Below, piece after piece: positions 1 through 43,697 of a DNA stretch of 43,697 nucleotides. Both the position numbers and the translations under genes were made by a program. Numbering within the stretch: position 1 is the first letter of the stretch; every line of letters starts with the position of its first letter. The notes under the pieces are model-generated. The model was not told where the DNA came from. It saw only the letters and a program-made list of their open reading frames with translations, and did no database searches. Source of the stretch: an uncultured Anaerolineae bacterium (GTDB lineage Bacteria > Chloroflexota > Anaerolineae > Anaerolineales > Villigracilaceae); contig CAIMZS010000165.1 of assembly GCA_903846015.1 (NCBI GenBank), positions 1-43,697 on the forward strand. The letters run 5' to 3'.

Positions 1-660
1 CAAAGCCCATACCGCTTCAAAGGCATCCCACAACCCTATTTTTTTCCCTTCTGAGTATTCACGTGGGTTGAAAGAAATCGGTACATCGTAAACGCGAACA
101 TGCCGCTTAAGGATCTTGGCGGTGAATTCAGGCTCAAAATCGAAGCGGTTGGCTCGTAGTTTCATATCCGTAACCACCTCGCGCCGGAAAACTTTGTAGC
201 CGGTTTCCATATCGGTCAAGATGTTGTTATAAAGAATATTGGTCATGAAGGTCAGAAGTTTGTTGGCAACCATATTCCAGAATAAGGTCGCGCGGTGCGC
301 CCCACCCAGAAAACGTGAGCCGTACACCACATCAGCCAGATTTTCTTCGATTGGTTTCAACAGGTTCGCATATTCGCGTGGATCGTATTCCAGGTCGGCA
401 TCCTGGATGAGCATCACGTCACCGCTGGCGCTCTGAATGGCGGTGCGCAGCGCTGCGCCTTTGCCGGCGTTTTTTTCGTGCAAAATTACGCGTATGCCAT
501 CCACGCCATCGTATTCCGCCAAAATAGCGCGAGTGCCGTCTTTTGAGCCATCATCCACAATGACGATTTCAGTCACAAGACCGGTAGCCTGCACCCGTCT
601 TATAATTTCACGGATGGTGTTCTTTTCGTTATAAACAGGGATGAGTACTGAAAGATTCAT
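1..660 (-). CDS. Family 2 glycosyltransferase, dolichol-phosphate-mannose synthase-like (3' part missing)
   Basis: The minus strand is open from an ATG at 658-660 to the window edge, giving the first 220 residues. It begins MNLSVLIPVYNEKNTIREII and continues with VIVDDGSKDGT, NAGKGAALRTAI and QDADLEYDP. These are the GT-A nucleotide-sugar site and DXD-like metal motif of GT2 enzymes of the DPM1/GtrB kind. The later segment DMETGYKVFRREV also fits that subgroup, which moves a sugar from an NDP-sugar to a polyprenyl phosphate at the membrane. Any C-terminal membrane part lies outside the window. There is no Shine-Dalgarno, but a TATAAT box ends 7 nt before the ATG, so the mRNA may be leaderless. 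The family is secure; donor and acceptor cannot be read from the sequence. Confidence 0.88.
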   Translation of the reverse strand, partial: MNLSVLIPVYNEKNTIREIIRRVQATGLVTEIVIVDDGSKDGTRAILAEYDGVDGIRVILHEKNAGKGAALRTAIQSASGDVMLIQDADLEYDPREYANLLKPIEENLADVVYGSRFLGGAHRATLFWNMVANKLLTFMTNILYNNILTDMETGYKVFRREVVTDMKLRANRFDFEPEFTAKILKRHVRVYDVPISFNPREYSEGKKIGLWDAFEAVWAL

Positions 661-667
661 AATATCG

Positions 668-673
668 ATTATA
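668..673 (-). promoter_or_regulatory. -10 box for the glycosyltransferase, leaderless arrangement
   Basis: On the minus strand TATAAT lies 7 nt before the ATG at 660. Transcription would start at or within a base or two of the start codon. No convincing -35 hexamer at 16-18 nt is visible. Confidence 0.5.
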
Positions 674-756
674 CCTTTTGTTTTTTCAAACCATCCGTCA
701 AAATTATCCGGAACAGACTCATTGAGACAAATTGGATATTTGTAATACGCCAATGA

Positions 757-785
757 TTAACGCTGTGCGCTGGACATGCTATAAT
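757..785 (+). promoter_or_regulatory. Promoter for the AAA ATPase gene
   Basis: TTAACG at 757-762, a 17-nt spacer, then an extended -10 (TGC followed by TATAAT at 780-785). The predicted start near 792 gives a leader of about 37 nt that carries an AAGGCAGG-like ribosome site before the ATG at 829. Confidence 0.55.
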
Positions 786-828
786 CTTATCTACTTCTTT
801 ATTAAATCGGAGCATAAGGCAGGTATTT

Positions 829-2181
829 ATGGCAAGCAACACCTCATCTCCTCGTCCTACGGGACCAATAGCATCACCTCAACCATCAGGCCCGGTTTTT
901 GTCCCGCCTCCTATTAATAAGTTGGATGACACCGGTCTCTCACCCTTATGGCTGCAGGATCTGGCGCTTAAGATTTTATATTTCCAGGGTTATCTTTCAG
1001 GCTTTAAGGTAGCTGAAGAGATCGCTTTGCCATTTGCTGGCGTGACCGATCAGATTCTGGAATCCCTCAAGCGTGAAAAGCTTGTTGAAGTTAAATCATC
1101 ATCCATGGGTCTGGGTGAAGGCTCATACCAGTTTGCTATTACCGGTGCTGGCATTGAGCGGGCTCGCGAGGCCTTGGAACGTAACCAATACGCTGGACCG
1201 GCCCCTGTGCCGATCGAAACGTATAACGCGGCCATTCGCAAGCAAAGCGCTCATCGTGTGGTAGTGACACAGCGTCATATGCGCCAACTGCTCGCTCAAT
1301 TGGTCATGTCAAATACAACCTTTGAACAGCTAGGACCGGCCTTGAATTCCGGTACATCCATTTTTCTATATGGGCCTCCTGGAAATGGCAAAACAAGTGT
1401 GGCGCGCGCTTTTGGCAGCATGGTTTTGCAGCAGGATATGTACATTCCCTTTGCCTTGTTTGTGGATGGGCAGGTTATAAAGCTGTATGACTCGGTTAAT
1501 CATCTGCGCGCTCCTGACGAAGACTCAACCTCAGCCGGTACAGGTTCACTGCGCTCCGGTCAGCGGCGTGACCCACGCTGGGTGCACATCCGCCGCCCAT
1601 TCATCGTTGTTGGTGGTGAATTGACCCTGGCTGGCCTCGACCTTGTCTTTAATGATACCCATAAGTTTTACGAAGCGCCTTTCCAGGTCAAAGCCAATGG
1701 CGGCATTTTATTGATCGACGATTTCGGTCGACAACAGGTGCGCCCGCGTGATCTGCTTAATCGCTGGATTGTGCCGCTCGAAAATCGGGTGGATTTTTTG
1801 ACCCTGCATACGGGCCGTAAAATTGAAATACCTTTTGATGTTCTGGTGGTATTTTCCACAAACTTACCTCCGCGTGATTTGGTAGATGAAGCCTTTTTAC
1901 GTCGCCTGCGTCACAAGATTGAAATTGGTGATCCCTCTTACGAAGAGTTCCGCCAGATTTTCCAAAGGGTGGCCCAGGCCAAGAAAGTGGTCTATAACGA
2001 CCAGGGTCTGGCCTATCTTTTGCAGGAATGGTATATCAAGCGCAACCGAAAACTGCGCGCATCGCATCCTCGAGATCTGTGTGATCAGATTATCGATATT
2101 GCCCGTTATCGTGGATTGGAACCATCCATGACCCGCGAGCTGCTTGATCTTGCCGCCCAATCCTATTTTGTCGAACTTTAG
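829..2181 (+). CDS. AAA-family ATPase with N-terminal winged-helix-like region
   Basis: A 450-residue soluble protein. The first 30 residues are Pro/Ser-rich and probably flexible. Residues about 35-125 look like a small helical, winged-helix-like domain. The P-loop GPPGNGKTS begins at residue 182 and Walker B is GGILLIDDFGRQ (291-302, D297/D298). A sensor-1-type FSTNLPPRDL follows, then an arginine-rich stretch (FLRRLRHKIEI) as in AAA proteins. The fold and ATP binding are clear; the process is not. It could be a remodelling ATPase or a MoxR-like chaperone partner. The ATG at 829 has a recognisable promoter and ribosome site. The GDPD gene follows after 60 nt, so they may share a transcript. 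Confidence 0.85.
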   Translation: MASNTSSPRPTGPIASPQPSGPVFVPPPINKLDDTGLSPLWLQDLALKILYFQGYLSGFKVAEEIALPFAGVTDQILESLKREKLVEVKSSSMGLGEGSYQFAITGAGIERAREALERNQYAGPAPVPIETYNAAIRKQSAHRVVVTQRHMRQLLAQLVMSNTTFEQLGPALNSGTSIFLYGPPGNGKTSVARAFGSMVLQQDMYIPFALFVDGQVIKLYDSVNHLRAPDEDSTSAGTGSLRSGQRRDPRWVHIRRPFIVVGGELTLAGLDLVFNDTHKFYEAPFQVKANGGILLIDDFGRQQVRPRDLLNRWIVPLENRVDFLTLHTGRKIEIPFDVLVVFSTNLPPRDLVDEAFLRRLRHKIEIGDPSYEEFRQIFQRVAQAKKVVYNDQGLAYLLQEWYIKRNRKLRASHPRDLCDQIIDIARYRGLEPSMTRELLDLAAQSYFVEL

Positions 2182-2241
2182 TTTATCCGCTTTTCGGAAT
2201 CCCAAATCCGCATCGCTATTTGTCGCGGGGATTTTAATTCT

Positions 2242-2982
2242 ATGATCATACACTTTCCAACCCCTATTTATTTTGCCCATCGAGGTGCATCCGCTCATGC
2301 CCCCGAAAATACTCTGGCTGCTTTTGAACTGGCTGCCAGGCAGGCCGCTCCTGCAATCGAGTTTGATGTTAAGTTAACCTCTGATCGGCAGGTTATTATC
2401 ATTCATGATCAAACCTTGAACCGTACAACCAATGGCGCTGGTCCGGTTGCCAGGCACTCGTTGGCTGCTTTACGTGAACTTGATGCCGGGTCCTGGTTCT
2501 CAGCAGATTTCCGCGATGAAAAGATCCCGCTTCTTTCTGAAGTGTTTGAAGCGGTTGGTAAAAAAGTGTTGATGAATGTTGAGTTGACCAACTACGCCAC
2601 ACCATTTGATGGACTCGTCAATGAAGTGGTTGCCCTGATCAAGAAGTATGGTTTGCAGGAGCGCGTGATCTTCTCATCGTTTTTCCCCACCAATCTTGTT
2701 ATGGCCAGGCGCCTGCTGCCCACGGTTGCCTGTGGTCAATTGATTTTGGAAGGTGCTTCAGGCTGGTGGCAGCGGTTAGCCTCTGGCTTAATCTCTCTGG
2801 ATGCCGAACATCCTTATACAACGGATGTTACCGCCCAATCGGTGAAGGATGTCCATTCTAAGGGGCGCCGTGTCCATGTCTGGACCGTCAACGATGCTGC
2901 TGATATGCGGCGTTTGCGTTCGATCGCCGTGGATGGTATTTTTACCGATGATCCAAAGCTTGCTTCGGAAAATTTTCTCTAA
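2242..2982 (+). CDS. Glycerophosphodiester phosphodiesterase
   Basis: A 246-residue protein with the GDPD TIM-barrel signature. HRGASAHAPENT sits at residues 13-24 (catalytic H13/R14, metal ligand E22), EFDVKLTSD at 40-48 (E40, D42), and IIHDQTLNRTTNG around the second catalytic His, H55. The family hydrolyses glycerophosphodiesters to an alcohol and sn-glycerol 3-phosphate using a divalent metal. The length is that of small cytoplasmic UgpQ-type enzymes, and there is no signal peptide. It follows the AAA ATPase by 60 nt and precedes the GH3-like gene by 17 nt on the same strand, so an operon is likely. The exact substrate is not known. Confidence 0.93.
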   Translation: MIIHFPTPIYFAHRGASAHAPENTLAAFELAARQAAPAIEFDVKLTSDRQVIIIHDQTLNRTTNGAGPVARHSLAALRELDAGSWFSADFRDEKIPLLSEVFEAVGKKVLMNVELTNYATPFDGLVNEVVALIKKYGLQERVIFSSFFPTNLVMARRLLPTVACGQLILEGASGWWQRLASGLISLDAEHPYTTDVTAQSVKDVHSKGRRVHVWTVNDAADMRRLRSIAVDGIFTDDPKLASENFL

Positions 2983-2999
2983 ACACATTAATCCACACA

Positions 3000-5852
3000 A
3001 TGTCATTATCACCTGGCAAATTTCCCCGTTTAAAGTGGCACTGCTCTCCAAACAGGAAGATTAGTTCAACGCGCCTCTTGATAATTCTATTACTTGTCTC
3101 CATTGTTGCCACACTCACATCCCCAGCATCAGTCTCTGCCCAGAGTGCCAACCCCGGTCTTGCCCTTTTGACCAGCCTTACTCCAGAAGAGAAGGTCGGG
3201 CAGTTATTCTTGGTGACTTTTACCGGGACGGATGTGAGCGCTCTTTCTCAGATCTATGATTTGATCGTTAACCGTCATGTCGGTGGTGTCGTATTGACGG
3301 CAGCAAATGACAATTTTGTTGCTGATAATACTACTCAGGAAGCCTACAACCTGATTTCGGCCATTCAACAGATTGGCTCTACCAGCATAACGAACCCGGC
3401 TGTAAAACCCACGCACCATGACTATATTCCATTATTTGTTGGTATTTCACAAGAAGGTGGCGGGGGTAGCAACGATCAAATCTTGAGCGGCTTGACCAAT
3501 ATTCCAGATCAAATGGCAATTGGTGCTACTTGGGATCGTGGGCTTGCAGAACAATCGGGAAGCATAATGGGCCGAGAACTTTCGGCGATGGGTTTTAACC
3601 TGTATTTTGGGCTGTCCATGGATGTGCTTACGCTGCCTAACGCAGCTATCAGTCAAGATTTGAATACGCGCGTTTTTGGCGGAAATCCTTATTGGGTGAG
3701 TGAATTGAGCCGCGCTTACATGTCCGGCTTGCACACTGGATCAAACGGGCGTATGGCAATCATTGCCAAGCATTTTCCTGGTCGAGGTGGTTCCGATAGG
3801 CAAGCGGATTTGGAGATTCCCACTGTGCGGCGTTCTTTGGATGATCTCATGTCCACTGATCTCGCACCTTTTTGGGGAGTGACTGGTAACGCACTTGATC
3901 CAAAGATGTCTACTGATGGTTTGCTTGTATCTCATATTCGTTACCAGGGTTTTCAAGGCAACATTCGCGCATCCACAAGGCCAATCAGCTTTGACCAGCC
4001 AGCCTTGAATCAAATTCTGTCTCTTCCGGCGTTGGCGGGCTGGCGGCAAAATGGCGGTCTCATTGTCAGCGATAACCTGGGAACACAGGCTGTACGTCGT
4101 TTCTATGACCCAGATTACAAGAGTTTCTCTGCCCGACTTGTGGCCCGCGATGCTTTTTTGGCTGGCAATGATTTGCTTTATATGGGCGATATCACTTCTT
4201 CCGATGCGCCTGACACCTACACGAGCGTAGTCCGTACGCTGGATCTTTTCGCTCAGAAATATCGGGAAGATACGGCCTTCGCCGGTAGGGTGGATGAGTC
4301 GCTTTTGCGGATTCTTAACCTCAAATACCGCATGTATGGATCATTTACTTTGCCGGCAGTAGTTCCACCAGCGGCAGGTCTCGACGTGCTTGGCCAATCC
4401 AACGAAGATGTTTTTACCATTGCCCGCCAATCTGCTACGCTTATCAGTCCATCTCCCGCTGATTTTGCGACAGTCTTGCCTGCCCCCCCCAATGTATCGG
4501 ATTACCTTGTTTTTCTGACTGATGCGCGCACTGTTCGCCAATGTTCAACCTGTTTCGATAAACCCATTCTGCCTAAAGATGCCCTGCACAGCGCAGTTCA
4601 ACGTTTGTACGGTCCTGTTGCCAGCGGCCTTGTAACCCCCAGCCACCTGTCTTCATTTTCTTTTGATGATATCAATCTGCTTTTGGATGACAAACAGCCT
4701 ACCACAGAAATGTTGGATGCACTTGGCCGCGCCACCTGGATTGTGATTTCCACCCTTGATATGCCCGAAGGTTCTCCTCAAATGGTGACACTGCGTCGTT
4801 TTCTTTCTGAGAAGCAAGGCATGTTAATCAATAAAAAGGTAATCCTTTTCTCTTTCAGTGCGCCGTATTATCTTGACGCCACCGATACTTCCAAACTGAC
4901 AGCATTCTATGGTATGTATTCTGCATCTGACCCATTTGTGGATGTTGCCGCCCGTTTGCTTTTTCAGGAAATTCCTCCTGCCGGATCGCTGCCCGTTTCC
5001 GTTCCAGGGAGTGGTTACGATTTAAACTCTGCTCTTTCTCCAGATCCCAAGCAGGTTATATCGCTTAGCCTTGACCTGCCCAAATTATCCACACCCGAAC
5101 CGCCAAATGCTACCCTGACTGCTGCCCCACTCGCTACCTTGACTGTTTTGCCAACCGTTGAGCCTCTTTTTCGTGTTGGGGATACTATTTCTTTGCGCAC
5201 AGGCATCATTGTTGACCATAATCAACGACCGGTTCCTGATGGAACGATGGTCCGGTTCACTTTATCACAGAGTGAAAGTGGCCTTGTCCAAATCGTTGAT
5301 GCACAGTCTGAACTTGGTGTTGCGGCCGCATCCTTCCACCTGGATCAGCCCGGTTTTATTGAAATTAATGCTGCGAGTGGCTTGGCTGGGGTCTCTGTTA
5401 CCATGAAATTGAATGCTACCAAAGAAGGGGCCACCGTAATCATCATTACTCCGACAACGTTTGTAGTAACAGCGGAGCCTACCGCCACCACAGCGCCTTC
5501 TCCAACACCAGCGCCCACCCCGGTATCTTCGTTGGTTACCATCAAAGGTTACCCCACCTTCTGGGGGTGGTTGTTGGTATTGTTGGAAATAGTAGCTGGG
5601 GTTATGCTGACGTATTGGCTCGCAAGCCAGATGGTTGACCCTCGTTGGGCTGTGCGCTGGTCATTGTTGGTTTTGGCAGGTGGGTTGATCGCCTATAACT
5701 ATTTGGTTTTAGGGTTTCCGTGGGGAGAAATCGTTTTGAATGGGCGTGGTTTACCTGCGTTTTTGCAGGCGGTGTTGACCGGCCAGGGAGTAGGGTTTGC
5801 GGTCGGCTGGTTTTGGCGTTTATCGGCCGAAAGTGGCAATCAGGCTCAGTAA
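3000..5852 (+). CDS. Secreted GH3-like (NagZ-type) protein with Ig-like domain and C-terminal membrane helices
   Basis: A 950-residue envelope protein. A long basic N-region and hydrophobic core (residues 24-38) end near an SAQS cleavage site. Residues about 55-440 resemble glycoside hydrolase family 3: EEKVGQLFLVTFTG, HVGGVVLTAAND, NTRVFGGNP, KHFPGRGGSD (257-266) and GLIVSDNLG, whose D358 matches the GH3 nucleophile. The NagZ Asp-Ser-His acid/base loop is absent; QAD (268-270) stands in its place. A second alpha/beta domain follows, then a Pro/Thr linker, an Ig/invasin-like region (about 720-805), another linker, and three predicted helices (about 854-875, 883-905, 918-939). The natural target may be a beta-N-acetylhexosaminide of wall or polysaccharide, but activity is uncertain. 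Its 3' end overlaps the convergent kinase gene by 33 bp. Confidence 0.85.
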   Translation: MSLSPGKFPRLKWHCSPNRKISSTRLLIILLLVSIVATLTSPASVSAQSANPGLALLTSLTPEEKVGQLFLVTFTGTDVSALSQIYDLIVNRHVGGVVLTAANDNFVADNTTQEAYNLISAIQQIGSTSITNPAVKPTHHDYIPLFVGISQEGGGGSNDQILSGLTNIPDQMAIGATWDRGLAEQSGSIMGRELSAMGFNLYFGLSMDVLTLPNAAISQDLNTRVFGGNPYWVSELSRAYMSGLHTGSNGRMAIIAKHFPGRGGSDRQADLEIPTVRRSLDDLMSTDLAPFWGVTGNALDPKMSTDGLLVSHIRYQGFQGNIRASTRPISFDQPALNQILSLPALAGWRQNGGLIVSDNLGTQAVRRFYDPDYKSFSARLVARDAFLAGNDLLYMGDITSSDAPDTYTSVVRTLDLFAQKYREDTAFAGRVDESLLRILNLKYRMYGSFTLPAVVPPAAGLDVLGQSNEDVFTIARQSATLISPSPADFATVLPAPPNVSDYLVFLTDARTVRQCSTCFDKPILPKDALHSAVQRLYGPVASGLVTPSHLSSFSFDDINLLLDDKQPTTEMLDALGRATWIVISTLDMPEGSPQMVTLRRFLSEKQGMLINKKVILFSFSAPYYLDATDTSKLTAFYGMYSASDPFVDVAARLLFQEIPPAGSLPVSVPGSGYDLNSALSPDPKQVISLSLDLPKLSTPEPPNATLTAAPLATLTVLPTVEPLFRVGDTISLRTGIIVDHNQRPVPDGTMVRFTLSQSESGLVQIVDAQSELGVAAASFHLDQPGFIEINAASGLAGVSVTMKLNATKEGATVIIITPTTFVVTAEPTATTAPSPTPAPTPVSSLVTIKGYPTFWGWLLVLLEIVAGVMLTYWLASQMVDPRWAVRWSLLVLAGGLIAYNYLVLGFPWGEIVLNGRGLPAFLQAVLTGQGVGFAVGWFWRLSAESGNQAQ

Positions 5853-6809
5853 CAGCAAAATTGCTGAGACACCAAATAAGATGCTTTCCGGTGGAGCAAG
5901 CAAAGCATCTAACGTGGGCGCTCGCTTGGATCGTGACATCGGTCTTTGTGGCAACTCTTTTGTTCCGAATAAAAATTGTCGAAATGTTTCAATCGAATCG
6001 GGGCGCAAATCTGGGTGTAGCTCCATTGCCCAAAGTATTGCTTTTTCTGTGCGGGGACTGATGGATGAGTTCGTGCGGCGTGGCATTATTTGCCCTTCTG
6101 GGTGCAAAAACCGTTGACGGGCGTCGTCTGGTGGTTGACTTGTGAGCAGGTGATAAAGTGTCGCACCGAAGGCATAAATATCAGAACGAACATCCGTGTG
6201 GCTTTCAGACCCGCCGTATTGCTCCAGGGGAGTGTACAAAACAGTACCCTGCCCCTGAATGATGGTGATGGTTTCTTCGTCAGGCGCGAGCACTTTCACC
6301 AGCCCAAAATCTACTAGTTTTAACAGGCCGTCCGGGGTGATTTTCAGGTTGGATGGTTTGATATCACGATGTACAATGGGTGGTGATTGCCGGTGGAGAT
6401 AGGTCAATGCATCTGCAAGTTGGGCTGCCCAATCGAGCACATCCGCTTCATCCAGGAAAGAATTACGAGCTTTTGCCTCGAGCATAAGTGTGCGCAGATC
6501 TTTGCCGGGTACATAATCCATTACAAGATAATCTTTCTCGCCGATGGAGAAGAAATCGGAAACCTTGGGAAGATTGGGGTGGTCCAGGCGCGCTAGTACG
6601 GTGGCCTCGCGCAAAAATTGCTCGCGAGCCTCGCGCAAAAATTTTTCAGGAAGGTTTCGATCGTGTTCGACTTCCTTAAGCGCACACTTCCGCCCCTCAA
6701 GTCGCATATCATCGGCCAGGTAGATATTACCCATTCCGCCCTGACCGATGCGCTCGTGGACGCGGTAGCGTTCGCGCAGGAGATCTCCCGTTACAAGCGG
6801 GACCGGCAT
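5820..6809 (-). CDS. Membrane-anchored Ser/Thr protein kinase (PknB/Hanks type)
   Basis: A 329-residue protein with a complete eukaryotic-like kinase domain: glycine loop GQGGMG (22-27), ATP lysine in ALKE (K45), catalytic loop HRDIKPSN (147-154, D149), DFG (167-169) and an activation segment ending TPLEQYG in place of APE. One hydrophobic helix (about 308-326) follows a basic linker and ends the protein. The kinase domain is therefore cytoplasmic, with no extracellular sensor such as PASTA. The start at 6809 is supported by AAGGAGG at 6816-6822, 6 nt upstream. The divergent neighbour encodes an FHA-domain regulator, a natural reader of phosphothreonine made by such kinases. No terminator separates it from the GH3-like gene, whose end overlaps its own by 33 bp. 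Confidence 0.95.
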   Translation of the reverse strand: MPVPLVTGDLLRERYRVHERIGQGGMGNIYLADDMRLEGRKCALKEVEHDRNLPEKFLREAREQFLREATVLARLDHPNLPKVSDFFSIGEKDYLVMDYVPGKDLRTLMLEAKARNSFLDEADVLDWAAQLADALTYLHRQSPPIVHRDIKPSNLKITPDGLLKLVDFGLVKVLAPDEETITIIQGQGTVLYTPLEQYGGSESHTDVRSDIYAFGATLYHLLTSQPPDDARQRFLHPEGQIMPRRTNSSISPRTEKAILWAMELHPDLRPDSIETFRQFLFGTKELPQRPMSRSKRAPTLDALLAPPESILFGVSAILLLLSLIATFGR

Positions 6810-6927
6810 TTAGTGCCTCCTTGCCTTGTATGTACTTAGACTCTGCCTGATATGAATCAAATCAGCCAGCATTGAGTGGTGATACACGGTTTTTTGATGG
6901 TATGTGCAGGATAAATTTCGGCGTTTA

Positions 6928-6956
6928 TTGCACAAGATAGGTATTTCTGCTATATT
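6928..6956 (+). promoter_or_regulatory. Promoter upstream of the FHA regulator
   Basis: TTGCAC (6928-6933), an exact 17-nt spacer ending in TGC (extended -10), and TATATT (6951-6956). The start would fall near 6963, just before the AGAGGAGA ribosome site of the 11-codon ORF at 6974. Confidence 0.6.
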
Positions 6957-6973
6957 ATATCGTAGAGGAGAGT

Positions 6974-7009
6974 ATGTGCATCAGCAAATCAACCAATGTT
7001 GGTAAATAA
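6974..7009 (+). CDS. Possible 11-residue leader peptide before the FHA regulator
   Basis: AGAGGAGA (6964-6971) is the only good Shine-Dalgarno in this leader. It serves an ATG at 6974 that opens MCISKSTNVGK and a stop (7007-7009), 30 nt before the likely ATG of the regulator. It might be a leader peptide whose translation sets reinitiation downstream, or a chance ORF. Nothing else supports it. Confidence 0.3.
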   Translation: MCISKSTNVGK

Positions 7010-7039
7010 AGCGTTAAATTGCTGGTGTACAAAGCTGCC

Positions 7040-7693
7040 ATGACTGAAAATGATAGTCCAATTCTCGTAGCAATTAATGGTCCGCTCAAGGGGGAACGCT
7101 GGCCGCTCGATCGTCCTCTAGTGATAGGGCGCGAACCCGGTTGTGAAGTCCTTATTCCAGACCGGCAGGTGTCGCGTTATCATGCGCGTCTTACGCCAGG
7201 TTCCAATGGTGTTGTCCTGGAAGATTTGGGCAGCAAAAATGGAACACACTACAACGGCACTGAATTGTCTGGCCAGGTAGTTTTACAGGATGGGGATATC
7301 CTGCAAATTGCCGTTGCACAGGAATTTCAGTTTGTAAGTTCAGATGCCACTATGCCTTTGGATTCGGAACCTGCTCGCGGTAACCGGCTTGTGTTGGATA
7401 TGCGCGCCCGCCAGGTATGGATCAAGCAAAAACAAATGGCCCCGCCGCTTTCTGCACAGCAGTTTCAGCTCTTGTGGGTGCTTTACCAAAATACTGGGAA
7501 CGTTGTCACACGACAGGAACTGATTTCTGCAGTCTGGGGCGATGAGCAGTCTGCTGGGGTGACTGACCAGGCACTGGATGCGCTCATTCGTCGTTTGCGA
7601 GATCGATTGGTGGCGATGGACCCTGCGCACGATTACATCATCACTGTTCGTGGACACGGCATGAAGCTGGAAAATCTCATGAATGGGGAATAA
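7040..7693 (+). CDS. FHA domain plus OmpR-type winged-helix regulator
   Basis: I take the ATG at 7040 (217 residues); in-frame TTG 7019 and GTG 7025 would add a few residues but have no better ribosome site. The N-terminal half is an FHA domain: VIGREPGCEV, SRYHARL, LEDLGSKNGTHYNG. It contains the conserved GR, S-x-x-H and N-G-T residues that hold phosphothreonine. The C-terminal half is a winged helix of the PhoB/OmpR kind: LSAQQFQLLWVLYQNTG, VVTRQELISAVWG, LDALIRRLRDRL, and a closing ITVRGHGMKLE hairpin. The layout resembles EmbR with the domain order reversed and no BTAD. Together with the divergent kinase it suggests a phospho-dependent transcription switch, which is inference. Target promoters are unknown. 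Confidence 0.9.
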   Translation: MTENDSPILVAINGPLKGERWPLDRPLVIGREPGCEVLIPDRQVSRYHARLTPGSNGVVLEDLGSKNGTHYNGTELSGQVVLQDGDILQIAVAQEFQFVSSDATMPLDSEPARGNRLVLDMRARQVWIKQKQMAPPLSAQQFQLLWVLYQNTGNVVTRQELISAVWGDEQSAGVTDQALDALIRRLRDRLVAMDPAHDYIITVRGHGMKLENLMNGE

Positions 7694-7723
7694 AAAAATC
7701 CATCCACGAGTATCAAATTTCAG

Positions 7724-7771
7724 ATAAATAAGGCAGCGACCAGTTATTCTTTTGGTCGCTGCCTTATTTAT
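7724..7771. terminator. Bidirectional intrinsic terminator
   Basis: A perfect 19-bp inverted repeat (7724-7742 and 7753-7771) with a 10-nt loop, followed on the plus strand by a T-run (7776-7782). It sits between the convergent FHA regulator and CpXC genes and can end both. Confidence 0.9.
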
Positions 7772-7783
7772 TCCGTTTTTTTC

Positions 7784-9145
7784 CTATCCGAGTTTTTTTT
7801 GCATCGAACGCTTTAAGATTGCGCGGTAAATTTTCTCCAACCGCCGCATGATTTCGCCCGAATTGGGGTCTTTGTCACCCTGCTGTTCCACTTGCTGCAT
7901 GAGTGAAGCCAGCATACCGGTCAGTTCTTCGCCCAAATTACCCTCGTGCGCGTTTAACGCTTTTTCCAGCGAAGCGTCATCCCCGGCAGCATCCACTAAT
8001 TCATTGACCAGTTCGAGCTCTGGCGGGGTGTTGGCCTGCTGTAATACAGCCACAATCTGCTGAAGTTTCTGCATGCGCGCGGCATTATTTTTCTGTTGGG
8101 CATCGCGAAGCTTGGCTTCTAATACCTGAACAACAACCTCATTTTGGAAATTGGCCATGTTTTGCACTGTGGCTTGCATCACATCCGGCGCCAACAGTAG
8201 AGATTCGATCATCGCGTCGGCTTGTTTCATTTGCTCTTCCATGGCTTTGTCGATCTGGTTGGTGTATTCCATTATATTTTCGCGCAATTCTTCCAACGTC
8301 TTGCGCTCTGGGCCAGAAGTCTTATCGATCCGTTCCGTCAGGATCTGGAAGAAGGAATAGTCCAATCCGTTGCGAGTCATGCTTACAAGTGCTTGCAACC
8401 GGGCTTCGTTTGGCGCAGCGATGAATATTTCCAGTAGCTTTTCGCGTGTCAGCCCTTTGCCGGCATCCTGCAAAGATTTTACTGCTGCATCAAGTTCACC
8501 CATCTGGGCTTGCAGCTTGCGGCCATATTCTGAATTTGCCAGCAGTTCCTCCTGCAGCGCAGCCATAGCCTGGGCGGTTTGTTGTTGTCCTGAAGCCTCG
8601 GCAGACTGGGCCAACCGGCCAAATAATGCAAAGAAAGTCTCATCCAGTAATGCGGGTTCTTGTTTAATAAGTTCAGCTCGCACATCCGGACTTGGGGCCT
8701 GCAACAAACGTTGAATCAGGCTGACCCGTTTTTGCTGTTCGTCGAGCATTTCCTTTGTTACCCCGTCTTTTTCCAGGATTTTTTCTATCATACTCTGGAA
8801 TGTCAGGAAGCTCTGTGGGCGCAGCAGGTACCCTTTTCTTTTTTCAGGTGGCAGGCGGTTCATGACCTGGGTGATCAGTGGGCCGACCATTCTTTCCTGT
8901 TCGTTAACTGGTAAACCCAGTTCGGAAGGGAAATAAGTCAAAAGGAGTTCTTTTTCATTGTCATGATAGACAATGGGCGTTGATAATGGTCCTTCAAACC
9001 CGCAGAACGGGCAGCGCGCGTAATTGGAAACGCGCCCTATCAGGCGTTGTTTGGCGCCCGCATCGGCGGTAACATCGAAAAGTTGTTCGACTTGAGCAGG
9101 GATCATTTTGCGGCAGCGTGGACAAGAAATTTGAGTTTGAGCCAT
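7784..9145 (-). CDS. CpXC-domain protein of unknown function
   Basis: A 453-residue protein. It opens with two zinc-ribbon knuckles, ISCPRCRK (about 7-14) and ARCPFCGFEG (about 43-52), the CpXC domain found widely in Chloroflexota. Residues 50-100 contain STPIVYHDNEKELLLTYFP, typical of that domain. The rest is helical and rich in Gln, Glu and Leu, with long amphipathic stretches such as KAMEEQMKQADAMIESLLL that could form coiled coils. No membrane segment and no enzyme motif are visible. The gene starts 64 nt after the histidine kinase stop on the same strand, so the two are probably cotranscribed. Its function is not known. Confidence 0.85.
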   Translation of the reverse strand: MAQTQISCPRCRKMIPAQVEQLFDVTADAGAKQRLIGRVSNYARCPFCGFEGPLSTPIVYHDNEKELLLTYFPSELGLPVNEQERMVGPLITQVMNRLPPEKRKGYLLRPQSFLTFQSMIEKILEKDGVTKEMLDEQQKRVSLIQRLLQAPSPDVRAELIKQEPALLDETFFALFGRLAQSAEASGQQQTAQAMAALQEELLANSEYGRKLQAQMGELDAAVKSLQDAGKGLTREKLLEIFIAAPNEARLQALVSMTRNGLDYSFFQILTERIDKTSGPERKTLEELRENIMEYTNQIDKAMEEQMKQADAMIESLLLAPDVMQATVQNMANFQNEVVVQVLEAKLRDAQQKNNAARMQKLQQIVAVLQQANTPPELELVNELVDAAGDDASLEKALNAHEGNLGEELTGMLASLMQQVEQQGDKDPNSGEIMRRLEKIYRAILKRSMQKKLG

Positions 9146-9209
9146 GAGATTTCCGATTTCTGAGTTTGGAATGGGTTTTTACAATACAGTTCTATTTTAC
9201 CCTGAATGT

Positions 9210-10742
9210 TTATTTTGGCAGTGAGAAGCAAATACGTGCTCCAGCGCCATGTTGAGGATCGATCCAGATGCGCCCGCCGTGGGCCTCCACAATGGCACGG
9301 GCCAGATACAATCCCAACCCGGCTCCTTTGGTTTTGCGCACTGCGGCATCCGAACGGTAAAAACGATCGAAGATGTGGGGCATATCGTGCGGGTCAATTC
9401 CAGGGCCATCATCACTGACCGTGACGATGGCCTGTTCATTCCGGATTTCGCCGCTTATACGAATCTTGCCTTTTGCAGAGTATTTGATTGCGTTCGAGAC
9501 CAGATTCGTCAGTACCTGATCCAGGCGCGCCTCGTCACCCATAATGACCGGGAAGTCTTTTGAAAAATCAATTTCAAGCTTGTGTTTTTTTGTTTGGGTT
9601 TGGAAACGCTCTGTGATACGTTTGGCCATGCCCGGCAGTGAAACATCTGTCCTGTTCAAAGTCAGCCCGCCCGCTTGAAGCCTTGAAGCATCCAGTAGAT
9701 CCTCGATCATGTGGGTTAACCGGTCTGCTTCATCTTCTATGACGGCCAGGCTGTCCTGGATGACGTGCTTATCCCATCGGGCGTCATCTCGCCGAAGCGT
9801 GGATGCATAGCCTTTGATCAGCGCTACCGGTGTTTTTAATTCATGGCTGACAATGGATATAAATGTGGCTTTCATTTCATCTGCGTTGCGGAAATGGGTG
9901 ATATCCCGTACAGTTACGATGATATTACGTACATGGCCATCCGGGGTCAGAAGAGGAGCGTACGTAATGCCAACGGGTACATTGGGCGGCTCCACGCGTT
10001 TTAGGTCGCCTTCCACGTAGAGATGGGCGTTTGTGGTCAGCGGCCAACCATCTGCTTCGGCTTCTTCCAACGTCATCCCATCAGGCTTGCGCGCCCAATT
10101 GATCACTTCATCATGACGTTTACCCCGTACTGCGTCATCCGTTTGTCCGCAGATCCGTTCGAAGGCATCGTTTACACGTTCGATGCTGTGGTCGGCATTC
10201 AGAACAAGGATGCCATCGGCTGCGCTGTCGATTAATGCATCGAGTCGTTGTTTTTCAATAATGACCTGGCTATACAGCCGGGCGTTAAAAACTGCAATTG
10301 CGGCCTGGTCTGCAAAGGATTGCAATAGTTGTTGATCGTTGCTTGAGAAAAGATCTGTATACGAACGAAAGATGAAAATAACCCCGATTACCTGCCCATG
10401 TGTAATGAGTGGGATGGCGGTACCATTAAGCAATCCCTGGCTGGCAGTGTAGGTAAGTTCCTTTAACATGCGATTAAGTTCTTCGACATCCAGCTCTGAA
10501 ACCTGCTCATCAGCCAGTAATGGCTCAAGGTAGCGTAAAAATGCTGCCGGAATCCCTTGTGCTGCGGCAACACGCCAGGTGCTGGCTTCTTTAAGGGCGA
10601 TCAGGCCGGCTTGCCCTGCCAGCATCTCGATGGAAATGCGTAGAATGCGCTTCAACACCTTTTGTAGATCAAGTTCCTGGGTGATGGCGCGGGTTATTTC
10701 GAGTAGGTAGTCGCGTTGCCGGACGCGGAAGTCAGGGAGCAT
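9210..10742 (-). CDS. Soluble sensor histidine kinase, GAF-PAS-HisKA-HATPase
   Basis: A 510-residue kinase without membrane segments. Residues about 15-160 form a GAF-type sensor and about 165-285 a PAS domain (IDSAADGILVLNADHSIERVN). HisKA follows, with the H-box SIVSHELKTP (phospho-acceptor H300). The ATPase domain has N-box LVSNAIKYSAKG, G1 DDGPGIDP and G2 KGAGLGLYLAR. All residues for autophosphorylation are present. No response regulator is adjacent, so it is an orphan whose partner lies elsewhere, unless it works with the regulator at 20497. The ligand is not deducible. No strong Shine-Dalgarno precedes the ATG at 10742. The CpXC gene lies just downstream. Confidence 0.93.
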   Translation of the reverse strand: MLPDFRVRQRDYLLEITRAITQELDLQKVLKRILRISIEMLAGQAGLIALKEASTWRVAAAQGIPAAFLRYLEPLLADEQVSELDVEELNRMLKELTYTASQGLLNGTAIPLITHGQVIGVIFIFRSYTDLFSSNDQQLLQSFADQAAIAVFNARLYSQVIIEKQRLDALIDSAADGILVLNADHSIERVNDAFERICGQTDDAVRGKRHDEVINWARKPDGMTLEEAEADGWPLTTNAHLYVEGDLKRVEPPNVPVGITYAPLLTPDGHVRNIIVTVRDITHFRNADEMKATFISIVSHELKTPVALIKGYASTLRRDDARWDKHVIQDSLAVIEDEADRLTHMIEDLLDASRLQAGGLTLNRTDVSLPGMAKRITERFQTQTKKHKLEIDFSKDFPVIMGDEARLDQVLTNLVSNAIKYSAKGKIRISGEIRNEQAIVTVSDDGPGIDPHDMPHIFDRFYRSDAAVRKTKGAGLGLYLARAIVEAHGGRIWIDPQHGAGARICFSLPK

Positions 10743-11009
10743 GTGATTTTGGATTCTGATTTGCCAGTTGGTTGTTGAAACGATTTAAGGGTTGAATTGT
10801 ATTTTATCATTGGCTTGATAATCGAGTATAAGAGCGGTGTTGGAGGATGGTTAATGGCCCGTCTCAATCAACGGTGTCTTATAATGATAGCAGTATCGAG
10901 AACAAGTTCGGCCAGTATCTTTTTCAATCAAAATAACGGGTATAGAAGAATGAAACAGGCTTTCTGAGCTTGAGTCTTATCTCAACCAGACATTGGAGGC
11001 GAATGCAAT

Positions 11010-12323
11010 ATGGTGGATGAACAGGTGGAGCAGGAATGGGATGTGATCGTTCTTGGGGGTGGCCCCGCTGGTTATTTTGCTGCCATTCGATGCGCCGAAT
11101 CTGCAATTGATAACGGCAGTCCTTTAAGGGTTCTGGTTGTAGAGCGGGCTCGCCGCTCCCTGGGGAAAGTGATCATATCTGGTGGTGAACGTTGTAATGT
11201 AACCCATGCTTGTTTCGATCCCGCCCGGCTTGTAACGTATTATCCGCGTGGCTCAGCCGCCCTGCGCGGCGCCTTCAGCCGATTTCAACCACGGGATACC
11301 GTTAATTGGTTTGAAAAGCGTGGCGTCATTCTGAAGACCGAAGAAGATGGACGCATGTTCCCGGTCACGGACTCATCCAAGACGATTGTTGACTGTCTGG
11401 AAGATGCTGCCCGGCGGGCTGGCGTCACGGTATGGAATCAAGCCAGTTTATTGAATATCGACCGAATCTCCGCACTTCCAGAACAGGCAGCACGTTTTCG
11501 TATTACCCTGCGACGTGATACCCTCGATAGTGAGCAGGTTCTTTCGGCCCATTCGGTCTTATTTGCAACCGGTAGCGAATCCTTCTGCCATAATATTCTG
11601 GCTCGCCTTGGGCATACCATTGAGCCGCCAGTACCATCTTTGTTTACATTCAAGATAACAGATGTACGTATCGCCGAATTGGCAGGACTTTCGGTGCCAG
11701 TCGCTGGTCTGAGATTTGTGGGTGATCCTGATTCCGAGAAAGTACCCTTTCCGCCTCAGCAAGGTGCTTTATTGATCACCCATTGGGGCTTGAGCGGCCC
11801 GGCTATTTTGCGGCTTTCGGCCTGGGGCGCGCGTTGGTTGTATGAGCGCAATTATCAGGCGGGTTTGTTGGTGAATTGGCTTCACCCATTATCTGTTGAG
11901 CTGGTGTATGAGCACCTGAGCAAGCACCGCAATTTGCCCGAAAACAATCGAAAAAAACCAGGGGCACATTCGGTCTTCCCTCAAATACCCGTTCGTTTGT
12001 GGAAACGGCTGACAGAAGCAGCGGGGATTTCAGAAACGCAAAACTGGGCCGATGTTTCCCGGTTGTGTATGCGCCGCCTGGCTGAAGAGCTCACAATGGG
12101 TCGCTATGATGTCGAAGGGAAGGGTATTTTTAAGGATGAATTCGTGACCTGTGGCGGGGTCAACCTGGATGAAGTAGATTTCAAGACCATGCAAAGTCGT
12201 TTGGTTGCGGGTCTTTATTTTGCCGGGGAAATCCTGGATATCGATGGATTGACAGGTGGTTTTAATTTTCAGAATGCCTGGACAACAGGTTGGTTGGCAG
12301 GTGGGGCAATGGCGAAGCTTTAA
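11010..12323 (+). CDS. HI0933/YhiN-family FAD-dependent oxidoreductase
   Basis: A 437-residue flavoprotein. The FAD Rossmann motif GGGPAGYFAAIRCAE is near residue 16, followed by the family-specific SGGERCNVTH and the C-terminal GLTGGFNFQNAWTTGWLAG that closes the FAD site. This is the HI0933-like (BaiN/YhiN) family, some members of which reduce C-C double bonds. The substrate here is unknown. The ATG at 11010 has GGAGG at 10995-10999. The gene stands alone: the upstream histidine kinase is divergent and the downstream aminotransferase is convergent, separated by a strong hairpin that includes this gene's stop codon. Confidence 0.9.
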   Translation: MVDEQVEQEWDVIVLGGGPAGYFAAIRCAESAIDNGSPLRVLVVERARRSLGKVIISGGERCNVTHACFDPARLVTYYPRGSAALRGAFSRFQPRDTVNWFEKRGVILKTEEDGRMFPVTDSSKTIVDCLEDAARRAGVTVWNQASLLNIDRISALPEQAARFRITLRRDTLDSEQVLSAHSVLFATGSESFCHNILARLGHTIEPPVPSLFTFKITDVRIAELAGLSVPVAGLRFVGDPDSEKVPFPPQQGALLITHWGLSGPAILRLSAWGARWLYERNYQAGLLVNWLHPLSVELVYEHLSKHRNLPENNRKKPGAHSVFPQIPVRLWKRLTEAAGISETQNWADVSRLCMRRLAEELTMGRYDVEGKGIFKDEFVTCGGVNLDEVDFKTMQSRLVAGLYFAGEILDIDGLTGGFNFQNAWTTGWLAGGAMAKL

Positions 12324-12366
12324 ACACCAGACACCGTTCTCGGCCTGAGAACGGTGTCTGGTGTTT
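12322..12366. terminator. Hairpin between convergent genes
   Basis: A perfect 20-bp inverted repeat (12322-12341 and 12347-12366) with a 5-nt loop fills the gap and overlaps both stop codons. No long T-run follows on either strand, but the arms end in GTGTTT, so it probably acts in both directions. Confidence 0.75.
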
Positions 12367-13690
12367 ACCGCGCGAATTCTTTTTCCGCAAGGGTCATTGC
12401 TTCTTCCATAATGAGAAGGCCCTCATCCATTTCGCTTTTACTCATGCTGAGTGGCGGAGCAATGCGGATGACTGATTTTGAACACCCCAATAGCAGTAAC
12501 CCGCGTTCAAAAGCCTTGTGGACGATTGCATCTCGCAGATCTTCTGCTGGTTCCTTACTCTCCCGGTTTTTTACAAACTCTACACCGATCATCATGCCAA
12601 TTCCTCGTACCTGGCCAATCGATGGATGGCGCGTGGCGATCTCATCCAGGGCATCATGGGCATATTGCCCCACTTCGGCGGCATTGTGCAAATACTCGCG
12701 TTCGATTAATTCAATCGTCTTTAGTCCCGCAGCGCAGGCGAGCGGATTGCCGCCATACGTATTACCGTGAGCCCCGCGGCTCCAATCCATGACATCGCGG
12801 CGAGCTACGCACGCTCCCAATGGAACGCCGCTGGCGATGCCTTTAGCGGTGGTGAAAATATCGGGTTCAACGCCAAAGTTTTCGATTGCCCACCACTTGC
12901 CAGTACGCCCCATGCCGCTTTGTACTTCGTCTGCCAATAGCAGGATGCCGTAATGATCACACAATTTTCGCAAAGCCGGGAAGAAACCGGCTGGGGGAAC
13001 AATGTAACCGCCTTCACCCTGGATCGGTTCAACCAGGATGCCAGCTACTTCATCTGCTGGTACGATTTGTTTTAGAATTTGCTCCTCAATATAACGCACC
13101 ACTGTTTCACCATAATCCTCACCCGTTTTTCGTTCCAAAATCGGGCGGTAAGGATTGGGGAAGGGCGCGTGGACAACGCCGTTCATCAGAGGGTAGAAGC
13201 CGCTGTGGTACATCGCTTTACTGGCCGTCATGGTGACTGCGCCCATGGTTCTGCCGTGAAAAGCGCCAGTAAAACCGATGAAATTTGTTCGTCCAGTGTG
13301 GTAACGCGCCAACTTTAGCGCTGTTTCAACTGCTTCAGTGCCCGAGTTGGTCAAAAAAGATACTGCTGCATCTTGCATGGGGGCAATTTCATCCAATTTT
13401 TCAGCCATTTCAATCATTGTTTGATGATAAAAATCGGATGAAATATGAATGAACTTTTCAGCCTGTTCCTGAATTACCTTAACTACCTCTGGGTGTGCGT
13501 GGCCGGTGGAATTAACCGCAATCCCAGCCATGAAATCCAGAAACTTATTTCCGTCCACATCCCACAACCACGAACCTTTGCCGTGATCCATGGCGAATGG
13601 ATAATCGCGCGGGTAGGATGGGGAAATGACAGCTGAATCGCGTTTGACCAGCGCTCGGGCTTTCGGCCCAGGTAATTTCATTGGTTCCAT
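12365..13690 (-). CDS. Class III PLP aminotransferase (acetylornithine/4-aminobutyrate type)
   Basis: A 441-residue enzyme from the ATG at 13688-13690. That start is chosen over one 46 codons upstream because AAGGAG (13697-13702) lies 6 nt before it and homology begins there. Motifs are NSGTEAVETALKLAR (phosphate cup), FHGRTMGAVTMT, LLLADEVQSGMGRTG (Asp that contacts the PLP ring) and TTAKGIASGVPLG with the Schiff-base lysine. Length and motifs fit the acetylornithine/GABA transaminase family that uses 2-oxoglutarate. ArgD, GabT or another omega-amino substrate cannot be told apart here, and no arginine or GABA gene is nearby. Two inverted repeats in the 206-bp region before it may be operators. 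It lies downstream of the ROK kinase on the same strand. Confidence 0.92.
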   Translation of the reverse strand: MEPMKLPGPKARALVKRDSAVISPSYPRDYPFAMDHGKGSWLWDVDGNKFLDFMAGIAVNSTGHAHPEVVKVIQEQAEKFIHISSDFYHQTMIEMAEKLDEIAPMQDAAVSFLTNSGTEAVETALKLARYHTGRTNFIGFTGAFHGRTMGAVTMTASKAMYHSGFYPLMNGVVHAPFPNPYRPILERKTGEDYGETVVRYIEEQILKQIVPADEVAGILVEPIQGEGGYIVPPAGFFPALRKLCDHYGILLLADEVQSGMGRTGKWWAIENFGVEPDIFTTAKGIASGVPLGACVARRDVMDWSRGAHGNTYGGNPLACAAGLKTIELIEREYLHNAAEVGQYAHDALDEIATRHPSIGQVRGIGMMIGVEFVKNRESKEPAEDLRDAIVHKAFERGLLLLGCSKSVIRIAPPLSMSKSEMDEGLLIMEEAMTLAEKEFAR

Positions 13691-13714
13691 AATAGTCTCC
13701 TTGAAGTGAATTTG

Positions 13715-13741
13715 CCAGAAACAAAAACGGTCAGTTTCTGG
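13715..13741. repeat. Inverted repeat in the aminotransferase leader
   Basis: CCAGAAAC (13715-13722) and GTTTCTGG (13734-13741) with an 11-nt spacer, 25 bp upstream of the start codon. It could be an operator or an mRNA hairpin near the ribosome site. Confidence 0.45.
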
Positions 13742-13806
13742 AGATGCCAGATGCTTTGCCAGAAAAATGAACTTATGATACCTTTTGGGGAAGACAGTAG
13801 TGCTGT

Positions 13807-13837
13807 GATGTTTGATCAATTTCATCAATCAAACATC
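13807..13837. repeat. Inverted repeat between the ROK kinase and the aminotransferase
   Basis: GATGTTTGAT (13807-13816) and ATCAAACATC (13828-13837), also with an 11-nt spacer. No T-run follows on the minus strand, so it looks more like a regulator site than a terminator for the ROK gene. Confidence 0.45.
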
Positions 13838-13896
13838 GCAAATTCTTGATCTTTCCCCGAGATTGAAATGACGGCCTGGGGGATGCAGGCATTTGG

Positions 13897-14829
13897 TCAG
13901 TTGTCGGGCAGCAGTCCCAGTGCGAGTGCGCCCATCAGTCCAGCATCATCACCCAATTCGGCATGGGTGATCAGCAGGTTCTTAAGATATGATTTATCCA
14001 TTATTTGTTTTTCAAGTGATGCTCTGACTGGATCAAGCAGATATTTGCCACTGAAAGAGACCCCACCGCCAAATATCACCACCGAAGGATTTAACAACTG
14101 CACAAATGTTGCCAGTGCCTGTCCGATATAGGTTCCCGCACGTTCCAAAGCATGTATGGCGAGCGCATCGCCTTTCGCAGCCGCCTCTGAAATATCTCTT
14201 GCTGTCAGCTTGTGTTTGAGCCTGAGCGTAGATTCTATTCCGCTTGATAATTGTTCCTGAACATAACGTGTTATCGCCGGGCCGGATGCGAGTGCTTCCA
14301 GGTGACCACGTTGACCGCAGCCGCATAAAGGTCCGTCTGGTAAAATCGCAATATGACCTACTTCTCCGGCAAGCCCACGCACGCCCAGCAAAAGCCGGTC
14401 ATCGCTGATCACCCCACCGCCGATGCCAGTGCTGACGGTTAGGTAAAGCAAATGATGGTGTCCTTGTCCTGCTCCAAAACGCCATTCACCAAGCGCAGCC
14501 AGGTTGGCATCGTTGCCAATCAGGGTACGTACACCGAAACGTTTTTCCAGTTCTGGGCCGATTGGAAAATTATCCCAACCTGGGATATTCGGCGCAGAAA
14601 AAATTACACCTGTTTCGGGGTCAAGCGGGCCTGGCAGCGCCACTACAATTTTTTCGACCGTTGAGTGTTCCGGCCAAATGGATTGAATCACTGCGCACAT
14701 CCGGTCAAAAGCTGCCCCTTCACCACGTGTTGGCGTGCGGCGCACATCTACTGGTTCAAGGCTTCCACGCCGGTATGCAGCCACACGGATTTGTGTTCCA
14801 CCGATATCAACGGCAATAATAATAGACAT
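13897..14829 (-). CDS. ROK-family sugar kinase (glucokinase-like)
   Basis: A 310-residue protein from the ATG at 14827-14829. Homology begins at once with IIIAVDIGGTQIRVAAYR (ATP phosphate-1 motif). Longer forms read upstream have no support. ROK features include LPGPLDPETGVI, the sugar-binding IGNDANLAALGEW, TVSTGIGGGVI, the AGEVGHIAI motif, and the zinc-binding CGCGQRGHLEALASG. There is no N-terminal helix-turn-helix, so it is an enzyme rather than a NagC/Mlc-type repressor. Glucose is the likeliest substrate, but N-acetylmannosamine, fructose and other sugars are also used in this family. A TATAAT box ends 6 nt before the ATG, suggesting a leaderless transcript. The gene is divergent from yvcK, with gap and pgk next. 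Confidence 0.92.
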   Translation of the reverse strand: MSIIIAVDIGGTQIRVAAYRRGSLEPVDVRRTPTRGEGAAFDRMCAVIQSIWPEHSTVEKIVVALPGPLDPETGVIFSAPNIPGWDNFPIGPELEKRFGVRTLIGNDANLAALGEWRFGAGQGHHHLLYLTVSTGIGGGVISDDRLLLGVRGLAGEVGHIAILPDGPLCGCGQRGHLEALASGPAITRYVQEQLSSGIESTLRLKHKLTARDISEAAAKGDALAIHALERAGTYIGQALATFVQLLNPSVVIFGGGVSFSGKYLLDPVRASLEKQIMDKSYLKNLLITHAELGDDAGLMGALALGLLPDN

Positions 14830-14835
14830 GATCTG

Positions 14836-14841
14836 ATTATA
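14836..14841 (-). promoter_or_regulatory. -10 box for the ROK kinase, leaderless arrangement
   Basis: On the minus strand TATAAT lies 6 nt before the ATG and no Shine-Dalgarno is present. The -35 region is poor (TTGCAG with a 15-nt spacer). Confidence 0.5.
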
Positions 14842-14899
14842 TCGTAAACAGCCCGTCTGCAAATGTGACGAAACGCACCTTCTGCCTGGATATTTGGCG

Positions 14900-14928
14900 T
14901 TGACGGATGATTTAAATACTGCTATCAT
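14900..14928 (+). promoter_or_regulatory. Promoter of yvcK, leaderless arrangement
   Basis: TTGACG (14900-14905), an exact 17-nt spacer ending in TGC, then TATCAT (14923-14928). The ATG at 14936 follows after 7 nt, so the transcript should start at or next to the start codon. Confidence 0.65.
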
Positions 14929-14935
14929 CATTTTT

Positions 14936-16261
14936 ATGAAAAAATCACTCACGTGGATCGAAACCATCAAGAACGAAACATTGGGCATTCTTCGTTGGTT
15001 TATACCGGGTTTGGGTGTTAAACGGTGGTTTGCTCTCCTGCTGGCGGGCATTACTCTGCTTGGTGTGGGGATGGCTTATTATTTGTTGGATTTTTATCGC
15101 AATTCTTCACAAGACAGCATTTTGCCTGTTCTGGATGTTGCCAGCCTTCGTTTTTTTCCACGCCCTATGCGGGTGTTTATCTTTATTTTGCTTGGAACCG
15201 TATTGATTGCGGTTGGGTTATGGGGGCTTAACCACGCGTTATTAAACCCATTTTTGCGTAAAGACAGGCGCCTGGTCGATCAGATCGCTGACTTCCGGCG
15301 TCGTGAACACGGTTCACGGATTGCCGTGATGGGCGGGGGGCATGGTATGGCTACCCTGTTGCGAGGATTAAAAAATTACACCAATAAGCTCACTGCCATT
15401 GTGACCGTGGCTGATGATGGGGGTTCATCTGGCCGGCTGCGCCAGAGTCTTGGTATTTTACCTCCTGGTGATATTCGCAATTGTCTCGCCGCGCTCTCTA
15501 ATGATGAGGCGCTGCTGGCGCAGTTGTTTCAATATCGCTTTAATGACGCTTCTGGGTTGGGCGGGCATTCTTTTGGAAATTTGTTCATTTCCGCCCTGGC
15601 CGATGTTACTGGCAGTTTCGAAGAAGCCGTGGCTGAATCTGGCCGGGTTCTTTCTGTGCATGGCCGGGTATTGCCAGCTACGCTTCATGATGTCAAACTC
15701 GTGGCGGATGTTCAGATTCCCCATGTGGTTAACCAGGTTCGCGTAATAGGAGAAAGCAGCATCCCTGAAATGCCCGGAAGGGTTCGTCGTGTTTATCTGG
15801 AACCGAATAACCCCCCAGCATTTCCGCCTGTCATCCAGGCTATTCTCGCGGCAGATATGGTAGTTGTTGGCCCGGGCAGTCTGTATACCAGTCTTTTGCC
15901 AAATTTGCTTGTCCCGGATTTGTTGGCGGCGCTGCGTTCCACCCGGGCCTTGAAGGTTTTCGTAGTCAATATTGCTACTCAGCCAGGCGAGACCAGCACT
16001 TTTGAAGTGGGGGACCATATCTCTGTGTTGGATGAGCATGTTGGCGCCGGGTTATTTGATCTTTTTGTTTGCAATAATCGGCGTGAAGGAACGCTCCCAA
16101 ATGGGGTAGAATGGGTGAACATTGACCAACGGGCTTTGAATCATCCCGTTTACAGTGCCGACCTGGTCGAAGTCGAACATCCTTGGCGGCATGACTCAGA
16201 AAAATTGGCCAAATCATTGATGGATCTACTGTTAGAGCGTACAGGTCCTTTAAACGATTAA
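14936..16261 (+). CDS. yvcK: YvcK/CofD-like gluconeogenesis factor with N-terminal membrane anchor
   Basis: A 441-residue protein. The C-terminal 320 residues are a YvcK domain: GGGHGMATLLRGLKNYT, VTVADDGGSSGRLRQSLG, PPGDIRNCLAALS and GPGSLYTSLLPNLLV. YvcK (GlmR) binds UDP-sugars in Bacillus and Mycobacterium and balances carbon flow between glycolysis, gluconeogenesis and wall precursors. Here two hydrophobic segments precede it (about residues 28-52 and 75-98), so the domain is tethered to the membrane, unlike the soluble B. subtilis protein. The ATG at 14936 is preferred over an in-frame TTG at 14894 because the latter lies upstream of the -35 box. Its position between a ROK kinase and gap-pgk fits a role in sugar-carbon control. 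Confidence 0.93.
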   Translation: MKKSLTWIETIKNETLGILRWFIPGLGVKRWFALLLAGITLLGVGMAYYLLDFYRNSSQDSILPVLDVASLRFFPRPMRVFIFILLGTVLIAVGLWGLNHALLNPFLRKDRRLVDQIADFRRREHGSRIAVMGGGHGMATLLRGLKNYTNKLTAIVTVADDGGSSGRLRQSLGILPPGDIRNCLAALSNDEALLAQLFQYRFNDASGLGGHSFGNLFISALADVTGSFEEAVAESGRVLSVHGRVLPATLHDVKLVADVQIPHVVNQVRVIGESSIPEMPGRVRRVYLEPNNPPAFPPVIQAILAADMVVVGPGSLYTSLLPNLLVPDLLAALRSTRALKVFVVNIATQPGETSTFEVGDHISVLDEHVGAGLFDLFVCNNRREGTLPNGVEWVNIDQRALNHPVYSADLVEVEHPWRHDSEKLAKSLMDLLLERTGPLND

Positions 16262-16307
16262 TTAGGAAATATTTCAAGGCGAGTAAACCAATTTTTTTGT
16301 TAAAGTA

Positions 16308-16335
16308 TTGCTTAATAAGGACGCTGTGGTAAAAT
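16308..16335 (+). promoter_or_regulatory. Promoter of the gap-pgk operon
   Basis: TTGCTT (16308-16313), a 16-nt spacer, TAAAAT (16330-16335). A leader of about 40 nt would carry the strong AGGAGG ribosome site before the ATG at 16382. Confidence 0.5.
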
Positions 16336-16381
16336 ATCTAATTGTGTAAAAATTCACAAACAAACCCCTAGGAGGTTTATC

Positions 16382-17440
16382 ATGACAATAAAAGTTGGTA
16401 TCAATGGATTTGGCAGAATTGGCCGCCAGGTTCTTAAGGCGATCCGCGATCGGTATCCCGAAGAACTTGAGGTAGTTGCCTTCAACGACATCGGTGATGT
16501 CCCTACGATGGCGCATTTGCTTAAATATGATTCAAACTATGGCCGTTTCGATGGAACTGTCGAAGTTGCAGGCGATGCGCTCATTGTCGATGGCAAGGCC
16601 GTAAAAGTTTTTAAGGAAACTGACCCGGCTAATATTCCCTGGGGCAGCCTCGGCATCGATATCGTTATCGAATCTACCGGAATTTTTACGGTCAAATCGG
16701 ATGGCGTAAACAAGAAGGGCAAGGTTGTCAAGGGTGCTGAAAATCACATCACCAAAGGTGGCGCCAAGAAAGTCATCATTTCCGCCCCCGCTGAAGGTGA
16801 AGACCTTACCATCGTGTTAGGCGTCAATGAAGAAAAGTATGACCCGACAATTCACCATGTCGTTTCGAATGCTTCCTGCACCACCAACTGTCTTGCGCCT
16901 GCTGCCAAGGTCGTCCATGATATTTGGCAGATCAAACGCGCCTTCATGACAACCATTCATTCTTACACCAACGATCAGAAAATTCTCGATCTACCACATT
17001 CAGACCTGCGTCGCGCTCGCGCAGCCGGCGTCAGCATCATCCCAACCACCACAGGTGCTGCCAAGGCCATCTCTTTGGTTATTCCCGATCTAAAAGGGAA
17101 ATTCGATGGTTATGCCTTGCGCGTTCCAACGCCTACGGTTTCGGTTGTTGATTTCACTGCCGAATTGGAAAAAGAAACCACCACCGAAGAGCTGCGCCAG
17201 GCCTTTCGCGTTGCTGCTAAATTGCCCCGGTTTAAGGGAATTCTGGCGGCAATCGACGAACCGCTCGTCTCGATTGACTTCAAGGGCGATGAGCATTCCT
17301 CATCGGTTGACCTGCCGTTTACTTCTGTTCTTGGTAAGGATAAGAGTAATTTCATCAAGGTTGTCACCTGGTACGACAACGAATGGGGCTATTCCTGCCG
17401 TACTGCCGACCTGGCTGCGTTGATGGCGAAGAGCCTATAA
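16382..17440 (+). CDS. gap: Glyceraldehyde-3-phosphate dehydrogenase
   Basis: A 352-residue type I GAPDH. The NAD fold begins [17 protein letters not shown], the active-site loop is [12 protein letters not shown] with catalytic C166, and the C-terminal signature [11 protein letters not shown] is present. It converts glyceraldehyde 3-phosphate, NAD and phosphate to 1,3-bisphosphoglycerate. A run of about 15 extra residues near position 105-120 ([16 protein letters not shown]) makes it slightly longer than the usual 335. The start has AGGAGG 8 nt upstream. The gene heads a gap-pgk operon, with pgk 79 bp downstream across a hairpin. Confidence 0.98.
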
Positions 17441-17454
17441 TCGGTAAACTGGCA

Positions 17455-17489
17455 CCCTGGCAGAGCAGCACTACCTTGTTCTGCCAGGG
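17455..17489 (+). other. Intergenic hairpin between gap and pgk
   Basis: CCCTGGCAGA (17455-17464) pairs with TCTGCCAGGG (17480-17489) across a 15-nt loop, with no T-run after it. It may be an RNA processing or stability element that sets different levels of the two messages. Confidence 0.6.
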
Positions 17490-17519
17490 TTGCTGATTTC
17501 CCATTTTACCGAGGCGTTT

Positions 17520-18692
17520 ATGAATAAAAAAACTGTACGTGACATCGATCTAAAAAACAAACGTGTTGTTATGCGTGTTGACTTTAATGTTCCGATGGAT
17601 AAAGGGGTTATTACTGACGACAAGCGTATCAAAGCAGCTCTGCCGACCATCAAGTATGTGCTTGAACAAGGCGCTTCGCTGATGCTTATGAGTCATCTCG
17701 GAAGGCCCAAGGGTGGTTTTGATCCAGAGTTCAGCCTGAGGGCTGCTGCTCAGGTGCTCGCAGGTCATCTTGGTAGACCGGTTGCCATGGCTCCCGATTG
17801 CGTCGGCCCTGAAGTCGAAAAAATGGCTGCTGCCTTAAAGCCGGGTGATGTGCTCATGCTTGAAAACACACGTTTCCATTCTGGCGAAGAGAAAAACGAT
17901 CTTGAATTAGCCAGGCAAATGGCTGCCTTGGGCGATATTTATGTCAATGATGCCTTTGGCTCTGCGCATCGTGCGCACTCATCCACAGAAGGAATCGCAC
18001 GCTTCCTGCCCGCCGTTTCCGGTTTTTTGATGGAACAGGAATTGGAATACCTGGGACGTGCAGTCAGCAACCCCGAGCATCCTTATATCGCCATTTTAGG
18101 CGGTGCCAAGATCAGTGACAAAATTTTGGTGGTTGAAACGCTGCTTTCAAAATGTGATAATCTGATTATTGGTGGTGGTATGGCTAACACTTTCCTGGCA
18201 GCCAGTGGTTTGAATATGCAGGATAGCCTGGTGGAAATCGCATCACTGGAGACTGCCAAAGCCATTTTGTCTCGCGTTGCATCAAAATTGGTACTCCCGA
18301 TCGATGCTGTTATTGCTGATAAATTCGATGCCGAAGCCAACAGTCAGGTGGTCGATGTGGATAATATCCCGGCTGGCTGGCGCATGCTGGACGTGGGCCC
18401 CAAAACCCTTGATCTGTACAAAAAGACACTGGCTGGGGCAAAGCTCATTGTTTGGAATGGGCCTGTGGGTGTATTTGAGTTCCCCAAATTTGCCGAAGGT
18501 ACCTTCGTCCTGGCAAAGCTGCTGGCCGAATCTGGCGCCGTCACCGTAATTGGTGGAGGTGACAGTGCCAGTGCGGTCAAAAAAGCTGGCCTCGCGAAGC
18601 AAATGACGCATGTATCCACGGGTGGAGGCGCTTCCCTGGAGTTCTTGGAAGGCAAGGAACTCCCCGGGGTGGCGGCACTAAACAACAAATAG
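17520..18692 (+). CDS. pgk: Phosphoglycerate kinase
   Basis: A 390-residue PGK from the ATG at 17520, with GAGG 6 nt upstream; a start ten codons earlier would fall inside the intergenic hairpin. Signatures are [24 protein letters not shown], the nucleotide-site [14 protein letters not shown] and [13 protein letters not shown] at the C-terminus. It transfers phosphate from 1,3-bisphosphoglycerate to ADP, following GAPDH in glycolysis and reversing in gluconeogenesis. The length is typical of bacterial PGK, with no fusion to triosephosphate isomerase. A strong intrinsic terminator closes the operon. Confidence 0.98.
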
Positions 18693-18705
18693 TAGTTGAT
18701 TCGGC

Positions 18706-18743
18706 GCAGGACGGAACTAAAAAACCCGTCCTGCTATTTTTTT
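18706..18743 (+). terminator. Intrinsic terminator of gap-pgk
   Basis: GCAGGACGG (18706-18714) pairs with CCGTCCTGC (18726-18734), followed by a T-rich run (18736-18743). Confidence 0.92.
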
Positions 18744-18915
18744 AAGGCCTATCGCCGGAAATTTTGAATAATGTCAGCAATTGAAGGCATGCTGATGTCA
18801 GTATATTTTTTCTCGCTGTATTTTCCTTGTCGGACATTTATGATATTATTTATCAATGACTGTTCGATTGTGAAGTCAGTCTTTCATATTATTTTTTTCA
18901 GGAGAGAGAAAATAT

Positions 18916-19491
18916 ATGCAGAACCCCAACCCGCAAGTCATCTATAACGAACAACCCAAAAAGTCCAACACGCCCCTTATCATCGGAATTGTGGTTGCTG
19001 TTTTATTATGCTGCTGCTGTATTGTCGTCCTCGGTGGCGCAGCCATAATGAGTCAATCGGTCAACAAGGTATTTTCATCCATCAATCAGCAATTGACTGC
19101 TATGCCAGCAATCCCTTCATCATCTGATGCAACCATGGAGCCATCCTCTTCTGATGCGACACAGGAACCATCATCTCCAGAGGCCACCATCGACCCATTA
19201 AATCCAACTATTCCAGAAATCCCAGCAGATACGATTCCTCAAGGCGGGCGGGGTGACCAATTACAGCGAGCCCAGGCTTGGGCCCAATCTCTATCCATTA
19301 CTATAATTTCCGGGTGTACCCCTGTTGCCAAGGATACCAAAATTGAAGTGACTCAGGAACCTGATTCCAGTGGTATGTGGATGGAAAAGTGGACGATTGC
19401 CTGTGATGGCGGCACAAATGTGCCGGTGGATATTACCTTTACTCCTTCGGGTAACGGCATCACGGATATCAAAGTTTCAGCAGCAAAATAA
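18916..19491 (+). CDS. Single-pass membrane protein of unknown function
   Basis: A 191-residue protein with GGAGAGAG about 8 nt before the ATG. A short polar N-terminus precedes a membrane helix (about residues 20-47) that contains four successive cysteines, a pattern often seen in small Anaerolineae membrane proteins. A linker with repeated SSSDAT/EPSS-like units (about 65-95) leads to a C-terminal domain of about 90 residues with two further cysteines (ISGCTPV and TIACDGG) that could form a disulfide outside the cell. Topology suggests an extracytoplasmic C-terminus. I recognise no family. It has its own transcript between the pgk terminator and a downstream hairpin. Confidence 0.8.
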   Translation: MQNPNPQVIYNEQPKKSNTPLIIGIVVAVLLCCCCIVVLGGAAIMSQSVNKVFSSINQQLTAMPAIPSSSDATMEPSSSDATQEPSSPEATIDPLNPTIPEIPADTIPQGGRGDQLQRAQAWAQSLSITIISGCTPVAKDTKIEVTQEPDSSGMWMEKWTIACDGGTNVPVDITFTPSGNGITDIKVSAAK

Positions 19492-19576
19492 GGTTTCGAT
19501 AAGGCGGTTCGTCCAGCCTGCGCTGTTGCAAGGTCAATTGGTGATTACCCAATAACGCGTTTTTCCCTTTGTTTCA

Positions 19577-19613
19577 AGGTCGTCCGCTGTGGATTGAAGA
19601 CAGCGGGCGACCT
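19577..19613 (+). terminator. Probable terminator after the small membrane protein
   Basis: A 14-bp stem (19577-19590 with 19600-19613), one pair being G-U, and a 9-nt loop. No T-run follows, so efficiency is uncertain. Confidence 0.6.
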
Positions 19614-19703
19614 ATCATAATTAACCGCTATTCCGGTTCGAAAAAACTGTTTTGCACGTTTGTAACGTGAAAAAACTATTGGTTTTCAGGCAATCAGGAT
19701 GAT

Positions 19704-20000
19704 ATGGATGCCGGACGTTGGTTGTTTGATATCCATTTTTCGATCGGATTTCTGATTGGCGCTGTGGTTACTTACTTCGAGCAGCGCCAAAAAATCGCTG
19801 AAACCCCATCTGCCAATGGGATGCTTTTGAGCATCGAAATACCCTCCAATACATCACTTCAGTCTGGTGGCGGTGTTATTTATGGTCCAGTGGTTGAACC
19901 TGAATGCCAGCCATTCGGTTGGGCAAATGGTAATGGTATTCTACAATGCAATGCTCTCGATTCTCAAATCCTCAAAAAGCCGAGATTGATTCCACGATGA
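19704..20000 (+). CDS. Doubtful 98-residue ORF
   Basis: The 614 bp between 19491 and ridA hold a hairpin and this ORF only. It starts MDAGRWLFDIHFSIGFLIG, a possible membrane helix, then becomes polar. There is a weak CAGG-like site before the ATG, no recognisable domain and no clear promoter. It may be a small membrane protein, a decayed gene or chance. Confidence 0.3.
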   Translation: MDAGRWLFDIHFSIGFLIGAVVTYFEQRQKIAETPSANGMLLSIEIPSNTSLQSGGGVIYGPVVEPECQPFGWANGNGILQCNALDSQILKKPRLIPR

Positions 20001-20105
20001 ACCGTGTTATAAATTCGGTTGTATTGGGATTTTTTTGCTGATGAGGTCGTTTGTAACCCTGTTAACGAAGTAATATCCATTCTACGTTATAAAAAAGAGG
20101 AAAAT

Positions 20106-20495
20106 ATGACTGGCTTTGAAAAAAAAGTGATTTATGCCGAGAAAGCGCCAAAGGCAATCGGCCCCTATTCTGTCGCCATCGAAAGCGGCGGTTTTGTTTT
20201 TTGCTCTGGACAGGCCGGGCTTGACCCCGCCACCGGCGAACTGGTTAGCGCCGACCTGGAAGCTCAGACCCACCAGGTATTGACCAATCTCAAGAATGTA
20301 TTGGAAGCAGCCGGTTCCAGCCTGGAGAAAGTGGTTAAAACAACTGTTTTTTTGCGTGACATGGCCGATTTTCCCAAAATGAACGCCATTTATGCCCAGT
20401 ATTTCTCATCCAGCTCGCCTGCGCGTTCCACCATTGCGGCTGCGGGTTTACCTAAAAACTGTATTGTTGAAATTGAAGCTATTGCCCTGAAATAA
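20106..20495 (+). CDS. ridA: RidA-family enamine/imine deaminase
   Basis: A 129-residue protein of typical RidA length, starting at the ATG with AGAGGA just upstream; longer in-frame readings have no homology. Family motifs are APKAIGPYSVAI, FCSGQAGLDPATGEL, TVFLRDMADFPKMNAIY and PARSTIAAAGLPKNCIVEIE. R107 and E122 are the conserved carboxylate-binding and catalytic residues. RidA hydrolyses reactive 2-aminoacrylate-type enamines released by PLP enzymes and so protects PLP-dependent proteins. The TTG start of the response regulator lies 1 nt after its stop codon, so the two are translationally coupled, an unusual partnership. Confidence 0.95.
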   Translation: MTGFEKKVIYAEKAPKAIGPYSVAIESGGFVFCSGQAGLDPATGELVSADLEAQTHQVLTNLKNVLEAAGSSLEKVVKTTVFLRDMADFPKMNAIYAQYFSSSSPARSTIAAAGLPKNCIVEIEAIALK

Positions 20496-20496
20496 G

Positions 20497-21171
20497 TTGG
20501 AATCCGTCCTTTTGGTCGACGACGAACCTTCCATCATTTCCCTCGCCAGGATGTATCTTGAGCGTGATGGTTTTGAAGTTGAATCTGTTGGCGATGGGAT
20601 GGCAGCAATTGAAAAAATTGACAGGCTGCGCCCGTCTCTGGTTGTCCTGGATATAATGCTCCCAGGCGCAGATGGATTCGAAGTCTGTCGCCGTGTGCGC
20701 GGCGCCGGAAACCAGGTTCCTATTATTATGCTCACAGCTCGTGATGAGGATATCGATAAAATCATCGGCTTGGAACTCGGCGCTGATGATTATCTGACCA
20801 AGCCATTTAACCCGCGCGAATTGGTGGCGCGGGTTAAGGCCATCTTAAGACGCACTGATCGTCCATCTGTTTCAAATTCTGAAGGTATCCGTTTCGCTGA
20901 TCTGATCATTAACCAGGTTCGCCGGGAAGTGTTGGTGCACGGCGAACCTGTCAGTATTCGAACCCAGGAATTTGATTTGCTGCTAATCTTGGCTGGACAA
21001 CCCGGACGCGTTTTTACCCGTGAGCAGCTGCTTGAGAAAGCCTGGGGATTTGATTTCTATGGTCAGACCCGCACTGTGGATGTCCATGTTGCTCAACTTC
21101 GCAAGCGCCTTGCTGGCAGCGAAATTAAAATTGAAACCGTGACTGGCGTCGGTTACAAGCTGACGGTCTGA
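20497..21171 (+). CDS. OmpR/PhoB-type response regulator
   Basis: A 224-residue regulator. The receiver domain (1-118) has acidic D8/D9, phospho-acceptor D52 in VVLDIMLPGADG, T80 and K102 in TKPFNPREL. The C-terminal winged helix includes RTQEFDLLLILAGQPGRVFT and VDVHVAQLRKRL. The start must be the TTG at 20497: a stop lies in frame at 20488-20490 and no ATG or GTG fits before the VDDE motif. There is little Shine-Dalgarno, so translation probably depends on ribosomes finishing ridA. The histidine kinase follows after 28 nt, forming a standard two-component pair. The genes controlled are not known. Confidence 0.95.
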   Translation: MESVLLVDDEPSIISLARMYLERDGFEVESVGDGMAAIEKIDRLRPSLVVLDIMLPGADGFEVCRRVRGAGNQVPIIMLTARDEDIDKIIGLELGADDYLTKPFNPRELVARVKAILRRTDRPSVSNSEGIRFADLIINQVRREVLVHGEPVSIRTQEFDLLLILAGQPGRVFTREQLLEKAWGFDFYGQTRTVDVHVAQLRKRLAGSEIKIETVTGVGYKLTV

Positions 21172-21199
21172 GAAGTCACAGCGGAAAAGATCGCAGGTT

Positions 21200-22615
21200 A
21201 TGTTTTCATCACTTCGCTCGCGTCTCTGGCTTACCTATGCTCTTTCGATCGGAACTGCTCTTTTTGTTGTGGCGGTAATTTTTATTGTTTACTTGCTCAG
21301 CAATCCGCTTGTTTATCGCCAAACTCGTTTGCGGCTGGTGGTAGTGCAGGCTGAAATGATTGCCACCCAGTCAACCTGGTCAAATCTCCCAATCCCATCC
21401 ATACAGTCCACCCTGGAACAACAGGATAAGCAGCTCGACGCCCGCTTGCTGGTGATTAATCCAGAACGTAAAATCATTGCAGATTCGCGTATTACCACTG
21501 CCGCATCCTTGGAGACCAGGCCTTTTTTTCGCCTTTTTCGGCTCAACCAGGTGGTAACCGATGCACAGGGCCAGCCCTGGCTTTACACATCGCGCAAACT
21601 TGACAATGGAAACGTTCTTGTAATTGCAGTACCACGCCCAAGAGTCTCCTTTTGGAATATTTTGACCGATGAATTATTGCCTCCCCTGCTTGGTGCCGGC
21701 GTGCTGGGCCTTTTTCTCGCGCTCTTCATCGCTTTTTGGATGGCTCGTTGGGTTGCGGACCCGCTTCAGCGTGTCGTCAATGCAGCCCAGGAGTTTTCTG
21801 GCGCTGATTCAAAGCCCATCCCTTTGAATGGCCCAAAGGAGGTCAAAGAACTTGTCGGCGCATTTAACCAGATGACTGCCCGTGTGCAGGCCGGCCAGCA
21901 GGCTCAGCGTGACTTTGTTGCCAATGTTTCACATGAACTCAAAACCCCGCTGACTTCCATTCAAGGTTTTTCTCAGGCCCTTTTGGATGGAACTGCCTCA
22001 ACGCCTGAACAAAGTAAGCAATCTGCCCAGGTAATTTTTAATGAAGCCGCGCGTATGCATCGCATGGTTCTGGATTTGCTGGACCTGGCCCGTCTCGATG
22101 CTGGCATTGCCGATTTTAAGCATCTACCAGTAAACTTGGAAGCCTTGCTGAACAGTACGGGAGAGCGTTTTGCACCACAGGCACGCACTGCAGGTGTGAC
22201 CTTGGAAATCAAGGCGGCTGGGGTGCCGGTCATAACCGGGGATGGCGATCGCCTCTCTCAGGCTATTTCCAACCTGGTCGATAATGCGCTAAAGTTTACC
22301 GAGTCGGGCGGGCAAGTTTCTGTAATAGCCACCCAGGCTGTGGGGGCAGTTGAAATTTCTGTGATTGATAACGGCTCCGGCATCCCATCTGAGTCCTTGC
22401 CGCGTATTTATGATCGCTTTTATCAGGCTGATATCTCACGTCAGGGGGGTAAAAAGCATGGTGCCGGCCTGGGACTGGCAATCGTTTATGAAATTGTCCG
22501 TGCGCATGGTGGTAAAATAAGTGTTCGTAGTACGATGGGGCAGGGAAGCGAATTTATAATATGGCTTCCGCCTTTCAGCGCAAATGCAAGTACAGTCGTT
22601 CGCCGAAAAAAATGA
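21200..22615 (+). CDS. Membrane sensor histidine kinase with HAMP domain
   Basis: A 471-residue kinase with two membrane helices (about 9-35 and 158-183) flanking an extracytoplasmic sensor of about 120 residues. HAMP follows (MARWVADPLQRVVNAAQ), then HisKA with FVANVSHELKTPLTS (H245). The ATPase domain has SNLVDNALKFTESGG, DNGSGIPSES and HGAGLGLAIVYEI. It should phosphorylate the regulator encoded just upstream. The sensor region matches no ligand-binding family I can name. The polysaccharide operon begins 52 nt downstream on the same strand, so read-through is possible. Confidence 0.95.
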   Translation: MFSSLRSRLWLTYALSIGTALFVVAVIFIVYLLSNPLVYRQTRLRLVVVQAEMIATQSTWSNLPIPSIQSTLEQQDKQLDARLLVINPERKIIADSRITTAASLETRPFFRLFRLNQVVTDAQGQPWLYTSRKLDNGNVLVIAVPRPRVSFWNILTDELLPPLLGAGVLGLFLALFIAFWMARWVADPLQRVVNAAQEFSGADSKPIPLNGPKEVKELVGAFNQMTARVQAGQQAQRDFVANVSHELKTPLTSIQGFSQALLDGTASTPEQSKQSAQVIFNEAARMHRMVLDLLDLARLDAGIADFKHLPVNLEALLNSTGERFAPQARTAGVTLEIKAAGVPVITGDGDRLSQAISNLVDNALKFTESGGQVSVIATQAVGAVEISVIDNGSGIPSESLPRIYDRFYQADISRQGGKKHGAGLGLAIVYEIVRAHGGKISVRSTMGQGSEFIIWLPPFSANASTVVRRKK

Positions 22616-22667
22616 TCTTCGGTTACTCCCTTTTCAATACCTGGCAAAATTGGTAGCCTAAAACCGG

Positions 22668-23666
22668 ATGCTTCCGACCGTCTCAATTATTGTCCCCTGT
22701 CTTAATGAGGAAAAACGTATCCGTTTTTTAATGGATGCGATTTTTGCGCAAACCTATCCGCGTTCGCTGCTGACTGTGACTATCGCTGATGGTCATTCCA
22801 CTGATCATACACGTGAAGTAATCGCAGCCTTCAAGTTTGCACATCCCGATATCCAATTACAGGTAATCGACAACGATATTCGCAACATCTCTGCAGCGCT
22901 TAACCGCGCAATCAGCGCATCAGATTGTGAGATCATCCTGCGCCTGGATGCTCATTCTGGGCCATCACCGCATTATGTGGAGAAATCGGTTGCCGCCCTT
23001 CTGGATGGAAAAGGTGAAAATGTTGGCGGGGTCTGGAACATCCAGCCTGGATCTGAAACCTGGGTGGCGCGCTCCATTGCTGCCGCCGCTGCGCATCCTT
23101 TTGGAGTGGGGGATGCCCAATATCGTTACGCCCAAGAAGCCTCTTATGTGGATACTGTCCCATTTGGCGCCTATCGACGTGCGCTGATCGATAAAATTGG
23201 CGGGTATGATGAGTCTTTGTGGGCGAATGAAGATTATGAGTTTAATGTCCGTATTCGCCAGGCTGGAGGCAAGATTTGGCTCGACCCGGCTATCAACTCG
23301 GTCTATTTTGCCCGCTCGACCTTCGCGTCGTTGGCGCGCCAGTATTTTCGCTACGGGTTTTGGAAGTTTAAGATGTTGCGCCGATACCCCAACACACTGC
23401 GCTGGCGTCAGGCCTTGCCCCCGCTATTTGTTGTCAGTCTGTTCTTTGCAATTTTAGCAGCACCTTTTATTTCTGTATTTGCCTGGTTGCTGGTTCTTGA
23501 AATTTTGGCTTATGTTGGCTTATTGGGACTGGCTGGTTTAATGTTAAGTATTAAACGCCATGAAATATACTATTTTTTGGGGGTGCCCATGTCTATTGCG
23601 GTGATGCATTTCGCCTGGGGGAGCGGTTTTTTGTCGAGTATCCTGATAGGAAAATGGAATTCATAG
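22668..23666 (+). CDS. Family 2 glycosyltransferase with C-terminal membrane helices
   Basis: A 332-residue enzyme. The GT-A domain shows SIIVPCLNEEKRI, ADGHSTDHTREVI, a DXD-like LRLDAHSG and GGYDESLWANEDYEFNVR, whose ED motif supplies the catalytic base region. Three C-terminal hydrophobic segments (about 245-325) anchor it in the membrane. The pattern resembles ExoA-like transferases that extend lipid-linked exopolysaccharide repeat units on the cytoplasmic face. It opens a run of closely spaced genes; the next starts 3 nt after its stop. Sugar specificity is unknown. Confidence 0.9.
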   Translation: MLPTVSIIVPCLNEEKRIRFLMDAIFAQTYPRSLLTVTIADGHSTDHTREVIAAFKFAHPDIQLQVIDNDIRNISAALNRAISASDCEIILRLDAHSGPSPHYVEKSVAALLDGKGENVGGVWNIQPGSETWVARSIAAAAAHPFGVGDAQYRYAQEASYVDTVPFGAYRRALIDKIGGYDESLWANEDYEFNVRIRQAGGKIWLDPAINSVYFARSTFASLARQYFRYGFWKFKMLRRYPNTLRWRQALPPLFVVSLFFAILAAPFISVFAWLLVLEILAYVGLLGLAGLMLSIKRHEIYYFLGVPMSIAVMHFAWGSGFLSSILIGKWNS

Positions 23667-23669
23667 CAT

Positions 23670-25091
23670 ATGGCATCTGACACTACAAAAATACCCTGGC
23701 GGTTACGTCCTGGAGAGCAGCGTGCGTTGTTAATTATAGGCGATTTGCTGATGGCGTCGCTGGCGCTTATGGCAGGTATTTATGCCTGGTCTACCGGTGA
23801 TAAATGGCTGAAATTTTCTTTGGAATTTTTTAGGCTGCGTGTAGATTTCTGGTTTTATTTACTGCCCCTGGCTTGGATGGCTTTACTGATTGAAATTTAT
23901 GATCTGCATCGTGCCGCTAATTGGAAACGTACCATCCGAGCTGTTTTTTTGGCAGCGATGGTTGGTGGTATCGTTTATCTTTTGATTTATTTTACTTCTT
24001 CCGAGCCGGAAAGGATCAACCGCCGCGCGATCGCAGTTTTTATCGTTCTTGCAGCTTTGCTGACAATGCTCTGGCGATGGGTATATATCAGTATGTACCG
24101 TTCGCAGGGCAATTTACGGCGCGTATTGGTTGTTGGCGCAGGGGGCAATGGTCGCAGCCTGGCCGAAATATACAAAACTATCAATCCGGCGCCGTTCAAA
24201 TTGGTGGCTTTCATCGATGACGATCCTGAAAAGATAGGAACTTACATCGAAGGATACAGAATCTTGGCAGGAAGCGACAAACTTCTGCGCCTGATTGATG
24301 AATTGAATGTTTCTGAGCTGATTGTGTCAATTACTGGGGAAATGCTTGGAGAAACTTTTCAGACATTGCTGGATGCCCAGGAGCATGGCATAGAGATTAT
24401 TCGAATGGCCACACTCTATGAAGAACTGCTCGGACGAGTTCCCATTCACCACCTTGAATCCGATTGGGTTCTCCGCTCTTTCGTGGATGAGGCCCGTTCC
24501 AGCAGCTTTTTTGAAATTGGGAAGCGTCTTCTTGATATCATCGGTTCGATTGTGGGCTTGCTTATCCTGATAATTATTTTGCCGTTTCTGGCGATAGCCA
24601 CCCTGATTGATAGCGGCATGCCAATTTTTTACTGGCAGGAGCGACTTGGACGGGGTGGGCGTGAGTTCAAAATTATAAAATTCCGCACCATGCGCCAGGA
24701 TGCTGAAACAGCGGGTCAGCCACAAATGGCTGGTAAGAATGACCCGCGCATTACTCGCGTTGGTAACTTTATGCGCGTCACTCGCCTTGATGAAGTTCCT
24801 CAGTTCTGGAACGTATTGAGAGGTGAAATGAGTATCGTGGGCCCACGGGCTGAACGTGCCCAATGGGTTGCCACTTTTCAACAGGAAATCCCCTTTTACA
24901 GGGCGCGTTTGCTGGTTAAACCCGGTATCACAGGTTGGGCGCAAATCAATTATGGTTATGCTTCTACCGTCGAAGATACAGCCGTCAAACTTGAATATGA
25001 TCTGTATTACATCAAGCATCGTTCGATTGCCATGGATTTCGTCATCATTTTGCGTACCGTTGGGACTGTTCTCGGTCGAAAGGGTAGATAG
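23670..25091 (+). CDS. Polyprenyl-phosphate phosphoglycosyltransferase (initiating sugar transferase)
   Basis: A 473-residue WbaP/CpsE-type protein. Four N-terminal membrane helices (about 20-140) precede a CoA-binding-like Rossmann domain (RRVLVVGAGGNGRSLAEIY, from about 151). A re-entrant or membrane helix (about 286-314) leads to the catalytic bacterial sugar-transferase domain: YWQERLGRGGREFKIIKFRT, TRLDEVPQFWNVLRGEMSIV, GPRAERA and KPGITGWAQINYGY. This family moves a sugar phosphate from a UDP-sugar to undecaprenyl phosphate, the first step of polysaccharide assembly. The C-terminal domain alone corresponds to PglC. It has no obvious Shine-Dalgarno and is likely coupled to the preceding gene. 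Confidence 0.95.
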   Translation: MASDTTKIPWRLRPGEQRALLIIGDLLMASLALMAGIYAWSTGDKWLKFSLEFFRLRVDFWFYLLPLAWMALLIEIYDLHRAANWKRTIRAVFLAAMVGGIVYLLIYFTSSEPERINRRAIAVFIVLAALLTMLWRWVYISMYRSQGNLRRVLVVGAGGNGRSLAEIYKTINPAPFKLVAFIDDDPEKIGTYIEGYRILAGSDKLLRLIDELNVSELIVSITGEMLGETFQTLLDAQEHGIEIIRMATLYEELLGRVPIHHLESDWVLRSFVDEARSSSFFEIGKRLLDIIGSIVGLLILIIILPFLAIATLIDSGMPIFYWQERLGRGGREFKIIKFRTMRQDAETAGQPQMAGKNDPRITRVGNFMRVTRLDEVPQFWNVLRGEMSIVGPRAERAQWVATFQQEIPFYRARLLVKPGITGWAQINYGYASTVEDTAVKLEYDLYYIKHRSIAMDFVIILRTVGTVLGRKGR

Positions 25092-25094
25092 GTT

Positions 25095-26021
25095 ATGAAG
25101 CGTTATCTTGTAACTGGCGGCGCCGGTTTTATCGGCTCTCATATCGCACACGCCCTGCACGAGCAGGGCGATTTTGTGCGTGTCCTGGATAATTTCTCAA
25201 CCGGCAAGCGTGAAAATCTGGCTGGCTTGCAGCTTGACATCATCGAAGGTGACCTGCGTAACCCTGCCATTGTTGCGCAAGCTGTTCAGGATATTGATAT
25301 TATCTTCCATGAAGCCGCCTTTGTCTCAGTGCCTCAATCTATGCAAGACCCTCTGCCATGTTTTGAGATCAACCAGCACGGTACCGAAATCTTGCTGGAA
25401 GCAGCGCGCAAGGCCCGGGTTGGGCGTGTTATTTTGGCATCATCTGCTGCTGTTTATGGAAATTCTGACGATATGCCGCTCGACGAGGCTGCTGCGCTTC
25501 ACCCGCTCTCCCCGTATGCCGTTTCCAAGCGAGTTGATGAACTCTATGCCGAGATGTACACCCGTGCTTTTGATCTTGATGTAGTTGCCCTGCGTTACTT
25601 TAATGTTTTCGGTCCGCGTCAGAGACCCGATAGTATGTACGCCGCTGCTGTCCCGATTTTTGCGCGCCGGTTGATGGATGGTCACTCGATCACAATTTAT
25701 GGGGATGGAGGCCAAACACGTGACCTGGTTTATGTGGGCGATATTGTTCGAGCCAACCTGGTTGCATCCGAGCACCCTGCAGCTCCAGGACAGGTTTTCA
25801 ATATATGCGGCGGGGTGGAGATTCGCGTGCTTGATCTTGTCAGACTGCTGATGACTTTATTCCCGTCTGCTCAAGAGCCTGTGTTTTCCTCTGCCCGCGC
25901 TGGGGATATTTACCGCTCTGTTGGCAATCCTGGCAAAGCAAAAGAAGTGCTGGGTTTTGATCCGCAAACATCCATCCTCGATGGCCTTAGGGCCGTAGTG
26001 GAATGGATGAAAGCAGCCTGA
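25095..26021 (+). CDS. NAD-dependent nucleotide-sugar epimerase/dehydratase (GalE-like)
   Basis: A 308-residue extended short-chain dehydrogenase. The NAD motif TGGAGFIGSH is at residues 7-16, LASSAAVYGNSD carries the catalytic Ser, and SPYAVSKRVDELY carries the Tyr-x-x-x-Lys pair. YFNVFGPRQRPDS and GDGGQTRDLVYVGDIV are typical of UDP-glucose/UDP-GlcNAc 4-epimerases of the WbpP/Gne group. It probably prepares an NDP-sugar for the transferases around it. The start is 3 nt after the phosphoglycosyltransferase stop, and its end overlaps the next gene by 19 bp. Precise substrate is uncertain. Confidence 0.93.
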   Translation: MKRYLVTGGAGFIGSHIAHALHEQGDFVRVLDNFSTGKRENLAGLQLDIIEGDLRNPAIVAQAVQDIDIIFHEAAFVSVPQSMQDPLPCFEINQHGTEILLEAARKARVGRVILASSAAVYGNSDDMPLDEAAALHPLSPYAVSKRVDELYAEMYTRAFDLDVVALRYFNVFGPRQRPDSMYAAAVPIFARRLMDGHSITIYGDGGQTRDLVYVGDIVRANLVASEHPAAPGQVFNICGGVEIRVLDLVRLLMTLFPSAQEPVFSSARAGDIYRSVGNPGKAKEVLGFDPQTSILDGLRAVVEWMKAA

Positions 26022-27904
26022 ACGTGGTTAATCTGCGCAACCGGTTTGTCTTTTTCGTTGATATTCTGCTCATCATTACATCGGTGCTGGGCAGTTATGC
26101 TTTGCGCCTTGAATATACTCCTGATTTTGTGCGCTTTTATCTACAGGGGGCGCTGTGGTGGATCGGTATTTCATTGGTTATCAAGCCGCTGATCTATTTT
26201 TCCTTCGGTTTGTACAGGCGTTTATGGAATTATGCCAGCATTAATGAGCTCAAGCTGATTGCATTGGCTGTTACGTCTGCCTCCCTGGTTGTTTCAGTGG
26301 TCTCCCTGACTTTTTATGGGTTAGGATTGTTTGGGCCTGGGTTTTCAAAAACAGCGCTCGCCATCGATTGGCTGCTTTCCATGTTGTTAGTGGGTGGGAC
26401 GCGTTTTGCCATGCGCATTATCGCAGAATCTGCTTCTCCGCGTGGTATTGGCAAAAGCAGCAAGATCATTGTTATTGGCGCAGGCGATGCTGGGGCATTA
26501 GTAGTCAAGGAAATGCAGAAAAACCGTCAGATCAACCTGGAGCCAGTTGGCTTTCTGGATGACGACCCCGCCAAACAAAAACATTCGTTGCTGGGTGTGC
26601 CGGTCATTGGTACGCTCAACGATCTTGCCAATGCCCTCGATTCACGGCACATTGACGAAGTCATCATTGCCATCCCTTCTGCGCCTGGCCGTTTGGTACG
26701 CCTTGTTGCCGATATTTGCCGTCTTAAAGGCGTTCCTTTTCGCACCATGCCCGGTATTTATGAACTTCTCGGCGGCAAGGTCAGTGTCAGCCGTTTGCGG
26801 GAAGTCGAAATCACAGATCTCTTGCGTCGCGAGCCAGTGCGTATTCATGAAGAGTTGATTGGCCAGGTACTTCATGGCAGGCGTGTACTGGTTACAGGTG
26901 CGGGCGGATCCATTGGCCGTGAATTATGCCGCCAGATCGCTCGTTGGAATGCTTCTAGCTTGATTCTACTTGGGCATGGGGAGAATAGCATTTTTGAAGC
27001 TTTGCTTGAACTCAAGCAAGATTACCCCAATCTTGAGTTGATCCCGATCATTGCGGATGTGCGCGACGCCGTTCGCTTGCGGGCTGTGTTCGATCGTTAT
27101 CATCCGGAAGTTGTTTTCCATGCCGCCGCGCATAAACACGTCCCTTTGATGCAGGTCAACGTAGAAGAGGCGGTTGCCAATAACGTGCTTGGCACCAAAA
27201 ATGTTGTCGATATTGCTGATATGAGTGGCGTAGAGCGGCTGGTGCTTATTTCCACTGATAAAGCTGTCCATCCTGCCAATGTCTATGGCGCCACCAAGCG
27301 TCTGGCTGAAATGGTTGTCCTGGATGCTGCCCGGCGTACGGGCAAATCGTTTTCAGTTGTCCGCTTTGGCAATGTGTTGGGTAGTCGGGGTTCCGTTGTT
27401 CCGCTATTTAAGCGCATGATCGCCAATGGGGGGCCTCTTCAAATTACTCATCCAGAAATGTTTCGATTTTTTATGACTATACCCGAGGCCGTTCATCTTG
27501 TCTTGCAGGCGGCTGCGATGGGGCAGGGCGGGGACGCATTTTTGCTTAACATGGGTGACCAGGTCAGCATACTCAATCTTGCTGAAGATCTAATTCGTCT
27601 TTCTGGGTTGGAACCAGGCCGGGATATCGAGATCGTTTTCACGGGTGTGCGTCCTGGTGAAAAGCTGCGCGAAGAGTTGTGGGAGCCCGGCAAGATCTAT
27701 GATCCCACCGGTCATCCGGATATTTTCCGCTCAACAAGCGAAGATAATACCGACAGCGCCACGCTTCAATCCTGTCTTACCAGTCTTTCATCCTTGGTGC
27801 TCGCAAGCCAACCTGATGAAATCGTGTCTCTTCTTGATCAAGTTGTTCCTGGTTCGGCCATCCGCGCAACCCCACCCCCCGTGGATTTGACGGATGTGGT
27901 TTAG
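26003..27904 (+). CDS. CapD/PglF-like membrane nucleotide-sugar 4,6-dehydratase
   Basis: A 633-residue protein. Four membrane helices (about 15-140) are followed by a first Rossmann domain (SKIIVIGAGDAGALVVKEM, about 153-171) and a second, catalytic one (RRVLVTGAGGSIGRELCRQI, 293-312). The active site is STDKAVHPANVYGATKR, with D419/K420 and Y428/K432. Many membrane relatives carry Met where Y428 stands. These enzymes turn UDP-GlcNAc into a 4-keto-6-deoxy sugar, the first step toward acylated amino sugars such as bacillosamine. No matching PglE aminotransferase is in the operon. The ATG at 26003 overlaps the epimerase; a GTG at 26024 is an alternative start. Confidence 0.93.
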   Translation: MDESSLNVVNLRNRFVFFVDILLIITSVLGSYALRLEYTPDFVRFYLQGALWWIGISLVIKPLIYFSFGLYRRLWNYASINELKLIALAVTSASLVVSVVSLTFYGLGLFGPGFSKTALAIDWLLSMLLVGGTRFAMRIIAESASPRGIGKSSKIIVIGAGDAGALVVKEMQKNRQINLEPVGFLDDDPAKQKHSLLGVPVIGTLNDLANALDSRHIDEVIIAIPSAPGRLVRLVADICRLKGVPFRTMPGIYELLGGKVSVSRLREVEITDLLRREPVRIHEELIGQVLHGRRVLVTGAGGSIGRELCRQIARWNASSLILLGHGENSIFEALLELKQDYPNLELIPIIADVRDAVRLRAVFDRYHPEVVFHAAAHKHVPLMQVNVEEAVANNVLGTKNVVDIADMSGVERLVLISTDKAVHPANVYGATKRLAEMVVLDAARRTGKSFSVVRFGNVLGSRGSVVPLFKRMIANGGPLQITHPEMFRFFMTIPEAVHLVLQAAAMGQGGDAFLLNMGDQVSILNLAEDLIRLSGLEPGRDIEIVFTGVRPGEKLREELWEPGKIYDPTGHPDIFRSTSEDNTDSATLQSCLTSLSSLVLASQPDEIVSLLDQVVPGSAIRATPPPVDLTDVV

Positions 27905-27929
27905 CCCCCACGTTTGAAGGTTATAAGTC

Positions 27930-28940
27930 ATGCCCCTTGTTTCTTTTTCTGAATGGCGAAATTTCCTGAATAATAAATACCCTAACGCCCATGTTTTGCA
28001 GACTGCTGAATGGGGCGAGTTGAAATCTGCCTATGACTGGAAGCCCATCCGAATTATTTCTGATGAAGTCGGAGCGCAAATTCTATTTCGCAAGCTCCCG
28101 TTGGGGTTCACGCTTGCATATATCCCCAAGCCAGTTTTTGGTGAGCGCTTGCCACCCGACAATCACCCATTTTGGACCGAGCTTGATGCAATCTGCGCAA
28201 AAAAACGGACTGTATTTCTCAAGATAGAGCCTGATGTTTGGGAATTTTCTGATAGCCCGGAATCACACTTATCCACCTATCGGCCCCCAGCATTCATCCT
28301 TTCCCCTCACAACATCCAACCACCACGAACCATCATCATCTCACTTGCTGGAAGCGAAGAAGACATCCTGGCGCGCATGAAACAGAAATGTCGTTACAAT
28401 GTGCGTCTGGCTGAAAAAAAAGGGGTCTCTGTCCGTTTTTGGGACGACTTGGATAGTTTCTATCGTTTGATGCAAGTTACCGGCGGCAGGGATGGCTTTG
28501 GCGTACATTCGTTATCTTATTACCGCAGAGCATATGAATTGTTTCATCCCGTGGGTTTGGCGGAACTCCTGGTTGCTGAATTTGAAGGCAAACCGCTTGC
28601 AGCTTTGATGATCTTTGCCAATGGCGCCAATAGTTGGTATTTATACGGCGCATCAAACGATGAAGAACGCAACCGTATGCCCACTTATTTGCTGCAGTGG
28701 CAGGCTATAAAATGGGCCCGGGAGCGTGGTTGCACCCATTATGATTTGTGGGGTGTTCCTGATGTCGAAGAAATGACCCTGGAATCTCAATTCGAGACTC
28801 GTCAGGATGGGTTGTGGGGCGTCTATCGTTTCAAGCGCGGATTTGGCGGAACCGTCTGGCGCGCTGCGCAAGCTTTGGATAAAGTCTACCTGCCGTTGTT
28901 ATACCGGCTCTACCTTTGGCGGATGCGAAATAGAGAATAA
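27930..28940 (+). CDS. FemAB-like peptidyltransferase (GNAT fold)
   Basis: A 336-residue protein of the FemABX family. The N-terminal part has HVLQTAEWGELKSAYDW and LGFTLAYIPKPVFGE; the second GNAT half has MKQKCRYNVRLAEKKGV, LAALMIFANGANSWYLYGAS, PTYLLQWQAIKWARERGC and YDLWGVPD. These match proteins that add amino acids from aminoacyl-tRNA to peptidoglycan precursors, although some relatives act in exopolysaccharide clusters. It is the last of the closely spaced surface genes (25 nt after the dehydratase, GAAGG before the ATG), so a role in modifying the polysaccharide or wall is likely. The amino acid used cannot be told. Confidence 0.88.
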   Translation: MPLVSFSEWRNFLNNKYPNAHVLQTAEWGELKSAYDWKPIRIISDEVGAQILFRKLPLGFTLAYIPKPVFGERLPPDNHPFWTELDAICAKKRTVFLKIEPDVWEFSDSPESHLSTYRPPAFILSPHNIQPPRTIIISLAGSEEDILARMKQKCRYNVRLAEKKGVSVRFWDDLDSFYRLMQVTGGRDGFGVHSLSYYRRAYELFHPVGLAELLVAEFEGKPLAALMIFANGANSWYLYGASNDEERNRMPTYLLQWQAIKWARERGCTHYDLWGVPDVEEMTLESQFETRQDGLWGVYRFKRGFGGTVWRAAQALDKVYLPLLYRLYLWRMRNRE

Positions 28941-29012
28941 AGTCGAGTGCTCATCTGAATTTCGCGGCTAAAAACAGCAACATAAATTCTTAGTTCTTCG
29001 GAGAGTGATGGA

Positions 29013-29843
29013 ATGGCAGAAATTGAATTACGCGAGATAGCCCTTTTTAGCGAGATGGATGAACATGAAGTGGCTGAAATTCGAGTCTTGATGGATGAGT
29101 TGAAGTTCAAAGCCGGGCAGACCATCGTGCATGAAGGTGAACTTGGTGACCTGTTTTATATTATTACCGAAGGTGATGTTCAGGTCACCATTCGTGATGC
29201 AGGTGGGGATGATATTGTGCTTCACGACCTGGGCCCGGGTGGCTTTTTCGGCGAGCTTTCCATGTTGACCAGTGAGCCACGCTCAGCCAGAGTACGTGCA
29301 CTGGATAATGTTACCGTCCTGGCGCTGGAACGTGATGAGTTTTTTAGTTTTCTGCAAAAACGGCCTTCAGCTGCCATCGATGTGCTGATCGAACTGGGTG
29401 GCCGCCTGCGGGAAATGGATGCCATCCTGCGGCGCAGTGTCAGTCGCAACGCGAATGTCGTCGATAAAGAAAGCCTGACCATGGGCCAGCGTATTGCCGA
29501 TTCGGTAGCGGATACAATGGGTAGTTGGCGTTTTATTATTTTCCAGAGCACCATCCTGGCCATCTGGATCGTACTTAATGTCACTGCCTGGGTCAATCAT
29601 TGGGATCCTTACCCGTTTATCCTGCTCAATCTTACCCTGTCTTTTCAGGCTGCTTACTCCGCACCTTTTATTATGATGAGCCAGAACCGTCAGGCATCCA
29701 AGGACCGTATTGCCGCTGAAATTGATCACCAGGTGAATACCAAGGCCGAACTTGAAGTCGGTCTGATGCTGAAACGCATCGATGATTTGGAGCAGTTGGT
29801 GGATGAGAATCAGCGTGAAATTAAAAATATGCTTTCAAAGTAG
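29013..29843 (+). CDS. Cyclic-nucleotide-binding domain fused to DUF1003 membrane domain
   Basis: A 276-residue protein. Residues 10-125 form a cNMP-binding beta-barrel with phosphate-binding cassette FFGELSMLTSEPRSARVRA (G80, E81, R90, S91, A92), so ligand binding looks intact. Residues about 155-250 are DUF1003: GQRIADSVADTMGSWRFII and two membrane helices (172-193, 201-222) with the family pattern near QAAYSAPFIMMSQNRQ. A helical tail (250-276) may be a coiled coil. Other DUF1003 proteins are mostly of unknown function. It may be a membrane protein gated or regulated by cAMP or cGMP, which is inference. CGGAGAG precedes the start by 7 nt. Confidence 0.88.
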   Translation: MAEIELREIALFSEMDEHEVAEIRVLMDELKFKAGQTIVHEGELGDLFYIITEGDVQVTIRDAGGDDIVLHDLGPGGFFGELSMLTSEPRSARVRALDNVTVLALERDEFFSFLQKRPSAAIDVLIELGGRLREMDAILRRSVSRNANVVDKESLTMGQRIADSVADTMGSWRFIIFQSTILAIWIVLNVTAWVNHWDPYPFILLNLTLSFQAAYSAPFIMMSQNRQASKDRIAAEIDHQVNTKAELEVGLMLKRIDDLEQLVDENQREIKNMLSK

Positions 29844-29884
29844 GTGGTGATATTCGGCCTTGGACGGAAATTGGCCTGAATGGC

Positions 29885-31045
29885 TTACCCTGCCTTCAAA
29901 ATATGGGTCAGGATTGTCGCGCCGCTTCCGCCAATATTTTGCGCCATCCCAATTTTTGCGCCATCCACCTGTGTTTTGCCGCATTCCCGTCTCAATTGTT
30001 GAACCACTTCCACGATTTGATACATGCCGGTTGCGCCGACCGGGTGGCCCCTGGCTTTTAAACCACCGCGTGTGCAGATTGGGATGCGTCCGCCTGCCAC
30101 CTGAATCTGGTTATCCAGTCCAAGCCGTGGAGCCTGACCACGTTCCGCAAAACCGCATGCTTCAAGCGATAATGCCGACATGATCGAAAAGGCATCATGC
30201 AGTTCAAATACATCGATATCATCCACGCCCACGCCCGCCATTTGGTAGGCTTGTTTTGAAGAAAGATAAGCTGCTGTTAGAAACAGCGGGTCTTTGCGGC
30301 TGTGAACTGCCAGGGTATCTGTAGCGGCACCTGAACCTGCAACCACTATCCGTGGACGTGATGGATGTGTGCTCACCTGTTCCGCAGGGACGATGATCGC
30401 TGCGGCGGCCCCATCCCCGATCGGCGAAGCATCCAGCAGGTTGATCGGTGTTGCCACCATCGCAGATTTTTCGAACTGCTCGACGGTGATCTTATTATGT
30501 AGTCGCGCATAGGGGTTGTGCATTGCATTGGCATGGGCATTGATCGAGAAAGGCGCAAAATCGCCATGTTTCCAGCCAAATTCGTACATGTAACGCCGCA
30601 TGACCAATGCGTTTAACCCTACGAATGAAATCCCTTGTTCCAATTCCCAATCAGCATCTGCCGCGGTCGCTAGTGCTGCGGTCACATCGTGCCCGGCTTT
30701 GTCAGTCATCTTCTCAACGCCCACCACAAGTGCCGAATCCATTTCACCTGAAGCTACTGCCATCAACCCAGCACGAAAAGCCGCACCGCCCGAACCGCAC
30801 GCTGCTTCAATTTTTACGGCCTCTGCCCGCCACATTCCCACCCAATCGGCAATAAATGCGCCCAGTTGATTTTGTCCGCCTATTAAAGGAGAAAGCATAT
30901 TGCCTACAAAAAGCCCTTCTGGATGCTCCACCCCTGAATCTTGCATGGCGGCAAAGGCGGCCTCGCCTGCGATTTCGCGCAGCGATTTATCCCAGTGTTC
31001 ATCAATGATTGTTTGTCCGATTCCCAATATTGCAACAGGTCGCAT
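29885..31045 (-). CDS. Archaeal-type thiolase (SCP2/acetoacetyl-CoA thiolase family)
   Basis: A 386-residue protein from the ATG at 31043-31045, with GGGAG upstream; a start 17 codons earlier is not supported. The first active cysteine is C83 in EAACGSGGAAFRAG. ELHDAFSIMSAL gives the His of the HDAF motif, and CTRGGLKARGHPVGATG holds C324 and H334. This is the SCP-x/lipid-transfer-protein branch that in archaea condenses acetyl-CoA as part of a complex with HMG-CoA synthase and a DUF35 zinc-ribbon/OB protein. Neither partner is nearby. It may take part in acyl-CoA breakdown or acetoacetyl-CoA formation. It converges on the cNMP/DUF1003 gene with a 41-bp gap. Confidence 0.9.
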   Translation of the reverse strand: MRPVAILGIGQTIIDEHWDKSLREIAGEAAFAAMQDSGVEHPEGLFVGNMLSPLIGGQNQLGAFIADWVGMWRAEAVKIEAACGSGGAAFRAGLMAVASGEMDSALVVGVEKMTDKAGHDVTAALATAADADWELEQGISFVGLNALVMRRYMYEFGWKHGDFAPFSINAHANAMHNPYARLHNKITVEQFEKSAMVATPINLLDASPIGDGAAAAIIVPAEQVSTHPSRPRIVVAGSGAATDTLAVHSRKDPLFLTAAYLSSKQAYQMAGVGVDDIDVFELHDAFSIMSALSLEACGFAERGQAPRLGLDNQIQVAGGRIPICTRGGLKARGHPVGATGMYQIVEVVQQLRRECGKTQVDGAKIGMAQNIGGSGATILTHILKAG

Positions 31046-31185
31046 AAAATTCTCCCGGGTAACTTCTGCTCTCATTTTACCGGATTGTGCTCTCAAGAGC
31101 TATCCAGATTAGTTCACGCCATCTCGCAAAGTTGACATTTTGGGCATATACTATAAATACATTTATCTATAGCGGAGATTACCTT

Positions 31186-31674
31186 ATGAGTAAAAAAATA
31201 GCCGCTGTTTTCTTGCCATTGATGGCTTTGGCATTCATGGGTTGTGGATTTTATTATTCGGCCACCCCTACTCCCGAGCAAATTCTTTTGCCGACAGAAT
31301 CTGCTCAGGAACTTCCGTTACTGGTTGGTGACTGGCATATCACTATTAACCAGTCAGGTGGAATTGCAGGCACATCGCGCACACTCGAAATATCCGGAAG
31401 CGGAGATTTGACAATTTTCGACATGCGTACCAATAAGCAGATTGTGGCCCGTTTGCCTGCCGATAAACTTGCCGAGCTTGTCCGGTTGGTGGCATCTTCC
31501 AAATACCATGCACCATCTGAGCCATCTGGTTGCGTAGATTGTTTTATTTACACACTGGTGATTAACAATGGCGACCGTAATTTCCAGGCGCAGTTGGACG
31601 ATGTCAGTTTGCCCGATTCTGGCTTACACCCACTCCTGTTCTTCCTGGGAAAATACCTCAGCGGCCCAAATTAA
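31186..31674 (+). CDS. Putative lipoprotein of unknown function
   Basis: A 162-residue protein. The N-terminus MSKKIAAVFLPLMALAFMGC looks like a lipoprotein signal peptide ending in Cys, although the -3 residue (Phe) departs from the usual Leu/Val. A short Thr/Pro segment follows, then a compact domain with LLVGDWHITINQSGG and a cysteine pair (GCVDCF). It contains the same kind of SGSGDLTIFD strand pattern as small secreted beta proteins, but I recognise no family. The ATG at 31186 is chosen over an upstream GTG because of the signal peptide and a CGGAG site. A TTGACA at 31132-31137 may be its -35. Confidence 0.75.
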   Translation: MSKKIAAVFLPLMALAFMGCGFYYSATPTPEQILLPTESAQELPLLVGDWHITINQSGGIAGTSRTLEISGSGDLTIFDMRTNKQIVARLPADKLAELVRLVASSKYHAPSEPSGCVDCFIYTLVINNGDRNFQAQLDDVSLPDSGLHPLLFFLGKYLSGPN

Positions 31675-31748
31675 TCAGCACTGGTGACGTATGGTCCAGC
31701 AGAATGCAACTTTCAACCATACTCTGCATCTGACAAAGTGCAATATCC

Positions 31749-31754
31749 TATAAT
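31749..31754 (+). promoter_or_regulatory. -10 box for the thioredoxin reductase gene
   Basis: TATAAT 14 nt before the ATG at 31769. The transcript would have a very short leader that could include ACGAGG. No good -35 is seen. Confidence 0.45.
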
Positions 31755-31768
31755 ATACGAGGCTCACG

Positions 31769-32746
31769 ATGACTTTTACTTTTAGTGGTATATCCACACC
31801 ATCCAATTCCAGTGACTCCAAACACGTAAAAGTGCTGGTACTCGGTTCCGGTCCTGCTGGGCTGACTGCTGCACTCTATGCAGCGCGGGCAGAACTTGAA
31901 CCTGTGGTGTTGACTGGTATCGAATTAGGCGGGCAGGCTGCCCTGACGCACACCATCGAGAACTACCCTGGTTTTCCCGATGGCGTTGGTGGCTCGGAAT
32001 TGGGCGAACTCTTCCAAAAGCAGGCCGAAAGGTTTGGCGCGAAGGTTGAGTTTGATACAGCCAACACAGTTGATTTATCACAGCGCCCTTTTCAGGTGGG
32101 TACGGACAATGGCCAATACCTGGCGGATACGCTGATCGTTGCCACAGGGGCTCGCCCGAATCATCTCGAGATTCCGGGAGAAGTTGAATTAACCGGTAAG
32201 GGTGTTTCGTATTGCGCCACCTGCGATGGCTGGTTTTTCAAGGAAAAGAAGGTTGTTGTAGTTGGAGGCGGGGACAGCGCTCTTGAAGAAGCCCTGTTTC
32301 TCACCCGTTTTGCAACTTCTGTAACCATCATCCACCGCCGCGACAACTTGCGGGCCGGCAAGGTACTCCAAAACCGCGCTCTTTCCAACCCCAAGATTAA
32401 TTTCATTTGGAATTCGATTGTCACCCAGGTTGTTGGATCTGACAAGGTAACCTCTCTTAAGCTAAAGGATACCCTTGACAGCACCGAATCCATGCTGCCG
32501 GTTGATGGTTTGTTCATTTTTATTGGGCACACACCCAATACACAAATGTTTAAGGGTCAATTGGATATGGATGAACTCGGGTATATTCATGCCAATCATT
32601 TGATGGAAACCAATATTCCTGGTGTTTTTGTCGCTGGAGAGGTCGCTGATTCGCACTTTCGCCAGGTGATTACATCGGCGGGCATGGGTGCTTCTGCCGC
32701 CATACAGGTCACCCATTTCCTTGAAAAAGAACTTGTGAGTGCCTGA
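31769..32746 (+). CDS. trxB: Thioredoxin reductase
   Basis: A 325-residue low-molecular-weight thioredoxin reductase. FAD motif LVLGSGPAGLTAALYAAR begins near residue 23, the redox centre is CATCDGWF (C149, C152), and the NADPH domain has GGGDSALEEALFLTRFA followed by HRRDNLRA, the arginines that favour NADPH. The C-terminus GVFVAGEVADSHFRQVITSA closes the FAD site. A Ser-rich tail of about 18 residues precedes the FAD domain and is longer than usual. No thioredoxin gene is adjacent. It is not a dihydrolipoyl dehydrogenase, which has a different length and a CxxxxC centre, so it does not supply the E3 for the E1 genes further on. Confidence 0.95.
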   Translation: MTFTFSGISTPSNSSDSKHVKVLVLGSGPAGLTAALYAARAELEPVVLTGIELGGQAALTHTIENYPGFPDGVGGSELGELFQKQAERFGAKVEFDTANTVDLSQRPFQVGTDNGQYLADTLIVATGARPNHLEIPGEVELTGKGVSYCATCDGWFFKEKKVVVVGGGDSALEEALFLTRFATSVTIIHRRDNLRAGKVLQNRALSNPKINFIWNSIVTQVVGSDKVTSLKLKDTLDSTESMLPVDGLFIFIGHTPNTQMFKGQLDMDELGYIHANHLMETNIPGVFVAGEVADSHFRQVITSAGMGASAAIQVTHFLEKELVSA

Positions 32747-32953
32747 AGCTGCGGTATTTCTGGAAATAGGCTATGGATATCCGCTGTCGCACCTCAATTT
32801 TGAATGCCTTGTTTTTTTAGTTACAATCCGATAGGTGATTTATGACAAAAGCCCCTATTGTTGTCTGGTTCGTTGAATTAAAATCCATCCCTCTCTGATA
32901 TTCTTGTTTTCGGATGAGATGTGGATTCCTATACGTTAAAATATGGAGGAATA

Positions 32954-33889
32954 ATGGCTAAAGTTTCTATTATTGGTGCCGGTATGACTGGCGCCACAAC
33001 CGCCCACTGGTTGGCGGAACGTGAATTGGCAGACCTGGTTTTGGTTGACGTACTTGAAGGTATGCCCCAGGGAAAGGCACTCGATTTGCTCGAAGCGATG
33101 CCCATTATCGGCAAGGATGTGAAAATCGTTGGCGCGAACAGCTATGAAGCGACCCGTGACTCTGACATCATTGTTATTACAGCGGGTCTGCCTCGCAAAC
33201 CAGGCATGAGCCGTGACGATCTTCTGACTGCCAACGCCGCTATTGTTGGGACAGCCACCACCGAGACATTGAAATATTCCCCCAATGCCATCTATGTTGT
33301 GCTGACAAACCCGCTTGACACCATGGCGTATCTTGCTATGAAGGTTGGTAACATCCCGGCACATCGGGTTATTGGCCAGGCTGGCATCCTCGATTCGGCC
33401 CGCATGCGCGCTTTCGTGGCGCTTGAGACCGGTGTCAGTGTCGAAAATATCAACTGCTATGTTTTGGGCGGCCATGGCGACGAGATGGTTCCACTCACCA
33501 GGCAATCCAATATCGCCGGGATCCCGCTGTGTGATTATCTTCCTGCAGATAAGTTGGAAGCCATTCTGAACCGCACGCGCAAAGGCGGGGGTGAGATCGT
33601 TAATTTACTTAAGACTGGTTCAGCATTCTATGCGCCATCAGCCGCCATTGTTCAGATGGTCGATGCCATTCTTAAAGATAAGCACCTGATCGTGCCTTGC
33701 GCTGCTTATATGCAGGGAGAATATGGTCTGACCGATATGTTCTTTGGTGTTCCGGTGCAGCTTGGTCGCAAGGGTATTGAGCGCATCGTCGAGTACAAAC
33801 TGGAAGCCGATGAAAAGACTGCTTTCGATAAATCAGCTGCCTCAGTCAAAGATACCATCAATGCGCTGAACAACCTGATAAAACTATAA
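32954..33889 (+). CDS. mdh: Malate dehydrogenase (LDH-like type)
   Basis: A 311-residue enzyme from the ATG at 32954, with GGAGGAATA just upstream. It belongs to the LDH-like MDH group also found in Chloroflexus: VSIIGAGMTGATTAHWLAE (NAD site), ITAGLPRKPGMSRDDLL (R81 and R87 for substrate), GQAGILDSARMRAF (D147) and GGHGDEMVPL (H174). It interconverts malate and oxaloacetate with NAD. Arg at position 81 points to malate rather than lactate. Citrate synthase follows after 58 bp on the same strand with its own good ribosome site, so the two probably form a TCA-cycle operon. Confidence 0.96.
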   Translation: MAKVSIIGAGMTGATTAHWLAERELADLVLVDVLEGMPQGKALDLLEAMPIIGKDVKIVGANSYEATRDSDIIVITAGLPRKPGMSRDDLLTANAAIVGTATTETLKYSPNAIYVVLTNPLDTMAYLAMKVGNIPAHRVIGQAGILDSARMRAFVALETGVSVENINCYVLGGHGDEMVPLTRQSNIAGIPLCDYLPADKLEAILNRTRKGGGEIVNLLKTGSAFYAPSAAIVQMVDAILKDKHLIVPCAAYMQGEYGLTDMFFGVPVQLGRKGIERIVEYKLEADEKTAFDKSAASVKDTINALNNLIKL

Positions 33890-33947
33890 AAATTTTTAAA
33901 GCGCCGCCCGTAAGGGCCGCCGAAAATTCGTTTAATAGGAGATAAAA

Positions 33948-35261
33948 ATGATTTTGCACGACAAGATTGCTGCACAACTTCCGAACTGGCGTGAGCGCTA
34001 TAAAAAACTTTCAAAAGAACAGGCTGAAGTGGTTGTCGATAAAGTGACCATTGGACAGATTATCGGTGGGATGCGCGATATTAAATCACTTGTAACTGAT
34101 ATATCCTTTGTTGATCCTGCCGAAGGTATTCGGCTTCGAGGCATGTCTATTCCGGAAGTGCTGAAAGCTTTACCCAGGCCGCGCGGTGCAAAGATTCCTT
34201 ATGTCGGTGGTCTTTACTACCTGTTAATGGTTGGTGAAGTTCCTACTCGTGAACAGGCCCTCGAAGTGGAAGCCGAATGGGCCAGGCGCGCCGTTGTTCC
34301 TGATTATGTTTACAAGATGCTCAAGTCCATGCCGAAGGAAACTCACCCGATGACACTGCTCTCGCAGGCGGTGTTGGCCCTTCAGAATGGTTCGGCTTTT
34401 GCCCGAAAATACCATGAAGGTATGAAGAAGGATGTTTATTGGGAACCGGCATTGGAAGATAGCATGGATCTTACCGCCATGTTGCCAGTCATTGCCGCTT
34501 TCATCTATCGGATGAAATATTTCGGTGAGACCAGAAAGCCAAAATACAGTGCCCGGCTCGATTACGGCGCCAATTTTGCCAAAATGATGGGCGTTGCCGA
34601 TCAAAAGGGTTATGCTGATCTCGCGCGTCTCTACTTTATCTTGCACAGTGATCACGAATCGGGCAATGTTTCGGCCCACACCATGCACCTGGTTGGTTCT
34701 GCTCTGTCTGACCCATACCTGTCGTTTTCCGCATCGCTCAATGGTCTGGCTGGCCCACTTCATGGGCTTGCCAACCAGGAATGCCTGGGCTGGCTGCTTG
34801 ACGTGCATAAGATGTTTGGGGGCGTTCCTTCTCGCGAAGATCTGTATAAATTCGCATGGGACACGCTCAATAGTGGCAAGGTTATCCCTGGGTATGGCCA
34901 TGCTGTTTTGCGTGTTCCCGACCCACGTTTTACTGCTCAAATGTCATTTGCCAAAGATCTTTTCCCCCAGGATGAACTCGTTCGCCTGGCTGACCTGGTT
35001 TTTGATGTGGTTCCTGCTGTGCTTAAAGAACAGGGCAAGGCCAAGAACCCCGCCCCAAATGTGGACGCCATTTCTGGTACTCTGCAATATTATTATGGTG
35101 TGCGCGACTTTGATTTCTATACCGTGCTCTTCGGTGTTGGTCGCGCTCTGGGTGTTACCCCCAACTATGTTTGGGCGCGTGCCCTTGGGCAGCCCATCGA
35201 GCGCCCCAAATCCCTTTCCACCAAAATGCTTGAAGATCTGGCCAAAGCGGCCAATTCTTAA
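33948..35261 (+). CDS. gltA: Citrate synthase, mitochondrial-like type
   Basis: A 437-residue citrate synthase with AGGAG before the ATG. The catalytic triad is H272 (AGPLHGLANQE), H318 (PGYGHAVLRVPDPR) and D373 (KNPAPNVDAISG), almost the numbering of the pig heart enzyme. Several blocks, such as GNVSAHTMHLVGSALSDPYL and DTLNSGKVIPGYGHAV, match the eukaryotic mitochondrial form far better than the usual E. coli-like or short bacterial types. It condenses acetyl-CoA and oxaloacetate to citrate. Such eukaryote-like enzymes are known from some bacteria, for example Geobacter. Paired with mdh upstream, and closed by a strong hairpin downstream. Confidence 0.97.
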   Translation: MILHDKIAAQLPNWRERYKKLSKEQAEVVVDKVTIGQIIGGMRDIKSLVTDISFVDPAEGIRLRGMSIPEVLKALPRPRGAKIPYVGGLYYLLMVGEVPTREQALEVEAEWARRAVVPDYVYKMLKSMPKETHPMTLLSQAVLALQNGSAFARKYHEGMKKDVYWEPALEDSMDLTAMLPVIAAFIYRMKYFGETRKPKYSARLDYGANFAKMMGVADQKGYADLARLYFILHSDHESGNVSAHTMHLVGSALSDPYLSFSASLNGLAGPLHGLANQECLGWLLDVHKMFGGVPSREDLYKFAWDTLNSGKVIPGYGHAVLRVPDPRFTAQMSFAKDLFPQDELVRLADLVFDVVPAVLKEQGKAKNPAPNVDAISGTLQYYYGVRDFDFYTVLFGVGRALGVTPNYVWARALGQPIERPKSLSTKMLEDLAKAANS

Positions 35262-35276
35262 TCAGGCTGTGATTCA

Positions 35277-35317
35277 AAACAAAACCGGCGCATCAATTCG
35301 ATGCGCCGGTTTTGTTT
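35277..35317. terminator. Bidirectional intrinsic terminator after citrate synthase
   Basis: A perfect 18-bp inverted repeat (35277-35294 and 35300-35317) with a 5-nt loop and T-rich sequence after it, between convergent citrate synthase and mgsA. Confidence 0.92.
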
Positions 35318-35321
35318 ATTT

Positions 35322-35783
35322 TTAAAAAGTTCTGTGGGTTTGCTTGTATCTTTCCAGGTCAGGTCTCGGATTCTCGTATTCGCGGGTCATAAGCGGGGAT
35401 GAAATCAGGAAATCGGCCGTTGCGCGATTGGACGCAGTCGGGATATTGTATAAAACGGCCAGCCTCAGCAGAGCCTTGATATCCGGGTCGTGTGGCTGCG
35501 GTTCCAGCGGATCCCAGAAAAAAATGAGAAAATCGATCTCGCCTTCAGCTATTTTTGCGCCAATTTGCTGATCGCCACCAATCGGGCCGCTCTTGAATTG
35601 TGTAATGGGTAGATCCAGCTCCCTTTCCAGCAGGCTGCCGGTGGTGCCGGTCCCAAAAAGATGATGATGCGAGAGTGTTCCTCGATTGAACCTGGCCCAG
35701 TCGAGCAGGTCTTTCTTTTTATTATCGTGCGCTACAAGCGCTATGTTTTTTTTTATATTAATTTGTGGAGTGTTGTTTGCCAT
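35322..35783 (-). CDS. mgsA: Methylglyoxal synthase
   Basis: A 153-residue protein with the full MgsA signature: IALVAHDNKKKDLLDWA, GTGTTGSLL, SGPIGGDQQIGA with catalytic D71, and FFWDPLEPQPHDPDIKALL with H98 and D101, the same numbering as the E. coli enzyme. It turns dihydroxyacetone phosphate into methylglyoxal and phosphate, a bypass of lower glycolysis used when sugar phosphates build up or phosphate is short. It stands alone, convergent with citrate synthase. The family assignment is firm. Confidence 0.97.
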   Translation of the reverse strand: MANNTPQINIKKNIALVAHDNKKKDLLDWARFNRGTLSHHHLFGTGTTGSLLERELDLPITQFKSGPIGGDQQIGAKIAEGEIDFLIFFWDPLEPQPHDPDIKALLRLAVLYNIPTASNRATADFLISSPLMTREYENPRPDLERYKQTHRTF

Positions 35784-35862
35784 TATTTATTCCTTATGTT
35801 TTTTCAGGGCAAGTTGTTCCTGGTGCATTGATCGCGTCCAGGTTCCCTGTAATTTTGAAATG

Positions 35863-35889
35863 AAAAACTCCCCGTCTGCACGGGGAGTT
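35863..35889 (-). terminator. Intrinsic terminator of the LysM gene
   Basis: On the minus strand AACTCCCCGT and ACGGGGAGTT (plus 35866-35875 and 35880-35889) form a 10-bp stem with a 4-nt loop, followed by TTTC just after the LysM stop codon. Confidence 0.8.
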
Positions 35890-35896
35890 GAACTGC

Positions 35897-37057
35897 CTAT
35901 GGTTTTGGTGTCGCTTCGGGCGCTACTCCCTGCCAGGAGAATACCCGCTGGTTTGAATCTTCTCCCGCACTGCTCCAGATGGGTAGTCCTTGTTCATCCG
36001 TTCCGGTTTGGCGCACCGTGGAGATATACCAGCGGAAAATATGTGGAGCGCTGTCTTTTGGCCGGAAGGAGGCTGGAACAATAAATTTCGTATCGTTTGC
36101 ATAGGCAACCAGGCGCCGGCCCTGTCCCTCGGTCACATCTTCGATGACAATGGAATAGGATTCGTTTGAGCGCAGGGTTCCAATGGAAGCCCACTGCAGG
36201 GTGATGTTATCGTTGGCTAAGGTAAACGAGGCCCCGTCTGCCGGCAGCAGCAGGTTTGCGGCCGGATAGGGAGGCGGGGTGGTGGGAGTCGGGGTTGGGC
36301 CTGGGGTGGCCGCGCGTTCGCACAGCGGGATGGTCAGGTTCATTCCCAGGTAGACTGTGTCGGTTGGCAAGCCATTATAAGATTTGATCGCCTCACCCGG
36401 AACCGCATAGTTTGCGGATATGCTGCCAAGTGTGTCATTCGCCTGGACGGTATACACGACCCTCTCGCAGGCTGCCAACGTGGCTTGGGCCGGTTCCAAC
36501 GTGTTGGTGGCCTGTGGCAGGGCTGTAGGTGTGGGGAGGGGCACCTTGAGAACTTGCCCAACACTTAATGTGTTGCAGGCTACCGGCAGGTTGTTCAGGA
36601 TGATGATACTTTGCACCGATACCCCGAAGCTCACCGCGATGGATGTGCAGGTATCGCCTAAAGCTATTTTGTATTCAAGCGGTGGCTGCGTGGTGCTCGT
36701 TGGTACCGGCGTTGCTGTCATTGCGTCTGTGGAAGTTGGTGTAACGGTCAACGTGGCGGTGACCGTTGCGGTGCCCTGTGCCGAGGTGACCGTTGAGACG
36801 CCACCAGTCATGCGCATTACAACAAAAACTGCTGCTGCGCCAACAACCAGGAACAGTACCAGCAGACTGAGAACCGCTGGCAGGCTGAGGGTGATCTCGG
36901 GCATCCGATTGGCCTGGACAGCGCCTGACTTTTTGACTTCCACCGTGGGGTGGAGTTCTGTGCCGCACACCAGGCAGCGCGTGGCATTCTCGGCCAGGCG
37001 TGTTCCGCAGGTTGGGCAAATTTTCGTATTGGGGGTGGATGTGGTTTCTGGACTCAT
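35897..37057 (-). CDS. Zinc-ribbon, membrane-anchored LysM protein
   Basis: A 386-residue protein. The N-terminus carries a zinc ribbon (ICPTCGTRL and CLVCGTEL), then a membrane helix (about residues 59-82) and a Thr-rich linker. Two LysM domains follow: YKIALGDTCTSIAVSFGVS with LSVGQVLKVPLP, and YTVQANDTLGSISANYAVPG with VYLGMNLTIPL. After a Pro/Thr linker the C-terminal 100 residues look like a fibronectin/Ig-like fold (ITLQWASIGTL, RWYISTVRQTG). The ribbon should face the cytoplasm and the LysM domains the wall, where they bind GlcNAc polymers such as peptidoglycan. The ATG at 37057 is chosen over one 8 codons upstream, since a TATAAT box ends 10 nt before it. Function beyond wall binding is unknown. 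Confidence 0.88.
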   Translation of the reverse strand: MSPETTSTPNTKICPTCGTRLAENATRCLVCGTELHPTVEVKKSGAVQANRMPEITLSLPAVLSLLVLFLVVGAAAVFVVMRMTGGVSTVTSAQGTATVTATLTVTPTSTDAMTATPVPTSTTQPPLEYKIALGDTCTSIAVSFGVSVQSIIILNNLPVACNTLSVGQVLKVPLPTPTALPQATNTLEPAQATLAACERVVYTVQANDTLGSISANYAVPGEAIKSYNGLPTDTVYLGMNLTIPLCERAATPGPTPTPTTPPPYPAANLLLPADGASFTLANDNITLQWASIGTLRSNESYSIVIEDVTEGQGRRLVAYANDTKFIVPASFRPKDSAPHIFRWYISTVRQTGTDEQGLPIWSSAGEDSNQRVFSWQGVAPEATPKP

Positions 37058-37067
37058 ACGGGTGTGG

Positions 37068-37073
37068 ATTATA
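37068..37073 (-). promoter_or_regulatory. -10 box for the LysM gene
   Basis: TATAAT on the minus strand, 10 nt before the ATG at 37057, giving a leader of a few nucleotides at most. Confidence 0.45.
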
Positions 37074-37162
37074 CCATGCAAAAATTTAGCACAAAAAGCG
37101 GCCCCGTCACACCGTCACATTTTCATTCCATTTCGTGTTTCGGTTGTTTTTCGTACCTCTGC

Positions 37163-37168
37163 TATAAT
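37163..37168 (+). promoter_or_regulatory. Extended -10 box for the E1 alpha gene
   Basis: TGC followed by TATAAT, 9 nt before the ATG at 37178. A leaderless or nearly leaderless transcript is expected; no Shine-Dalgarno is present. Confidence 0.55.
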
Positions 37169-37177
37169 TCGGCTGTT

Positions 37178-38077
37178 ATGAATGAAAATTATGATATCTT
37201 CCGCTGCATGTTGCTTATTCGCCGGTTTGAAGAGCGCGCCCTGGCTGAATTTTCTACCGGTAAGTTGTTTGGCACCACCCATGCCTATATTGGCCAGGAA
37301 GCCGATGCCGCCGCGGTTTTTTCACTTGCTGGTCCCAATGATATTGTTTGGAGCAATCACCGCTGCCACGGTCATTTTTTAGCCTATGGCGGCGATCCCT
37401 ACCGGCTCGCCGCAGAATTGATGGGCAAATCCACCGGCCTGGTGGCGGGGCGGGGCGGCAGTCAACACATCCATTGGCGAAATTTTTATTCCAACGGCAT
37501 CCAGGGGGGCATTATTCCGATCGCCGTAGGGATGGGGCTGGCCCAGAAAGTGCAAAAAAGCGCTGCTATCACGCTTGTGTTCTTCGGGGATGGCACACTT
37601 GGCGAAGGCGTACTTTATGAAAGTCTGAACATTGCTTCGCTCTGGCATTTGCCTGTGCTCTTCATCCTTGAAGACAATCGCTTCGCCCAGACCACGCCGG
37701 TTGAAAAAGGGGTCAGCGGTTCCATGCCGGCTCGCTTCCAGGCTTTCGGGATCAAGACCTGGGAAGTGGATTCGAGCGATGTGCTCGAGATCCACTCGGC
37801 TGCTGCTCAGGCCTTCCAGCATGTACGTGAGAACGCTCAGCCTGCTGCCCTGGTGCTGCATACATACCGTTTCGCTGCCCACAGCAAGGGAGACGACCCT
37901 CGCGACCGTGAAACCATCGCCCAGATTCGTGCCAGGTTCGATCCGCTCGCCATTCATGCCGCCCGTCTTTCATTCGAAGAATTAGCCCAGGCGGAAGCGG
38001 ATGTCTCAGCCATCATCGAAGATGCGTTTATACGGGCATCCGCCGATCCATTCCCGGTTTTACAGGAGCTTGGTTAG
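37178..38077 (+). CDS. 2-oxoacid dehydrogenase E1 component, alpha subunit
   Basis: A 299-residue TPP enzyme subunit, shorter than usual pyruvate dehydrogenase E1 alpha (about 320-370). THAYIGQEADAAAVFSL and SNHRCHGHFLAYGGDPYRL are family hallmarks. The TPP/Mg motif runs from GDG (137-139) in FFGDGTLGEG to N167 in LEDNRFAQTTP. The usual GGSMH is GGSQH here (93-97). With E1 beta it should decarboxylate a 2-oxoacid and acylate a lipoyl domain. No ordinary E2 or E3 lies beside it; the only lipoyl protein in the window is the NeuD fusion at 39926. ATG 37178 is chosen because homology starts there and the promoter box precedes it; longer readings overlap the divergent LysM gene. Confidence 0.92.
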   Translation: MNENYDIFRCMLLIRRFEERALAEFSTGKLFGTTHAYIGQEADAAAVFSLAGPNDIVWSNHRCHGHFLAYGGDPYRLAAELMGKSTGLVAGRGGSQHIHWRNFYSNGIQGGIIPIAVGMGLAQKVQKSAAITLVFFGDGTLGEGVLYESLNIASLWHLPVLFILEDNRFAQTTPVEKGVSGSMPARFQAFGIKTWEVDSSDVLEIHSAAAQAFQHVRENAQPAALVLHTYRFAAHSKGDDPRDRETIAQIRARFDPLAIHAARLSFEELAQAEADVSAIIEDAFIRASADPFPVLQELG

Positions 38078-38121
38078 CAAGGTATCGAAAATTGCACCGC
38101 CTTGTTAACTCTTTCAACCCC

Positions 38122-39123
38122 ATGCCAACTGTTCTCGAACGGCTCAATTACGCCCTACAGCATGCCTTGCAAACAGACGAGCGTGTCTATCTCCTCGGTG
38201 AAGACATCCTCGACCCGTACGGCGGCGCTTTTAAGGTCACACGCGGGCTTTCCAGCCAGTTTCCGGAACGTGTTCTTACCACGCCCATTTCCGAATCCGC
38301 CCTGATCGGTATTTGCAATGGTATGGCCTTGCGCGGGCTGCATCCGGTTGCTGAGATCATGTTTGGTGATTTTGTCACACTGATTGCTGATCAGCTTATC
38401 AACCATGCTGCCAAGTTCCGCTGGATGTACAACGAGCAGGTGCGTGTGCCGGTTGTTGTGCGCACCCCCATGGGCGGACGGCGCGGATATGGCCCCACCC
38501 ACTCGCAATCACTGGAAAAGTTATTTTTGGGTATTCCTGGGTTAACCGTGCTTGCCCCCAATTCCCTGGGCGATCCGGCTGAATTGTTGGAAGCTGCCAT
38601 TCAACAGGATGAGACTCCTATCCTGTTTGTTGAACATAAACTGCTCTACACTCGCCCCATGCTGGAATCTGGTCATGGTGATTTGCAGGATTGGGTTGTC
38701 ACCAGGTCCCAGGGATCCTTCCCGACCTTTACACTGCGCATCTCGCCCGCTGAGTCATCTGCCATTACCATTGCCACATACGGATATAACTTCGAGCTTG
38801 CCCGCGCGGCTGCCCTGGAGCTGGCTTATGAACATGAGATTTTTGCTGAAATTGTGCTGTTCAGCCAGATCAGTCCATTTGAGCTTTCCCCCTTATTTGA
38901 CTCGCTTCGCCGCACTAAACGCCTGCTCACGGTTGAAGAAGGCACCCTGACGCTGGGCTGGGGCGCAGAAGTGGCATCTCAGTCTGCCGCTGTGCTGCCG
39001 CAGGCGAAAATTGGCCGTGTTGCGGCGCTCAATTTACCGGTTGCCAACGCCAGGTCACTTGAAGACGCCATTTTGCCATCTCAGGAAAAGATCATCCAAA
39101 TGGCGCTTGAACTGATTAAATAA
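38122..39123 (+). CDS. 2-oxoacid dehydrogenase E1 component, beta subunit
   Basis: A 333-residue subunit of normal length. VYLLGEDILDPYGGAFKVT, TTPISESALIG (E58, which activates TPP), GRRGYGPTHSQSLEKLF and the C-terminal LLTVEEGTLTLGWGAEVASQ match E1 beta of the pyruvate/acetoin/branched-chain family. It forms the active site together with E1 alpha, 44 nt upstream. The ATG at 38122 is preferred over a TTG ten codons earlier, though neither has a good ribosome site. The specific 2-oxoacid cannot be predicted from these residues. A bidirectional hairpin follows, so the lipoyl-NeuD gene beyond is in a separate transcript. Confidence 0.94.
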   Translation: MPTVLERLNYALQHALQTDERVYLLGEDILDPYGGAFKVTRGLSSQFPERVLTTPISESALIGICNGMALRGLHPVAEIMFGDFVTLIADQLINHAAKFRWMYNEQVRVPVVVRTPMGGRRGYGPTHSQSLEKLFLGIPGLTVLAPNSLGDPAELLEAAIQQDETPILFVEHKLLYTRPMLESGHGDLQDWVVTRSQGSFPTFTLRISPAESSAITIATYGYNFELARAAALELAYEHEIFAEIVLFSQISPFELSPLFDSLRRTKRLLTVEEGTLTLGWGAEVASQSAAVLPQAKIGRVAALNLPVANARSLEDAILPSQEKIIQMALELIK

Positions 39124-39124
39124 A

Positions 39125-39153
39125 AACAGAGGCGGGTCAATCCCGCCTCTGTT
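39125..39153. terminator. Bidirectional terminator after E1 beta
   Basis: A perfect 12-bp stem (39125-39136 and 39142-39153) with a 5-nt loop between the convergent E1 beta and DUF4013 genes; short A- and T-rich flanks are present. Confidence 0.8.
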
Positions 39154-39165
39154 GGTTGTGGTGGA

Positions 39166-39837
39166 TTACATTGCCGGAGCGGCAGCTATGGCAACTTTAT
39201 AAGCCTGCCCAGTGAGATGAGCGCTCAAAGTGGTTGTATAGGCTGTGGTAAATAATAAACCTACACCGCAGATCAAAATTCCGAGTGGCGACAGGATCAT
39301 ACTGGCAAGCGCCACGCCCAGGATTTCCATCACGTACGGCCCTGGAGCCGCGCGAAGCAGTGCGAAAATTTGATTAAAGCGGAAAGCCGCGCCAAGCTCG
39401 CCAGTCGCAGCCAGGTTGCCCAACGCCGCCGGGATGAAAAACCCTGCCACAATCGCGAACAGAATGACAATGCAGGTCATACACACGCCGACCACGGTCG
39501 CGATCCCGCCCATCGTGCTGGAATCACTGTTGCTGGATGCAAATATCAAGGCAAAGGATACGCCATATTGGCACATAACCACCAGAATGATGGGCAGTGC
39601 ATAGGCCAGGCTGACCACAAACGCCTGAAAGCCTTTTGAGATAAAACTGCTAAAATTATCCCAGCCGGGCAGTGGATCAGGATCATTGTTAATAACACGG
39701 CGGGTAATTTCCAGCCCCCATCCCATCAGCGTAATTCCTCCGATCACTGGGATCAACGATACCAACGCTGCAATGCCAACCTTCTTTAACCAATCCGGAT
39801 CTTGAAAAGCAAAAGTAAAAGCGCGACCAAATTCCAT
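39166..39837 (-). CDS. DUF4013 membrane protein
   Basis: A 223-residue integral membrane protein. The start MEFGRAFTFAFQDPDWLKK at 39837 has GGAGG 8 nt upstream and is typical of DUF4013. Longer readings begin at weak or unsupported codons. Hydrophobic segments occur at about 20-40, 65-90, 105-135 and 165-200, with PLPGWDNFSSFISKGFQAF, the motif that defines the family, in a loop. The function of DUF4013 is not known. It lies between E1 beta and the lipoyl-NeuD fusion on the opposite strand, and shares an 88-bp divergent promoter region with the latter. Confidence 0.88.
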   Translation of the reverse strand: MEFGRAFTFAFQDPDWLKKVGIAALVSLIPVIGGITLMGWGLEITRRVINNDPDPLPGWDNFSSFISKGFQAFVVSLAYALPIILVVMCQYGVSFALIFASSNSDSSTMGGIATVVGVCMTCIVILFAIVAGFFIPAALGNLAATGELGAAFRFNQIFALLRAAPGPYVMEILGVALASMILSPLGILICGVGLLFTTAYTTTLSAHLTGQAYKVAIAAAPAM

Positions 39838-39925
39838 AACTTCATCCTCCATCAATAAATGAGATGGCCTATTATGGTTCAAAACGGGTAAAATTGCAAC
39901 CGTTTATTGTAACAACAGGAAAATC

Positions 39926-41035
39926 ATGTCTCCTACCCCCATTCTTGTTCCCCTGCTTAATGCCAACGAGCCTGAGGCCCGCCTCGTTGCTGTGCACGTC
40001 ACAGACGGTCAGCCTGTTAAAAAAGGTGATTTGCTCATTACAATTGAAACTACCAAGGCCGCGGCAGATGTCGAAGCTCCCATTGCGGGCTTTTTCCGTA
40101 TGTTGGCTCAGCCTGGTGACACACTTTCAGTGGGCGATACGCTTGCCTTTATCACTCAGGTCGCAGACGAGGTTCTCGAGCAAACTATAGCCGTTAATCC
40201 AAATTCAACCGGGTCACAGGCCTCGTCATCCATTGATCCTGTTTCTGCGGGGCTGCGCATCACCCGGCCTGCCCGCATCCTGGCGGAATCGCTTGGTATT
40301 GATCTTGCTGGGCTGCCCACCGACCGGCTCATCACGGAATCCATTCTGCGCGAATTGTCGGGTCAATCTCCTCAGCGTGATCGTTCCCGCCAAACCAATT
40401 CCACTATCATCATCTACGGAGCTGGCGGGCATGCCAAGGCTGTCATGGAGATGGCGCAAGCCATCGCTGCTTTCCGGATCGCTGGCATTATCGATGACAA
40501 CCAGGCTCTCACCGGTACATCTGTACTCGGAATTCCAGTGCTAGGAACGCGTGATCTGCTCCCCGATCTTTTTGAACAGGGCATTCGTCTGGCTGCCAAC
40601 GGCGTCGGTGGTATCATCGACATCAATACTCGTGTGAAACTATTTGACCGGTTGGCCGGATACGGTTTTGCTTTCCCCATTCTGCGCCATCCTCGCGCAA
40701 CGGTGGAACCATCTGCTCAAATTTTTGATGGTGTCCAGGTTTTTGCCAATGCCTATGTTGGTTCTTCAACCTTGCTGCATGAAAGGTGCATGGTCAACAC
40801 GGGCGCCATAGTTTCGCATGATTGCGAGATAGGCTCATATACCCACATCGCGCCGGGTGCCATGTTGGCCGGCCATGTGCATGTCGGCGAAAAAGCCCTG
40901 GTGGGCATGGGGGTCACCACTGCCATTGGTATCACCATCGGTAGCGGCGCGCGTATCGGCAATGGCGCAATATTACTGGCGGATGTGCCAGCCAGGGCCA
41001 TAGTCCCGGCCGGCAAGGTCTGGACTGTCTCATAA
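39926..41035 (+). CDS. Lipoyl domain - PSBD - NeuD/PglD-type acyltransferase fusion
   Basis: A 369-residue protein with a remarkable domain order. Residues 4-78 are a biotinyl/lipoyl domain: VKKGDLLITIETTKAAADVE with K44 in the ETDKA-like turn, then APIAGFF. Residues about 108-145 resemble the peripheral-subunit-binding domain of E2 proteins: RPARILAESLGIDLAGLP, then ITESILREL. Residues 159-369 are a NeuD/PglD sugar acyltransferase: IIIYGAGGHAKAVMEMAQA, IIDDNQALTG, and a left-handed beta-helix with IVSHDCEIGSYTHIAPGA (H298, H307). The chloramphenicol-acetyltransferase-like E2 catalytic domain is absent. With E1 alpha and beta just upstream it may pass an acyl group from lipoate to a sugar. 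CAGGA precedes the ATG; lgt follows after 29 nt. Confidence 0.9.
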   Translation: MSPTPILVPLLNANEPEARLVAVHVTDGQPVKKGDLLITIETTKAAADVEAPIAGFFRMLAQPGDTLSVGDTLAFITQVADEVLEQTIAVNPNSTGSQASSSIDPVSAGLRITRPARILAESLGIDLAGLPTDRLITESILRELSGQSPQRDRSRQTNSTIIIYGAGGHAKAVMEMAQAIAAFRIAGIIDDNQALTGTSVLGIPVLGTRDLLPDLFEQGIRLAANGVGGIIDINTRVKLFDRLAGYGFAFPILRHPRATVEPSAQIFDGVQVFANAYVGSSTLLHERCMVNTGAIVSHDCEIGSYTHIAPGAMLAGHVHVGEKALVGMGVTTAIGITIGSGARIGNGAILLADVPARAIVPAGKVWTVS

Positions 41036-41064
41036 CCCTTTTGTTATTGTTTCTGGAGAAGAAA

Positions 41065-41931
41065 ATGATCGATCCGGTAATTTTTTCGTTTCACATCGGC
41101 AGTTTTGAGTTCGCCTTGCGCTGGTATGGGGTTTTTGTGATGACGGGGGTCGCTGTTGGAGCCTGGTTTGCGGGAAAGGAAGTAAGCCGCCGCGGTGAAA
41201 AGGCTGATGCTGTCTGGGACGCCCTGTTATGGATACTACCTGCTGGGATCATCGGCGCGCGCCTGTGGTACGTAGTCAACGCCACCCTGGGTGGCAATGC
41301 GTATTACCTTCAGAATCCGGCCCAGATTTTGAATATCCCACAAGGTGGGCTGCATTTTTATGGCGGTCTTCTTTTTGGCGCTGTGGCCATGTATTTTTAT
41401 TTGCGCAAATATAAAATGGATATCTGGTTATTCTTGGATGCTATCGCTCCGGTTACCCTGCTTGGCCAGGCTATTGCCCGTCCGGCCAATTTTATCAATC
41501 AGGAACTATACGGGCAGCCCACCACTCTCCCGTGGGGCATCTCTATCGACTCGCTGCATCGTATTGGTACATACCAGGATTTGGCGCAGTACCCGCTAGC
41601 CACCACTCGTTTTCACCCAACATTTGCGTATGAGATGATCTGGAATTTCCTATTCTTTGCGTTGATCATTTACCTGTCTCGTCGTTTTGCCAGTAAGATA
41701 AAACCCGGCGCTGTATTTTCTGCCTGGCTCGTGGCAGCGGGTGTTGGACGTTTCTTGATCGAGTTTTTTCGCCCGGATCAACCTCACCTGGGTGGCTCGT
41801 GGATCAGCACAACCCAGGTTGTCACCATCCTGATGGCGTTGGCCGGGCTGTTGTTACTTGCACATCGTTTTGGCAAGCTTAAGCTGCCTTTCCCGCCCTT
41901 CCCGGATGAATATCAACCAGCCAGGCCATAA
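41065..41931 (+). CDS. lgt: Phosphatidylglycerol-prolipoprotein diacylglyceryl transferase
   Basis: A 288-residue membrane enzyme from the ATG at 41065 (GGAGAAG upstream). It has about seven membrane helices. IGSFEFALRWYGVFVMTG, GGLHFYGGLLFG and ARPANFINQELYGQPT (the Lgt signature with Asn and Glu) are in order, with GVGRFLIEFFRPDQ near the C-terminus carrying another conserved Arg. The signature differs slightly from the E. coli GR-GNF form. Lgt moves diacylglycerol to the lipobox cysteine of prolipoproteins, such as the one at 31186. It is 29 nt downstream of the lipoyl-NeuD gene and probably shares its transcript. Confidence 0.95.
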   Translation: MIDPVIFSFHIGSFEFALRWYGVFVMTGVAVGAWFAGKEVSRRGEKADAVWDALLWILPAGIIGARLWYVVNATLGGNAYYLQNPAQILNIPQGGLHFYGGLLFGAVAMYFYLRKYKMDIWLFLDAIAPVTLLGQAIARPANFINQELYGQPTTLPWGISIDSLHRIGTYQDLAQYPLATTRFHPTFAYEMIWNFLFFALIIYLSRRFASKIKPGAVFSAWLVAAGVGRFLIEFFRPDQPHLGGSWISTTQVVTILMALAGLLLLAHRFGKLKLPFPPFPDEYQPARP

Positions 41932-41948
41932 TTAACGCCAGGCTATCA

Positions 41949-41988
41949 AACAAAAGACCCATTTCATGACAGAAATGGGTCTTTTGTT
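41949..41988. terminator. Bidirectional terminator after lgt
   Basis: A perfect 17-bp stem (41949-41965 and 41972-41988) with a 6-nt loop, ending in TTTTGTT, between convergent lgt and the sulfotransferase gene. Confidence 0.9.
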
Positions 41989-41989
41989 C

Positions 41990-43213
41990 TTAATCCCCTG
42001 TCAGGGGTAATTCGGCCGCAATGACCGGGAATACCATCGCATTATGCTGGGATGGATTTTTGGGATCACGCCTGTCAAAATTGAAGCGGTCAAAAATTTC
42101 CTCAAATTCGTGCAATATCTCTTCACGGCTGAAGCCCATCTCTTCGTATTTGTAAGCGTGATCACTTTGGTGTGTGCGCGTCTCATCAATTGCATCCTGG
42201 ATGATCTTCTCCAGTCCGTTGGTTTCTGTGTATCCAAATTGCTTGTAAAAGGTGCGGATGACATGTTCCGGCCAGCGGATTAGATCATCATAATTCAGGA
42301 TCATACGGTTGGAAGAAGGATTCTGGTCCAAAACACTCAGTGGATGATGGTACCAGTACTTGGTCAGGGCCAGTACTTGATCCCGGTACATGTATTTTTC
42401 GTTTGGTTCGCTGAAGATGTGCCAGGCATAGCTCAACCAGGAGATCGTTGATGGCAGCATATCCAAAGGATTGCGCGCCAGGTATAAGATACGCGCATCT
42501 GGAAAAAACTCCATCAGGGTTTCGATTTTTGCGCTAAAGGCTGGGTTTTTAGCCACAAAGTGCTGTTTGCCACGGGCTGCGTATAGATGGCGTTGTATGC
42601 AGCTTCGATAAAAGCCCATGATGCGTTTTTTTTCATTCGCGGGCAAGGCATCGTCGAAAAACTGGTAGGGTGGCAGTTCTTCCAAAAATGGGAACAGCAG
42701 GCTGATAAAAAATGTCGACCAGGCATGCAGCAGGATGTTTTCATCCTCTTCCGGTTCGAACAGGCTGATTTTGTGGATGCGTACCTGTCCAAGCGATCGT
42801 TGGTCAATCCCCTTGAGGGCATTTACCAATGGGCTGCCGAAAACGCGATCGATGCTTGCCAGCCCGCGGAAGAGCTTTCGTTGGGTGATGGATGGCATCA
42901 GGAAAATGTCCCAGGTACGCAGGCTGGTGAAGGTGGCCGAATCACGCGAAAGCAGCCGGTGTAGAAAAGTGGAACCGCTGCGGAAATTCCCCAAAATGAA
43001 CAACGGTTTTTCGACGGGTTGTTTTTTATAATCCGGGAATAATACATCATCCAGAAGAAAACACAGCCAGGTAAAAAGCGTCCAAACAGGCCAGATGGTG
43101 TAGAAAATGAGCAAAAATGTGATTCGTTTGCGGGTTAGTTTTCCATAAGTGTCTTTTGACTGGAAAAAAGAGTGCACTGCGATGCGCCAGAACAGGCGAA
43201 AATTGTACATCAT
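41990..43213 (-). CDS. Sulfotransferase family protein
   Basis: A 407-residue protein. A hydrophobic stretch (about residues 30-56) near the N-terminus may anchor it. The PAPS 5'-phosphosulfate loop is FILGNFRSGSTFLHRLL and the 3'-phosphate site is ARILYLARNPLDMLPSTIS; a catalytic His could lie in the region after the first loop. This is the Sulfotransfer_3 group, which moves sulfate from PAPS to hydroxyls of sugars or other small molecules. The acceptor is unknown; a surface glycan is one idea given the polysaccharide operon 15 kb away. Two adjacent ATG codons mark the start. It is an isolated gene behind the lgt terminator. Confidence 0.88.
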   Translation of the reverse strand: MMYNFRLFWRIAVHSFFQSKDTYGKLTRKRITFLLIFYTIWPVWTLFTWLCFLLDDVLFPDYKKQPVEKPLFILGNFRSGSTFLHRLLSRDSATFTSLRTWDIFLMPSITQRKLFRGLASIDRVFGSPLVNALKGIDQRSLGQVRIHKISLFEPEEDENILLHAWSTFFISLLFPFLEELPPYQFFDDALPANEKKRIMGFYRSCIQRHLYAARGKQHFVAKNPAFSAKIETLMEFFPDARILYLARNPLDMLPSTISWLSYAWHIFSEPNEKYMYRDQVLALTKYWYHHPLSVLDQNPSSNRMILNYDDLIRWPEHVIRTFYKQFGYTETNGLEKIIQDAIDETRTHQSDHAYKYEEMGFSREEILHEFEEIFDRFNFDRRDPKNPSQHNAMVFPVIAAELPLTGD

Positions 43214-43272
43214 GCGGCCTTGCGATCCTTGTGGTTGGTTGGAAAACCATTAAAGTTCCCAACATATAATAA

Positions 43273-43292
43273 ACGGGCCTTCAACGGCCCGT
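43273..43292. terminator. Small hairpin upstream of the sulfotransferase
   Basis: ACGGGCC (43273-43279) and GGCCCGT (43286-43292) with a 6-nt loop. On the minus strand it is followed by TTATTATATG, so it could end a transcript of the small ORF at 43317. Confidence 0.5.
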
Positions 43293-43316
43293 CTGTCATT
43301 TTACCAGAACCCGGGT

Positions 43317-43607
43317 TTATTCGGGGCAGGATTTGTAAAAATTAGAATCCAGCATGAGCGATATTCCCAGCCTGCCTGCAGGCCTGATTTCAATCGCCTG
43401 GCACAACTCGCCATAACGGTTTCGCCCAATTTCTAGCCAACCCCCTCCACTAACAACATCTTGGATTTTGCGTATTGGTGTCGGCTTGGTTCTATCCGAA
43501 CAGATTCGAACCCTGGAGTTCGGCCAAATGTCTTTCATGATTGGCTTGATCTGGCTGACGGTGTCGCTGATTGATCTGGCCTGTTCCCGCCTGCGATTTG
43601 CCATCAT
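43317..43607 (-). CDS. Doubtful ORF of about 96 residues
   Basis: The 438 bp between the sulfotransferase start and the last gene hold only a hairpin and this ORF. It can start at ATG 43607 or 43604 (a TTG at 43613 is also possible). It has a basic N-terminus and a segment SRVRICSDRTKPTPIRKIQ then GGGWLEIGRNRYGELC, with a faint SH3-like look. No signal peptide, no clear ribosome site and no recognised family. A hairpin downstream gives weak support. Confidence 0.35.
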   Translation of the reverse strand: MMANRRREQARSISDTVSQIKPIMKDIWPNSRVRICSDRTKPTPIRKIQDVVSGGGWLEIGRNRYGELCQAIEIRPAGRLGISLMLDSNFYKSCPE

Positions 43608-43651
43608 TGGCAAGCGGGCGCTCTAAATGTGTGACCCTAGGAGGACCGACT

Positions 43652-43697
43652 ATGTCGCTGAGCATCCCTGATATCGAGCAACTGTTGAGCAGCCGCG
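43652..43697 (+). CDS. Start of an unidentified gene (cut by window edge)
   Basis: AGGAGG at 43639-43644 lies 7 nt before an ATG that opens MSLSIPDIEQLLSSR and runs off the window. The ribosome site is strong, so a real gene is likely. Fifteen residues are too few to name it. Confidence 0.6.
   Translation, partial: MSLSIPDIEQLLSSR

Follow-up and report, generated by a model that had tools for sequence, protein, structure and literature searches.

The catalytic domains of E2 components of 2-oxo-acid dehydrogenase complexes are regarded as CAT-fold enzymes that pass acyl groups to CoA, and the Wlb-type UDP-GlcNAc3NA pathway comprises a dehydrogenase, an aminotransferase and a left-handed beta-helix (LbH) acetyltransferase. 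Enzymes of the PglD type use acetyl-CoA as donor according to the available portions of two reports (PMC8040287, PMC2943079). The accessible part of the first describes a conserved C-terminal proline in PglD that shifts upon CoA binding, and lists Ser13, Asp35, Asp36 and His125 as UDP-sugar contacts with His15 and Asn162 nearby (PMC8040287); for the related QdtC, a role as general base was not confirmed for the corresponding histidine in the portion available (PMC2943079). No description of a NeuD/PglD sugar acyltransferase linked to lipoyl or E1 was found in the open-access literature searched (subscription papers and preprints were not covered). A possible precedent (PMC4875605) was rejected, as 'lipoyl' in the accessible part of that paper refers to fatty-acid decoration of flagellin glycans.

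The window (the whole 43,697-nucleotide stretch of DNA that was analysed) encodes, as a single ORF with an ATG start (39926..41035, +), a lipoyl-PSBD-PglD/NeuD fusion protein of 369 aa, recognised with Pfam and NCBIfam. The lipoyl domain (aa 4-77, 39935..40156, +) was supported by a Biotin_lipoyl match to residues 18-75 (E 4.7e-10) and a confident model. The PglD N-terminal nucleotide-sugar domain (aa 161-242, 40406..40651, +), with GAGGHAK (H169) and IDDN (D190, D191), matched PglD_N over its whole length (E 8.1e-12), and the LbH acyltransferase (aa 250-366, 40673..41023, +), within which lies the SHDC histidine H298 (40817-40819, +), matched Hexapep (E 2.4e-12); all three Pfam matches exceeded their cut-offs. 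The protein also scored 177.9 bits against the NCBIfam cut-off of 160.8 for TIGR03570 (NeuD_NnaD). A profile of 11 homologues matched, among PDB chains, the E2-chain lipoyl domains 9y7v (E 2.6e-30) and 7b9k (1.1e-27) and also the sugar N-acetyltransferases 4m98, 4ea7 and 7txp. The CAT domain (2-oxoacid_dh) was absent from the Pfam results for the fusion protein and the relatives run, which leaves PglD as the sole acyltransferase recognised in the chain. That a NeuD/PglD acyltransferase with its SHDC histidine replaces the E2 catalytic domain had been proposed from the letters alone, and these searches bear it out. The joining of lipoyl and NeuD parts in one chain is real and conserved, lies far beyond chance and recurs at 43 distinct loci including the window.

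The acceptor lysine K44 (40055-40057, +), in ETTKA, is the predicted lipoyl site; its lipoylation is inferred. The top NCBIfam families for the N-terminus were 2-oxo-acid dehydrogenase E2s, the best being the acetoin E2 (E 2.5e-12, though far under its own cut-off), and biotin enzymes scored lower. Foldseek with the N-terminal domain matched biotin and lipoyl domains alike and did not tell them apart, as would be expected if the domain were a plain barrel-sandwich hybrid fold with K44 biotinylated or unmodified. The biotin-type acceptor motif is MKM, however, and the motif here is ETTK or ETDK; together with the E2 families at the N-terminus and the E1 linkage described below, this makes a biotinylated or unmodified K44 hardly credible. 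The lipoyl domain claimed by the sequence-only reading, with K44 in ETTKA, was upheld. N14, E41, T42 and K44 were kept in 43/43 lipoyl members, in part by construction for K44, because the ETxK lysine motif belonged to the rule by which members were sorted as lipoyl-bearing. D190 and D191 were likewise kept in 43/43, H298 in 42/43 and H169 in 38/43. When motifs were matched by eye, PglD residues Ser13, Asp35, Asp36, His125 and His15, as given in the available part of the PglD report, corresponded to G167, D190, D191, H298 and H169 of the fusion; Asn162 was not placed.

Residues 1-157 were modelled separately. The lipoyl domain reached pLDDT 88-96 per ten-residue block up to residue 80, and helices 114-123 and 138-144 (block pLDDT about 78-80) stood behind a disordered linker; the linkers 89-107 (disordered) and 148-157 were modelled at low confidence. 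Modelling of the whole chain gave a poor result (pLDDT 60.3; 10 sequences), and no claim on the PglD half is therefore based on it. The PSBD-like segment (aa 110-145, 40253..40360, +) rests on the two modelled helices and on hhalign, by which nine fusion segments were aligned to ten PSBDs taken from E2s of the window genome (probability 93.8, E 1.8e-7; a pairwise comparison, not a database search). Pfam E3_binding gave no match at E 1 in 10/10 close fusion members (window clade). An HMM built from the ten E2 PSBDs reached the window fusion at only E 0.12 and the distant members L100 and L099 at E 3.4e-8 and 1.6e-7; E3_binding itself matched L100 (E 0.0032) and L099 (E 0.086) and found nothing in L098, L042, L043, L048 or L049. 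In L048 and L049 a PSBD was not evident. Judged by profile comparison, the segment is diverged, PSBD-like in the window and a PSBD in L099 and L100, and its docking partner is inferred. A recognisable PSBD had earlier been read at about 108-145; the profile-profile match and the two helices favour it, and the lack of an E3_binding match in close members tells against it.

Genes for E1-alpha of a thiamine-diphosphate 2-oxo-acid dehydrogenase (37178..38077, +; E1_dh E 5.4e-53 on a longer ORF from 36950) and for E1-beta (38092..39123, +; Transket_pyr E 1.6e-32, Transketolase_C E 3.7e-14) lie upstream of the fusion gene on the same strand. E1-alpha has the GDG (ThDP) motif, and E1-beta has TPISE and HSQSLE motifs. 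Between E1-beta and the fusion gene, on the opposite strand, is a DUF4013 gene (39166..39882, -) with no known link to the system; in the close-relative set it was present in 7/8 loci showing E1-beta and absent in L013. A 12-pair terminator-like stem occurs at 39125-39153, where the E1-beta and DUF4013 genes converge, and terminator-like sites in this region were no commoner than in shuffles. With the opposite-strand gene and the stem in place, a single transcript spanning E1-beta and the fusion is unlikely in the window.

The window genome contains seven further E1-beta matches, six of them in examined stretches beside E2-like or E1-alpha genes, and PSBD matches on six other contigs (other E2s). 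The fusion and its E1 as the main PDH of the cell were rejected, other E1/E2 sets being present on other contigs. In one stretch of the same genome (L126, 3397-9981), two E1-alpha/E1-beta pairs flank one E2-like gene. In an unrooted tree, one branch (17 rows, 99/97) split the fusion-adjacent E1-betas from six other E1-betas of the window genome, and the fusion-adjacent E1-alphas were likewise separated from that genome's others (93/90; unrooted); among fusion-linked E1s, those of L049 were nearest to canonical E1s in the trees. The lipoyl synthase gene lipA was found twice (L179 and L180, both above the curated cut-off), and one copy may be foreign because the genome is 5.85% contaminated. An Lpd-like ORF was named by eye in L129.

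The nearest solved chains were human PDH E1-alpha for the window E1-alpha and 1ik6 for E1-beta. Both window E1s fell under curated PDH cut-offs (251.9 against 393.85 bits, TIGR03182; 200.5 against 321, NF006667), which, with the separate grouping of these E1s, would suit a transferred acyl other than acetyl (e.g. propionyl, isobutyryl, glycolyl or formyl), the E1 supplying an acyl that is lacking as a CoA thioester. This variant of the preferred reading is possible and no more than tentative: the nearest solved E1 relatives are pyruvate dehydrogenases and the sequence names no other substrate, so the identity of the acyl group remains an inference. Genes for malate dehydrogenase and citrate synthase also lie near the fusion locus. 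They could be taken, along with the copied E2 domain order, as signs of a PDH-like complex in which the LbH domain stands in place of CAT as a transacylase to CoA and yields acyl-CoA. The kept nucleotide-sugar site (D190, D191, H298), the tight clustering of some relatives with genes for sugar aminotransferases and sugar transferases, and the other E2s of the genome make such an acyl-CoA-forming complex highly improbable.

The co-occurrence of homologues with E1 genes had been set beforehand as a test. A contig scan, sensitive to close relatives only, turned up 11 relatives whose titles name Anaerolineae, Anaerolineales, Anaerolinea or Chloroflexi; 2 further matches, in Synergistaceae, were to the NeuD part. 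The survey was otherwise carried out within Chloroflexota, and absence of the fusion from other phyla is not claimed. No plasmid or phage record had a place covering 80% of the query, and a mobile or plasmid origin was rejected; in the viral-contig scan, 104 stretches matched the pattern, none encoding a fusion relative. Fusions and solo NeuDs pooled, matches passing the thresholds applied were found in 19/400 genomes of the phylum set, 40/396 of the class set and 59/121 of the relatives set. These amounted to 104 distinct match places (hand count, window included), of which 89 were examined with flanks; the other 15 were not examined as centres (2 phylum, 3 class including one inside L107, and 10 relatives; at least 3 full-length fusions among them). 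L014 (truncated, contig start), L039 (the same as L013) and the duplicates L212-L215, L219 and L220 were dropped before counting, and L121 (broken frame, 58 aa) was retained among the lipoyl-less loci. The final comparison was between 42 lipoyl-bearing loci plus the window and 45 lipoyl-less NeuD loci; at some loci, flanks were shorter than 1 kb on one side.

E1-alpha and/or E1-beta genes were observed in the examined flanks of 38/43 lipoyl-bearing loci (37/42 and the window) and of 0/45 lipoyl-less loci (Fisher p 8e-20, uncorrected for kinship). The idea, put forward from the sequence alone, of an acyl-dihydrolipoyl donor loaded by an E1 gains support from these counts, lipoylation and acyl transfer themselves being inferred. 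Lipoyl without a flanking E1 was found at L008, L015, L048, L098 and L184. E1-beta relatives were present on other contigs of the genomes concerned at 74% (G774), 71% (G769), 49% (G589) and 44% (G302) identity; contig coordinates together with ORF length placed L008 in G774 and L015 in G769. The assignment in G302 rests on neighbourhood, because 44% barely exceeds the maximum reached by other E1-betas (43%, G691); a DegT aminotransferase match is located some 110 bases away, as in L049. G796, which carries the L184 fusion (8007-9191, +), had no E1 in the examined flanks and no E1-beta above 40% identity in its 94% complete draft, and is the only genuine exception to linkage with E1.

A tree of the NeuD domain was built from 85 Chloroflexota rows (L108 and L113 were omitted for their short domains). 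One clade of 43 rows (support 100/99) held 38 lipoyl-bearing and 5 nested lipoyl-less members, and the genomes of the latter (G104, G176, G216, G763 and G830) had no E1-beta above 40% identity to that of the window. One nested member, L046 (9244-10113, +), retained a decayed lipoyl remnant (E 5.2e-6) in which the lysine motif was replaced, and its PSBD was gone; as far as sequence can tell, it is a natural loss of the arm, in a genome without an E1-beta above that same identity. The other lipoyl-less rows had no lipoyl-like remnant, the truncated L014 giving only a 14-residue match (E 0.14). Absence of an E1 link or loss of the lysine had been named beforehand as refuting; the link was present, and where L046 has lost the lysine motif, the PSBD and an E1-beta above that identity are missing as well. 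The five nested solo members sit at two places in one 20-row subclade and have F273L and L325Q in common; given these common changes and the poorly resolved backbone, one arm loss is as likely as two, and two independent losses were weighed and not favoured over a single one. The smaller lipoyl groups L048/L049 and L098-L100 fell on long branches elsewhere in the tree. The lipoyl label requires 4 changes on the tree, at least 2 of them forced by well-supported branches, and the presence of the fusion in three separated NeuD-tree groups of Chloroflexota may reflect repeated or independent assembly, which is unproved. By linkage and by co-loss, the architecture is evolutionarily tied to a dedicated E1.

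Co-loss also bears on the donor. The PglD domain might use free acetyl-CoA, with the lipoyl domain, PSBD and E1 serving another role such as local acetyl-CoA supply via a canonical complex or redox sensing. Acetyl-CoA is the donor in described PglD-type enzymes so far as the two partly available reports cover them (PMC8040287, PMC2943079), and the nested arm-less relatives retain the PglD domain, which is presumably functional without the arm. A C-terminal motif of the G-x-P-A-K type was found in 33/37 outgroup solo NeuDs against 2/37 main-clade lipoyl members (L015 omitted), in 1/5 nested solo members and in 0/3 of L098-L100; both L048 and L049 (2/2) retain this motif typical of solo NeuDs, a further point for free acetyl-CoA. 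The motif pattern would fit a changed donor but would equally fit common ancestry of the clade, and continued use of CoA is not excluded. Use of free acetyl-CoA is nevertheless judged unlikely, since the dedicated E1 goes with the arm and is absent where the arm is, no CAT domain is there to convert acyl-lipoyl to acyl-CoA, and the genome has other E1/E2 sets. Direct donation from the lipoyl arm is the best-supported reading, and it is unproved.

The sugar pathway around the fusion was traced in the window, its genome and relatives. The window encodes a PglF-like nucleotide-sugar 4,6-dehydratase, probably an early sugar-pathway enzyme (26003..27904, +; Polysacc_synt_2 E 7.7e-111), whose nearest solved chains are titled 'WlaL protein' (5bjy, E 2.1e-75), WlaL being PglF of Campylobacter, and a bacterial sugar transferase of the initiating phosphoglycosyltransferase type (23670..25091, +; Bac_transf E 4.2e-66). 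GT2, sugar transferase, epimerase, PglF-like dehydratase and FemAB-like genes follow in series at 22668-28940, and this series is possibly a glycan pathway that consumes the acylated sugar. The window genome has no TIGR03570 match above cut-off other than the fusion, and it also encodes a PglE-like DegT aminotransferase; the nearest solved chain of the latter is perosamine synthetase, which leaves the nucleotide of the acceptor sugar unsure. Fifteen genomes were examined in this way. The fusion was the only TIGR03570 match above cut-off in 7/7 main-clade fusion genomes among them; G302 and G589 each had a solo NeuD above cut-off in addition, and in G302, G589, G718 and G691 the fusion itself scored under the cut-off. 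A relative of the window genome's PglE-like aminotransferase with at least 49% identity (best piece) was present in 10/15 and a PglF-like dehydratase in 12/15.

Clustering with PglC-like and PglE-like genes was observed directly in relatives. On one strand of L188, all as ORFs, lie a PglC-like transferase, E1-alpha, E1-beta, the fusion and a PglE-like DegT aminotransferase; the transferase was nearer to 'N,N'-diacetylbacilliosaminyl-1-phosphate transferase' (E 8.5e-62) than to WbaP (E 1.8e-35). L186 and L185 repeat this gene set, with E1-alpha and E1-beta of L186 and the fusion and E1-beta of L185 detected by tblastn only. The order in L049 is Gfo/Idh dehydrogenase, fusion, E1-alpha (one-base overlap with the fusion), E1-beta and DegT aminotransferase. 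In the flanks of 42 fusion loci, a PglE-like gene of at least 50% identity was found at 4 and a sugar transferase at 10; a DegT aminotransferase was present in the flanks of 30/46 lipoyl-less rows. L102 (8247-10710) has a solo NeuD gene and L103 (7785-12261) two overlapping ones; their neighbours encode a DegT aminotransferase and a sugar transferase or PglF-like enzyme. These solo NeuDs are presumably the CoA-type counterpart. An amino or hydroxyl group of a nucleotide sugar had been suggested as acceptor. The nucleotide-sugar part is supported by the PglD residues and by PglF-, PglE- and PglC-like genes, which occur either in the genome or, in relatives, next to the fusion gene. An amino group has more support than a hydroxyl; the exact acceptor is inferred.

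The fusion is accordingly read as an E2-like subunit belonging to a dedicated 2-oxo-acid dehydrogenase system that yields an N-acylated nucleotide sugar and not acyl-CoA, at a probability of roughly three in four and without biochemical data. E1-alpha and E1-beta would act on a 2-oxo acid, most likely pyruvate, removing CO2 and loading the lipoyl of K44 by reductive acylation; the PSBD would dock the E1 and/or a shared E3, and the arm would swing on the disordered linker into the PglD domain, where its acyl thioester would replace acetyl-CoA. With the help of H298, the acyl group would then be transferred to a 4-amino sugar, at its 4-amino group; this sugar, linked to a nucleotide (probably UDP), would be the product of the PglF-like and PglE-like enzymes. 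Dihydrolipoamide would be reoxidised by the lipoamide dehydrogenase of the cell, and the acylated sugar consumed by the PglC-like phosphoglycosyltransferase. It is also considered probable that this constitutes a 2-oxo-acid dehydrogenase class in which the E2 is a nucleotide-sugar N-acyltransferase and oxidation is coupled to an amino sugar with no CoA thioester. If true, swinging-arm machinery can drive glycan biosynthesis directly and lipoate gains a further role; sugar N-acylation would be coupled to 2-oxo-acid oxidation instead of the acetyl-CoA pool, a new way to power it.

The C-terminal half of the fusion resembles the PglD/NeuD N-acetyltransferases (TIGR03570; C. jejuni PglD 3bss, the acetyltransferase domain of N. 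gonorrhoeae PglB 4m98, and PerB 4ea7), with which it shares the active-site histidine, the nucleotide-sugar aspartates and PglF-, PglE- and PglC-like neighbours. Unlike that family, whose described members use acetyl-CoA in the portions of the reports available, it has its own lipoyl domain, PSBD-like segment and dedicated E1. It is like the E2 of 2-oxo-acid dehydrogenase complexes in its lipoyl domain, flexible linkers, PSBD-like segment and adjoining E1-alpha and E1-beta genes, and differs in having an LbH sugar acyltransferase for the CAT fold and, by inference, an amino sugar for CoA as acceptor. The bacillosamine (diNAcBac) pathway PglF-PglE-PglD-PglC is paralleled by a PglF-like enzyme in the window, a PglE-like enzyme in the genome and a PglC-like enzyme beside the L188 fusion, but the PglD step is here apparently powered by a 2-oxo acid via E1 and lipoate. 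L049 recalls the Wlb-type pathway in being bordered by a Gfo/Idh dehydrogenase at one end and a DegT aminotransferase at the other; where that pathway would have its LbH acetyltransferase stand the fusion, E1-alpha and E1-beta.
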